Assembly: GCA_013388755.1 (NCBI GenBank)
Contig: JACAEQ010000040.1
Span: 1-43,463, forward strand
From: Chloroflexota bacterium
GTDB lineage: Bacteria; Chloroflexota; Chloroflexia; Chloroflexales; Roseiflexaceae
Length of the DNA: 43,463 nt
Direction: 5' to 3'
Shown here: positions 1 through 43,463 of the stretch, one piece after another
Layout of the letters: each line of letters begins with the position of its first letter
How positions within the stretch are numbered: the stretch's first letter is position 1
Notes under the pieces: model-generated
What the model was told of the DNA's origin: nothing
Database searches by the model: none
The model's input: the letters and a program-made list of their open reading frames with translations, nothing else
Program-made: the position numbers and the translations under genes

Positions 1-12
1 CGCCCCCGCCCG

Positions 13-45
<33 letters not shown>

Positions 46-49
46 ACTT

Positions 50-96
50 CGATCGTTTAAGGGCGGACAGGGTACTGCCCCCTGAAACCTCGATCG
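50..96. repeat. imperfect inverted repeat downstream of the hybrid kinase
   Basis: CGATCG at 50-55 and 91-96 flank arms that pair almost perfectly (GTTTAAGGG at 55-63 with CCCTGAAAC at 80-88). There is no T-run on either side, so an intrinsic terminator is not supported. It could be a transcript-end hairpin or a relic of a mobile repeat. Confidence 0.4.
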
Positions 97-157
97 GGAG
101 AACGACACTGCCACAGGCTCTCCAGGCGCGGAATCTGTGACTCCGCATCCTGTTCCC

Positions 158-2470
158 CTATCGGCGGGTCATGGTGAGCGCCACACGGCCGATCATTTCG
201 ATCAATTGCTCGAAGGTGAACGGCTTCTCCAGTACCTCTTTGATGCCGGGCGATGGCGGATGGGGGTGGATCGTACCGTTGTGACCGGTCATCAGCACCA
301 CCGGTAATTCGGGCGCCTGCGCGGCGAGTTGCCGGGCAAGCGTTTCCCCATCCATGATCGGCATCACGATATCACTGATCACCAGGTCGAACGACGCGCG
401 GCGAACGTGATCCAGCGCCTCGCGCCCGTCTGTCGCGATCGTGACCTGCATACCTTCCGCTTGCATCAAGCGCGCCAGCGCCTGAGCCACGTTAAGCTCG
501 TCCTCAACGAGCAGCACACGCAACCCCTGCAGTATGTCGCGGTCGAAGCGTTGATCCTGCGTTCCTGAACGATCGCTGATGATCGGCAGCGTGACGATCA
601 TGGTCGTACCCTGGCCAACAATGCTGCGAACACGTATGGTGCCACCGTGGCCCTCAATGATCCCATGGCTGATTGCCAGTCCAAGCCCGGTTCCGGGGGT
701 GGAACTTGCGTTCATGGCACCTTTGGTTGTTACGAATGGCTGAAAGATCTGGTCAATCATTTCGGGCGGGATGCCGCAGCCAGTGTCGCTGACCGCGAGT
801 TCGATCCGCGGTCCATGGCGGTTCAGTTCGATTGTGATGGTTCCACTACCCTTTTCACGCATCGCATCGCGCGCGTTGGTGATCAGGTTCAGCAGCACCT
901 GCGCGATCTGTCCCGGGTCGCACAGTGTCGGCGGAACCTCGTGAAGGTGCAGTTCCACCACGATATTCTCTTTGCCGAGTTCGCGTTCAACCAGCGTCGC
1001 CGTCTCCCTGATCAAGTCACTCAGCCGGGTCAATTCGTGCTGCGTACTGCGCCGACGTGCAAAGGTCAGTAAGCCGCTGGTAATGCTGCGCCCGCGCAAG
1101 CACATGCGAACGGCCACCTCAAGTGCCTCGTTCTTTTCCGCAACGCTATCGCTGCTGAGGCCGAGTTGCGCATGACCGAGGACACCGGCCAGCAAGTTGT
1201 TGAACTCGTGCCCGATGCCGGCTGCGAATGTACCGAGCGCGGCCAGTTTCGACGAACGCACCAGTTCATCCTGCTTCACCTGCAATTCGGTGAACAACCG
1301 CACACGTTCGACGGCGCGGGCAACCTGGGAGGCAAAGCCGAGCAGGACACGCCGATCGCTGTCGCTGAGCGGCGTCGTCGTGCCCAGCGCGAGACAGATT
1401 CCGCCGATGGTTTGCTGTTCAATAACCAGAGGGATGACAACGAGCGACGGCCATAGCGCTGCGCCAGGATGCAATTCCGCCAGGCGTTGTGCATCAACCT
1501 GATGGACATCAAGGCGCTGGAGTTCTGCACGGTACGCGTCCGGGCTCCAGGTCCAGCCAGGCGGCAGGATGGTTGTTGACAACAAGCGGGCCGGTTGTTC
1601 GTCGAGCAGCACGGCCCAGTGCGCCCTGGCGTCGAGGAGCGTGGCCAGGCGTGTACTCACCGTGTCAATCAGGCGATCGGGTTCGTCGCTGGCGATCATG
1701 GCGGCTGCCAGGCTCTGCAGCCGCTCTAGCTTTGATGCAAGTTGTTGTGACTCACGGGCCAGCCGGGCATTGAGCTTGCTTTCGGTCTGTAAGGCGACGA
1801 CCGTCTTGAACCAGCGCTGCAGCATGATCAACGGCGCGATCGAGATTGGCAGTAACCAGGGGTTGTACTGCAGGAGCACTGCCAGTAAGACACCAAACGG
1901 CGTGGTTGCGAAGTGAACCCAGTGAACGGTACGGTAGCTGTCGCGGTAAACGCGTAGCAGTTGTTGTCGGGTGGCAAAAGCAACGACGGTTGAGACCAGC
2001 AACGTATTGAGCGCATAGTACATAGCCGCCATCAGAATAAATGTAACCAGCGCGAAGGGTCCCGAAAAGGGCGGCGCGTTCGGGCCATTGCCAAGGGTGT
2101 AGATGATCATGAGTACCTGGTACGTAATTGTCCGGGTGGCGATATTGAAGGCGATTTTGTACCAGGGGCGGCGGTTGAGGAGATCGGCGACCAGCGTGCC
2201 GCCGGCGATCGCCAGGATGCCGGCATGGCCGGTGACGGCGACAAGGAAGATCGTCGGGGCATCTGCAATCGTCATTGCCACCCCGTGGCCGGGGGTGACC
2301 TCGAAACTAAACTCATAATAGTCGGCGATAGCAAAGGCAAGCGCGCAGATTACCAGCAAGAACGCATGGTCAGCCAGGCGCATAGATGGGATCGTGCTGA
2401 TAAACACGACTGCTGCGATCACCCATACGACATAGAGATACCTGCGTGCAGCTTGCGACAGCGATAGCAT
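158..2470 (-). CDS. membrane hybrid sensor histidine kinase (6-7 TM, GAF, HisKA, HATPase, REC)
   Basis: A 770-residue signal-transducing kinase. The first ~235 residues form about six hydrophobic segments of an unrecognised membrane sensor. A coiled coil and a GAF-like domain (~265-400) follow, then a HisKA helix with phospho-acceptor His in GIGHEFNN, an ATPase domain with N box (NLITNARDAM), G1 (DTGCGIP) and G2 (GTGLGLAI), and a C-terminal receiver with phospho-acceptor Asp in ISDIVMP and Lys in LEKPF. All catalytic motifs are intact, so it should autophosphorylate and pass phosphate to its own receiver. The ATG at 2470 is preferred over a GTG at 2497 because AAAGGGAA lies just before it. 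It follows the block ending at the terminator at 2633-2661, so it is probably transcribed separately. The input signal cannot be told. Confidence 0.9.
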   Translation of the reverse strand: MLSLSQAARRYLYVVWVIAAVVFISTIPSMRLADHAFLLVICALAFAIADYYEFSFEVTPGHGVAMTIADAPTIFLVAVTGHAGILAIAGGTLVADLLNRRPWYKIAFNIATRTITYQVLMIIYTLGNGPNAPPFSGPFALVTFILMAAMYYALNTLLVSTVVAFATRQQLLRVYRDSYRTVHWVHFATTPFGVLLAVLLQYNPWLLPISIAPLIMLQRWFKTVVALQTESKLNARLARESQQLASKLERLQSLAAAMIASDEPDRLIDTVSTRLATLLDARAHWAVLLDEQPARLLSTTILPPGWTWSPDAYRAELQRLDVHQVDAQRLAELHPGAALWPSLVVIPLVIEQQTIGGICLALGTTTPLSDSDRRVLLGFASQVARAVERVRLFTELQVKQDELVRSSKLAALGTFAAGIGHEFNNLLAGVLGHAQLGLSSDSVAEKNEALEVAVRMCLRGRSITSGLLTFARRRSTQHELTRLSDLIRETATLVERELGKENIVVELHLHEVPPTLCDPGQIAQVLLNLITNARDAMREKGSGTITIELNRHGPRIELAVSDTGCGIPPEMIDQIFQPFVTTKGAMNASSTPGTGLGLAISHGIIEGHGGTIRVRSIVGQGTTMIVTLPIISDRSGTQDQRFDRDILQGLRVLLVEDELNVAQALARLMQAEGMQVTIATDGREALDHVRRASFDLVISDIVMPIMDGETLARQLAAQAPELPVVLMTGHNGTIHPHPPSPGIKEVLEKPFTFEQLIEMIGRVALTMTRR

Positions 2471-2632
2471 TACGTTCCCTTTGTGCGCCGCTGGCACCCT
2501 GTTCCTCTGCGCATGAATCTATCTCAGGCTCCCTGATCATAACGCCGCCAGTCGGTGCAAGCGATCAAGCGGCGTGGTTGACGACCTGTGGTTATGTATC
2601 ATACCGTATCTGGCCGGCAAAGGGAAACCCGC

Positions 2633-2661
2633 AAAAAAAGAGGGCGGGGGAACCCCGCCCT
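2633..2661 (-). terminator. Rho-independent terminator after the 33-residue miniprotein gene
   Basis: On the minus strand a perfect 9-bp stem (AGGGCGGGG / CCCCGCCCT with a 3-base loop, 2641-2661) is followed by C and seven T residues (2633-2639). It lies 25 bases after the stop codon of the small gene at 2687-2788. It is one of the clearest intrinsic terminators in the window and probably ends transcription of the upstream signalling genes. Confidence 0.85.
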
Positions 2662-2686
2662 GCCTTACGGATCGGTGCGCTGGAGT

Positions 2687-2788
2687 CTATACCCACTTGC
2701 CTTCGGCGCCGGCTGCCAGCAGGAATGAGGCGAGAGCGCCGAGCACCAGTGCGACCTTCCAGTATGCGCGCGTGATGTGCCACTTCAT
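2687..2788 (-). CDS. 33-residue single-pass membrane miniprotein
   Basis: A short frame reads MKWHITRAYWKVALVLGALA and continues SFLLAAGAEGKWV. It has a positively charged, aromatic N-terminus, one hydrophobic segment of about 15 residues (VALVLGALASFLLAA) and a short charged tail. Support for a real gene: a strong ribosome binding site (AAGAAAGGGG, about 6 bases before ATG) and a perfect intrinsic terminator 25 bases after the stop. It lies 226 bases downstream of adenylate kinase on the same strand, so it may be the last gene of that operon or have its own promoter. No family is recognised; small subunits or regulators of membrane complexes look like this. The size is below the usual cut-off of gene finders. 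Confidence 0.65.
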   Translation of the reverse strand: MKWHITRAYWKVALVLGALASFLLAAGAEGKWV

Positions 2789-3014
2789 GGGAGACCCCTT
2801 TCTTCGCTGATAATCATCGTGTACCACACGAGATGGTTGCCAAGGGTCCCCTCCGCTCCGCTTCGGGCGTATGCCCTCCTTCTGTGGTGTTATTGTTCAT
2901 CACCCCGTGGACCGATCCGCAGATTCCTTATACGATATTTTGACTATTACAAAGGTTGTGATTCATCAACCTGGGGTTAATTTTCCTTAACTTTACTGAG
3001 ATCAGCCTGTCGCA

Positions 3015-3728
3015 TTACCTGCCAGGCACCGCGTCGTTGATGGCAGCCAGTGTTCGCCTGGCCACGTCGGCAGGCGTCCCGGCACCGCTGACGCGGTGCA
3101 GCAACCCCTGATTGTGGTAGAACGCGATCAACGGCGCAGTCTGCTGATGATAGACGGCAAGCCGCTGGCGCACCGTTTTGGGCCGGTCGTCATCACGTTG
3201 TACCAGGTGTCCGCCGCGTTCACGGCAGCGCATCAGGCTCGACAGATCGTCAATGTGAACCGGAAACGGTTCACCGGCGCCTTCACACATGCGACGCCCG
3301 CTGAGACGCCGCACGACTTCACTGTCGGCGACGTCAATCGCAATCACGGCATGCAGCGTCCGGTCGTAATCGGCGAGCATGGCGGCCAGGCCAAGCGCCT
3401 GGCGCATGGTGCGCGGATATCCATCGAGCAGAATGCCCCGGGCCGGGTCGAGGGCTTCAATACTGGCGCGCAGCACCCGGTCCATCACCGAGTCCGGTGC
3501 CAGGTCGCCGTGTTCTAGCAGTGGCGCCACCATGCGGCCAAGGCGGGTCCGCGCGCGGATCTCGGCGCGCAACAGCGCTCCTGTCGAAATCGGGGTCAGT
3601 GGTAGTTGATGCACCAGTTCTTCGGTGATTGTGCTTTTTCCAGCTCCGGGAGGGCCGAGCAGCACAATATTGAACGCTGTGGTCACGATCCACTCCGCTG
3701 GCATTGCATGTGTGGTAGCGTTGACCAT
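3015..3728 (-). CDS. adk: divergent adenylate kinase
   Basis: A 237-residue nucleoside monophosphate kinase (ATP + AMP to 2 ADP). It shows the P-loop GPPGAGKST, the AMP-site segment STGALLRAEI, the LDGYPRT core motif, and RRM...RDDDRPKTVRQRL across the LID and distal helix, ending in YHQQTAPLIAFY. Two changes from the usual pattern are visible. The Asp of the common STGD/E-LLR motif is Ala, and the LID holds only two Cys (MCEGAG, MRCRER), so the four-ligand zinc site is absent. The start at 3728 gives a ~17-residue extension before the P-loop strand; a GTG near 3680 would give a more typical N-terminus. It sits last in a row of signalling genes, 23 bases after the coiled-coil membrane gene, not in a ribosomal-protein cluster, so it may be a second copy. 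Confidence 0.88.
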   Translation of the reverse strand: MVNATTHAMPAEWIVTTAFNIVLLGPPGAGKSTITEELVHQLPLTPISTGALLRAEIRARTRLGRMVAPLLEHGDLAPDSVMDRVLRASIEALDPARGILLDGYPRTMRQALGLAAMLADYDRTLHAVIAIDVADSEVVRRLSGRRMCEGAGEPFPVHIDDLSSLMRCRERGGHLVQRDDDRPKTVRQRLAVYHQQTAPLIAFYHNQGLLHRVSGAGTPADVARRTLAAINDAVPGR

Positions 3729-3751
3729 TATAGCGTATCGGGCGTTGCTGG

Positions 3752-4594
3752 TTACGCCGCTGGGGGGGGGGCGCCGGTCGCGCGCGCCGCGCGCGCGCCG
3801 CGCAGGAGCTGCAGTCCCTGGTGGAACAGCGCAATCTGCGCCAGGCCAAACCAGACCAGGACGAGTGCCAGGAGCGCACGCGCCATGCCGAACCATGCCG
3901 GCAGAGTGGCCCGCAGATTGGCCAGGTCGTTACGTGTCTCCGCCACAATACCCTCGTATTGTGTGATGACCAGGCGGGTGTCGTTGAGGCTGCCGCCGAT
4001 CTGCGCTATGTTTGTTGCGATGCTGGTTGTATCGCGATGAATGCGGCGCAGGTTGTCATTGGTCTGTTTGAGCCCCTCGCGGATCGTAGCCAGTGATGCC
4101 GGCAGTGGGTCGAGGTTGTCGGAAACCTGCTGAATCGCCTCATTGAGCGGCAGCGCCGGGTTATACGTGTCGGTACCGAGGAGACCAAAGCGGCTGATCG
4201 CGCCAAGGAGCGAATCGGCAACGCGCGCGGTCTCGCGGGCCGAGGCGAGGGTTCGCTGGGTTGAACGAATCGTTCGCGGCACATCCTCACCAACCAGGAC
4301 GCCAAGCCGGTCAATGGTCGGAAGTGTATCGCTGATGGCGCGTCCCGACTGTCGCACGGTGGTTTCAAGGTTCGTTATTGTGGTGCCTGCCCCGCTGAGT
4401 GACGCATCGGCTGCTTCCAGGCCACTGGCGGTGGCCACGAGCGCCTGATCCACCATGGCGACACGCTGCTGTAGCGTTGCTTCAGCCGTTGTGAGCGCCG
4501 GTACCCCGATGAACAACCCTGCCAGGCTCAATGCCAGCCCGATCAGGCCAGCAACCAGGAGCGCGACGCCGGCAACACGGCTCAGTAGATGCAT
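3752..4594 (-). CDS. two-TM coiled-coil membrane protein of unknown function
   Basis: A 280-residue protein with a membrane segment at ~7-30 (VALLVAGLIGLALSLAG) and about 195 residues of heptad-rich helix full of Thr, Ser, Ala, Asn and Asp. A second hydrophobic segment (~235-260) and an Arg/Ala/Pro tail follow. The layout resembles the helical stalk of chemoreceptors or DUF948-like proteins, but no kinase-binding tip is recognisable. The ATG at 4594 follows GAGGTGATC and lies only 7 bases after the stop of the GGDEF-EAL gene, so the two are probably translationally coupled. An envelope-spanning role linked to c-di-GMP signalling is inference from position only. Confidence 0.8.
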   Translation of the reverse strand: MHLLSRVAGVALLVAGLIGLALSLAGLFIGVPALTTAEATLQQRVAMVDQALVATASGLEAADASLSGAGTTITNLETTVRQSGRAISDTLPTIDRLGVLVGEDVPRTIRSTQRTLASARETARVADSLLGAISRFGLLGTDTYNPALPLNEAIQQVSDNLDPLPASLATIREGLKQTNDNLRRIHRDTTSIATNIAQIGGSLNDTRLVITQYEGIVAETRNDLANLRATLPAWFGMARALLALVLVWFGLAQIALFHQGLQLLRGARAARATGAPPPAA

Positions 4595-4601
4595 GATCAC
4601 C

Positions 4602-7340
4602 TCACGATCCTTCGTCCTGCGCCTCTCCATCCAGCACGTCGTGATCCAGCAGTGTCGCGGCCTCATCCGCCTCAAGCGCCTGTGCAAAGAGCCAACCCTG
4701 ACCATACTCACACGACAGTGCGCGGAGCTGGGCCAGTTGTTCCGTGGTCTCGGTCCCTTCGGCAATCGCGGCCATGCCAAGCGAACGTGCGAGTGAGATT
4801 ATCGTGCGAACGATCTCGGTATTTTCACTGCTGAGGTTCATCTGGCTGACGAAGGAGCGGTCAATTTTGATCGTTGCGATCGGAAAGCGATGTAAGTAAC
4901 TCAACGACGAATACCCGGTGCCGAAGTCGTCAATGCAGATCTGTACGCCGAGTTCGCGCAGCCGCAGCAAGATACGGCTGGCAGTATCGCCATGTTCGAT
5001 GATGGCTGTTTCGGTAATTTCGAGGCGTAGATCACCGGGTGCGACATGGGTCTCACGGATCACGGCGGAGGTGCGTTCAACCAGATCGGGATCGGCGAGT
5101 TGCCGCGGCGACAGGTTGACATTGACCGATAGTGGCCGCGTGGGGTGGCGTTGTTGCCATGCGTAGAGCTGGCGGCACGCTTCACGCAAGACAAACTGAC
5201 CAATCGGTACAATCAGGCCCGTCTCCTCAGCGATGGTGATGAAGTCGGATGGCAGGATGATGCCGCGTTGTGGATGGCGCCAGCGAAGCAATGCCTCGAA
5301 CCCGACAATACGCCGTGAACCAAGCTCAACAATCGGCTGATAGACGACAAAGAACTCGCCGCGTTCGAAGCCGCGCCGGAGATCGGTTTCAATCTGCAGG
5401 CGCGTGCGGGCGCGGTCGTGCATGGTCGCGTCGAAAATCGCGTAGCGCGACCTGCCCTCCATCTTGGCATGATACATTGCCGTATCTGCATCGCGTAGCA
5501 CATCGGCGGGCCACTGATAGTCGGCGCTGCTGCTGAGCGCAATACCGATGCTGGTGCTGCTGAAGACCTCCTGGCCGGCCAGGTGGAATGGTTCTTCGAG
5601 CAGGCGCGAGATGCGTTCGGCAACAGCGATGGCAGCCTGTGGCCCACTCAATTCCTCAAGCAGGATGGTAAACTCGTCGCCACCCAGGCGCGCGAGTGTG
5701 TCGCCGGGGCGCAGGCACCGTTCGAGCCGGCGCGCAATCCCGATCAGCAACTGGTCGCCGATCAGGTGGCCGAGGCTGTCATTGACCAGTTTGAAACGGT
5801 CGAGGTCGAGAAACAGAACTGCGAAGAGCGGCAACCCGCTGCGGCGCGTGCGCGCAATCGCGTGGCTCAGGCGATCCATGAATCGCGCCCGATTGGCCAG
5901 GCCAGTGAGGCCGTCGTGCATGGCATCGTGCAGCAGGCGCTGTTCGGCCAGCTTGCGTTCGGTAATGTCGGTTTGCGAGCCGACGATTCGTGTTGCGCGC
6001 CCGCCTGCGTCCCACACTGCCAGGCCACGACAGCTCATCCAGCGGTAGACGCCATCGTGATGGGCGATACGATACTCATGCTCGAAACTGGAGATCAGGC
6101 GTTTCAGGTGTGCAGCAAGGCGTACCTCGAGCGACTCGCGATCATCGGGATGGACGCGGTCAAACCATTCAGCGGGTGTATTGCCGATCTCATGCTCTTG
6201 ATAGCCGAGCGTTGCCTTCCAGCGCGTTGAGTAATAGATCCTGCCGTTGCGCAGGTCCCAATCCCACAGGCCGTCGTTGGCTGCCCGCGCCGCCAGTGCG
6301 TAACGCTCCTCGCTCGCACGCAGTGCCGCTGCCGCCTCACGACTGGCCGTGATATCCCGGAACACGGCAACGGCGCCGGCAGGCTCGCCGCCGGTATCGC
6401 GCAGCGGGCGAGCCGTCACGCTGAGCCAGCGCGCTTCGCTCGTTTCATCGGCGAGGAGGAGGAACTCTGCGCCGTCCATTGCCTGCCCACGCATCGCCAC
6501 CGCGAGCGGCAGTTCATCGGGCGGGCAGGGGGTGACACCGTCTGCCAGCAACAGCCGGCTGTCGCCGATCGCAGGGCCAGGGATCAGTTGCTGGATGCGG
6601 TTGCCGAGCAGTTGCCTGGCCGCCGGGTTCACATGCAGCAGGTGGCCATCGTGGTCGATCACCACGACGGCATCGCCGATGCTATCGAGGATTGACTGGA
6701 GCACAAGGGTTTGTTGCCGCAGTTCGGCGGTACTCCGTTCGGCGGCAGCGCTGCGTTCAGCGACACGATCTTCGAGCGTGGCGTTGAGTGTGCGTAGTTC
6801 TGCTTCGATACGACGGCGCTCGTGGTGCGAACGCTCCAGTTCATCGAGCGCGGCCAGCAGGACGTCATCGAGGGCGACGGATTCAACCTGTTCCACCGGC
6901 TCAAGGGGGCCGGCGGCGCCGAGCGTGCGTAAGCGGCGCTCAAGCTCCGCACGCTCGCGGTCGCGCAGCAATTTGCGTTCGAGTGAAGCGCTGACACGCG
7001 CCCGCAGCAGGACCTCGTTGAATGGCTTGGCGAGATAATCGTCGGCGCCCAGTTCGATACAGCGCGCAACCGTTTCAAGATCGTTATCCGCCGAAACCAC
7101 GACCACCGGCACCTGGCGTACCGTCTGGCGCTGGCGCATCTGCTCCAGTACCTCGATGCCGCTCATTTCCGGCATCATCAGGTCAAGCAAGACGAGATCG
7201 AACCGGTGTTCGTCAAGCAGCCCGAGCGCCTCATGACCGCTTGCCGCCGTTGTGACCAGGTGTCCCTGGGCCCGCAGCAGGCGGGTCAGGATGGTGCGTA
7301 CATATTCATGGTCGTCAACAACCAGAATGTGTGACGGCAT
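4602..7340 (-). CDS. response regulator with PAS-PAS-GGDEF-EAL (c-di-GMP turnover)
   Basis: A 912-residue protein. A receiver (1-~120, Asp in VLLDLMMPEMSG, Lys in LAKPF) is followed by a helical linker, two PAS domains (~215-330 and ~340-460), a GGDEF domain (~470-635) and an EAL domain (~645-895). The diguanylate cyclase site reads RLGGDEF, with an inhibitory RxxD (RPGD) five residues before it. The phosphodiesterase keeps EALLRW, EITETAIIE, IDDFGTGYSS, KIDRSF and AEGTET, so both active sites look intact and the protein may switch between making and cleaving c-di-GMP. Phosphorylation of the receiver, probably by the upstream kinase, and PAS ligands would set the direction. It starts 41 bases after the single-domain regulator. 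Confidence 0.93.
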   Translation of the reverse strand: MPSHILVVDDHEYVRTILTRLLRAQGHLVTTAASGHEALGLLDEHRFDLVLLDLMMPEMSGIEVLEQMRQRQTVRQVPVVVVSADNDLETVARCIELGADDYLAKPFNEVLLRARVSASLERKLLRDRERAELERRLRTLGAAGPLEPVEQVESVALDDVLLAALDELERSHHERRRIEAELRTLNATLEDRVAERSAAAERSTAELRQQTLVLQSILDSIGDAVVVIDHDGHLLHVNPAARQLLGNRIQQLIPGPAIGDSRLLLADGVTPCPPDELPLAVAMRGQAMDGAEFLLLADETSEARWLSVTARPLRDTGGEPAGAVAVFRDITASREAAAALRASEERYALAARAANDGLWDWDLRNGRIYYSTRWKATLGYQEHEIGNTPAEWFDRVHPDDRESLEVRLAAHLKRLISSFEHEYRIAHHDGVYRWMSCRGLAVWDAGGRATRIVGSQTDITERKLAEQRLLHDAMHDGLTGLANRARFMDRLSHAIARTRRSGLPLFAVLFLDLDRFKLVNDSLGHLIGDQLLIGIARRLERCLRPGDTLARLGGDEFTILLEELSGPQAAIAVAERISRLLEEPFHLAGQEVFSSTSIGIALSSSADYQWPADVLRDADTAMYHAKMEGRSRYAIFDATMHDRARTRLQIETDLRRGFERGEFFVVYQPIVELGSRRIVGFEALLRWRHPQRGIILPSDFITIAEETGLIVPIGQFVLREACRQLYAWQQRHPTRPLSVNVNLSPRQLADPDLVERTSAVIRETHVAPGDLRLEITETAIIEHGDTASRILLRLRELGVQICIDDFGTGYSSLSYLHRFPIATIKIDRSFVSQMNLSSENTEIVRTIISLARSLGMAAIAEGTETTEQLAQLRALSCEYGQGWLFAQALEADEAATLLDHDVLDGEAQDEGS

Positions 7341-7381
7341 GATTGTTCCAGCTGGCCGGCAATCGCCGCCACGAATCGCTA

Positions 7382-7753
7382 TTATACCGTTGTGGAGAGA
7401 AGCCTGTCGATCTTGGCGAACAGTCTGTCAAAATCAATCGGCTTTGGTTCGAACTCATCGCAGCCGACGTTCAGTGCGCGAACGCGATCTTCGTTGAGGG
7501 CGTATGCCGTCAGGGCGATAATTGGAATGTGACTCGTCTCTGCACGGTTCTTAATACGCTGTATCGCCTGCCAGCCATTCAGGATCGGTAGACCCATGTC
7601 CATAAGAATAATATCAGGTCTGGCGTTGAGTGATGCAACGATCGCACGCACCCCATCTTCGGCATGCACAGTATCATAGCCGGCCATCGTCAGCCGGCGG
7701 GCGAGCATGTCACGCACAAGGCCATCATCCTCAACGATCAGGATACATGCCAT
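7382..7753 (-). CDS. single-domain response regulator (CheY-like)
   Basis: A 123-residue receiver with no output domain. It has the acidic pair VEDD, phospho-acceptor Asp in IILMDMGLP, the T/A switch residue in IALTAYA and Lys in FEPKPID. It starts inside the end of the hybrid kinase gene (23-base overlap), so translation is probably coupled and the kinase is the likely phosphodonor. It may relay phosphate to the GGDEF-EAL protein encoded next, or act as a phosphate sink. Confidence 0.92.
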   Translation of the reverse strand: MACILIVEDDGLVRDMLARRLTMAGYDTVHAEDGVRAIVASLNARPDIILMDMGLPILNGWQAIQRIKNRAETSHIPIIALTAYALNEDRVRALNVGCDEFEPKPIDFDRLFAKIDRLLSTTV

Positions 7754-10700
7754 ACGTTGTGGTCTCCACTGGTTTCAATCGCGCAAACATCGCAATCGCC
7801 GATTGGACGGTTCGCAACAACTCATCGCCACGAAACGTGCCTTTACGCAATACACGGTTGACCGAGCGGTTCAGGTACTCATGCTTGGCAGTTGTCAGTT
7901 CCCTGGCGCTGACGACAACTATCGGGATCGCAGCGCCGTAGGGCATCGTGCGCAACACCTCGATGAATTCCACGCCATCCATTTCGGGCATCATCAGATC
8001 GAGAATGATCGCGTTGGGCAAGTGGGTATTGCAGGCGTCGAGCGCCTCCCGCCCGTTTGCGGCCTCTACCGTCGCCCATCCATCACGCTCGAACGTACGG
8101 CGCAGATATTCACGCACGTGCTCATCGTCTTCAACGATCAGGACGCTACGCCCCGCACTGGCCGGCGCGCCCTGCTGCTGGCTGAGTAACACAACGATCT
8201 GTTGCTGGAGGCGCTCGAGGTCGACCGGCTTGTTGAGCAGCTCGGCGGCGCCAAGCAGCAGGCCGCGCTGTGGATCATCCTCGACGGTCAGGAGGATCAC
8301 TGGAATGGCGGCGGTTTCAGATGATGACTTGAGTTCAGCCAGTACCTTCCAGCCGTCGATGCCTGGCAATAGGATGTCGAGGATGATGATATCGGGCTGT
8401 AACAGCCGCGCCAGTTCAATGCCACTCAGGCCGTCAGCGGCAGTTTCAATGTGCAGATCGGGGCGGCTTAATGCGCGTGGCAGCAGATTGCGAATAGCCG
8501 GGTCGTCGTCGATCAAGAGTGCGATGTGCGTGCGGTCATCCTCGTGGACGATCACGGCAGTCTGATCGTCTGATTCGGGCACGTCGCTTCGTAGGATGTC
8601 GGTCGCGGCTGCCTTCTGATCCGGCAATGTGACAATGAAGGTTGATCCGACCCCCGGCTCGCTTGTGAGGGTAATCTCCCCGCCGAGCAAGCGGCTCAAC
8701 CGCCGGCTGAGCGCAAGGCCGAGCCCCGTTCCGCCATATTTTCGTGTTGTGGTTGCATCAGCCTGGACGAAATCGTTGAACAGGATGGCGATCTGATCGG
8801 GAGTCATGCCGATGCCGGTGTCGGAGACGGCAAAGGCGATCGAAGCTGCGTGGCCATTATGCGCTGCTGCCTCGGGCGCCGGAACCGGCGCGATCGTTAT
8901 GGTGATCGTGCCGTCCTCAGTAAACTTGCAGGCATTATGCACCAGGTTCAGCAATATCTGGCGCACGCGTGTTTCGTCGGAGTGCATGAGTTGCACGTGC
9001 GGGTCAATATCGAGCGTGATGTGATTGCGTCGCTGGCTGGCAAGCGGTTCAACGGCGCCGATCACGTCGCGCACAAGGTCAGCGACCGAAAAGGATGTTA
9101 TGTGCGTCTGCATGCGACCCGCTTCGATCTTCGAGAGATCGAGCAGGTCGTTGATCAGCGCCAGTAGATGTTTGCCGGCAATATGCACCCGTTCAATATC
9201 GGCAGCGACATTGCCGATCTCGCCACGCGCCATCGCCGTAGCGATCAGTTCGGCATATCCAATGATCGCGGTTAATGGCGTGCGCAACTCATGACTCATG
9301 TTGGCGAGGAACCGGCTCTTCGCGCGGCTGGCCTCGTCGGCGAGTTCCTTGGCTTCGCGCAGTGCCAGTTCGGCCTGTTTGCGTTCAGTGATATTGTGCG
9401 CTACGACCTGCCATGCCGATTGGCCCCGAAAGGTGAGCGGCACCGCGACGAGTTCCAGTGTCACCTCGCTGCCGTCTGATTGCATAAGGTGACACTCGTA
9501 CGGCGTTGCGTCGCGTGTGTGCGGGCGGTGTTCAGATGGCAGAAATGCGGCGGCGGACCGCCCGACCGCCTCGGACGGATTGCTCATGCCGAGCAGGCGG
9601 GCACCGGCCTGGTTGATATACTGGATCTGCCGGCCATCGTGCACGACGATCGGCTCGGGTGCGACCTCGACGAGCTGGCGGTAGCGCGCTTCGCTTTGTT
9701 CAAGTTGCCACGCACTGTGCGCCAGGTCATCCAGCATGGTGTTGATCGAAGCGCCCAGCCGCGAGATCTCATCGTTGCGATCAACGGTCACCCGTGTGAG
9801 CGTGTAATCGGCGCTTCCAATTTGCATAACCTGGGTGCTGAGCGACAGGATGCGCCGTAACACATTGCGTTCGAGAATGATGAGCATGGCGGCTGCGAAT
9901 GCCACTGTGGACAGGAGCAGTACCAGCAGGTAGTAGCGTGTTGCGCTCTGGCCGTACTGATAGATATCGCGCGGTATGTCAACCTGAAGGATGATGCCGT
10001 CGCCGCCACGCAGGTCATCAATGCGTGCATAGCCGGCGATGCGGTCAGATGATAATCGGTGGATCGCTACAGGCGTTTCACCATTGACTATGCGGCGCGC
10101 GACGCCAGGATCGATATCCGATAATGCACCGCTGACAGGAAACACGGTGAGGTTGTCGCCGGTGACCGTGACGATACGCTCGATCTGGGCGGCATCAAGG
10201 TCGCGACCCATCAGCAATGTGCCGTGTGGTGGGCCGTCATAGGCACTGGTCAGAATCGGGCGCGCGGCGATCAGCACTGGTTGCCCGCCGATCATCACCA
10301 GGCCGCTGCGGGCCGCGTCAACCGAATGATGTTGCAACAACACCGCGTTCGGCCCGGCGAACGACAGGAGTTCCACCGGTAACGGCGTCTCGCGCTCTTC
10401 GGCCAGGTCGAACCTGCGCGCGTAAACGAGGTCCCCTGCCGTATTGACGAACGCGACGAACGACAGGCGATTGGAGATAAATGTTTCATCAGCAAAGTTA
10501 GCGGCGATATATTGCGGGTTGCCATCATTCACGAACGCATAGCTGTCGTCCCATCTGGCGTAATCGATCGTCGTGCTATCAAGCGTGGCAAGGTCGCTCT
10601 GGATCGCGTTCAGGGTCTGCGTCACCTCGCTGCGTATATCGCGTTCTTCAAGTTCGAGGAAACTGCGACTGATGATGAACTCTGAGGTCGCCATCAGTAA

Positions 10701-10778
10701 GATAATCAGGCCGGTCAGGGTGGCGACAATGAGGTACAGGGTCTGTGTGCGTAGTGATGTCGGCGAATTCGTGGCCAT
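7731..10778 (-). CDS. CHASE4 hybrid histidine kinase with two receivers
   Basis: A 1015-residue sensor kinase. A membrane segment (~13-38) leads into an extracytoplasmic CHASE4 domain (signature DYARWDDSYAFV), then a second membrane segment, HAMP, PAS (~355-475), and HisKA with His in NMSHELRTPLTA. The ATPase domain shows NLVHNACKF, DTGIGM and GGTGLGLAL. Two receivers follow, with Asp in IIILDILLPGIDG and AIILDLMMPEMDG. The ATG at 10778 has AGGAACG before it; the longer frame to 10874 would overlap the promoter seen at 10846-10874. It heads the minus-strand signalling cluster and overlaps the CheY-like gene. The signal is unknown. Confidence 0.92.
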   Translation of the reverse strand: MATNSPTSLRTQTLYLIVATLTGLIILLMATSEFIISRSFLELEERDIRSEVTQTLNAIQSDLATLDSTTIDYARWDDSYAFVNDGNPQYIAANFADETFISNRLSFVAFVNTAGDLVYARRFDLAEERETPLPVELLSFAGPNAVLLQHHSVDAARSGLVMIGGQPVLIAARPILTSAYDGPPHGTLLMGRDLDAAQIERIVTVTGDNLTVFPVSGALSDIDPGVARRIVNGETPVAIHRLSSDRIAGYARIDDLRGGDGIILQVDIPRDIYQYGQSATRYYLLVLLLSTVAFAAAMLIILERNVLRRILSLSTQVMQIGSADYTLTRVTVDRNDEISRLGASINTMLDDLAHSAWQLEQSEARYRQLVEVAPEPIVVHDGRQIQYINQAGARLLGMSNPSEAVGRSAAAFLPSEHRPHTRDATPYECHLMQSDGSEVTLELVAVPLTFRGQSAWQVVAHNITERKQAELALREAKELADEASRAKSRFLANMSHELRTPLTAIIGYAELIATAMARGEIGNVAADIERVHIAGKHLLALINDLLDLSKIEAGRMQTHITSFSVADLVRDVIGAVEPLASQRRNHITLDIDPHVQLMHSDETRVRQILLNLVHNACKFTEDGTITITIAPVPAPEAAAHNGHAASIAFAVSDTGIGMTPDQIAILFNDFVQADATTTRKYGGTGLGLALSRRLSRLLGGEITLTSEPGVGSTFIVTLPDQKAAATDILRSDVPESDDQTAVIVHEDDRTHIALLIDDDPAIRNLLPRALSRPDLHIETAADGLSGIELARLLQPDIIILDILLPGIDGWKVLAELKSSSETAAIPVILLTVEDDPQRGLLLGAAELLNKPVDLERLQQQIVVLLSQQQGAPASAGRSVLIVEDDEHVREYLRRTFERDGWATVEAANGREALDACNTHLPNAIILDLMMPEMDGVEFIEVLRTMPYGAAIPIVVVSARELTTAKHEYLNRSVNRVLRKGTFRGDELLRTVQSAIAMFARLKPVETTTYGMYPDR

Positions 10779-10845
10779 AGATCGTTCCTGTTGTGGTGTC
10801 CCCTTATCGCATGCACTGGAGCATTGCGGCGTAACCACCCTCATG

Positions 10846-10874
10846 ATACTACGAGGTGGGTTCGTAGCTGTCAT
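10846..10874 (-). promoter_or_regulatory. sigma70-like promoter for the CHASE4 kinase operon
   Basis: On the minus strand ATGACA (10869-10874), a 17-base spacer and TAGTAT (10846-10851) lie about 70 bases before the chosen kinase start. Both boxes match the consensus at most positions. It would drive the run of genes from the kinase towards adenylate kinase. Confidence 0.5.
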
Positions 10875-11031
10875 TGTTCCACGTTACCTCCACATTAGCG
10901 ATTGCCATGCCGGGCGTCAATAGCGGCTACTGTCCATCCGCGTATGAATTCAGTGGGAAAGGCGATCCAGTGGTGATGGAATGTGGTACGATCACGCGGG
11001 AGAACTCGCGTCTGAGTCGCAAGGAGCGTTC

Positions 11032-12648
11032 ATGGCAGCTGACGTTGTTATCAGTGGCGCGCGCCTCGTTGACGGTAGCGGCAACCCCTGGCGCTACGCC
11101 GACGTCGCGCTCGCCGGGGACCGGATCGCCGATATCGTTTCACCCGGCGCCATCCCGTTCGACCAGGTGCACGAGGTGGTTGATGCGCGCGGCATGGTCG
11201 TCTGCCCCGGTTTCATCGATATTCAGAGTCACTCGATCTTGCCGCTGATGATTGATGGTCGCAGCGTTTCGAAGATTACCCAGGGGGTCACCACCGAGAT
11301 CATGGGCGAGGCGTGGACGCCGGCGCCATTCGGCGGCCGGATCGACGATCCGCTGGCGAATGCGCTGTTTGAGCAGCAGATTCCTGGCTGGCCGGAGCGG
11401 ATGCGTAGCTGGCGTCGCTTTGGCGACTGGCTCCGCGCCATGGTCGAGCATGGGGTGACACCGAATATCGGCTCGTTCCTCGGCGGCGGGACGTTGCGCC
11501 AGTATGCATGTGGTATGCGTATGGGGCATGCCGATGCCGATGAGTTGCGTGTGATGCGGCAGGTCATGGCCGAGGCAATAGAAGATGGCGCATTCGGTGT
11601 TTCGTATGCATTGATCTACCCGCCCGACTCGTTTGTTGACACCGATGAACTTGTGGAGGTCTGCCGGGTTGTGGCACACTACCACGGTATCTACATCACC
11701 CATGTGCGTTCTGAGGCCGAGTTGCTGGTCGAATCGATCGGTGAGGCGATCGAGATTGGCCGTCGCGCCGGTCTGCCGGTCGAGATCTACCACCTGAAGG
11801 CGGCCGGCCGGCCAAACTGGCATCGCATGCCGGCGGCCATCCGTACGATCGAGGAGGGGCGCGCGTCGGGCGTGGATGTGACTGCCGATATGTATCCATA
11901 TGCGGCATCGGGCACCGGTCTGAGCGCGATTCTGCCGCCGTGGGCCGATGCGGACGGCAGGCTGTACGAGAACCTGGCGGACCCGGCGATGCGCGCCCGG
12001 ATTCGCGCCGAGGTCCTGGCGCCGGCCGGGGATTGGGAGGCGATGGCACACAATACCGGCCCCGACGGCGTGATGCCGATTGGTTTTCAGAAGCCGGAGC
12101 ACCAGGAATATGTCGGCAAGCGCCTGGCGGAGATCGCCGAGATGCGTGGCCAGCACTGGCTCGATGCCGCCCTCGATCTGTTGCTGGCGGAGCGGCAGCG
12201 GATCAGTACGATCTACTTCTCGATGGACGAGACGAACGTGCGCATGCAACTTGGTCTGCCCTGGATCAAGATCGCAACCGATGCTGGTGGCTACGACCCG
12301 GTATGGGCCGTAGCGCGCGGCCCGGTGCATCCCCGCTCGTACGGCACGTACCCGCGCGTGCTGGGGCGGTATGTGCGCGAAGAGCACGCATTGACGCTGG
12401 AGGATGCCGTGCGGAAAATGTCGTCGGCGGTCGCCGAGCGGTTGGGATTGCGTGACCGCGGCCTGCTGCGCGCCGGATGCTTCGCCGATGTCGTCGTGTT
12501 CGACCCGGCGACAATCACCGACCGCGCGACCTTTGAAGCGCCACATCAGCTTTCGAGCGGCGTGCGTGATGTATGGGTGAATGGGGTGCGTGTGCTGGCG
12601 GATGGCGCGCATACCGGCGCCACGCCGGGTCGCTTCGTTACGCGTTGA
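11032..12648 (+). CDS. N-acyl-D-amino-acid deacylase-like amidohydrolase
   Basis: A 538-residue amidohydrolase (Amidohydro_3, D-aminoacylase group) expected to release D-amino acids from N-acyl forms or act on a related amide. Typical features are the DGSG N-terminus, PGFIDIQSHS, QGVTTEIMGEAWTPAP, VEIYHLKAAG, ATDAGGYDP and HPRSYGTYPRVLGRYVRE. Compared with the characterised Alcaligenes enzyme, the first His of the HxH metal motif is Gln, and the bridging Cys in GNCG is Glu (MGEA). The later His and Asp ligands look kept, so a different metal site or substrate is possible. The ATG at 11032 follows AAGGAG by six bases. HemW lies 62 bases downstream on the same strand. Confidence 0.85.
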   Translation: MAADVVISGARLVDGSGNPWRYADVALAGDRIADIVSPGAIPFDQVHEVVDARGMVVCPGFIDIQSHSILPLMIDGRSVSKITQGVTTEIMGEAWTPAPFGGRIDDPLANALFEQQIPGWPERMRSWRRFGDWLRAMVEHGVTPNIGSFLGGGTLRQYACGMRMGHADADELRVMRQVMAEAIEDGAFGVSYALIYPPDSFVDTDELVEVCRVVAHYHGIYITHVRSEAELLVESIGEAIEIGRRAGLPVEIYHLKAAGRPNWHRMPAAIRTIEEGRASGVDVTADMYPYAASGTGLSAILPPWADADGRLYENLADPAMRARIRAEVLAPAGDWEAMAHNTGPDGVMPIGFQKPEHQEYVGKRLAEIAEMRGQHWLDAALDLLLAERQRISTIYFSMDETNVRMQLGLPWIKIATDAGGYDPVWAVARGPVHPRSYGTYPRVLGRYVREEHALTLEDAVRKMSSAVAERLGLRDRGLLRAGCFADVVVFDPATITDRATFEAPHQLSSGVRDVWVNGVRVLADGAHTGATPGRFVTR

Positions 12649-12710
12649 AATTGCAGTGCTCTGCCGGTATCGTAGCCGGCGTGGAAGAGATACATAGAGC
12701 GAGATTGTTG

Positions 12711-13970
12711 ATGACCAGGATCGTCCCCGGGGAAGTGGTTGCCGACTGGCGCGCGGCTGCGGCGCATGGCGTCCGTCACCTGTATATCCACGTGCCCTTC
12801 TGCCACCGGCGTTGTTCATACTGCGATTTCAACACCTACGCCAACATGGAGGACCGCATGGCGGCGTATGTTGACGCCCTGTGCGCGGAGGTACGATCGT
12901 TCGCCGACGCAGCGTCGTGCCCTCCAGTGTCCGAGCCTGCCGGAGACGCGCTCACTCGCGCGACGCTGCGGCCTACGGTCTTTCTCGGTGGTGGGACGCC
13001 GAGCATGCTCCCGGAGCCGCTCATGGAACAGGTGCTTGCTGCGGCCAATACGGTTGTACCGTTACGCGGTGCTGAGGTAACGGTGGAGTGTAATCCGGGT
13101 ACGGTGCTGGGACGCGACTACCTGCGTGCGCTGCGCGCGATGGGCGTCAATCGCCTCAGCATGGGCGTCCAGAGCCTGCACGACCCGACGCTGCGCGTGC
13201 TGGGCCGCATTCACACCGCCGCCGAAGCACGCGCCTCATATAACGACGCGCGTGCCGCAGGGTTCGACCGCATCAACCTGGACTTCATGTTCGGCCTGCC
13301 GGGGCAGACGGCGGCGCAATGGGATGCGACGTTGCGCGAAATCGTGACCTGGGGGGCGGATCATTTCGCACTCTACTCCTTGATCCTCGAAGCGCGCACA
13401 CCGCTGTATGCCCAGGTGACGAGTGGTCGCGTCAGTGTGCCTGATGATGATGCCACCGCCATCATGTACGAACTGGCGATGGAGCGTTTCGCAGCCGCAG
13501 GCTATGTCCAGTATGAAATTAGCAACTGGGCGCTGAGCATCGCGCCCGAACCCGCGATACCCATTCCTCATCACGCGTGCCATCACAACCTGGCCTACTG
13601 GCTGAATGCCGACTACCTGGCGGCGGGAGCGGGAGCGCACGGGCATCTTTACCCGCGCCGGTATGCCGACGTGCCCGGCATTGATGACTACATCGGTTGT
13701 GTGCGCGCCGGCGAGACGCCGGTTGCCGAGGTAACGGAACTCTCGCCGCGCGACCTTGCGGCTGAAACCATGTTCATGGGGCTGCGTTTGAACCTGGGGG
13801 TTGGTGCAGCCCATTTCCGCGAGCGGTGTGGCGTGGCGATGGATGTTGTGTTCGGCGCCGAACTGGCGGAACTGGCGGCGGCCGGCCTGATCGAATATGA
13901 CGAACGTGGCGCGCGGTTGACGCCACGTGGGCGAATGCTCGGCAACCAGGTGTTTTCCCGCTTTGTCTGA
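12711..13970 (+). CDS. hemW: radical SAM heme chaperone HemW
   Basis: A 419-residue radical SAM protein related to coproporphyrinogen III dehydrogenase. The cluster motif CHRRCSYCDF (CxxxCxxC) binds the SAM-ligated 4Fe-4S centre; LGGGTPSML, NRLSMGVQSL and FGLPGQTAAQW are the usual core. CHHNLAYWLNADYLAAGAGA near residue 300 is the HNxxYW signature that separates HemW from true HemN, so heme insertion into proteins is the likely role. An insert rich in Ala and Pro sits between ~65 and 85. The ribosome site before the ATG at 12711 is weak (GAGCGAG). It is probably cotranscribed with the deacylase upstream. Confidence 0.88.
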   Translation: MTRIVPGEVVADWRAAAAHGVRHLYIHVPFCHRRCSYCDFNTYANMEDRMAAYVDALCAEVRSFADAASCPPVSEPAGDALTRATLRPTVFLGGGTPSMLPEPLMEQVLAAANTVVPLRGAEVTVECNPGTVLGRDYLRALRAMGVNRLSMGVQSLHDPTLRVLGRIHTAAEARASYNDARAAGFDRINLDFMFGLPGQTAAQWDATLREIVTWGADHFALYSLILEARTPLYAQVTSGRVSVPDDDATAIMYELAMERFAAAGYVQYEISNWALSIAPEPAIPIPHHACHHNLAYWLNADYLAAGAGAHGHLYPRRYADVPGIDDYIGCVRAGETPVAEVTELSPRDLAAETMFMGLRLNLGVGAAHFRERCGVAMDVVFGAELAELAAAGLIEYDERGARLTPRGRMLGNQVFSRFV

Positions 13971-14017
13971 AACGCCTGAACCGGGTGAATCTTCAAGATC
14001 AGGGCAGCGCGAGGTAT

Positions 14018-15193
14018 TCAGGCTTCTGCCACGACCGGGGCTGTCGCCACGGCGGGCCTGCCTGGTAAAGTCAGCGCCAGGATGGCCGCCGGCAGCGCCA
14101 GCAACACAGCGCCCTGCATCGCCGTCAGCAGACCGATGCCATCCGCCAGCGCGCCGACCAGCGCGGTGCCGATGCCGCCGGCGGCGAACGTAAAACCCAG
14201 GATGAGCCCGGCAGCAAACCCCTGCCGTACCGGCAGGAGGCGCTGTGCATGGACCACCAGGACGCTATGCTGCCCGCCGATCAACAACCCCGCAACGCCG
14301 CATGCCACGAAGGCTGCCACTGGCGAGGGCGACCAGAGGCAGATCAGGCCGGCGGGAACGCTGGCCAGCAGCGGCCATATGGTCGCCGCGCGCATGCCGT
14401 ACCGGTCTGCAATATCGCCGGCAATAATGTTCCCCACTGCGGCAGTGAACATAAATGTGCCGGCAATCGCGCCATAAGCCGCCGGGTCCCAGCCGCGATC
14501 GGCAAACAGTTTGGGCAAGAATGACATGAAGACCGACTGGATGGACGAGCGGAGCGCCACCAGCACAACGAACGCCGCCAGGATGGCAACCCCGGCCTGA
14601 ATGGTTGCCCGCGCAGCCCGCGCCACACCGCCGACCGGTATCGCCGGGCGTGGCGCGCTGAAAAGCAGCGCCGCAGGGGCGACCGTCAGGGCAGCCAGTA
14701 GCAGCATCAGATGCGCACCGCCTGGCGCGCCGAGCAGTACCCCACCCAGCAAGGGGCCGAGTGACAGCCCCAGTTGCCCGCTAAAGAAGAAGATTGCCGT
14801 CGCACTGGCGGCGCGCGCCGGAGCAGCGGCGGCGGCACCGGCTGTTCCCACGGGATGGAACAGACCGGAACCGAGCGCCATCAACCCGACAAACGTCACA
14901 ATGAGTGGCCAGTTTGTCACGAGGACGATCCCGACCAGGCAGATGGCCATCCACGCGACGCCGGTTGCCGCCAGAACTGCCGGTCGTCCCTTGAAACGGT
15001 CAGCCAGCCAGCCAAAGAGCGGCTGTGACAACGCACCGGCAAAGATCTGTATGGTCAGCGCAACGCCAATCTGTGCATTGCTGAGCGCCAGAGGGACAGC
15101 CAGCGCAGCCAGCAGCACTGGCACGACGCTGTTCAGGACATCAACTGCAAAATGGCCAGCGCTGATCGAGAGGAGCAGGCGATTCTTGAGCAT
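14018..15193 (-). CDS. MFS efflux transporter (fosmidomycin-resistance-like)
   Basis: A 391-residue carrier with about 12 hydrophobic segments. SAGHFAVDVLNSVVPVLLAAL at the N-terminus, the loop motif GWLADRFKGR and GSGLFHPVGTAGAAAAAP, followed by FFSGQLGLSLGPLLGG, match the Fsr group of the major facilitator superfamily. Export of a small toxic compound is the family role; the substrate is not readable from sequence. It is convergent with hemW (47-base gap) and divergent from the beta-mannosidase gene. The start lacks a strong ribosome binding site. Confidence 0.87.
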   Translation of the reverse strand: MLKNRLLLSISAGHFAVDVLNSVVPVLLAALAVPLALSNAQIGVALTIQIFAGALSQPLFGWLADRFKGRPAVLAATGVAWMAICLVGIVLVTNWPLIVTFVGLMALGSGLFHPVGTAGAAAAAPARAASATAIFFFSGQLGLSLGPLLGGVLLGAPGGAHLMLLLAALTVAPAALLFSAPRPAIPVGGVARAARATIQAGVAILAAFVVLVALRSSIQSVFMSFLPKLFADRGWDPAAYGAIAGTFMFTAAVGNIIAGDIADRYGMRAATIWPLLASVPAGLICLWSPSPVAAFVACGVAGLLIGGQHSVLVVHAQRLLPVRQGFAAGLILGFTFAAGGIGTALVGALADGIGLLTAMQGAVLLALPAAILALTLPGRPAVATAPVVAEA

Positions 15194-15594
15194 GGAAAGA
15201 TTTTTCTACTACGCACAGATCACACGGTTACCCTGGCAGGCAACCTGCATACTGGCGTTGTTGCCTCTGGCAGGGCCGCTCGTACCGCTCGCAAGCTACC
15301 CTTCCTCGGGAGGACCGTGCCGCTGCAGGATTGACAGACGCCAGTTCCGCACCACCGCGCAACGCGTGGACTTCACGGATACAGGATACATCAATTATAC
15401 GGTAAGATAGCGCAAGGGGTTTTGTCGATATTCACCGTTCCTGCCGTGCTATGGCGACGTGCAGAAGTACTGGCCTTGCGTATACCGGGAGCGCGTGCAG
15501 TCTGCGCGCATGCGGGCGAGCCGCCCGCGCTCCCGGGAATCATCGCTTTTGCACTTCACCAGAGAGCGTGCAGGCGGCGTGCCGGCGACCTCTT
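15194..15594. other. intergenic region upstream of the beta-mannosidase
   Basis: About 400 bases between the divergent MFS and mannosidase genes. I see no convincing gene here; the reading frame running in from 15422 has no ribosome binding site and no family resemblance. A GC-rich imperfect palindrome (near 15505-15540, GCGGGCGAGCCGCCCGC) is the only obvious structure. Confidence 0.5.
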
Positions 15595-15624
15595 TTGGAC
15601 GTTCCACACCGACCGTCGTATAAT
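15595..15624 (+). promoter_or_regulatory. sigma70-like promoter of the beta-mannosidase gene
   Basis: TTGGAC (15595-15600), an 18-base spacer and a perfect TATAAT (15619-15624). Transcription would start about 30 bases before the mannosidase ATG at 15662, supporting that start over the longer frame from 15422. Confidence 0.65.
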
Positions 15625-15661
15625 CACCGGGGTATCGCGATCATACTGCCGGAGGTCGTGT

Positions 15662-18166
15662 ATGCGGCAGATAGTACTCTCCGGAGGCTGGCAGCTCAAA
15701 CAGCGTGATCCCACGCGTGATCTCAGCGACGATTCTGGTGCGGCTGAGGGATGGATCCCGGCCGTCGTTCCAGGAACGGTTCACCAGGATCTGATCGCTG
15801 CCGGTCTGCTCCCTGACCCGTTCGATGGGCTCAATGAGCGCGCCGCGCAATGGGTGGGGGAGGTTGACTGGCTCTATCGCTGCGACTTCGAGGTTCCACC
15901 GGGCGAAGCAGCAGGTGAGACGGCTGTGCTCTGCTTTGATGGCCTCGATACGTTTGCGACGGTGTGGCTCAATGGCGCCGAGATATTGTCAGGCGACAAT
16001 ATGTTCGTGCCGCGGCGCGTTGAAGTGACGCGCCTGTTGCATTCCGGGCGCAATCAACTGATACTGCTGTTTGAGTCGGCGCTGCGCCGTGGGCGTGCCC
16101 GCGAAGCCGAAGGTGGCGCTTTGCCGCTGTGGAACGGCGATAGCAGCCGTCTGTATGTGCGGAAAGCACAGTACCACTATGGCTGGGACTGGGGACCGGC
16201 ACTGTTGACCGCCGGGCCGTGGCGCGCCGTCCGGCTGGAGTATTTCAGCGCTCGCATCGCCGACCTGCACTGCCCGGTTGGCGTAGCCGCCGATCTGCAG
16301 AGCGCGACGCTGCCGGTGTCTGTTGATATCGAACTCGGCGGTGACGTGGCGCGTGATGCGGCGGAGACCGCGCGCCGCCTTGATGAATTGACGGTACGGC
16401 TCGAACTCTTCGATCCGGATGGTGCGGTGGTGGCGGCGGCTGCGCTTCCAGCGAGCGGTGGCAGGGTTACCACGGAGCTGGCTGTCCACGCGCCGCGCCT
16501 CTGGTGGCCCAATGGCCACGGTGATCGCCCGTTCTATCGTCTGGTCGCTGAATTGCAGCGCACCGGTACGATTCTTGAACGCCAGGAGGTGCGGCTCGGT
16601 ATGCGCCGGCTACGCCTGGTGCAGGCGCCGCTTGAGCATGAACCTGGAACAACGTTCATGTTCGAGATTAACAATGTCCCCATCTTCTGCGGCGGTGCGA
16701 ACTGGATTCCTGCCGATAGCTTCACTCCTCGTATTGCACCTGAACGCTACCGCGCGCTGTGTGTGCAGGCTGCCGCGGCGAATATGGTGATGCTGCGTGT
16801 CTGGGGCGGTGGCATCTATGAGCATGAAGCATTTTACGAGGCCTGCGACGAACTCGGGTTGCTGGTCTGGCAGGATTTCATGTTTGCCTGCGGTATCTAT
16901 CCTGCGCCAGGATGGTTCCGCGACAGTGTGCGCGCCGAGGCGGAAGCACAGGTGCGCCGTCTGCGTCACCATCCGAGCCTGGTCCTCTGGTGCGGCAATA
17001 ATGAAGACTACCAGATCGCTGGAGCGACCGGTCGTTATGATACCAATCTGACGCCTGAAGAGAACGCCGATCGCTTTCCTGCACGGCTGATCTATGAACG
17101 GCTGCTGCCCGACGTCTGCGCGACCCTCGATCCGACGCGCCCCTACTGGCCGGGTAGCCCCTATGGCGGGCACGACGGTTCCGATCAGACCGTCGGCGAT
17201 CGGCATACATGGGATATCTGGCATGGGCGCGTTGCGCCCTATCAGGAGTATGCCGCTTACCATGGCCGCTTCGTGAGCGAATTTGGTATGCAGGCGTTTC
17301 CAGATCGTGCCACCATCGAGGCGTTTGCGCCCCCGGCTGAACGCTACCCGCAGAGCCGGACGCTTGACCATCACAATAAAGCAACGGACGGCCCGCGCCG
17401 CCTGGCAGTGTACCTCAACGACAATGTGCGTGTCCCGGCGGACCTCGACGGTTACATCTACGCCACCCAGCTGGTGCAGGCTGAGGCGCTGACGTCGGCG
17501 ATCCGCGCCTGGCGGCGACGCTGGGGCGGGCCTGGTCGCTACCAGACTGCCGGTGCGCTTGTCTGGCAGCTCAATGATTGCTGGCCGGTGATCAGCTGGG
17601 CAATGATCGACTACTACCTGCGAGCGAAGCCAGCGGTGTATGCCGTACGGCGGGCACTGGCGCCGCTGGCGCCCGGCCTGGCGCGTACCAGCGACGGTGT
17701 TGACCTGTGGGCGGTGAACGGGACGGCATCGGCCGTAGCAGTGGAGATCGAGTTGCGAACCTGGACGCTCGGCGGCGATATGGTGGCGCTCGAAAAACTG
17801 AGCGCATCGTTACCACCTGTCGGCACGACGGAACTCGGCCAGTTCGGTTTCGACCCGGGCGCCTCGCTGATCTTCGATGCCCGGTTGCTGCTGGACGGGC
17901 AGGTAGTGGCGCGCGCGTCGCTCTGGCCCGAGCCGCTGAAGTACCTGACGTTACCTGATCCGGTGATTCTTCTCGACCTGGTATCCAGTGAGGAACTACG
18001 CATACGTGCCGCTCGACCCGCCAAAGGGGTTGTGCTTGCTGCCGGTGATGGCGTCGCCTGGAGCGATAACTATCTTGATTTGATGCCCGGTGATGAGCAG
18101 GTCATCCGGGCGCCTGGTCTGGGCGAGCGACCGGTCAGCCTGCGCTGGCTGGGTATGGAGGGGTGA
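15662..18166 (+). CDS. beta-mannosidase (GH2)
   Basis: An 834-residue GH2 glycosidase that removes terminal beta-mannose from oligosaccharides. The N-terminal jelly-roll begins with SGGWQLKQ and contains the VPGTVHQDLIAAG segment typical of this subgroup; WNGDSSRLYVRKAQYHYGWD follows. Two Ig-like domains precede the TIM barrel. The acid/base Glu448 lies in LWCGNNEDY and the nucleophile Glu540 in FVSEFGMQAFP, so the enzyme should be active. No signal peptide is seen, so it is probably cytoplasmic. The ATG at 15662 follows GGAGG and the promoter at 15595-15624. It converges on malQ, giving a small carbohydrate-use neighbourhood. Confidence 0.93.
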   Translation: MRQIVLSGGWQLKQRDPTRDLSDDSGAAEGWIPAVVPGTVHQDLIAAGLLPDPFDGLNERAAQWVGEVDWLYRCDFEVPPGEAAGETAVLCFDGLDTFATVWLNGAEILSGDNMFVPRRVEVTRLLHSGRNQLILLFESALRRGRAREAEGGALPLWNGDSSRLYVRKAQYHYGWDWGPALLTAGPWRAVRLEYFSARIADLHCPVGVAADLQSATLPVSVDIELGGDVARDAAETARRLDELTVRLELFDPDGAVVAAAALPASGGRVTTELAVHAPRLWWPNGHGDRPFYRLVAELQRTGTILERQEVRLGMRRLRLVQAPLEHEPGTTFMFEINNVPIFCGGANWIPADSFTPRIAPERYRALCVQAAAANMVMLRVWGGGIYEHEAFYEACDELGLLVWQDFMFACGIYPAPGWFRDSVRAEAEAQVRRLRHHPSLVLWCGNNEDYQIAGATGRYDTNLTPEENADRFPARLIYERLLPDVCATLDPTRPYWPGSPYGGHDGSDQTVGDRHTWDIWHGRVAPYQEYAAYHGRFVSEFGMQAFPDRATIEAFAPPAERYPQSRTLDHHNKATDGPRRLAVYLNDNVRVPADLDGYIYATQLVQAEALTSAIRAWRRRWGGPGRYQTAGALVWQLNDCWPVISWAMIDYYLRAKPAVYAVRRALAPLAPGLARTSDGVDLWAVNGTASAVAVEIELRTWTLGGDMVALEKLSASLPPVGTTELGQFGFDPGASLIFDARLLLDGQVVARASLWPEPLKYLTLPDPVILLDLVSSEELRIRAARPAKGVVLAAGDGVAWSDNYLDLMPGDEQVIRAPGLGERPVSLRWLGMEG

Positions 18167-18234
18167 GGCTGGACGCTCGCAACCGGCGGTAACATGGTAA
18201 CCCCACCTCTGAACCGTTACCAGGTCGGGAGGAT

Positions 18235-19776
<1,542 letters not shown>

Positions 19777-20146
19777 AGGTCGTCCTCGCTATTACAGTGC
19801 ACCCCGAAGCTTTCAGGAGCTATCCGCACAAGTATAACCGAATTGCGCCTGCCTATCGCCGGTCTGCAATGCCCGGGGTGTGACGAATTGCCCTGCATGT
19901 GCCGGGAGCGAGCTTTCGGGAAGCTCTGTTCCGCAGAACTTTCCGTTGCGCCCCAGGACCCACGGATGGAACCTGGAGCGCCTCCCGGTCGTCATATGCA
20001 TGGGTTACATGATGGCTATCTTACACGGCACGATCATGGCTTTCTTGCCTTCGGCAGAGCGGTCTCTTTTTCATGTTATGGATCGTGTGCGGCTACCATG
20101 ATGCCGCCGATTGTTATCGGAAGCGTGCATAGCGGTACTGTACTTC
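19777..20146. other. noncoding region between malQ and a MITE
   Basis: About 370 bases with no gene I can support. A frame on the plus strand beginning near 19880 (MTNCPACAGSELSGSS) has no ribosome binding site and turns into low-quality sequence. A TATACT-like box on the minus strand near 19834 could serve malQ, but its -35 partner is poor. Confidence 0.5.
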
Positions 20147-20304
20147 GTGCCTATCCGAAAACCCATGGGCATGCGGTCAGTGCGCGGAGCATCAGCGACC
20201 GCGTGCAGCGAGCGCAGCGTGGCTGACGCAATCGAGCGGCGCGATCGGAGAGTGCTTCGCGCGCGCTCGCCATGACAGTGACCATCTGGTGTTCGGATAG
20301 GCTC
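20147..20304 (-). mobile_element. MITE family A, copy 1 (158 bp, 3-bp target duplication)
   Basis: A 158-base element with terminal inverted repeats CCTATCCGAAAACC (20150-20163) and GGTGTTCGGATAGG (20288-20301), flanked by TTC on both sides. Its reverse complement matches the copy at 27062-27219 along the whole length with only scattered differences. There is no reading frame for a transposase. GAGCCTATCC-type ends and a 3-bp duplication suggest mobilisation by an IS5-family (IS1031-like) transposase elsewhere; that link is inference. It ends only 12 bases before the ATG of the secreted protein gene. Confidence 0.85.
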
Positions 20305-20316
20305 TTCAAGGTGAGA

Positions 20317-21399
20317 ATGATGCGCCGTTTCAAAGAACTCCTGCTGGCGGCGCTCCTGGTTGTGACGCTCCTCGTCATTTCCTCTTTCGCAACAGTGAGC
20401 GCGACAAAACAGACAGATGAACCGCCGGTCGCGCCAACCACGGCTTCATCCGATGAATTGCCATCCATGTTCGAGGAAGATCTCGGCCCGGCCACACGCG
20501 ATATTCCTGCCGACACAGACGCTATCATCCGCGCTGCGCTCGCGGCGTTCAGCCATCGCGCTGCTGCGATTCCTGCCGTGACCGTGGCCGATGCTGCGCC
20601 GGGTAATACGATTCCGCCGGCCGCTCAGCCGGTATACTTACCGCTGGTACTTGGCCCGCCACCACTGCCAGTCGTCGTCCCGCCGGGCGCAACACCGGCG
20701 CCGGAACCGCCGCCGCCTGCCAGTGTGACGGCAGTGCTCTGGCCCGAGCCGAGCATTCGCGCTGGCCGTGGTGCAACCATCGCCTACGAGTTTCGTGTAT
20801 ACAACGATGGTCGCGGCGATGCCGGGCGAACGACAATCACGTTGCCATACAACCGTAACCACGTGTTGCCGATTGGTAGCCGGCTCGATCGCAGCGCGGG
20901 CGACTGGGTCAGCGAGTTGACCTCAAGCCGTCTCACTGTCACTTTCGGCAAGCTCGGCAATGGCAAGATGCGTTCCGGCATCGTCTACTTCCAGGTGAAC
21001 AGCGGCCTGCCGGACAACACTGTGATCGACATGCGCCCGGAGTTCACCTGGTCCGATGAACGGAGCGGCGGATCAGGGCGCGGCAACTGGGCGCCTGTGC
21101 TGGTTGGAGGCGGTAATGACACTGCCGCATTCGTCTGGCTGATCGTTGATCCGGCAAGCGCGCCCGCCAGCGTTTCGCGCACCTTCTTCAGCGATCGCTT
21201 TGTACCGGGCGAGCATGTGGTGACCTGGCTGAATACGCCGGGAGGCGTTGTGGGTTTGCCTGTGGCGAACGCGGCCGACCCATCGGGCAGAGTATGGCTG
21301 ACGTACCGGCCGGATGGCCTGGCGCGCGGAACGTATCAGCTTGTCGCGCATGGCACGCGCAGCCGTCTGACGGGCGTCGTGTCATTTGTGGTGCGCTGA
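20317..21399 (+). CDS. secreted protein with Pro-rich linker and Ig-like region
   Basis: A 360-residue protein. The N-terminus (MMRRFKELLLAALLVVTLLV) is a clear signal peptide or anchor. A low-complexity Thr/Ala/Pro stretch (~40-130, ending PPGATPAPEPPPPAS) and a beta-rich C-terminal half follow. The part beginning ILWPEPSIRAGRGATIAYEF-like (VTAVLWPEPS) suits a DUF11/CARDB-type adhesion domain. A second module is VPGEHVVTWLNTPGGVVGLP. No catalytic motif is seen; a cell-surface role is likely. ATG at 20317 or 20320 follows AAGGTGAG; the longer frame to 20272 would start inside the MITE. It overlaps nothing and is convergent with the J-domain-like gene. Confidence 0.8.
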   Translation: MMRRFKELLLAALLVVTLLVISSFATVSATKQTDEPPVAPTTASSDELPSMFEEDLGPATRDIPADTDAIIRAALAAFSHRAAAIPAVTVADAAPGNTIPPAAQPVYLPLVLGPPPLPVVVPPGATPAPEPPPPASVTAVLWPEPSIRAGRGATIAYEFRVYNDGRGDAGRTTITLPYNRNHVLPIGSRLDRSAGDWVSELTSSRLTVTFGKLGNGKMRSGIVYFQVNSGLPDNTVIDMRPEFTWSDERSGGSGRGNWAPVLVGGGNDTAAFVWLIVDPASAPASVSRTFFSDRFVPGEHVVTWLNTPGGVVGLPVANAADPSGRVWLTYRPDGLARGTYQLVAHGTRSRLTGVVSFVVR

Positions 21400-21412
21400 A
21401 TGGAGGTGCCGA

Positions 21413-21847
21413 CTACGACGTGACTCGCTCCTCCAGCGGGTCGAGCGCGGCGTTCCAGAGTTTCATGCGTTCGGCGTCGCCGCCAGTGTCAGGGTGATGG
21501 AGACGCGCCATTGCCTTGCGGATGGCGCCGATTTCAGCGGCAGTGAGCGAGAACGGCATGGCACCGATGTTCAGCACCCCCTGCTCGAGGTGCGCGCTTT
21601 CCGCGCGCGCCTTCCACATATCGCGCTCGCGCTCGAGGGCGGCATTCTCGCGGGTAATCTCCACCAGGTTCGCGACCGTTTTATTGTATGCGCGCGCAAT
21701 TTCGGCGTGGCGCCCCTGTTCCTTGCTGATCTGGCGCAACAGGCTACGGATCGTCTGGTGCGCCTCATTGAGTTCGCGCAGTAACCACGCCGGATCCACC
21801 GTCGCCGGGTCAGCGTCGCGTAGTCGGTTATCGTTGCTGGCCACCAT
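21413..21847 (-). CDS. coiled-coil protein with C-terminal J-domain-like segment
   Basis: A 144-residue protein. Residues ~15-95 form a charged coiled coil (LLRELNEAHQTIRSLLRQIS and onward). The last ~45 residues read AEIGAIRKAMARLHHPDTGG followed by DAERMKLWNAALDPLEE. This fits helix II, the HPD loop and helix III of a J domain, the part that stimulates Hsp70 ATPase; helix I is not obvious. A co-chaperone or adaptor role is inference. The start at 21847 is supported by AGGAG and by a promoter ending 35 bases upstream. An upstream GTG/ATG at 21901 would precede the predicted transcription start. Confidence 0.8.
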   Translation of the reverse strand: MVASNDNRLRDADPATVDPAWLLRELNEAHQTIRSLLRQISKEQGRHAEIARAYNKTVANLVEITRENAALERERDMWKARAESAHLEQGVLNIGAMPFSLTAAEIGAIRKAMARLHHPDTGGDAERMKLWNAALDPLEERVTS

Positions 21848-21881
21848 GATCTCCTCGCCGTCGCGCATCTCCTGCACTGGT

Positions 21882-21911
21882 AGTATAGCGACATGACGCA
21901 CTGCACGTCAA
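21882..21911 (-). promoter_or_regulatory. sigma70-like promoter of the J-domain-like gene
   Basis: On the minus strand TTGACG (21906-21911), an 18-base spacer and TATACT (21882-21887). It overlaps the last codons of the MFS exporter gene on the same strand, so the J-domain-like gene can be expressed independently of it. Confidence 0.65.
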
Positions 21912-23173
21912 ACCATGTGTGGCCCGTCATACTGGCGCAACTCGCGCACCTTCAGCGCCGTCCCGATCACAAACAACACGCAGAGCGTCCCGCCGAGCGC
22001 GACTGCGGCGGGCGCGCCAAAGATGCTGGCGATAAAACCGGTGTTGGTCTCACCAAGCTGCGGGCCACCGGCGAAGAAGATCATGTTCACCGCCACCATT
22101 CGCCCACGCAATGCGTCGGGGGTGAGGAGCTGGCGGATGGTACCGCGAATGACCATGCTCACGGTATCTGCCGCGCCCGTGCCGGCGAGCGCCAGCAAGG
22201 TGAGCGGCAATGACCGCGACAGCCCGACCAGGGCGACGCAGATGCCGAACATCGTGACCGCTGTAAGCAGCACGATCCCCTGGCGACGAATCCGGATGCC
22301 GGTGAGCAGCATTGCCGCAATCACCGCGCCCACCGAAGGCGCGGCGAACATCCAGCCAAGTTGCGCCGGTCCCACTCCCAGCACCTGGTCGGCAAAGATT
22401 GGCAGCATCGTGCTGGTCGCGCCGAAGAAGGTGGCGAAGAAATCGAGCAGCATGGTTGCCGCGATCATGCGGTTGGAGAAGACAAAGCGCAACCCTGCCA
22501 GTGCTGCCTGGAGCGACACTGGTTCGGTACGGGCGGGGATGTTGCGGGTACGCATCATGAGCGCCGCCGCCACAACGGCCAGGAAGGTTGCGGCATCGAT
22601 CCAGTAGACCAGCGTGACGCCGATGGTCGCGATCAAGATCCCTGCCAGTGCCGGGCCGACGACCGTTGCAATCTGCCAGGCGATGATATTCAGGCTCAAG
22701 GCATTCGGCAGGTGTTGTGGCGCAACCAGGTTCGGCGTGATCGCCTGGCGCGCCGGGAGTTCGAAGGCCCCGGCAACGGATGCAATCGCAACCATGGCAT
22801 AGATCAAGGGCAAGGGCGGGCGTTCCATGCCGCCGGTGACTGCCAGAACGACGGAACAACCGAGGGCCGCCCACGAGGTCAGCATAATAATCTTGCGTCG
22901 TTCGACTCGATCGGCGACCAGCCCGCTGAAGAAGGCGGTCAGGACCAGTGGAATGACGCGCGCCAGGCCGATCAGACCCAGGGCGATTTCCGGTTTCACA
23001 CTGCCATCGGCAAGCGCGACCTGGTAGATCTGCCAGACGATCGCCACGTTCCGCATCTGGGTGCCGGTGATTGACACGAGTTCGCCGATCCAGAGTAAGC
23101 GGAAGTCGCGGTAGCGCAACGCCGTCAGGCCGGCGAAGCGCCCGGTAGACGAAGGGGAAGATGTCATGCTCAT
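21908..23173 (-). CDS. MFS exporter of the EntS/MFS_3 type
   Basis: A 421-residue carrier with about 12 membrane segments. Its N-terminus (LRYRDFRLLWIGELVSITGT followed by QMRNVAIVWQIYQ) and FFSGLVADRVERRKIIMLT match the EntS/TetV-like MFS_3 group. Further typical parts are FELPARQAITPNLVAPQHLP, NALSLNIIAWQIATVVGPAL and SMVIRGTIRQLLTPDALRGR. Members export siderophores or drugs; the substrate here is unknown. The start at 23173 follows weak purines (AGCATGAC context); a divergent promoter region shared with the zinc-ribbon gene lies upstream. Confidence 0.9.
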   Translation of the reverse strand: MSMTSSPSSTGRFAGLTALRYRDFRLLWIGELVSITGTQMRNVAIVWQIYQVALADGSVKPEIALGLIGLARVIPLVLTAFFSGLVADRVERRKIIMLTSWAALGCSVVLAVTGGMERPPLPLIYAMVAIASVAGAFELPARQAITPNLVAPQHLPNALSLNIIAWQIATVVGPALAGILIATIGVTLVYWIDAATFLAVVAAALMMRTRNIPARTEPVSLQAALAGLRFVFSNRMIAATMLLDFFATFFGATSTMLPIFADQVLGVGPAQLGWMFAAPSVGAVIAAMLLTGIRIRRQGIVLLTAVTMFGICVALVGLSRSLPLTLLALAGTGAADTVSMVIRGTIRQLLTPDALRGRMVAVNMIFFAGGPQLGETNTGFIASIFGAPAAVALGGTLCVLFVIGTALKVRELRQYDGPHMV

Positions 23174-23193
23174 AGCCAGGTATCATAGCATAG

Positions 23194-23222
23194 TTCACAG
23201 CGGTTCAATTTGTGAGTATAAT
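23194..23222 (+). promoter_or_regulatory. sigma70-like promoter of the zinc-ribbon protein gene
   Basis: TTCACA (23194-23199), a 17-base spacer and a perfect TATAAT (23217-23222), about 50 bases before the ATG at 23274. On the opposite strand TTGAAC (23203-23208) and TATGAT (23182-23187) with a short 15-base spacer could serve the MFS gene. Confidence 0.65.
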
Positions 23223-23273
23223 TTGTGTTAAGAACTGATTGCATGTCTTGAACATCCAGAAAGGAACACCCAC

Positions 23274-23582
23274 ATGTCGGATCAACCCCTGCATACATTC
23301 AGGCTCCATCGCAGCCACCAGTCAGGGGCGGAGGAATGGATCTGCCCGGCGTGTGGCCGCCGTGTCCTGATCAACCGGCCGCCTTCCTACCAGTGCGTTG
23401 TGCTGGCGGCCGGCGACACGACCGCGGTCCACGTGGGTGGCAGCCCGAGCCGAACAACGGTTGCGCCGTTTCAGCGGAACGGCCAGAAGAGGCCGACTGC
23501 AGCGCCTGATGAGCCGGGTGACGTGGCAATCACCGACACGCTGTTGCCATGGATTCGCTGGATGGAACAGGCCGGCCTCTAG
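23274..23582 (+). CDS. small protein with a CPxCGR zinc-ribbon-like motif
   Basis: A 102-residue protein. EEWICPACGRRVLINRPPSY followed by QCVVLAAGDTTAVHVGG has one CPxC knuckle plus a later Cys and His, as in half of a zinc ribbon. The tail (after ~65) is low complexity and then TLLPWIRWMEQAGL. I recall similar short proteins in Chloroflexota, without a function. AGAAAGGAAC lies before the ATG and the promoter is strong. Tandem hairpins follow the gene, so it is probably a single transcript apart from the protease operon downstream. Confidence 0.75.
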   Translation: MSDQPLHTFRLHRSHQSGAEEWICPACGRRVLINRPPSYQCVVLAAGDTTAVHVGGSPSRTTVAPFQRNGQKRPTAAPDEPGDVAITDTLLPWIRWMEQAGL

Positions 23583-23591
23583 CAAACCGGG

Positions 23592-23642
23592 CCGGCGCAG
23601 CGTGAGCGCCGGTTGAGAGCCGCGTGAGCAGCGACGCTCACG
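23592..23642. other. two tandem hairpins after the zinc-ribbon gene
   Basis: Two perfect 7-bp stems in a row: CCGGCGC / GCGCCGG (23592-23612) and CGTGAGC / GCTCACG (23623-23642). Neither is followed by a T-run. They may stabilise the transcript end or act with a termination factor. Confidence 0.4.
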
Positions 23643-23817
23643 GGTTGCTCATGATACCCTCACCCCCCTTCTCCTCTTCTCACTCAGCAAAACCTGTGTC
23701 GCTCACAATCGGCTGTTGAGACATCAATGAGTGTGTATTGAGCGGTGGCGGCTAGACTTGCCACATACAAGAGCGTTGAATGTGGAGACGCTCGTCGTAT
23801 GAGAAAGGGGTAAAACC

Positions 23818-24471
23818 ATGGCAGTCGCAGCCGCAAGACGTGAACTGGTCGTACCGGCAGGCGCCAGAGCGGAAGCAGCCGTCGAACCGCAGGTAGAAGA
23901 ACTGCAGGCAGCCGTTCTGGCGCAACTCGAGGCAGCGTATGAAGAGGCAAAGGCGCGTCCGATGCCGCAGATCGCCGCGCCGACACGCTGGTGGGATGTA
24001 CTGGCGATCGGGCCATTCTCGGCGCCGTTCGATCTTGGCTTTCCCAAGCCCAATCCAATCGTTCAGGTTGGCCAACCGATCACAATCTTTGCCGTTCTGT
24101 TCCTCAACCCAACACTGCCAGGAGTCGTTCCGCCGACGCCCAATCCCATTCCCGGGTCGTTGCTGCCCTATCGGATCATGTATGACACAACCAATGTGAC
24201 GACGGCAACTCATGATGCTGCCTTGAGTGGCACGATCAACGGCAACCTGGCGCCAGTACTGTTCATTGTCCGGCCGATCACGCTGACGCCCAACCAGGCA
24301 GGGTTATACGAGCTCAATCTGCGTGCGCAGATCCTGACGGCGATGAGCACGACAATGGTACCATTCGCCGGCTATGCCTCGCGCATCGATCAGATTGATG
24401 CCTCGATCTTCGGCCCGAACGGCCTGGTGGTTCGTTTCGAGCAGCCCGTTCGCTTTGATGCATACGTCTGA
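23818..24471 (+). CDS. beta-rich protein of unknown function, first gene of the protease operon
   Basis: A 217-residue protein with no signal peptide. A helical N-terminus (to ~50: EPQVEELQAAVLAQLEAAYE) is followed by a Pro-rich, beta-strand-rich body (GQPITIFAVLFLNPTLPG, then NLAPVLFIVRPITLTPNQAG and LYELNLRAQIL). The last part has the spacing of an Ig-like or C2-like sandwich and faintly resembles the end of the helix-hairpin-helix protein in the same operon (GRYQLIVAALL). AGAAAGGGG lies before the ATG at 23818. The protease gene starts 84 bases after its stop. Function unknown. Confidence 0.78.
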   Translation: MAVAAARRELVVPAGARAEAAVEPQVEELQAAVLAQLEAAYEEAKARPMPQIAAPTRWWDVLAIGPFSAPFDLGFPKPNPIVQVGQPITIFAVLFLNPTLPGVVPPTPNPIPGSLLPYRIMYDTTNVTTATHDAALSGTINGNLAPVLFIVRPITLTPNQAGLYELNLRAQILTAMSTTMVPFAGYASRIDQIDASIFGPNGLVVRFEQPVRFDAYV

Positions 24472-24555
24472 TAACGTGTTGTCGGCATGATTGTGGCAGG
24501 GGCGCAGCATCCTGCGTCTCTGCCGCGTTCCCGCAGTTGCACATGGGGAGGGGGC

Positions 24556-25587
24556 ATGTGGAGTGAAGAACGATCGCGCGCAGTGTGGGCGCGTATGGTA
24601 CTCCGCCAGATCGCACCAGCGTTTCTGTATGATCCCAGGTATCGCGTCAACGTGATTGATTTTGGCCTGCCGGAGCGCCAGCAGTCAACCGATGAACGCC
24701 CAACCTTACGCTTCCACGTGACCGAAAAGATGTCCGAACACCGGCTCGAAAGCGCCGGAATCGAAAGGGTACCGCGGCAGATCGGCGAATTCACCACCGA
24801 TGTGATCGAAGGAGTATATTATCCCCAGGTATGGCCATGGTGGCCAGCGGTGCAGCCTCCCGCTGGCAGTCCACAGTCGCGTTTTGAGAAGTTGCGCGGC
24901 GGGATCAGCATCTCGGATGTCCGGCATATCAGCGCCGGTACGCTGGGTGGCCTCGTGCGCGATCGCGCGACTGGTGAGGAGATGATTCTGAGCAACTGGC
25001 ATGTGCTGGTGGTTGAGTGGTGGGCACGCCCGGGATTACGGATCTGCCAGCCAGGGCGCCTCGACGGTGGCTTGCCACATGATGTGGTTGCCAGGTTGAC
25101 GCGCGATGCCATGCGCAGCGGGCTCGATGCAGCGGTCGCAACGTTGACCGGTCATCGAGCACTGATCAACGACCAGCTCACCCTTGGCCCGGTGGACGGC
25201 GTTGCGCGGCCCGAACTGGGTATGCAGCTTGTGAAAGCGGGGCGAACTACAGGGGTCACGCACGGGATCGTCACCGGTATTGAGGGATATGCCCGATTGT
25301 GGTATGGTTCCGTGCAACGGGTCATCCGCCATGTTATGACCATCGTTCCAGCGGTGACGAGGCGCGATGTGAGTAAAGCGGGCGACTCAGGCTCCTGGTG
25401 GCTCGATGAAGCAACGAACAACGCCGTTGGCCTTCATTTTGCTGGAAGTGACAGTCCTGAACAGGGATTGGCCATGGATATGACCGCTGTGCTCGATGCG
25501 CTTGGTGTGGATGTCGTCACTGAGCGTCCCCTGCCCGCGGCGCGACGCTGGATCGAAGCGGCAAGAATGGAGGTCATGCGACGATGA
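24556..25587 (+). CDS. trypsin-like serine protease with N-terminal accessory domain (NAL1-like)
   Basis: A 343-residue protein. Residues ~29-92 form an accessory domain (VNVIDFGL, RFHVTEK, VPRQIGEF, DVIEG), the kind found before the protease in NAL1-like peptidases. The chymotrypsin-fold domain carries a complete triad: His149 in LSNWHVL, Asp191 in GLDAAV and Ser278 in AGDSGSWW. The GRTTGVTHGIV strand is typical. No secretion signal is seen, so it is probably intracellular. The ATG at 24556 follows GGGGAGGGGGC. It overlaps by four bases (ATGA) with a gene for a stand-alone version of its own N-terminal domain, which suggests coupled, stoichiometric production. Substrate unknown. Confidence 0.88.
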   Translation: MWSEERSRAVWARMVLRQIAPAFLYDPRYRVNVIDFGLPERQQSTDERPTLRFHVTEKMSEHRLESAGIERVPRQIGEFTTDVIEGVYYPQVWPWWPAVQPPAGSPQSRFEKLRGGISISDVRHISAGTLGGLVRDRATGEEMILSNWHVLVVEWWARPGLRICQPGRLDGGLPHDVVARLTRDAMRSGLDAAVATLTGHRALINDQLTLGPVDGVARPELGMQLVKAGRTTGVTHGIVTGIEGYARLWYGSVQRVIRHVMTIVPAVTRRDVSKAGDSGSWWLDEATNNAVGLHFAGSDSPEQGLAMDMTAVLDALGVDVVTERPLPAARRWIEAARMEVMRR

Positions 25588-25823
25588 CCGTTCAAACACA
25601 AGAGTGGTGGGAACGGGCGCGACGAGCGCGCGATCAGTTGATCGCGCGCTTCGGTACGCATCCGTCGGTGACCTTGATCGATATTGGTCTTTTCAATCCA
25701 CCGCGCGCCCGTATCGCCGGGGTGCGGATACACGTTCGCGACAACCCGCAGGAACTGGATGTTCCGGAGACTATCGACGGTATTCCCGTGCGGGTCGTAT
25801 CCGGTGACTTTCAATTGCAGTAA
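25584..25823 (+). CDS. 79-residue stand-alone copy of the protease N-terminal domain
   Basis: A short protein that starts inside the stop of the protease gene (ATGA overlap). Its core VTLIDIGL, VRIHVRD, VPETIDGIPVRVVSGDF lines up block by block with protease residues 31-92 (VNVIDFGL, LRFHVTE, VPRQIGEFTTDVIEG). The helical lead-in (WWERARRARDQLIARF) resembles protease residues 2-20. It lacks any protease domain. It may bind or inhibit the protease, replace its N-domain in a complex, or bind the same target. The similarity is seen; the role is inference. Confidence 0.8.
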   Translation: MTVQTQEWWERARRARDQLIARFGTHPSVTLIDIGLFNPPRARIAGVRIHVRDNPQELDVPETIDGIPVRVVSGDFQLQ

Positions 25824-25837
25824 GAAAGAGTTTCTCC

Positions 25838-26944
25838 ATGGCATCGCTTGATGTACCGCCGCCAGGCGACGGGCAGAGCGAGAGCGACAGGGCGCGTGAA
25901 TCCGTCTGGAATGAGCGAGCTGCGTTTCGCCTCGCGATCGAGTCGCGCGATATGGGTGCCGGCAGGCTCACCTGGCGTACGCGCGCCTATCACGAAGAAC
26001 GCGACTCCAGTATGGTGTGGACGGGATTGCCGGATGATGCGTTCATCGAGTGGCTGCGCGGCCAGCTTCATCAGTCGCTTGGTTTTGCGCTCGTCTCGCC
26101 CGATGAGGCCCCGGCCAGGATCGTGAAACCCGAACCACCCGCCCAGGAAGAGGCCGCCCGGGTCGATGATCTTGAGCAGATTTCGGGGATCGGTCCGGCG
26201 ATTGCGCGCCGCCTGTATGCCGCAGGAGTCAAGACATTCGCGGCGCTGGCCGGGAGTTCGGTCGAAGATCTCGCCTCCTGGACGGGGCGATCGGTGGAAC
26301 AGATTGCGCGCATGGAATGGATCGAACGCGCGCGTAAGCTCGCGGGCGCGGAGGAACCTTTGCAGGCGCCCGGCGAGCCGGCACGCGAAGATGGACCGCG
26401 TGAAGAGCATGAAGCAACGCGTATAGTGTTCGCCGCAGTGTTGCTCAATGAAGATGGCGATGTCGTTGATACGATGCTGCTGGATGTTGATGAAGAACTG
26501 CCGATTGACTGGCAAGGCGGACGCGTCGCGCAATTCTTCACGGAGGTTGCATCGGATCGTGAACGGCGTGAGGGCGCACCCCGCAGCCTGGCGCTTGATG
26601 ACTCACAGGTTGAGACCGTCAAAGTGGCAGGCAGTCACGATACCTACCGGCTGCGCGCGACAGCGCATGTGTGCGTCGAACGGCTCGACCTGGCACAGGT
26701 GGTCAAAGAGGGCACGACATGTCGCGCATTTCTGCTTGGGTACAGGCTCGACAACGGCCAGACATCAGTGTTGAATGCTGTGAATGTGCGGTTCGAACCA
26801 GGTGAGATGGAAGCTCCGCTCGTCATTGATGCAGCATTACCGGATGTTGGAAGGTACCAGTTAATCGTCGCTGCCTTACTGACTGACAATGGCGCAGTGA
26901 GTGCGGTCTCCGGCCCGGTGCTGCGCGTGACGCCGGGGCGCTGA
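25838..26944 (+). CDS. helix-hairpin-helix protein with beta-rich flanks
   Basis: A 368-residue protein. The N-terminal ~75 residues are a small alpha/beta domain (AAFRLAIESRDMGAGRLTWR). Residues ~108-170 form a helix-hairpin-helix unit of the DUF4332/HhH_5 sort (DLEQISGIGPAIARRLYAAG, KTFAALAGSSVEDLASWTGR). The remainder is a beta-strand-rich region ending YQLIVAALLTDNGAVSAVSG. HhH units of this type often serve as DNA- or protein-binding modules. The start lies 14 bases after the 79-residue gene, so all four genes from 23818 form one operon. Its 3' end is followed immediately by mobile repeats. The function is unknown. Confidence 0.82.
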   Translation: MASLDVPPPGDGQSESDRARESVWNERAAFRLAIESRDMGAGRLTWRTRAYHEERDSSMVWTGLPDDAFIEWLRGQLHQSLGFALVSPDEAPARIVKPEPPAQEEAARVDDLEQISGIGPAIARRLYAAGVKTFAALAGSSVEDLASWTGRSVEQIARMEWIERARKLAGAEEPLQAPGEPAREDGPREEHEATRIVFAAVLLNEDGDVVDTMLLDVDEELPIDWQGGRVAQFFTEVASDRERREGAPRSLALDDSQVETVKVAGSHDTYRLRATAHVCVERLDLAQVVKEGTTCRAFLLGYRLDNGQTSVLNAVNVRFEPGEMEAPLVIDAALPDVGRYQLIVAALLTDNGAVSAVSGPVLRVTPGR

Positions 26945-26954
26945 TGCTTGTTAC

Positions 26955-27061
26955 GAGCCTATCCGAATTGTGGACTGGCTGTCATTGCGAGCGAAGCGAA
27001 GCAATCTCCTCCCCCCGGCGGGGGAGGTTGGGCAGGGGGCTGTGCGGTGCGCCAGGCCTTA
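26955..27061 (+). mobile_element. chimeric MITE remnant (family A left end joined to family B end)
   Basis: It begins with the family A terminus GAGCCTATCCGAATTG and continues with the family A interior (TCATTGCGAGCG, GAAGCAATCTCC). At about 27015 it switches to sequence that matches the reverse complement of family B (CCGGCGGGGGAGG to GGGGGCTGTGCGGTGC, ending CCTTA). The last three bases, TTA, are the target duplication of the intact family A copy that follows. It looks like a recombined or nested insertion. Confidence 0.75.
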
Positions 27062-27219
27062 GAGCCTATCCGAAAACCAGATGGTCAATGTCATTGCGAG
27101 CGCGAGCGAAGCAATCTCCTCTCGCGCCGGTAGATTGCTTCAGCCACGCTTCGCTCGCTGCAGGCTGTCGCTGGCGCTCCTCGCAATGACAGCATGCCCA
27201 TGGGTTTTCGGATAGGTAC
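27062..27219 (+). mobile_element. MITE family A, copy 2 (158 bp, intact, TTA target duplication)
   Basis: The best-preserved copy: ends CCTATCCGAAAACC (27065-27078) and GGTTTTCGGATAGG (27203-27216), flanked by TTA at 27059-27061 and 27220-27222. The same length as copy 1, in the opposite orientation. The interior holds TCATTGCGAG / CTCGCAATGA arms, so the transcript would fold into a long hairpin. There is no coding capacity. The motif TCATTGCGAGCG...GAAGCAATCTC is, to my knowledge, common in unrelated bacteria. Confidence 0.88.
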
Positions 27220-27278
27220 TTATTATGGCCACGGCGGAGCATAGACCGGTTTTACTGGATACTCTTCATCAGCGCCCC

Positions 27279-29048
27279 TCACGGCGACGTCTTTCCGTCC
27301 CTCCCGGCGGTAACGCGTCGAAAGAAGGTTTCGAATTCATCGGACGGGCGCAACCCGAGCTGGCTCCGAAGGTTTCCTACACAGACCTGGTATTGCCGTA
27401 CCGCCAGCTGGCGCAACCCCTGCGCGACATAACAACCGATCAGCATCCGGTGAGCATCTTCGTCACAGCTATCAAGCGCCAGTGCACGCTGGCTGAACAT
27501 GATGGCCGCTGCAAAGTCGCCACGTTCGTGGTAGGTGCGCGCCAGTTGATGGAGTGCCTCAAGATTCGCTACCTGTAATGCTGTCCGTCGCTTTTCTGCC
27601 CAATCTTCATAGCGATCCTCTGCCATATAGTCGCCACGATAGAGATCGATCGCGCGGCTGTATGCGAGCAGCGCGGCGGCGGTGTCTCCATTGCTCCAGA
27701 ATGCGCGCGCCGCGCCGATCGATTCCTCGAAGTCTTCGGAATCAACCCATAACGGTACCTCCGGCGCCAGCATATAGCGGTCGTTCGCAAACTGAATGAT
27801 CGGCGTCGAGCCGGCATAACGCTTGAACGTCTGCCGCAGGCAATAGACCGCCTGGTGCAGGCTACGCCGGGCCAGTTCCGGTTCTGAGTCGGGCCAGAAT
27901 TGCGCCGCAAGCAGGTCTTTCGGCGCCGGCATATGACGATGGGCGATCAGGAAGCGAAACAAAGCACGCGAACGAGCTCCTTCCCACTGATCGATCAGGA
28001 CGTCATCGTAGTAGACACGTAGTTCGCCAAAGGTATAGACCGTCAGACCAGGTTGATGACGCACCGGCTGGTCTTCCGCGACCGGATCAGGAATCGTCGC
28101 TGCGGATGGATGCGGCAGACCTGCAATCGCGGCATGCTCGATGGATGACTCGCGATCGTCGAATGCGTTTTCTTCCTCAACGGATGTTTCCTGTTCGGGC
28201 GTCGCGTCTTCTTCGGTTTCTGCATCCGCTGCTGGAAGATCCTCTTTCCCATTGGCCCGCTCCACGGTGACCGCTGGTTCGGATGGAGCATATTCATTGT
28301 CAGGCGATACACTGGTGTGCCGCTGAACCGTGAACAACGATTGCAACCAGTGGATGAGGCGGTTCCCCAGCGAAGCGTGCGATACCCGTTCGGCAGGCGG
28401 CGGCAACAACGCTGGAAGTGCCGGATGTGGTGCAAGGTCGACCCATAACGTGGTCGGCTCCGCTTCGTGGGCGCCGGAGAGTCGGATGGCATCCGCAAGG
28501 CAGCGTATCAAATCTGCATGCGCTTTAACGATGGCCGCTTCACCTTCGCTTCGTCCGATCCGGCTGCCGGCGACTGCCTGCTGCCAGCGAAGGATCTCAG
28601 CGCAAATCTGTGCCGCCGCGGCCAGCAACCCGCCCGGCGGCGCCGTGCCGATGTCATCGAGGCACACCTGCGCTCGCTGCAGATAGGTTTTGCCGGTTTC
28701 GTAGTCGCCGAGGCCAAGCGCAATAATGGCTGTCTGCCAGGCGACGATACCGCACGCCAGCGGATCATCGAGTTGTTCGGCAGCGGCAAGCGCGGCGAGC
28801 GCGCGGGCCAATGCCAGCGGCGCCTGCCCCTCGCGCCAGTGAAGTTCTGCCTGAGCCGCGAGGGCGCGCCATTGGCCGCTTGCGTCATCATCAGTGCGAA
28901 ACATGGCTTCGGCTTCGGCAAGCAACACAAGCGCCGAGGCGCTTTCATGGCGGGTCAGCAATTCCAGCGCCTGGTGGTATGCCGGCCAACCGGATCGCCG
29001 GTCGGCTATGCGAAGTGTCTCCACAGGCGGTATTCGATAATGCGTCAT
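27279..29048 (-). CDS. TPR-winged helix-BTAD transcriptional activator
   Basis: A 589-residue regulator. The first ~180 residues look like TPR-type helices (YHQALELLTRHESASALVLL, WRALAAQAELHWREGQAPLA). An acidic, low-complexity linker (~250-330, rich in Glu) follows. The OmpR-type winged helix (~340-430: VYTFGELRVYYDDVLIDQWE, ARSRALFRFLI) and a bacterial transcriptional activation domain (~440-580) come last. In classical SARPs the winged helix is at the N-terminus, so this order is reversed. The ATG at 29048 has AAAGGA eight bases upstream; a GTG at 29252 has none. The likely promoter at 29318-29346 would leave a 263-base leader. Targets are unknown; no regulated operon is obvious nearby. 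Confidence 0.87.
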   Translation of the reverse strand: MTHYRIPPVETLRIADRRSGWPAYHQALELLTRHESASALVLLAEAEAMFRTDDDASGQWRALAAQAELHWREGQAPLALARALAALAAAEQLDDPLACGIVAWQTAIIALGLGDYETGKTYLQRAQVCLDDIGTAPPGGLLAAAAQICAEILRWQQAVAGSRIGRSEGEAAIVKAHADLIRCLADAIRLSGAHEAEPTTLWVDLAPHPALPALLPPPAERVSHASLGNRLIHWLQSLFTVQRHTSVSPDNEYAPSEPAVTVERANGKEDLPAADAETEEDATPEQETSVEEENAFDDRESSIEHAAIAGLPHPSAATIPDPVAEDQPVRHQPGLTVYTFGELRVYYDDVLIDQWEGARSRALFRFLIAHRHMPAPKDLLAAQFWPDSEPELARRSLHQAVYCLRQTFKRYAGSTPIIQFANDRYMLAPEVPLWVDSEDFEESIGAARAFWSNGDTAAALLAYSRAIDLYRGDYMAEDRYEDWAEKRRTALQVANLEALHQLARTYHERGDFAAAIMFSQRALALDSCDEDAHRMLIGCYVAQGLRQLAVRQYQVCVGNLRSQLGLRPSDEFETFFRRVTAGRDGKTSP

Positions 29049-29317
29049 CGCTGCAATCCTTTCAATGGCGCCTGATGCGCATTGCAGCGCACGTTGCCGT
29101 ACATCGCGGCAAGAACGAGGATCGAACGTAGGGGATGAGAATAGACGAAAACCGGCTACCTGATCATCGAGCGCATCGTTCAGGCAAATAACCGGCAGCC
29201 CTGCACGGCAGGCAGTGGAACGAAAGCATACGATTCGTGGGTCGTCAGGCACGCCAGTGGCGGGAGTGTGGTGCCGGGTGGAGCGCCGGTATCTGATCGA
29301 ATGCTATGGTCATATGT
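29049..29317 (-). other. long leader or upstream region of the BTAD regulator gene
   Basis: About 270 bases between the predicted transcription start (~29311) and the chosen ATG. The regulator frame stays open through it to a GTG at 29252, giving a Cys- and Arg-rich extension (VCFRSTACRAGLPVICLND) with no ribosome binding site. It is either a long untranslated leader or an unusual N-terminal extension. Confidence 0.4.
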
Positions 29318-29346
29318 AGTATAAATCCGCATCGTGGCGAGATCAA
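29318..29346 (-). promoter_or_regulatory. sigma70-like promoter of the BTAD regulator gene
   Basis: On the minus strand TTGATC (29341-29346), a 17-base spacer and TATACT (29318-29323). Both boxes are close to consensus. Confidence 0.55.
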
Positions 29347-29373
29347 CGTTGAGGTTTCGTTAGAAACGAGCAC

Positions 29374-29394
29374 ACACCTGGATTCGGATAGGCT
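29374..29394 (+). mobile_element. solo end of MITE family A
   Basis: CTGGATTCGGATAGGCTC matches the right end of copy 1 (CTGGTGTTCGGATAGGCTC), but no left end or interior is found nearby. It directly abuts the truncated isochorismatase, so a deletion starting at the element end is likely. Confidence 0.6.
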
Positions 29395-29740
29395 CGAAGT
29401 CTTTGCTCAAGGGCACGTGGGGCGCGGAAATCGTTGATGTCCTGAAGTCGCAGGAGGGTGACATCATCATCGAGAGGAAACGCGGTCTCTGCGGCTTTAC
29501 CAGCACCAACCTCGACGTTATTCTTCGCAACCGCAACATCACGAATATCGTGCAGGGCGGCTTTTTGACGAATTGCTGCGTGGAGTCAATGATGCGCACC
29601 GGCTATGAGAAAGGGTACAACGTCGTTACGCTGCAGGAGTGCACCACAGTAACCCGTGAGACGAGCAGCACCTGGCCGTCGACAAGAACTATCCGATGTT
29701 CATACGGCCGACGAACCACGACGAGTTCCTCGCTGCATGA
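29395..29740 (+). pseudogene. isochorismatase-family hydrolase remnant
   Basis: The C-terminal half of a cysteine hydrolase of the isochorismatase family: LKGTWGAEIVDVLKSQEGD, KRGLCGFTSTNLDVILRNRN and NIVQGGFLTNCCVESMMRTG, with the catalytic Cys in NCCVES. The N-terminal part carrying the catalytic Asp is missing, and the match begins right after a solo MITE end. A frameshift follows ECTTVTR; another frame then gives EQHLAVDKNYPMFIRPTNHD and EFLAA before a TGA at 29738-29740. It is therefore truncated and frameshifted and should be inactive. Confidence 0.85.
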
Positions 29741-29832
29741 GCCGGCGAGACGGAAGCTACCGATACCAGCCGTGGCCATACGGCGTAGCACAGGCGCAAA
29801 CGCCGCCTGGTCATTGTCAGGATGCAGAGCGT

Positions 29833-29879
29833 TCACCCGCACCAACCGCCGCGAGGCTGAACGGTTCGGGTGCGGGTGA
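29833..29879. terminator. long hairpin just downstream of galE
   Basis: TCACCCGCACC (29833-29843) pairs perfectly with GGTGCGGGTGA (29869-29879), and AACCG / CGGTT continue the stem with one bulge. It lies 12 bases after the galE stop on the minus strand. There is no T-run, so intrinsic termination is uncertain. Confidence 0.4.
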
Positions 29880-29891
29880 GCGTCATTCTAC

Positions 29892-30878
29892 CTACTCCGT
29901 ATACCCGTTCGGGTGGCGGCTATGCCACTCCCACGCGCTACTGATGATCTGTTCCAGTTCCGGAAAGCGCGGCTGCCAGCCAAGCTCGTGCCGGATCGCT
30001 TCCGCAGAGGCGATCAGCACCGCCGGATCGCCTGGCCGTCGCGGCCCGATCTCGTACGGGATCGACCTGCCGGTGACGCGCTGTGCCGTCTGCACGACTT
30101 CCAGGTTGGTAAAGCCGTTGCCGTTCCCCAGGTTATACTTCCGGCTGCCCAGTCGATCCAGCGCTTCGAGCGCCAGAATGTGTGCCTGCGCCAGGTCGAG
30201 CACATGGATGTAGTCGCGCACGCATGTACCGTCCTTCGTCGGGTAATCGCCGCCGAAGATAGTCAGTTTTTCGCGCTGACCCAGCGCCACCTGCATAACG
30301 ATCGGGATCAGGTGATACTCCGGCTCGTGATGTTCGCCCCGGTCGGGCGTATCACCTGCGGCATTGAAGTAACGCAGGCAGGCATACTTGAGGCCATAAA
30401 TACGCTCGAACCAGTAGAGCATGCGCTCGAGGAAGTACTTCGACTCGCCATATGGTGAGCCCGGGACGATCCGTTCATCCGGCTCGATCGGCATCTTCTC
30501 CGGGTCATCGAACAGGTTGGCGGTTGATGACAGAATGAACCGGCGCACGCCGTTCGCCACAGCATGTTCGAGCAGGTTGGCCCCTGCAACCAGGTTGTCG
30601 CGCAGGTATTTGAGCGGCTGCTGCATACTCTCGCCGACCAGGGTGAACGAGGCGAAATGCATGATCCCGTCGAAGTCGCGATGCTGATCGAACAGGCGTG
30701 CGATCGCGTCAGTATCGCGTAAATCGCCCTCTACAAATGCCGCGCCAGAGGGGACAGCAGCACGATGACCTTGATACAGGTTATCGATAACGACAACCTC
30801 GTGCCCGGCGGCGAGCAACTCCGCAGCGCAGATACTGCCGATGTAGCCGGCGCCGCCCGTAACAAGGACTTTCACCAT
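29892..30878 (-). CDS. galE: UDP-glucose 4-epimerase
   Basis: A 328-residue extended short-chain dehydrogenase that interconverts UDP-glucose and UDP-galactose for galactose use and surface glycan supply. It has the NAD-binding TGGAGYIGS, the [12 protein letters not shown] segment, [12 protein letters not shown], the YGESK (YxxxK) active-site pair, [25 protein letters not shown] and LGNGNGFTN. Length is normal. AGGAGG lies two bases before the ATG at 30878; the GTG codon that follows gives better spacing and could be the true start. It is divergent from the 142-residue gene. Confidence 0.94.
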
Positions 30879-31072
30879 AGCCTCCTTATCGGGGTGTTGT
30901 GCAGCGAAAACTGGCCCGAGGGAGTATACCACGGCCCGCGCCTGGCGCATACCGCACAGGGGTGCGACGGTGAGACTGCCAGGCTGCCAGACGGTGGTCT
31001 ATACAAGGTAACGCTCCTATGCTATTCTAGAGGTCGCTATCGTACGATGCTGCTACGTTTGGAACGACTGCC

Positions 31073-31501
31073 ATGACCATTACCGATCGCATGCTTATCG
31101 GCGCAATTGCCAGTAACCCGGGCGCATTCGATGGCGCCGGCGAGTACCGCTGCTGTCGCACATGTATGGTGATTTATTACACATCGGCGAAGAAACCCGA
31201 CACTGGCCATACCGAGCACGATACCATTCCGCTACCGGCGCTCAACCCCGATGGTTCGGGCAAACTTGCGCGCGCCTTCCAGCGCTATATCGAACGCTGG
31301 CCGGCGGAGCGGCGCGAACAGCTTGACCACTTCGCGCGGCGCAAGGGCTGGGATATGGCGATGGAGCTGAAGTATGGCGGTGGCGCGCTCGAGGATCATG
31401 AGGCAGCCGAATGGCAGGATATCATTAATGCGCGGCTTGAGCAGTTGATGCGCCAGGCGCGCCAGGAGATCGAGTCTGGCGCCACGGTGCGCCAGCATTA
31501 G
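31073..31501 (+). CDS. conserved-looking hypothetical protein (142 aa)
   Basis: A soluble, charged protein. The N-terminal part has a Cys cluster (YRCCRTCMVIYYTS) and His residues (DTGHTEHDT) that could bind a metal. The rest is helical (ARAFQRYIERWPAERREQLD, INARLEQLMRQARQEIES). GGAACG precedes the ATG at 31073, and a candidate promoter (TATACA-N17-TATTCT, 31000-31028) lies upstream. Its stop overlaps the stop of the convergent CpXC gene by three bases (31499-31500 shared). No family recognised. Confidence 0.65.
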   Translation: MTITDRMLIGAIASNPGAFDGAGEYRCCRTCMVIYYTSAKKPDTGHTEHDTIPLPALNPDGSGKLARAFQRYIERWPAERREQLDHFARRKGWDMAMELKYGGGALEDHEAAEWQDIINARLEQLMRQARQEIESGATVRQH

Positions 31502-32826
31502 AAGAGCATCACCCCCGCCTCGCGCGCCAGTTGCCGTAGTCGTTCGCTGGCGGGCCTGTGCCCGCCACTCTCCATCTGATCGGCAAGCTCATTCAGCCGC
31601 CTGACGAACGAAGGCGTAATCATGGCCGGGTTCTGGCGCAGCAACCTGGTTGCGGCCTGAGGCGTATCGGCCTGGAGCAACTGGTTCACAAAGCGATCCT
31701 CCGGCGAGAGCGACTCCTCAACGATCTGCGCGGCAAGTTGTTCAATCGCGCGCAATCGCGCTACCATCTGATCCTGGCCCGCACGTTCAGCCATGGCAAT
31801 ATTCGACTGCAGCACCAGCATGAAGGCTTCATCAATCTGGGCGCTGTTGGCGCGCAGCACATCAGCGGCATCAGTGGCTTCCAGCGCGCTGCGCAACAGG
31901 TTCGCCCCTGCATCGAAGAGTGCCTGTGCCTCGCGATCCATGCGCTCGATTGTCTCAAGAATCATACCGCGCCGCGCCGTGAGCCGCTCGGCGGTTACCC
32001 GATCGCCGGCCTGCTCCGCCTGATCGATGCGCGCCGTCCAGGCCTCGAAGAAACTGTAGTCGATTGCGGGGCGCAATTCGGCGATCAGCGCTTCCAGGGC
32101 GTCATCATCTGCGGCGATCAGGCGCTCGACCACTTCCGATAGCGCGATTTCCGTTTCGTCTCCATGCATCTCGCCACCCGCAACGCCGACGGCATCCGCC
32201 AGCCGGTTGCGGAGCGCCGCCAACACCTGTGCCGAGTCATCACGGCCAACCTGCTGGCTGGCGGCAATGAACGTATCGAGCGTTGCAAAAAACTCATCAT
32301 CGAGTGATTCGCGATGCTGAGCAACGAGGGCCGCCAGCGCTTCGTCCCCGCGCTCAGCAGCTTCGGCGAGCTGGCCAATGAGATCCACGCGCCGGCGTTG
32401 CGCTTCGATCGTCTCGCGCGAGATGCCATCCGCCTCGAGGATGGCGTCAATCAGCGAGTTGATGGTCAGGAAGCGCCGTGGCGCGAGCAGGTAACCACGC
32501 GGTGCGTCGGCGGGCAGCGAACGCATCATCAGTGAGGTTGCGTCGCCGATGAACCGTTCCTGCTCCTCAGGGCGAGCATTGAGCTGCTGCGGCACATGGA
32601 CCAGCGCCAGTTGCTTTGCGCCATCGTGATAGAACAACGGTGCACTGATCATGATCGGCGTGCCGCAATTCGGGCAGACAGCCAGGTTGAGCTGGCCGGC
32701 GATCAGGCGCGCCTTGAGTTCGGGTTGCCGTGCGGCATCAACAATCGTGGCGATCGGTGCGCGAATCGGAGTGCGGCAGGAAGGGCAGGCAAGCTGGACT
32801 GCCTGCGGTGACGGCGCGGTGGTCAC
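31498..32826 (-). CDS. CpXC-domain protein with long helical region
   Basis: A 442-residue protein. The N-terminus has two zinc-knuckle pairs (LACPSCRTPIRAPI and LAVCPNCGTPIMIS) and a beta region (LFYHDGAKQLALVHVPQQLN), which is the CpXC domain. From ~130 on it is almost wholly helical with repeated ~50-residue units (FLTINSLIDAILEADGISRE, FVNQLLQADTPQAATRLLRQ). The GTG start at 32826 is chosen because AAAGGA lies six bases upstream; an ATG frame reaches 32901. An extended -10 (TGATATACT) on the minus strand at 32892-32899 is a possible promoter. The function is unknown; the CpXC family is thought to bind metal. Confidence 0.82.
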   Translation of the reverse strand: MTTAPSPQAVQLACPSCRTPIRAPIATIVDAARQPELKARLIAGQLNLAVCPNCGTPIMISAPLFYHDGAKQLALVHVPQQLNARPEEQERFIGDATSLMMRSLPADAPRGYLLAPRRFLTINSLIDAILEADGISRETIEAQRRRVDLIGQLAEAAERGDEALAALVAQHRESLDDEFFATLDTFIAASQQVGRDDSAQVLAALRNRLADAVGVAGGEMHGDETEIALSEVVERLIAADDDALEALIAELRPAIDYSFFEAWTARIDQAEQAGDRVTAERLTARRGMILETIERMDREAQALFDAGANLLRSALEATDAADVLRANSAQIDEAFMLVLQSNIAMAERAGQDQMVARLRAIEQLAAQIVEESLSPEDRFVNQLLQADTPQAATRLLRQNPAMITPSFVRRLNELADQMESGGHRPASERLRQLAREAGVMLF

Positions 32827-32964
32827 GCGATGTCCTTTCAGAATCGCGCGCGCCGGCGTGGCCGGCGCGAACATGCTACGGAACACAATATAGTATATCA
32901 TATATCACGAGTTCTGCAGTGGCACAGATTCTGCGTCTGGAGCGCCTGTGGCAGTATGCTACTC

Positions 32965-33102
32965 CCAATACCTTTCAAATAAGGCGGTATGCACCGCACA
33001 GCCCCCCACCCGATCTCCCCCCGCCGGTGGGTGGAGTCGGACTCCCTCCCCGGGCGGGGGAGGGCCGGGGTGGGGGTGACGGGCGTATGTGAAAGGTATT
33101 GG
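32965..33102 (+). mobile_element. MITE family B, intact copy (138 bp, 8-bp target duplication)
   Basis: Perfect 13-bp terminal inverted repeats CCAATACCTTTCA (32965-32977) and TGAAAGGTATTGG (33090-33102), flanked by an 8-base direct repeat TGCTACTC (32957-32964 and 33103-33110). The inverted repeats continue imperfectly to ~21 bases. The core is extremely G/C-rich with self-complementary blocks (CCCTCCCCGGGCGGGGGAGG). It has no coding capacity. The 8-bp duplication marks transposition by a different enzyme class than family A. Confidence 0.9.
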
Positions 33103-33110
33103 TGCTACTC

Positions 33111-33334
33111 GCGTGAAAGGCCGCTCGCGAACCGCTCCAGCGAGTTCCCACGGGGGTGACATACTGCTCTGCATGCACGTGCCAGGGGCCAGTTTGCGGG
33201 AGGATCCACCCGGTGGGCGTCCGGGCCTGATGGCGCGTCGAGCGCCAGCAAGCCGGCTGGTGTCACGTCGTACGTTTTCTGGAAGCGCTCTTCCGTATGA
33301 CGTTCCGTCACACCCGGTCGTCGCGCGATCGCGC
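33111..33334. other. noncoding region upstream of cysK
   Basis: About 225 bases between the family B element and the cysK promoter. I see no gene and no riboswitch signature (it lies upstream of the predicted transcription start in any case). Short GC-rich pairings are present but nothing specific. Confidence 0.4.
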
Positions 33335-33363
33335 TTGACGCCTGGCTTTGCCGGATATATACT
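33335..33363 (+). promoter_or_regulatory. strong sigma70-like promoter of cysK
   Basis: TTGACG (33335-33340), a 17-base spacer and TATACT (33358-33363). It lies 42 bases before the cysK ATG and shows that the longer frame from 33348 cannot be the true start. Confidence 0.7.
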
Positions 33364-33404
33364 TGGAATGTTGCGTAACAAATATAAGAATAAAGGGAGA
33401 AGGT

Positions 33405-34337
33405 ATGAGCCGCATCTATGGGAGCATTACGGAACTGGTTGGCAACACGCCGCTGGTGCGACTGAACCGGGTGAATGACACGCATGCGACAGTTGTTGCG
33501 AAACTCGAATGGTTCAACCCCGCCGGCAGTGTCAAGGATCGCATCGGCCTGGCTATGATTGACGCTGCAGAGCAGGCAGGTATCATTCGGCCCGGCGAGA
33601 CAGTGATCGTTGAGCCCACAAGCGGTAATACCGGCATTGGTCTGGCATTTGTGGCAGCAGCCAGGGGTTACAGGATCATCCTCACCATGCCTGAGACGAT
33701 GAGTGTCGAACGGCGCAAACTGCTGCGCGGGTTCGGCGCTGAACTGGTGCTGACGCCAGGTACCGAAGGTATGCGCGGTGCCATCGCCCAGGCCGAAGCG
33801 ATCGCTGCGGAATTGCCGAATGCCTGGATACCGCAGCAGTTCAAGAACCCGGCGAACCCCGAGATTCATCGGCGCACGACGGCGGAGGAACTGTGGCGCG
33901 ATACCGATGGCCAGATCGATATCCTGATCTCAGGGGTTGGCACCGGTGGGACGCTCACCGGCGTCTCGGAGGTGATCAAGCCGCGCAAGCCTTCATTTCA
34001 GGTGGTGGCGGTTGAGCCGGAAGCATCACCCGTACTGTCGGGCGGGAAGCCTGGTCCACACAAGATCCAGGGGATCGGTGCCGGGTTCGTTCCCGATGTC
34101 CTCAATACCCATGCGTATGATGAGGTCATTCGGGTCTCGAATGAGCATGCGTTCGAGACGGCGCGGCGCCTGGCGAAGGAAGAAGGTCTGATGGTTGGTA
34201 TCAGTTCAGGCGCGGCAGCCTACGCGGCGCTGGAGGTTGCTCGCCGCCCGGAGAACGCGGGGAAACTGATCGTCTTCATCTCGGCCTCGAATGGCGAGCG
34301 CTACCTGAGTACGCCGCTCTACAGCGACGAAGCGTGA
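33405..34337 (+). CDS. cysK: cysteine synthase (O-acetylserine sulfhydrylase)
   Basis: A 310-residue PLP enzyme that makes cysteine from O-acetylserine and sulfide. It shows [16 protein letters not shown], the PLP lysine Lys44 in [11 protein letters not shown], the substrate loop [26 protein letters not shown], the phosphate-binding [11 protein letters not shown] and the C-terminal [13 protein letters not shown]. The length is typical. The ATG at 33405 follows GGGAGAAGG and a strong promoter. It stands alone, between a family B MITE and a repeat-rich stretch. Confidence 0.96.
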
Positions 34338-34763
34338 TTGCGTCAGGTCAGAGACGCCGTTTGTTCCGAAATCAGGCGATCCCCGGGTGGCGAGAGTTCG
34401 TACCCACAGGCGCCTCGTCCTTCTCACACACGCGGCCGGGCGTCGCTATGGTGGTTGTTCACTATGGCGATGGCCCGGCTTCTGGTGCCGGTTCGTTTCT
34501 GGGAACTGCCGTCCAACAATGGCGAACCGTTGCGTCCAATCACCATTCCGGTACGTATCGTAGTATGCAGAGGTTCCGCGGTGGGCCGCGCAATCGGCTT
34601 GCGGGGCGGACGCCAGTGTCCAACTGCCAGCGGTGCGGCGTTTTTTCTGGAATGAAACCGCCATGCCGCCGCCAGGCTATTGTTGCTGGAGGGCCTGGCG
34701 GCCCTCCAGACCACCCTGCTGTGCTGGACTGCGTCAAACCGTTGCTGGTGAATTGGTATGCAG
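34338..34763. other. noncoding region after cysK
   Basis: Open frames here (from 34334 and 34338) start without a ribosome binding site, run into a repeat and show no family resemblance. One perfect palindrome, CTGGAGGGCC / GGCCCTCCAG (34688-34711, 4-base loop), could be a hairpin in the transcript. Confidence 0.5.
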
Positions 34764-34860
34764 TGTCATTGCGAGCGCAGCGAAGCAATCTCCGCGGGCG
34801 AGAAGCGATTGCTTCGTTGCGGGCGCTCCTCGCAATGACCGCATGCCCATGGTGTTTCCA
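34764..34860 (+). mobile_element. degenerate copy of MITE family A
   Basis: It shares TGTCATTGCGAGCG, GCAGCGAAGCAATCTC and CTCCTCGCAATGACCGCATG, then CCCATGG, with copy 2, but its interior is shortened and both terminal repeats have decayed (GTGTTTCCA in place of GGTTTTCGG). An old insertion or a fragment. Confidence 0.7.
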
Positions 34861-35044
34861 CAAACCGTATAGTGGACCGTGTGAAGCGCCAGTGGAGGTC
34901 CGGAGGAGGCCTCCGTAGCGACGCCCCGCTGTCGAAACGACAGGGATCTGGAGGGCTACAGGCGCTCCACACTACCCTGTCGGGATGCACCGCCATCTGC
35001 AATCACACCATGTGGCACGCTGCTTGCTGAAGCTGAGGTCGGCA
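34861..35044. other. repeat-like noncoding stretch before msrP
   Basis: It holds GGAGGAGGCCTCC-type self-complementary words and a GTCGAAACGAC palindrome. No gene is seen. I believe such words recur in related genomes but cannot verify it here. Confidence 0.35.
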
Positions 35045-35980
<936 letters not shown>

Positions 35981-36011
35981 GCGCGCGGCGGGCACGCATA
36001 AGAGTAGCGTC

Positions 36012-36665
36012 ATGCGGGAAAGGATCAGAACGAACTGGATGCACATCGTCCACCCGGTGGCGCTGGCGCCGCTGGTGTTGCTGGCGTTCGATGCGACGAC
36101 CGGTCGTCTGACGATTAACCCCATCCAGGATCTGACACATCGCACGGGGTATGCGGCAGTTCTGCTGCTGGTCGCATCGCTGGCATGCACGCCGTTCAGT
36201 ATTGTGACTGGCTGGAAACGGCTGTTACGTTTGCGTCGCCCCCTCGGCCTGTATGGCTTTCTCTATGCGACACTCCACATGCTGGTGTTTGCGGTGCTGG
36301 ATTTTGGCCTGGACCTCCGGCTGATCGTTCAGGAGATCGCCGAGAAACGCTATATTGTCGCCGGCCTGGCGGCACTGTTGCTGCTGACCCCGCTGGCAAT
36401 GACCTCGACCCGGGGCTGGCAGCGACGTCTTGGCAGGCGCTGGAAGCAGGTGCATCGCCTGGTGTACCTCGCGGTTCCCCTCGCCCTGGCGCATTACACA
36501 TGGTCGCAGAAGGCGGATATTCGCCAGCCACTCGCGCTCGGCGCGATTGTGGCCGTGTTCCTGCTGCTGCGTCTGCCCGTGCTGCGCCGCTGGATCGAGG
36601 CGCGCCGGCGGAAGCCGGGAGATGTGCGGCACTCTACGCAGGTGACCGGCGGCGATCTGCCGTGA
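36012..36665 (+). CDS. msrQ: heme-binding membrane subunit MsrQ
   Basis: A 217-residue integral membrane protein of the YedZ/MsrQ family that passes electrons from the quinone pool or flavin to MsrP. Five to six hydrophobic segments are seen. The motifs are LTHRTGYAAVLLLVASLACT, the core PFSIVTGWKRLLRLRRPLGL followed by YGFLYATLHML, and WKQVHRLVYLAVPLALAHYT, with His residues in the expected heme positions. The ATG at 36012 has only a weak ribosome site; coupling to msrP would explain this. Confidence 0.93.
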   Translation: MRERIRTNWMHIVHPVALAPLVLLAFDATTGRLTINPIQDLTHRTGYAAVLLLVASLACTPFSIVTGWKRLLRLRRPLGLYGFLYATLHMLVFAVLDFGLDLRLIVQEIAEKRYIVAGLAALLLLTPLAMTSTRGWQRRLGRRWKQVHRLVYLAVPLALAHYTWSQKADIRQPLALGAIVAVFLLLRLPVLRRWIEARRRKPGDVRHSTQVTGGDLP

Positions 36666-36683
36666 GGCCGGAACATGACCGCA

Positions 36684-36712
36684 TTGCGCCGGAACTACGA
36701 CTATGGTACCAT
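36684..36712 (+). promoter_or_regulatory. possible promoter of the small Cys/His membrane protein gene
   Basis: TTGCGC (36684-36689), a 17-base spacer and TACCAT (36707-36712). Partial consensus only. Confidence 0.3.
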
Positions 36713-36729
36713 GACGCAAAGCCTGTTCG

Positions 36730-37176
36730 GTGTTTCACATGGTATTGGCAAACGTACAGCCTGCTGGTTGCGGATGGCTGGCACACGCTGCTCGAATGGT
36801 CGCCCGATATGGTCGCCGTGTTGCGGCTCGCGTGGTTGTGCTGGCGCTGATCTGGTGCATCGGGCTGCACGCTCCGTTGTGTTGTATCGTGCATTGCCAC
36901 GTCGCCCCCTGGTTGCTGGCGCGTTTGAGCAACTCGGCGCAACCTCAGTTTGTGTGTACGCTTGATCATTCTGCCAACGATCGGGACGCCTTGCCGCCGG
37001 CCAGATCCTTACCACCGGTGATCTATTCAGCGGTCATTGATTCGTGTGCGCTTCTCACGTTGCTTCTGATCGTTACCGGCTGGCTTGTGCCTGCCGCATT
37101 TGCCCCGATTTTTCACCCGGTTCCTCCGCCGACGCCTCCCCCGCGCAGCGTTACATCGCACCCGTGGGTCGTGTGA
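36730..37176 (+). CDS. small membrane protein with Cys/His cluster
   Basis: A frame of 148 residues; a later ATG at 36796 (MVARYGRRVAARVVVLALIW) gives 126 and a better membrane-protein start. Two hydrophobic segments are seen (VVVLALIWCIGLHAPLCCIV and VIDSCALLTLLLIVTGWLVP), and the tail is Pro-rich. The cluster LHAPLCCIVHCHVAP could bind copper or heme. It lies between msrQ and the cytochrome c gene on the same strand. No family is recognised with certainty, though DUF2946-type proteins have a similar plan. Neither start has a good ribosome binding site. Confidence 0.55.
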   Translation: MFHMVLANVQPAGCGWLAHAARMVARYGRRVAARVVVLALIWCIGLHAPLCCIVHCHVAPWLLARLSNSAQPQFVCTLDHSANDRDALPPARSLPPVIYSAVIDSCALLTLLLIVTGWLVPAAFAPIFHPVPPPTPPPRSVTSHPWVV

Positions 37177-37180
37177 GCGT

Positions 37181-37208
37181 GTCCCGCACCTGATGGGTGA
37201 TGCGGGAC
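37181..37208 (+). other. hairpin before the cytochrome c gene
   Basis: GTCCCGCA (37181-37188) and TGCGGGAC (37201-37208) form a perfect 8-bp stem, 28 bases before the cytochrome ATG and just after the preceding stop. It could separate expression of the two genes. Confidence 0.4.
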
Positions 37209-37235
37209 GTCGGGTATTTCACGATGGAGGAAACC

Positions 37236-37667
37236 ATGTATCGTACATATCTCGGCGCATGGATGCTGCTGCTGGCGTGTGCCGTGGCGCTTGCCGCCTG
37301 TGGGCAGAGCACGTCGCAGACGGCCGGGCCAGTCGCCGATATTCCGGCTACCCTCTCCGCCAGTGGTGATGCTGCGAGGGGGAAGGTCTTCTATGAGGAG
37401 CAGGGCGGGTGTGTTGCCTGTCATTCGACCGGCACCGAAAAGCTTGTCGGCCCCGGGCTGGCCGGTGTGATGACAACGGCCGGACCCACGCATACCGACC
37501 CGGTTGACTACAAGGGCAATCTACCCAATGGTCAGCCGCGTACCGAGGAGAACATTGCGGCCTGGATTCGCAGTGGTGGCGAGGGCAAGGTCGGGGTGAT
37601 GTCGGGGCGTGAAGTCAGCGATGCCGACATGGCCAACTTGCTGGCATATCTGCGCACGTTGAAGTAG
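37236..37667 (+). CDS. lipoprotein c-type cytochrome, single heme
   Basis: A 143-residue exported cytochrome. The signal ends in a lipobox (ALAAC), the heme attaches at CVACH, and the distal Met is probably that in VGVMSGREVSD. GKVFYEEQGG precedes the heme motif and MANLLAYLRTL closes the domain, as in cytochrome c class I domains of the type fused to oxidases. The ATG at 37236 follows GGAGG by six bases; frames to 37197 are unlikely. It could feed or accept electrons near the MsrPQ couple, but this is inferred from position only. Confidence 0.9.
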   Translation: MYRTYLGAWMLLLACAVALAACGQSTSQTAGPVADIPATLSASGDAARGKVFYEEQGGCVACHSTGTEKLVGPGLAGVMTTAGPTHTDPVDYKGNLPNGQPRTEENIAAWIRSGGEGKVGVMSGREVSDADMANLLAYLRTLK

Positions 37668-37681
37668 GAGCCCGGGATCGT

Positions 37682-37717
37682 CCATCCCCACGCTGTCATC
37701 GCGCTGCGTGGGGATGG
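37682..37717. terminator. 12-bp perfect hairpin after the cytochrome c gene
   Basis: CCATCCCCACGC (37682-37693) and GCGTGGGGATGG (37706-37717) form a perfect 12-bp stem with a 12-base loop, 15 bases after the stop. There is no T-run. The stem is too perfect to be chance and probably marks the transcript end. Confidence 0.45.
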
Positions 37718-37851
37718 CGCGCGGTATTGCCGGGAACCCGTCTGCCGAACCAGCACGTATGGCAGTCGATCACAAGATACGGTACAATAGTGCCGGTGCA
37801 GGTTCGTCCTGGAACGTGATCAACGTGAGTTCTGGTAGCGGAGATGGCACA

Positions 37852-38454
37852 ATGCTCGAGTCACGTAAGCGCACAGTAGCCATTCTCGTTTTTGACGATG
37901 TTGAGTTGCTTGATTTTGCCGGGCCTTTTGAAGTGTTCAGTTCAGCGCGCAACCTCACCGGCGACCATGAGCGCCTGATGGAAGTGTTTGCTGTGGCGGA
38001 GACGGCTGTGCCGGTACATTGCCGGAATGGCCTGGTCGTTCTGCCGGCGCATACGCTTGAGAGCTGCCCGCCGATCGATCTGCTGATCGTGCCGGGTGGC
38101 GCGGGCGTGGGCCCGGCACTCGAACGCAGCAGCCTGATCGACTGGCTGCGGGCGCGCGCTCAGGAGGTGGAACTGACCGTCAGCGTCTGTACCGGCAGTT
38201 TTCTCCTGGCGCAGGCCGGGTTGCTTGCTGGCCGGCAGGCGACGACGCACTGGGAAAGCATTGGCGATCTGCGAGAGCGTTACCCGGAGGTACAGGTGGT
38301 CGAAGATCAGCGCTGGGTCGACTCTGGCGAGATCGTGACGGCAGCCGGCGTGAGCGCGGGGATCGACGTGGCACTGCACGTCGTCAGGCGGCTCTATGGC
38401 GCCGATGTTGCGCGTGCCACGGCGCTGGGCATTGAGTATGATTACTGGGAATAG
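37852..38454 (+). CDS. DJ-1/PfpI family protein (isonitrile hydratase-like)
   Basis: A 200-residue class I glutamine amidotransferase-like protein. The N-terminus VAILVFDDVELLDFAGPFEV, the nucleophile elbow VSVCTGSFLLAQAGLLAG followed by ATTHW, and AAGVSAGIDVALHVVRRLYG match the group that includes isonitrile hydratase (InhA) and the N-terminal domain of AraC-type regulators such as FtrA. No DNA-binding domain is attached. The catalytic Cys and the early Asp (LLDFAGP) are both present. The ATG at 37852 follows GGAG; the longer frame to 37708 overlaps a hairpin. The real substrate is unknown. Confidence 0.88.
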   Translation: MLESRKRTVAILVFDDVELLDFAGPFEVFSSARNLTGDHERLMEVFAVAETAVPVHCRNGLVVLPAHTLESCPPIDLLIVPGGAGVGPALERSSLIDWLRARAQEVELTVSVCTGSFLLAQAGLLAGRQATTHWESIGDLRERYPEVQVVEDQRWVDSGEIVTAAGVSAGIDVALHVVRRLYGADVARATALGIEYDYWE

Positions 38455-38472
38455 TCGCGTGTGCTCACGGCC

Positions 38473-39093
38473 TCACGGCAGAGCGCGATCGCCAGCCATA
38501 CGTCCACCCTTCAGCGCAACCCGGCGCCCGGCGCACGTGTGCCAGATATCTTCCGGAAACACGATGCGCCTCGCCAGCGAGTCGCCTGTCACCCTCGCAC
38601 CGCTGTTCAGATCGATGCCATGCGGGAGATACGCTTTGTAGACGAGCTGGCTGCAATAGAGGGCGCCATCGGTGTCGGCATTGAAGAAGTTGGGGTTATA
38701 CGGCGTGCGCTGCTGGACATGATCCAGGCAAAAGGCGGCCACCGCCTCGCGCACGCGCTGTTCCTCAACATCGCTCAACCCGCGCCTGGCCAGCGGGTAG
38801 GCTACACCAACCAGTTCGTCCAGCAAGAGGCGTTCATCGCCAAGCGGCCCCGCTTCCCACACGGTGCCCGGCATGGTAAAGGCGATAACGCCACGCGCGC
38901 CCGACTCGACGCAGCGCCCGCCCGGCCCGATGTAGATCGCACAATGATCGATCTCACCCGGCACAAGCCTGCCGAGCAGGCGCCACAACTCACCGAAGAG
39001 ACTTCCCGGCACGCCATTGCGGGTGCAGAGAATATCGCCGGTGCGGAGGGTGAGGCCATTGAATCGATGCTGATAGCTCATCGCACCGGTCAT
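38473..39093 (-). CDS. YiiX-like permuted papain-fold cysteine hydrolase (C92)
   Basis: A 206-residue member of the permuted NlpC/P60 group. Here the His comes first (GEIDHCAIYIGPGG, residue ~50) and the Cys later (GALYCSQLVYKAYL, ~147), the order typical of YiiX/YaeF enzymes. The N-terminus LRTGDILCTRNG is the usual opening strand. No signal peptide is visible. The start overlaps the end of the RidA gene by four bases (ATGA), so the two are probably made together. Members cut amides in lipids or peptidoglycan; the substrate here is unknown. Confidence 0.87.
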   Translation of the reverse strand: MTGAMSYQHRFNGLTLRTGDILCTRNGVPGSLFGELWRLLGRLVPGEIDHCAIYIGPGGRCVESGARGVIAFTMPGTVWEAGPLGDERLLLDELVGVAYPLARRGLSDVEEQRVREAVAAFCLDHVQQRTPYNPNFFNADTDGALYCSQLVYKAYLPHGIDLNSGARVTGDSLARRIVFPEDIWHTCAGRRVALKGGRMAGDRALP

Positions 39094-39491
39094 TTACCGT
39101 TTGCCTGATCGCGAACGATCGCCCATACATCAATCTCGACCTGCGCGCCGCCGATCAGTTCCTTGACGCCGATGGTCCGCCGGGTAGGATACGGCGGGTG
39201 GAAATACTCGCGGTAGATACGATCCATCTCGGTATAATTCTGAATATCGGTCAGCGCCACGTTCACGCGCACAACATCGCGCAATGTGCATCCCGCCGCT
39301 GCCAGCACTTCCATGATATTGTGGATCGCCTGGCGGCACTCTACCTCGAACCCGCCGCTGATAATGCCGGCATGGCTCGGGTGCAGCCCCATATAGCTTG
39401 ACGTAATAACCATGTTGCCGATGCGGATGGCCTGGTCATACGCGCCATGCGGAACCGGAGCGGCGTCGGTGAGAATGTGGATGTGCTCCAT
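39090..39491 (-). CDS. RidA family enamine/imine deaminase
   Basis: A 133-residue RidA/YjgF/UK114 protein that hydrolyses reactive 2-aminoacrylate-type enamines released by PLP enzymes. Typical parts are PVPHGAYDQAIRIGNMVITS, ECRQAIHNIMEVLAAAGCTL, VVRVNVALTDIQNYTEMDRI and the active-site arginine region YPTRRTIGVKELIGGAQVEI. The ATG at 39491 follows AGGAGG. The long frame upstream to 39674 is not supported. The gene is translationally coupled to the C92-type hydrolase. Confidence 0.9.
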   Translation of the reverse strand: MEHIHILTDAAPVPHGAYDQAIRIGNMVITSSYMGLHPSHAGIISGGFEVECRQAIHNIMEVLAAAGCTLRDVVRVNVALTDIQNYTEMDRIYREYFHPPYPTRRTIGVKELIGGAQVEIDVWAIVRDQANGK

Positions 39492-39664
39492 CGCACCCTC
39501 CTGGTGGTGCGCCGCGCGATGGCGCCTGCGCACATAGCAGAATACCGGAAGCGACGACCTGGCTGGAACCAGAGCCGCAGCCGTGATTATACTCGAAATG
39601 CGACGAGAATATGGTAATATGCGTCCCGTGGAACCGCTGCTATCGAGTACGAAGGGAGGGCGGT

Positions 39665-39895
39665 GTGACGACATTGGCGAAGATTGTTTCGGAGAAGGCC
39701 GGCATCACCGAGGCCCAGGCGCAGACAGCGGTCAGGGCCGTGGCGGATTTCTTAAAAGAAAAGCTGCCGGCGCCAATTGCCGGCCAGGTGGATGCCGTAC
39801 TTGCTGCCGACGCCAGCGCTGTGGCCGGGGCGGCTGAGTCGTTGCTGAAGGGTGGCCTGGGCGGGTTGCTCGGCGGCACCAGGAATGATGACTAG
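39665..39895 (+). CDS. small helical protein, 76 aa
   Basis: A GTG start at 39665 with GGGAGGG just before it gives TTLAKIVSEKAGITEAQAQT, then AVRAVADFLKEKLPAPIAGQ and a Gly-rich tail (KGGLGGLLGG). The helical EKAGITEAQAQ/ADFLKEKLP pattern is that of DUF2267/DUF2780-like short proteins. It overlaps the start of the PIG-L deacetylase gene by 11 bases, so the two are probably cotranslated. Function unknown. Confidence 0.75.
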   Translation: MTTLAKIVSEKAGITEAQAQTAVRAVADFLKEKLPAPIAGQVDAVLAADASAVAGAAESLLKGGLGGLLGGTRNDD

Positions 39896-40640
39896 CGTGG
39901 CTGCTATGATCGACACGTCGGAGCGCCGTGTGGCGCTGGTAACGATGGCCCATCCTGATGATGCCGAGTTTGGCTGTGGCGGCGCCGTGGCTGCCTGGGT
40001 GCGCGACGGGTGGGAAGTGCATTACGTGGTGTGTACCGATGCCGCCAGCGGTGGCCCTGACGAGGCGATCGATGTCAGTCAGGAGGCGCGCAGGCGAATC
40101 ACCGAACTGCGCAAGGCTGAGCAACGCCAGGCATGCCACATTCTGGGCGTCGCGAGCGTGACGTTCCTTGATTATCATGACGGCCTGCTCCAGCCGACGC
40201 TGGAACTGCGCCGCGACCTGGTGCGCCTTATGCGTCAGTATCGCCCGACGCGCGTTGTGTGCCAGTCGCCGGTGCGTACCTGGCGCCCGGTCTACACGAT
40301 CGGGCGCCACCACCCGGATCACCTGGCCGCTGGCGAGGCGACCCTGGCGGCGTTGTATCCTGCGGCGCAGAACCCGTGGGATTTCCCGGAGTTGCTTGCC
40401 GAGGGCCTGGCGCCGCACAAGGTGCGCGAAGTGCTGGTCATTGGCGCGCCGGAGCCCAACTTCGCAGTGGACATCACCAGCACGATTGATGTAAAGCTGG
40501 CCGCGCTCCGCGCGCACGACAGCCAGGTTGGCGCGCGGTTCGCCGAGATTGAGTCGCGGTTGCGCAAACTGGCCGCAGACCTGGGTGAACCGCACGGTAT
40601 GCAGTATGCTGAGGTGTTTCACCGTGCCGAAAACGCGTAG
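39885..40640 (+). CDS. PIG-L family N-acetylglucosaminyl deacetylase
   Basis: A 251-residue zinc amidase of the LmbE/PIG-L fold that removes N-acetyl groups from GlcNAc-containing compounds (thiol cofactors, glycolipids, antibiotics). The metal site is seen as TMAHPDDAEFGCGG and GRHHPDHLAAGEA; CTDAASGG and RVALVTMA are typical. Start codons ATG at 39885, 39888 and 39906 are all possible; the first two have AGGA nearby and overlap the small helical gene. The substrate is unknown. Confidence 0.9.
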   Translation: MMTSVAAMIDTSERRVALVTMAHPDDAEFGCGGAVAAWVRDGWEVHYVVCTDAASGGPDEAIDVSQEARRRITELRKAEQRQACHILGVASVTFLDYHDGLLQPTLELRRDLVRLMRQYRPTRVVCQSPVRTWRPVYTIGRHHPDHLAAGEATLAALYPAAQNPWDFPELLAEGLAPHKVREVLVIGAPEPNFAVDITSTIDVKLAALRAHDSQVGARFAEIESRLRKLAADLGEPHGMQYAEVFHRAENA

Positions 40641-40758
40641 GTTGTGGCCGTCTCTCCTGGTGTTGCGCGCATGTGCTCCCTGATGGTGCGAACAATCTGA
40701 ACCTGAACCAGTGAATGATCTCCCCGGGCCGTTCCGGCACGTTCCGGTTGAAGGTACA

Positions 40759-41661
40759 TCACAACAGGATGCCGAGCGCGAGGAGGGAAGCAAACGCCAG
40801 GTGCAGTCGCGCGGTTCCTTTCAGCGCCGGGTTCAGCTCCCGCCCTTCGCCGGTCAACATGGTTCGCAGGGGTGTGATCGCCAGCGGCGCCGCCAGCCAG
40901 GCGAGCAAGGCCCATGGCCCTGCCAGGCCGGCCAGCCACAGCAACGGCGGCGCCACGAATGCACCCACGACCAGCAGCGCATATTCCGCACGGGTCGCCT
41001 GCACCCCAAGTAATACGGCGAGTGTGTGCTTGCCTGCCGCCCGGTCGGTGGCAATGTCGCGCAGGTTGTTTACCACAATGATAGCCGTTACCAGCATTGC
41101 CACCGGAACCGACGCCGCCCAGGCAAGGGGTGATACAACACCTGCATGCAGGTACGCCGTCGCAGTCACGGCGACAATCCCGAAAAAGATGAATGTGAAC
41201 AGGTCACCCAGGCCATGATAGCCGAGGGGCCAGGGGCCGCCGGTGTAGAGCACGCCGGCAGCAATTGACAGCACGCCGATGACAAGGATCGGCCATCCGC
41301 CCACAGCAACCAGGTACACTCCAACGAGCGCCGCCAGGCCGAAGACGATGATCATTCCCTGCCGCACGGTTGCGGGAGCGAGCAGGCCGGCCTGCGTGAC
41401 GCGCACCGGGCCGAGCCGCTCGGCAGTGTCTGCACCTTTATGAAAGTCAAAATAGTCGTTTGCCAGGTTGGTGCCGATCTGAATGAGGAGTGCGGCAAAC
41501 AGGGCCGCCACAAATGGCAGGGGGCGAAAACTGCCTGCAGTAAGTGCCACAGCCGAACCGACCAGCACCGGAGCAACAGCGGCCGGCAGTGTCTGTGGCC
41601 GCGCGGCAAGCATCCAGGCCCGCAATGGTTCATGGCGTACAGACGATGTCGGTGATCCCAT
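40759..41661 (-). CDS. menA: 1,4-dihydroxy-2-naphthoate polyprenyltransferase
   Basis: A 300-residue UbiA-superfamily enzyme that joins a polyprenyl chain to DHNA in menaquinone synthesis. The first Mg/prenyl site is NLANDYFDFHKGAD and the second NNLRDIATDRAAGKHTLAV. WMLAARPQTLPAAVAPVLVG is the typical MenA start. About nine hydrophobic segments are present. The ATG at 41661 follows AAGGAAGG. It converges on the PIG-L gene and lies downstream of the terminator of the WYL regulator, so it is separately transcribed. Confidence 0.92.
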   Translation of the reverse strand: MGSPTSSVRHEPLRAWMLAARPQTLPAAVAPVLVGSAVALTAGSFRPLPFVAALFAALLIQIGTNLANDYFDFHKGADTAERLGPVRVTQAGLLAPATVRQGMIIVFGLAALVGVYLVAVGGWPILVIGVLSIAAGVLYTGGPWPLGYHGLGDLFTFIFFGIVAVTATAYLHAGVVSPLAWAASVPVAMLVTAIIVVNNLRDIATDRAAGKHTLAVLLGVQATRAEYALLVVGAFVAPPLLWLAGLAGPWALLAWLAAPLAITPLRTMLTGEGRELNPALKGTARLHLAFASLLALGILL

Positions 41662-41849
41662 ACCTTCCTTGCTCTTCTCCTGTTTCAGGCGCGGGCACTG
41701 AGCCTGGATCACGCGGCTGAGTATCAGCCAGGCTACCGGTTCCCGGTGTCAACCCGTGCGCTCTATCGCACCGGCGCAATACATGCCAGAAGGGGATGGC
41801 CCGGCATGATACCACGGGTTCAGTCTGTGGTGATGGGGGAAGCGCAACG

Positions 41850-41889
41850 AAAAGACCATAGGTGGAACATAATGCTTTCACCTATGGTC
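41850..41889 (-). terminator. intrinsic terminator of the WYL regulator gene
   Basis: On the minus strand GACCATAGGTG (41879-41889 side) and CACCTATGGTC (41854-41864 side) form a perfect 11-bp stem with a 14-base loop, followed by TTTT. It lies about 40 bases after the regulator stop. Confidence 0.75.
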
Positions 41890-41927
41890 CTGTCACCCTG
41901 TACTGTCAGGTAGAGCGAGGACGAGAA

Positions 41928-42950
41928 CTATTTAGCCACGCCATCATAGAATGATACCAGCGTCTCGGCAGTCTGGCGGAGGAGCACCACCAGTTCAGGC
42001 GGATCGAGCACCCGGCAGCCATCGCCATAACGCAGCAACACATTGCGGGCAGCCAGAAGATCAGAGACCGTGGCGGTCACCAGCGCGCTGCCATCATCGC
42101 CGTACTCAATACGCGTGTTGGGAAAGAACGCGGCGCCGTCGCGCCGTCGCGCGATATTGGGGTGGAGCCAGTAACGGAGCGTGAACGTACGCGGTTGTGG
42201 GCGCTCTAGAGGTATCTGGGCCGGCAGGATCTGTACCGTGCCGGGAACGATCCGATCAAGCCGGTAGTCGATGGCAGCGTTCGGCAACTCTGCGCCGGGT
42301 GGCTGTACCTCCAGCAGCGTCGCGTCAAGATAGCTGTGGCCATCGTTACGGAAGAAGATGCTGTACGGTGCCACGCGATGACGCCGTGGTGCCTCGGTGT
42401 CAAATGTGCTCCAGTAGCGGAATGCGAGTTCACGTTGCTCTTCGATAGCGCGGCGCACGGTTGTCAGGACGTTGGTGTCAATCCGGCCGCCGCCTGGCGT
42501 TTGTTGCCGTGCTGTACTGCGCCGTTCATAGAGCTGCGCCTGTGCGCGGTTGGGCAACATCTGAACCACCTGGTCGAGCAGTGCGCGTACGTGCGCGTGC
42601 TGCGGGCTGGCCGATCCTGCCGGGTAGCTTGAATCGAGCAATGCCAGCGCCTCAAGGCATGGTGGTGCCGGATTGAGCAATGCCAGTTCGCCCAGGTCCA
42701 CAATCATGTACCGCCCCTGGTCGCGCTGGTAGACGATCCGGCAGTCGTACTCACCCTTCAGCGAGTCGAGATCATGTTTGAGGGCGGCTGCCGCATTTGC
42801 GGGGTAGCCGTTGGCCCCGAGTTCGGCCTGGATGCTGGTGATAAGCTCTTCGGCACTGGCTGGTGCACGCAAAAGCAATCGTACCAGCAACAGGCGTCTG
42901 CGAAAGGTTAACCAGGAACTACGTTTGATACCGCCACTCCGGCGCGTCAT
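41928..42950 (-). CDS. WYL-domain transcriptional regulator
   Basis: A 340-residue regulator. A winged helix (~8-75: FRRRLLLVRLLLRAPASAEE, ALKHDLDSLKGEYDCRIVYQ) precedes a WYL domain (~165-240: LAFRYWSTFDTEAPRRHRVA and PYSIFFRNDGHSYLDATLLE, with YLD at the usual WYL position) and a WCX-like C-terminus (TFTLRYWLHPNIARR). WYL proteins sense a ligand, often a nucleotide, and control stress or defence genes. The ATG at 42950 follows GGAGG; the upstream extension to 43166 is not supported. No defence operon is adjacent; its targets are unknown. Confidence 0.88.
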   Translation of the reverse strand: MTRRSGGIKRSSWLTFRRRLLLVRLLLRAPASAEELITSIQAELGANGYPANAAAALKHDLDSLKGEYDCRIVYQRDQGRYMIVDLGELALLNPAPPCLEALALLDSSYPAGSASPQHAHVRALLDQVVQMLPNRAQAQLYERRSTARQQTPGGGRIDTNVLTTVRRAIEEQRELAFRYWSTFDTEAPRRHRVAPYSIFFRNDGHSYLDATLLEVQPPGAELPNAAIDYRLDRIVPGTVQILPAQIPLERPQPRTFTLRYWLHPNIARRRDGAAFFPNTRIEYGDDGSALVTATVSDLLAARNVLLRYGDGCRVLDPPELVVLLRQTAETLVSFYDGVAK

Positions 42951-43197
42951 GCCGTCCTCCATAGTGGGTGCGATGCGAGGAAATGTATTGCGGTGCAGCA
43001 TACCACAAATGGGATTGATGGCCGGCTGTACAAAGGGTCTACAACGCTTACGCATTGGTTCAGGTTTTTGAACTTTTCTTCCGTAGGGGTGGACGGGTGC
43101 CGTCTCCGCAGTCTCAGGGCATGGGCAACGTCCATCTCCGGCGGTGGGGTGTTTTTGCTCTGGCATGGTGCAAAAATCCTTCGCAGTCTGGCATGAG

Positions 43198-43226
43198 TTG
43201 CAGAGACCACTGCACTATGCTATACT
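43198..43226 (+). promoter_or_regulatory. promoter of the tRNA-Val gene
   Basis: TTGCAG (43198-43203), a 17-base spacer and TATACT (43221-43226), ending 10 bases before the mature tRNA 5' end. Confidence 0.65.
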
Positions 43227-43236
43227 GCGGATCGCC

Positions 43237-43313
43237 GGGCGATTAGCTCAGTCGGCTAGAGCGCATCGTTCACACCGATGAGGTCACTGGTTCGAGTCCA
43301 GTATCGCCCACCA
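43237..43313 (+). tRNA. tRNA-Val (anticodon CAC), CCA encoded
   Basis: 77 bases fold completely. The acceptor GGGCGAT pairs with ATCGCCC, the D arm is GCTC/GAGC, the anticodon stem CATCG/CGATG has loop TTCACAC (anticodon CAC, reading GUG), and the T arm ACTGG/CCAGT has loop TTCGAGT. Discriminator A and CCA are encoded. It has its own promoter and terminator. Confidence 0.97.
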
Positions 43314-43322
43314 GTCAGGTCG

Positions 43323-43353
43323 AGGCCTGCCGTCACGTATGGCAGGCCTTTTT
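43323..43353 (+). terminator. intrinsic terminator of the tRNA gene
   Basis: AGGCCTGCC (43323-43331) and GGCAGGCCT (43341-43349) form a perfect 9-bp stem with a 9-base loop, running into TTTTT. Confidence 0.9.
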
Positions 43354-43388
43354 GCGTGATCTACGCGTTGTTAACAACGGTGATGGGG

Positions 43389-43463
43389 TCAATACCTTTC
43401 AAATAAGCTCTTCGCCCCCACCCCAGCCCGCCCCCGCTGGGGGCGGGAGACCGGCTTCTCCCC
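43389..43463 (+). mobile_element. left end of a MITE family B copy, cut by the window edge
   Basis: TCAATACCTTTCAAATAAG matches the left end of the copy at 32965 (CCAATACCTTTCAAATAAGG) and is followed by the same kind of C/G-rich core (CCGCTGGGGGCGGGAG). The right end lies outside the window. Confidence 0.8.

Follow-up and report, generated by a model that had tools for sequence, protein, structure and literature searches.

In the Agr module a small hydrophobic precursor, a small membrane protein and a multi-pass membrane kinase (AgrD, AgrB and AgrC) lie close together, and in cobalt ECF transporters CbiN works with CbiM. The gene family described here, which was traced from a contig of a Roseiflexaceae bacterium of the phylum Chloroflexota (GCA_013388755.1, JACAEQ010000040.1; the window, i.e. 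the whole stretch analysed, is 43,463 nucleotides long), likewise has a small hydrophobic protein, a small membrane protein and a membrane kinase near each other, and, as in CbiN/CbiM, a small membrane protein occurs with an S-component-fold protein. It differs from Agr in that no Agr families are among its Pfam matches, that the sensor has another fold and that processing is hypothetical here, and from CbiN/CbiM in that CbiN is larger, is part of a transporter and has no detected sequence relation to the window protein. Small regulators of sensor kinases are already known, as the accessible parts of PMC8404706 and PMC10576120 describe for MgrB, a membrane protein of 47 residues that regulates the sensor kinase PhoQ. 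Like MgrB, the window protein is a very small, predicted single-pass membrane protein (33 residues, one hydrophobic segment) for which we propose, by analogy, an action on a membrane sensor kinase; unlike MgrB, to which no sequence relation was found, its gene is a fixed neighbour of its sensor, the sensor domain is folded differently and the partners include HD-GYP proteins. The S-component fold is also known from membrane sensor domains of kinases, those of the 5TMR-LYT group (PMC11109136, in its accessible part, where the words Chloroflex, MASE, small protein and HD-GYP are absent), from which the window kinase is set apart by having no PF07694 match in the Pfam scan. The published literature searched yielded no account of the small-protein family, its spread across the phylum, its S-component-fold partners or DUF5317, and no paper on MASE9.

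The expression unit in the window lies entirely on the minus strand, between an upstream adenylate kinase gene (Pfam ADK) and a downstream sensor kinase gene, with a putative receiver/c-di-GMP-type ORF of 912 residues on the same strand further upstream. Its features are as follows.

2927..2932, minus strand: TATAAG, a -10-like hexamer and likely the promoter for the small transcript (read in the sequence)
2911..2920, minus strand: 5' strand of the long-range helix, GCGGATCGGT, close to where the transcript is inferred to begin (cognate-pairing permutation test)
2849..2868, minus strand: conserved 20-nt leader motif, GCCCGAAGCGGAGCGGAGGG, exact in seven of nine loci and with one mismatch in two
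2844..2851, minus strand: 5' arm of the helix over the ribosome site, GGGGACCC (predicted fold)
2795..2801, minus strand: ribosome binding site AAAGGGG, 6 nt 5' of the ATG, kept in most of the nine loci
2790..2797, minus strand: 3' arm of the ribosome-site helix, GGGTCTCC, overlapping the ribosome site (predicted fold)
2687..2788, minus strand: small ORF, 33 residues with one membrane segment, stop included, reading MKWHITRAYWKVALVLGALASFLLAAGAEGKWV
2668..2676, minus strand: 3' strand of the long-range helix, ACCGATCCG (cognate-pairing test)
2633..2661, minus strand: intrinsic terminator, 9-bp stem and seven T, beginning 25 nt past the stop
158..2470, minus strand: downstream sensor with a predicted S-component-fold membrane domain, GAF, HisKA, HATPase_c and receiver (Pfam; AlphaFold2 and fold search of residues 1-254)

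The sequence-only reading had seen here a membrane miniprotein, overlooked until then, that has an expression unit to itself, and both the 33-codon frame with its ribosome site and single hydrophobic segment (2788-2687) and the terminator after it (2661-2633) are present as described, the terminator stem (2661-2641) consisting of 9 pairs (8 G-C) around a 3-nt loop and followed by the tail CTTTTTTT. That reading had included neither the structure in the leader nor the link to the sensor kinase downstream, nor the spread of the family through the phylum. At the contig start, positions 1-45 of the window are a long C run, probably an assembly or sequencing edge.

Relatives of the small ORF were sought by DNA-pattern and profile searches. 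Within the family, 26 genomes yielded a single clear homologue of the small protein; it belongs to another genus, is 59% identical and has a terminator of its own, a similar kinase downstream and, in the same genome, an identical copy of the leader motif (2868-2849). A search of 82 genomes of the order for this motif with up to two mismatches, with candidates read by eye, gave nine loci in which the motif is joined by an MKW-type ORF and, past the stop, a hairpin. The window and eight other genomes of the order have in common a promoter-like site, the leader motif, a helix over the ribosome site, an MKW...KW protein and the hairpin. A profile of the nine small proteins run over 158 genomes of the class returned the same nine members. 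Two genomes (G051 and G053) encode an identical small protein with 9 synonymous and 0 non-synonymous codon changes, differences by codon position over 15 equal-length pairs numbered 97, 46 and 124, and the protein is conserved along its length. The homologue in another genus, the nine class members and the synonymous-only pair place the small ORF beyond chance, and conservation of the frame within Chloroflexota, which had been named as the check on the proposed miniprotein, is borne out; on this evidence from sequence, the small ORF is a real gene of a kind often missed in gene lists. The nine small proteins had no match in Pfam, NCBIfam or PADLOC and no significant match in PHROGs (one match, E 0.43, for one of the nine), and matches of their profile to PDB sequences were weak (best E 0.077) and were discarded. 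Among rejected candidates, none of the weak matches L003 to L012 from the 26 family genomes was accepted (L003 and L007 were read); seven of twelve contig stretches with the motif (L016, L018, L019, L020, L023, L024, L025) and a further seven from the order search (L028, L029, L030, L037, L038, L039, L040) were unrelated on reading; and of three weak profile matches in the class, L049 and L050 were rejected from genomic context and L051, inside a 496-residue frame, without reading.

The small ORF appears to have its own promoter. In eight of the nine loci a TANNNT word is found 2-13 nt 5' of the long-range helix, compared with 137 of 2700 random positions, and TTGC-type -35 words stand upstream in most of the nine; one locus failed the strict promoter word, and at the window locus the scan chose an overlapping word, TATAAG there being a reading by eye. 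The unit does follow the adenylate kinase/c-di-GMP-type gene run on the same strand, as noted in the sequence-only reading, but because it has its own leader and promoter-like site it is more than the tail of that run. Words of the GTACTAC/GTAGTAC type also recur near small-ORF promoters (L068-L072, L078 and L079; by eye) and may be where a shared regulator binds.

Base pairing joins the 5' end of the leader to the stretch between the stop codon and the terminator, and this end-to-end pairing of the transcript covaries across the nine loci. Cognate strands of the long-range helix had a mean energy of -26.3 kcal/mol versus -19.2 kcal/mol for non-cognate strands, none of 20000 permutations was as low as the cognate pairing, and eight of the nine cognate pairs ranked first, the exception being G049. 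A second predicted helix joins GGGGACCC to GGGTCTCC over the ribosome site, with a compensated change in G049; the ribosome site had been called strong, and while AAAGGGG does stand 6 nt before the ATG, it is predicted to be partly buried in this helix. Whole-transcript folding energies were not consistently low (z from -3.2 to +0.4), so that our claim of RNA structure rests on the covariation in the cognate/non-cognate comparison. All Rfam 15 matches in the window stretch and the nine loci stayed below the gathering score.

In all eight loci with sequence beyond the small ORF, the gene that follows on the same strand encodes a homologous sensor histidine kinase, the ninth contig (G051) ending there, and when the 82 order genomes were searched with the membrane domain of the sensor, the eight best matches were exactly these eight loci. 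The window sensor may alternatively start at a GTG at 2497. AlphaFold2 modelled its residues 1-254 with a pLDDT of 91.4 and a pTM of 0.85, and the top Foldseek rows for this model include S-components for riboflavin, thiamin and biotin (best E 4.3e-3, with no row under 1e-3), while a second aligner placed ECF S-component-type entries at all of ranks 1-20 (Z 15.9 to 9.4; next 7.2). The membrane domain is thus confidently predicted to adopt the six-helix S-component fold of ECF transporters. MASE9 (PF20972) is the nearest Pfam model, its gathering score being passed by two of ten relatives (L093 and L112) with the others below; the window kinase has no MASE9 match in Pfam, and none was found in its genome at E ≤ 0.01.

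The small ORF often accompanies this membrane domain across the phylum, whichever output the domain is joined to. Directly after the eight best matches in the order, the next six sensors are each preceded by a hydrophobic ORF, 34-35 residues long and with a Trp close to its end, quite unlike that of the window in sequence (e.g. MVKKFMKQVVRVTLFMAPALAGLAAVLPSSSKWL); no upstream small ORF was found in the genome ranked next (G079), though closer members have one, and the following genome (G046, where the match is split) carries one that is 32 residues long. Phylum searches used evenly drawn samples of 400 genomes, 62 of which were matched by the membrane-domain profile. These and the earlier matches gave 101 loci with upstream DNA, 99 of them with at least 300 nt, in which we looked for ORFs of 22-50 residues with a ribosome site, a hydrophobic stretch and a Trp in the last four residues. 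A small ORF was found just upstream in 30 of the 99 loci (29 pass all criteria and L078 fails only on hydrophobicity) and none was detected in the other 69; one further carrier, without Trp, came from a relaxed motif. Typical upstream ORFs encode about 31 residues with one helix, before genes for kinases or HD-GYP proteins, and among ten other carriers the output domain was of HD-GYP type in eight and a kinase in two. Controls gave one match in 101 reverse strands and eight in 123 upstream regions of other long ORFs, or 1 in 116 once seven true members were set aside. On a tree of the 101 membrane domains the small-ORF label clusters (8 changes versus a shuffled mean of 26.1, with 0 of 500 shuffles as low), and the Chloroflexales clade carries it in 15 of 15 cases whereas its sister clade, an internal negative control, does so in 0 of 13. 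A terminator was detected in 11 of the 30 small-ORF loci, including 9 of the 15 in Chloroflexales, and mostly went undetected outside that order.

Many members keep Trp near both helix ends and a conserved MKW at the N-terminus. Trp in the phylum-detected set is circular as evidence because the search required it; the unbiased cases are the first nine members and the seven found by hydrophobicity alone before any Trp criterion, beyond which Trp conservation rests on the controls.

Run over the 400 genomes, a profile of the 30 small proteins produced 32 rows at E ≤ 1e-3, with one in the reversed-sequence control, and a DUF5317 gene lies within 5 kb of at least 23 of these 32 small ORFs (a raw count, with positions matched by hand). 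Ten of the 32 were absent from the profile, and at least six of these ten are within 5 kb of a DUF5317 gene. The small ORF is directly 5' of the DUF5317 gene in several loci, and since no sensor was detected for some of these, the small protein may have partners besides the sensor. Near the locus in the window there is no DUF5317 gene, though two are present elsewhere in its genome. We claim no function for DUF5317, as its model was of moderate confidence and gave no fold match. A protein of about 219 residues without a Pfam match is conserved just upstream of the small ORF (L052, L053, L056-L059), its gene being preceded by DUF5317 in several loci.

The small protein is probably a small partner or a peptide signal of its membrane sensor. 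Sequence and model together suggest, at about even chances in our judgement, a single-pass micro-subunit or tethered ligand of the neighbouring S-component-fold sensor. With the N-terminus predicted inside and the C-terminus outside, the short outer tail (GAEGKWV in the window) would occupy or rest on the outward-facing pocket of the S-component-fold domain, and the protein would set kinase activity, or that of the HD-GYP enzyme in other lineages, as a tethered ligand or co-sensor. In Chloroflexales it would be expressed from a short transcript of its own, and the helix over the ribosome site and the pairing of the RNA ends would tune its translation. We favour a micro-subunit or tethered ligand because the small ORF follows one domain whatever its output, because features are kept at both helix ends and because several members have a Pro at the would-be signal peptidase I site. 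Counting against it are the 69 of 99 domain genes without a detected small ORF, G079 among the sensors lacking one, the members without Trp, a candidate without a membrane segment in G077 and the small ORFs that precede DUF5317 with no sensor detected. The small protein is a concrete candidate partner or ligand for one sensor domain that, with kinase or HD-GYP output, is tied to it across the phylum; the results also reveal a Chloroflexota gene family below the usual length limits of gene finders and link DUF5317, of unknown function, to signalling. Whether tethered or released, the peptide of about 30 residues, usually Trp-tailed, might be the dedicated ligand of an S-component-fold receptor in an undescribed Chloroflexota signalling system in which DUF5317 processes or handles it, a tentative idea that we hold to be on the doubtful side.

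If the peptide is released, the helix would be an export signal, the S-component-fold sensor would serve as the receptor, and a membrane protease, with DUF5317 as a candidate, would free the short C-terminal tail (GKWV-like). Such a pheromone would be more striking than a micro-subunit, and we consider it unlikely. The binding of small solutes by S-component folds (PMC11109136, accessible part), the separate transcript of the small ORF, two identical tandem copies in one genome (G184) and the frequent nearness of DUF5317 speak for it. AxA-like residues precede the short tail in many members, but in five genomes (G175, G489, G160, G316 and G307) a Pro comes directly after the ..GA. A Pro at that position should block signal peptidase I. 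The conserved MKW would moreover be superfluous in a mere signal peptide, DUF5317 has no protease fold match and is absent near the window's locus, and no recognised pheromone, processing or receptor families are among the Pfam matches of the small protein, the sensors or DUF5317.

The remaining two explanations fit less well than a micro-subunit or a pheromone. A type I toxin, that is a small hydrophobic toxin whose mRNA is silenced by pairing of its ends and by an undetected antisense RNA, would account for a 33-residue one-helix protein, and the hok and aapA1 mRNAs resemble the small-ORF mRNA in their end pairing and covered ribosome site; the fixed place beside one sensor type across the phylum, with a tree-like distribution, and the lack of any match in the plasmid, phage and viral collections searched make it very improbable, and a simple, crude scan showed no sigma-70-like site on the opposite strand of the locus. 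Least probable of all is a translated leader with no role other than attenuation of the downstream kinase gene, since, for all that a terminator lies between small ORF and sensor and a Trp near the ORF end, the protein is conserved along its length, the ORF is kept outside Chloroflexales where the terminator mostly is not detected, and TATACT-like words past the terminator (by eye) suggest a separate transcript for the sensor.

Several loci depart from the common arrangement of small ORF and sensor. Upstream of an HD-GYP gene in G184 (L094), two tandem ORFs 156 nt apart encode the same protein, MKWATLKMKVIYGLMVIASLVMAAGADSRWA. The frame MKWQPTTQSETLKW upstream of a related sensor in G077 (L077/L171) keeps both ends without the membrane segment, is possibly a shrunken member and sits in a leader able to pair with itself. 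Small ORFs without Trp, ending in GGASLKGF or similar, are found upstream of sensor-type genes at L205, L210, L214 and L160, with a DUF5317 match after the sensor at L210. At L207 (G328:C100), the small ORF MLRIKYTLFRALSLAGLIVGLVMAAGAGNKWS is convergent with a sensor-type gene, lying on its opposite side and not preceding it.

Follow-up and report, generated by a model that had tools for sequence, protein, structure and literature searches.

What does a trypsin-like protease that shows no secretion signal do in a bacterial cell, and with which proteins does it work? The question is raised by four consecutive genes, A to D, in a contig of a Roseiflexaceae genome (Chloroflexota) with a length of 43,463 nucleotides, hereafter called the window, i.e. 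the whole stretch of DNA that was analysed (Table 1). The operon in the window is best read as an apparently cytoplasmic, regulated proteolysis module of effector type. For the module as such, we assign a probability of about one half to regulated, apparently cytoplasmic proteolysis organised as a fixed core (A, D, usually Z, and the BTAD/TPR regulator) with an exchangeable peptidase slot.

Table 1. Features of the protease operon and its surroundings in the window
Feature	Coordinates	Strand	Description
Inferred promoter	23211..23268	+	Conserved -10 region (TATAAT type) and ribosome site GAAAGGAAC ahead of Z; 6 relatives aligned
Z	23274..23582	+	102-aa Zn-ribbon-like protein; fifth conserved member
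A	23818..24471	+	217-aa beta-rich protein; first gene of the operon, module marker
B	24556..25587	+	343-aa NAL1-type serine protease
C	25584..25823	+	79-aa protein; stand-alone N-domain of the protease type (NAL1_N-like)
D	25838..26944	+	368-aa protein with DN, HhH and Ig/FN3-like C-domain
BTAD/TPR transcriptional regulator	27282..29252	-	SARP-like; convergent with the operon; linked and co-occurring

The coordinates and spacings of the four genes given by a sequence-only reading of the window were all reproduced. A gap of 84 bases separates the stop codon of A from the ATG of B, the ATG of C at 25584 overlaps the TGA of B at 25585–25587 to form ATGA, and D starts 14 bases after the stop codon of C. 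A longer reading frame of B (start at 24487, 23 additional residues) is a mechanical ORF only; the start at 24556 is preferred since it is preceded by a GGAGG-like, purine-rich ribosome site and agrees with the start positions of the relatives. The dN/dS values of A, B, C, D and Z were 0.09–0.34 (0.10–0.31 for A–D in all tested pairs), and on these values all five genes are under purifying selection, so that C, with its 79 residues, is a real gene. In one related locus (L035, from an assembly of low coverage), the reading frame of C contains one stop. No signal peptide was visible by eye in A, B, C or D, in agreement with the earlier reading. The region between D and the BTAD gene (26971–27214) carries a repeat element of CATTGCGAGCGAAGCGAAGCAATCT-type sequence with inverted arms; its core GCGAAGCAATCTCCTC has 59 copies in the genome, compared with 0 for the reversed control. 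A 162-residue protein with a J-domain-like end (LHHPDTGGD) is encoded at 21413–21901 on the minus strand and is kept beside the module in Roseiflexus.

The wider profile (A11) was run on 82 genomes of the filamentous Chloroflexales and detected A in 15 of them, with 16 loci in total. A peptidase gene adjoins A at all 16, and D follows wherever the contig extends far enough. The first A profile (A1), applied to 400 Chloroflexota genomes, matched nine and left the other 391 without a hit; these nine are precisely the genomes in which the close form of B occurs (E < 1e-60). The order A-B-C-D is kept in Roseiflexus and in the more distant loci L041, L036, L037 and L185, and from B on in L038. Since this order recurs in other genera at protein identities of ~20–79% (down to ~20–30% for A and D in the distant operons), it is conserved far beyond chance. 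The conserved unit of four genes around a NAL1-like protease, which had been proposed from the window alone, was thus recovered across genera, and the homologues are not rarely found together. Strong matches to the profile of the D C-domain were obtained only in carriers and in one congener (G370).

The operon lies on the chromosome, and its neighbourhood in Roseiflexus (MFS, J-domain-like and BTAD genes) is stable across species. Loss or transfer is common, because the carriers are scattered among genera without the module and related operons occur on contigs labelled KSB1 (L039) and Gammaproteobacteria (L036), these labels being used as given and unchecked. B alone is not specific for the module, as NAL1-type proteases that stand alone are frequent both in Chloroflexota and in viral contigs. 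At 59 viral-contig loci with relatives of B, A was not found and the D profile gave a single marginal match (L103, E 0.03). In these same loci (L098–L156), C does not occur beside a full-length B, and some of the proteases are fused to other domains, e.g. SpoIID in L121. An origin of the operon from a phage or a plasmid was considered and rejected, as B had no match in phages and A none in plasmids; only remote relatives of B were present in plasmids.

The four genes stood as a unit, but two further members, Z and the BTAD regulator, had been overlooked. Z has a conserved CPxC and a later H. In Roseiflexus and in the window it is found upstream of the operon and on the same strand; in L041, L042, L040, L038, L183 and L163 it is found downstream and on the opposite strand. 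Its profile gave strong matches in 8 of 40 genomes of the order, all of them carriers, and Z belongs to the conserved module despite its changing position. The BTAD gene immediately precedes A in G094, G198, G433, G435, G420, G421 and L036. It adjoins the module at 11 loci and is clearly non-adjacent only in G166 (~76 kb from the module), the remaining loci being contig ends. BTAD matches at E < 1e-100 were found in 10 of 60 genomes and G420 matched at 1e-57, all of these being carriers; the matches in other genomes were at ~1e-43 or weaker, i.e. a strong orthologue (E < 1e-50) was present in carriers only. The BTAD/TPR regulator, too, is a member of the conserved set.

B consists of a NAL1_N-like N-domain (residues ~1–88) and a trypsin-fold domain (~110–323). 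Its triad H149, D191 and S278, described earlier as complete, is invariant across 19 aligned relatives. When the profile built from these 19 rows was compared with the PDB, rice NAL1 was matched at E 8.8e-17, followed by proteases of the alpha-lytic/streptogrisin type. The AlphaFold2 model of B (pLDDT 87.8, pTM 0.87) aligned with the NAL1 structure 8pmi with Z 28.0 and 3.5 Å over 300 residues at 18% identity; model residues 7–326 corresponded to chain residues 92–449, the N-domain included. The protease part alone reached Z ~21–22 with bacterial trypsin-fold/alpha-lytic-type enzymes. B of the window scored 16 bits with Pfam Nal1_C, below the curated cut-off of 26.1, and 10 of the 19 relatives matched this family at E ≤ 0.1 (best 4.8e-11). 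As its score is under the cut-off, B, as modelled, is called a divergent bacterial relative of NAL1 which has the NAL1 fold and stands outside the curated Pfam family.

This likeness brings in housekeeping turnover, in which B and its adaptors would degrade a transcription regulator or an envelope-assembly factor, as NAL1 does in plants with TOPLESS-type corepressors. NAL1 is the nearest solved fold over the whole length of B, the link to BTAD suggests conditional expression, and maize NAL1a degrades REL2 (PMC12915138). However, A is absent from 67 of the 82 genomes of the order, so that the module is not essential, and its V8 and M36 replacements (see below) argue against the cutting of one fixed substrate. 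We regard a housekeeping function as rather unlikely.

C was confirmed to be what it had been taken for, a stand-alone N-domain of B. The iterated profile seeded from C collected the N-domains of B and of its relatives and matched that of B itself at E 6e-24, which places both in the same domain family. One of the adjacent small proteins in alignment A5 matched Pfam NAL1_N at 7e-9. Small N-domain proteins also adjoin more distant relatives of B in L049, L053, L060 and L047 and, as judged by eye, in L045 and L051; in the viral contig L108, the N-domain and the protease are encoded by two separate adjacent genes. The stand-alone N-domain is, by these cases, a recurring theme.

The suggestion that C controls the protease did not hold as a rule, since C is missing from the operons of G094, G198 and G435, and the proteases of G094 and G198 keep the full triad in the aligned rows. 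As some operons with intact proteases have no C, it is not an obligate antitoxin, and this role was rejected as a rule. A toxin–antitoxin pair, with B as the toxin and C inhibiting it like a propeptide in trans, would be in agreement with the membership of C in the N-domain family of B, with the ATGA overlap of the two genes and with the separate neighbours in L108. The operons lacking C and the fact that B retains its own N-domain speak against such a pair, which we consider improbable.

D is built of a DN domain (beta-beta-beta-alpha, residues 30–84), an HhH domain (112–170) and a C-terminal beta-sandwich (~250–364). The HhH domain reported earlier is real (HHH_5 match, E 7.9e-10). In the model of D (pLDDT 81.7, pTM 0.55), the C-domain is similar in structure to Ig-like domains as they occur in GH2 enzymes and in the Brr2 Sec63 unit (Z ~10, 2.5–3.1 Å, ~100 residues), and Foldseek matched it to CARDB; the modelled fold is a common one and indicates no function. 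The D proteins of L041 (G347) and L036 gave no HhH match and kept the Ig-like C-domain, the order of DN and HhH is changed in L037 and L038, and DN is doubled in L041. For D, a fragment alignment (A8) was used in place of the alignment (A7) that contained the relatives whose domains have changed places. D is thus a mosaic, the C-domain being the part common to all. Target recognition by HhH, as had been proposed, does not apply generally, and HhH as a universal targeting part was rejected because some D proteins are without it. A gave no match in a Pfam search and no credible relative in a profile search for solved structures; the probability of homology between A and the Ig domain of D was only 4.6% by hhalign.

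The description of the locus as a protease operon was correct as far as it went but it overlooked the exchange of the peptidase. The slot is occupied by a NAL1-type protease in the window, by a V8-like protease in G198 and by an M36 metallopeptidase in G420. The partner of A in G420 is a chain of 1063 residues in which M36 fungalysin is combined with a P-domain, HhH and the D C-domain, and this fusion is flanked by Z and BTAD. A second cluster of G198 has the order BTAD, HhH-D, V8/trypsin-type protease, A, HhH-D and a second such protease; the first protease has Asn at the expected triad Asp, and the second looks intact (by eye). This paralogous cluster (L071:3571-12530, G198:C9) has a large BTAD regulator and also includes a CarboxypepD_reg protein. 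Different peptidase types on one core, together with one fusion, constitute the strongest evidence that D would work with the peptidase. Since the peptidase in the slot can be replaced by another type, A and D look like a fixed adaptor core. A second B-type protease, fused to a lytic transglycosylase, follows D in L039; at 10144–11853 of this KSB1-labelled operon, the protease is followed by a probable membrane helix and then by the lytic transglycosylase (SLT) domain. We tentatively extend these observations to a polymorphic peptidase system, in which the invariant core of A, Ig-like D, Z and BTAD/TPR might arm and target interchangeable peptidases inside the cell for immunity or programmed death, or export them independently of a signal peptide.

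Peptidases of the V8-like and M36 types are as a rule secreted, yet those found here show no signal peptide by eye. This would fit non-Sec delivery, with A and D as packaging or export partners of a signal-less peptidase, e.g. in a contractile injection system, and the contractile-injection marker Pvc16_N was above the cut-off in 7 of 11 carriers. However, the near-complete carriers G323, G395 and G347 are without Pvc16_N, some non-carriers possess it, and it is never together with the module in any carrier; such delivery is very unlikely. The more specific candidate, a contractile-injection cargo, was rejected on account of the missing linkage and imperfect co-occurrence. Contractile injection systems are frequent in these genomes, two Pvc16_N matches being present on contig C93 of the genome of the window, and in L165:7176-14584 (G403:C65) a BTAD regulator adjoins contractile injection genes (sheath, Pvc16_N).

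In a tree of 61 B-type proteases (midpoint rooting, several solo rows on long branches), the 16 A-linked rows were found on one side of a branch with a support of 100/99 and in 200 of 200 bootstrap trees. The neighbours of this clade (100/97) were two Endonuclease_NS-fused proteases from Tsukamurella and Rhizobium plasmids, the only two NucA-fused rows in the tree. A trypsin-like peptidase coupled to a NucA endonuclease constitutes System 3 of Kaur et al. 2020, a computationally predicted conflict system (PMC7159879). The earlier surmise of a link to conflict systems was strengthened by this sister branch. B may be a conflict or programmed-death effector related to System 3, released by infection or stress to cut essential or invader proteins, with the cell being killed or arrested. 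The exchangeable effector slot, the patchy distribution and the transglycosylase-fused second protease of L039 point in the same direction. Against this, the window operon has no recognised NTPase (STAND/AAA), EAD, nuclease or membrane effector, PADLOC defence models gave no match at E ≤ 1, Endonuclease_NS was not found in A–D, Z or the BTAD gene, dN/dS is low, the neighbourhood in Roseiflexus is stable, and System 3 itself is only predicted. A conflict effector in this strict sense is possible but doubtful.

If the operon encodes a regulated cytoplasmic proteolysis module, the TPR/BTAD protein would sense a signal and switch the operon on. Plant NAL1 forms oligomers and, judging from the fold, B could likewise assemble through its N-domain. 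D would use its Ig-like C-domain to link the peptidase with a target or a scaffold, a tethering role supported by the one natural D–peptidase fusion, and DN and HhH would be the recognition parts that vary. C might tune B by exchanging with or capping the N-domain of B, and would be non-essential since some operons are without it, whereas A would be a constant subunit. Most likely, host or invader proteins would be cut by B as part of a response to stress or conflict; the stable Roseiflexus neighbourhood and the chromosomal location would also fit a housekeeping role. Bacterial NAL1-type proteases gain a defined set of partners by these findings, and a core that stays the same while its peptidases are exchanged suggests a general means of arming and aiming proteases. 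The tie to the nuclease-fused relatives makes a conflict role directly testable. Being a natural stand-alone NAL1-type N-domain, C could suggest how plant NAL1 is controlled.

A description of this operon was not found in the literature within open-access coverage. The A-D-Z-BTAD core with an exchangeable peptidase is new with respect to the literature searched, whereas the protease family and its nuclease-fused relatives were already known. B is similar to plant NAL1 (NARROW LEAF 1), a regulator of growth (Pfam NAL1_N PF25608, Nal1_C PF25819), in the full fold with the N-domain, in the profile match and in the triad; it differs in being bacterial and encoded in an operon with A, C and D, in its weak Pfam scores and in the extra stand-alone N-domain of the window operon. 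In the trypsin-Trypco1/Trypco2 systems, a trypsin-like peptidase is likewise accompanied by a small partner gene, but C is of the NAL1_N-like type and no vWA-MoxR-VMAP genes were recognised beside the operon (PMC7159879). The Trypco models of Pfam gave no match with C and D at E ≤ 1, such an absence being weak evidence. The operon shares with System 3 the peptidase-centred multi-gene design, and proteases of its sister branch are fused to Endonuclease_NS; in contrast, components of the NucA, EAD1, Death-like or STAND type were not recognised among the genes of the window operon, and A, D and Z do not appear in the sections of that paper that were consulted (PMC7159879). The regulator resembles SARP/AfsR-type BTAD regulators in its Trans_reg_C, BTAD and TPR domains, but differs from them in that no NTPase domain was matched and in that it is tied to the module by both linkage and co-occurrence.
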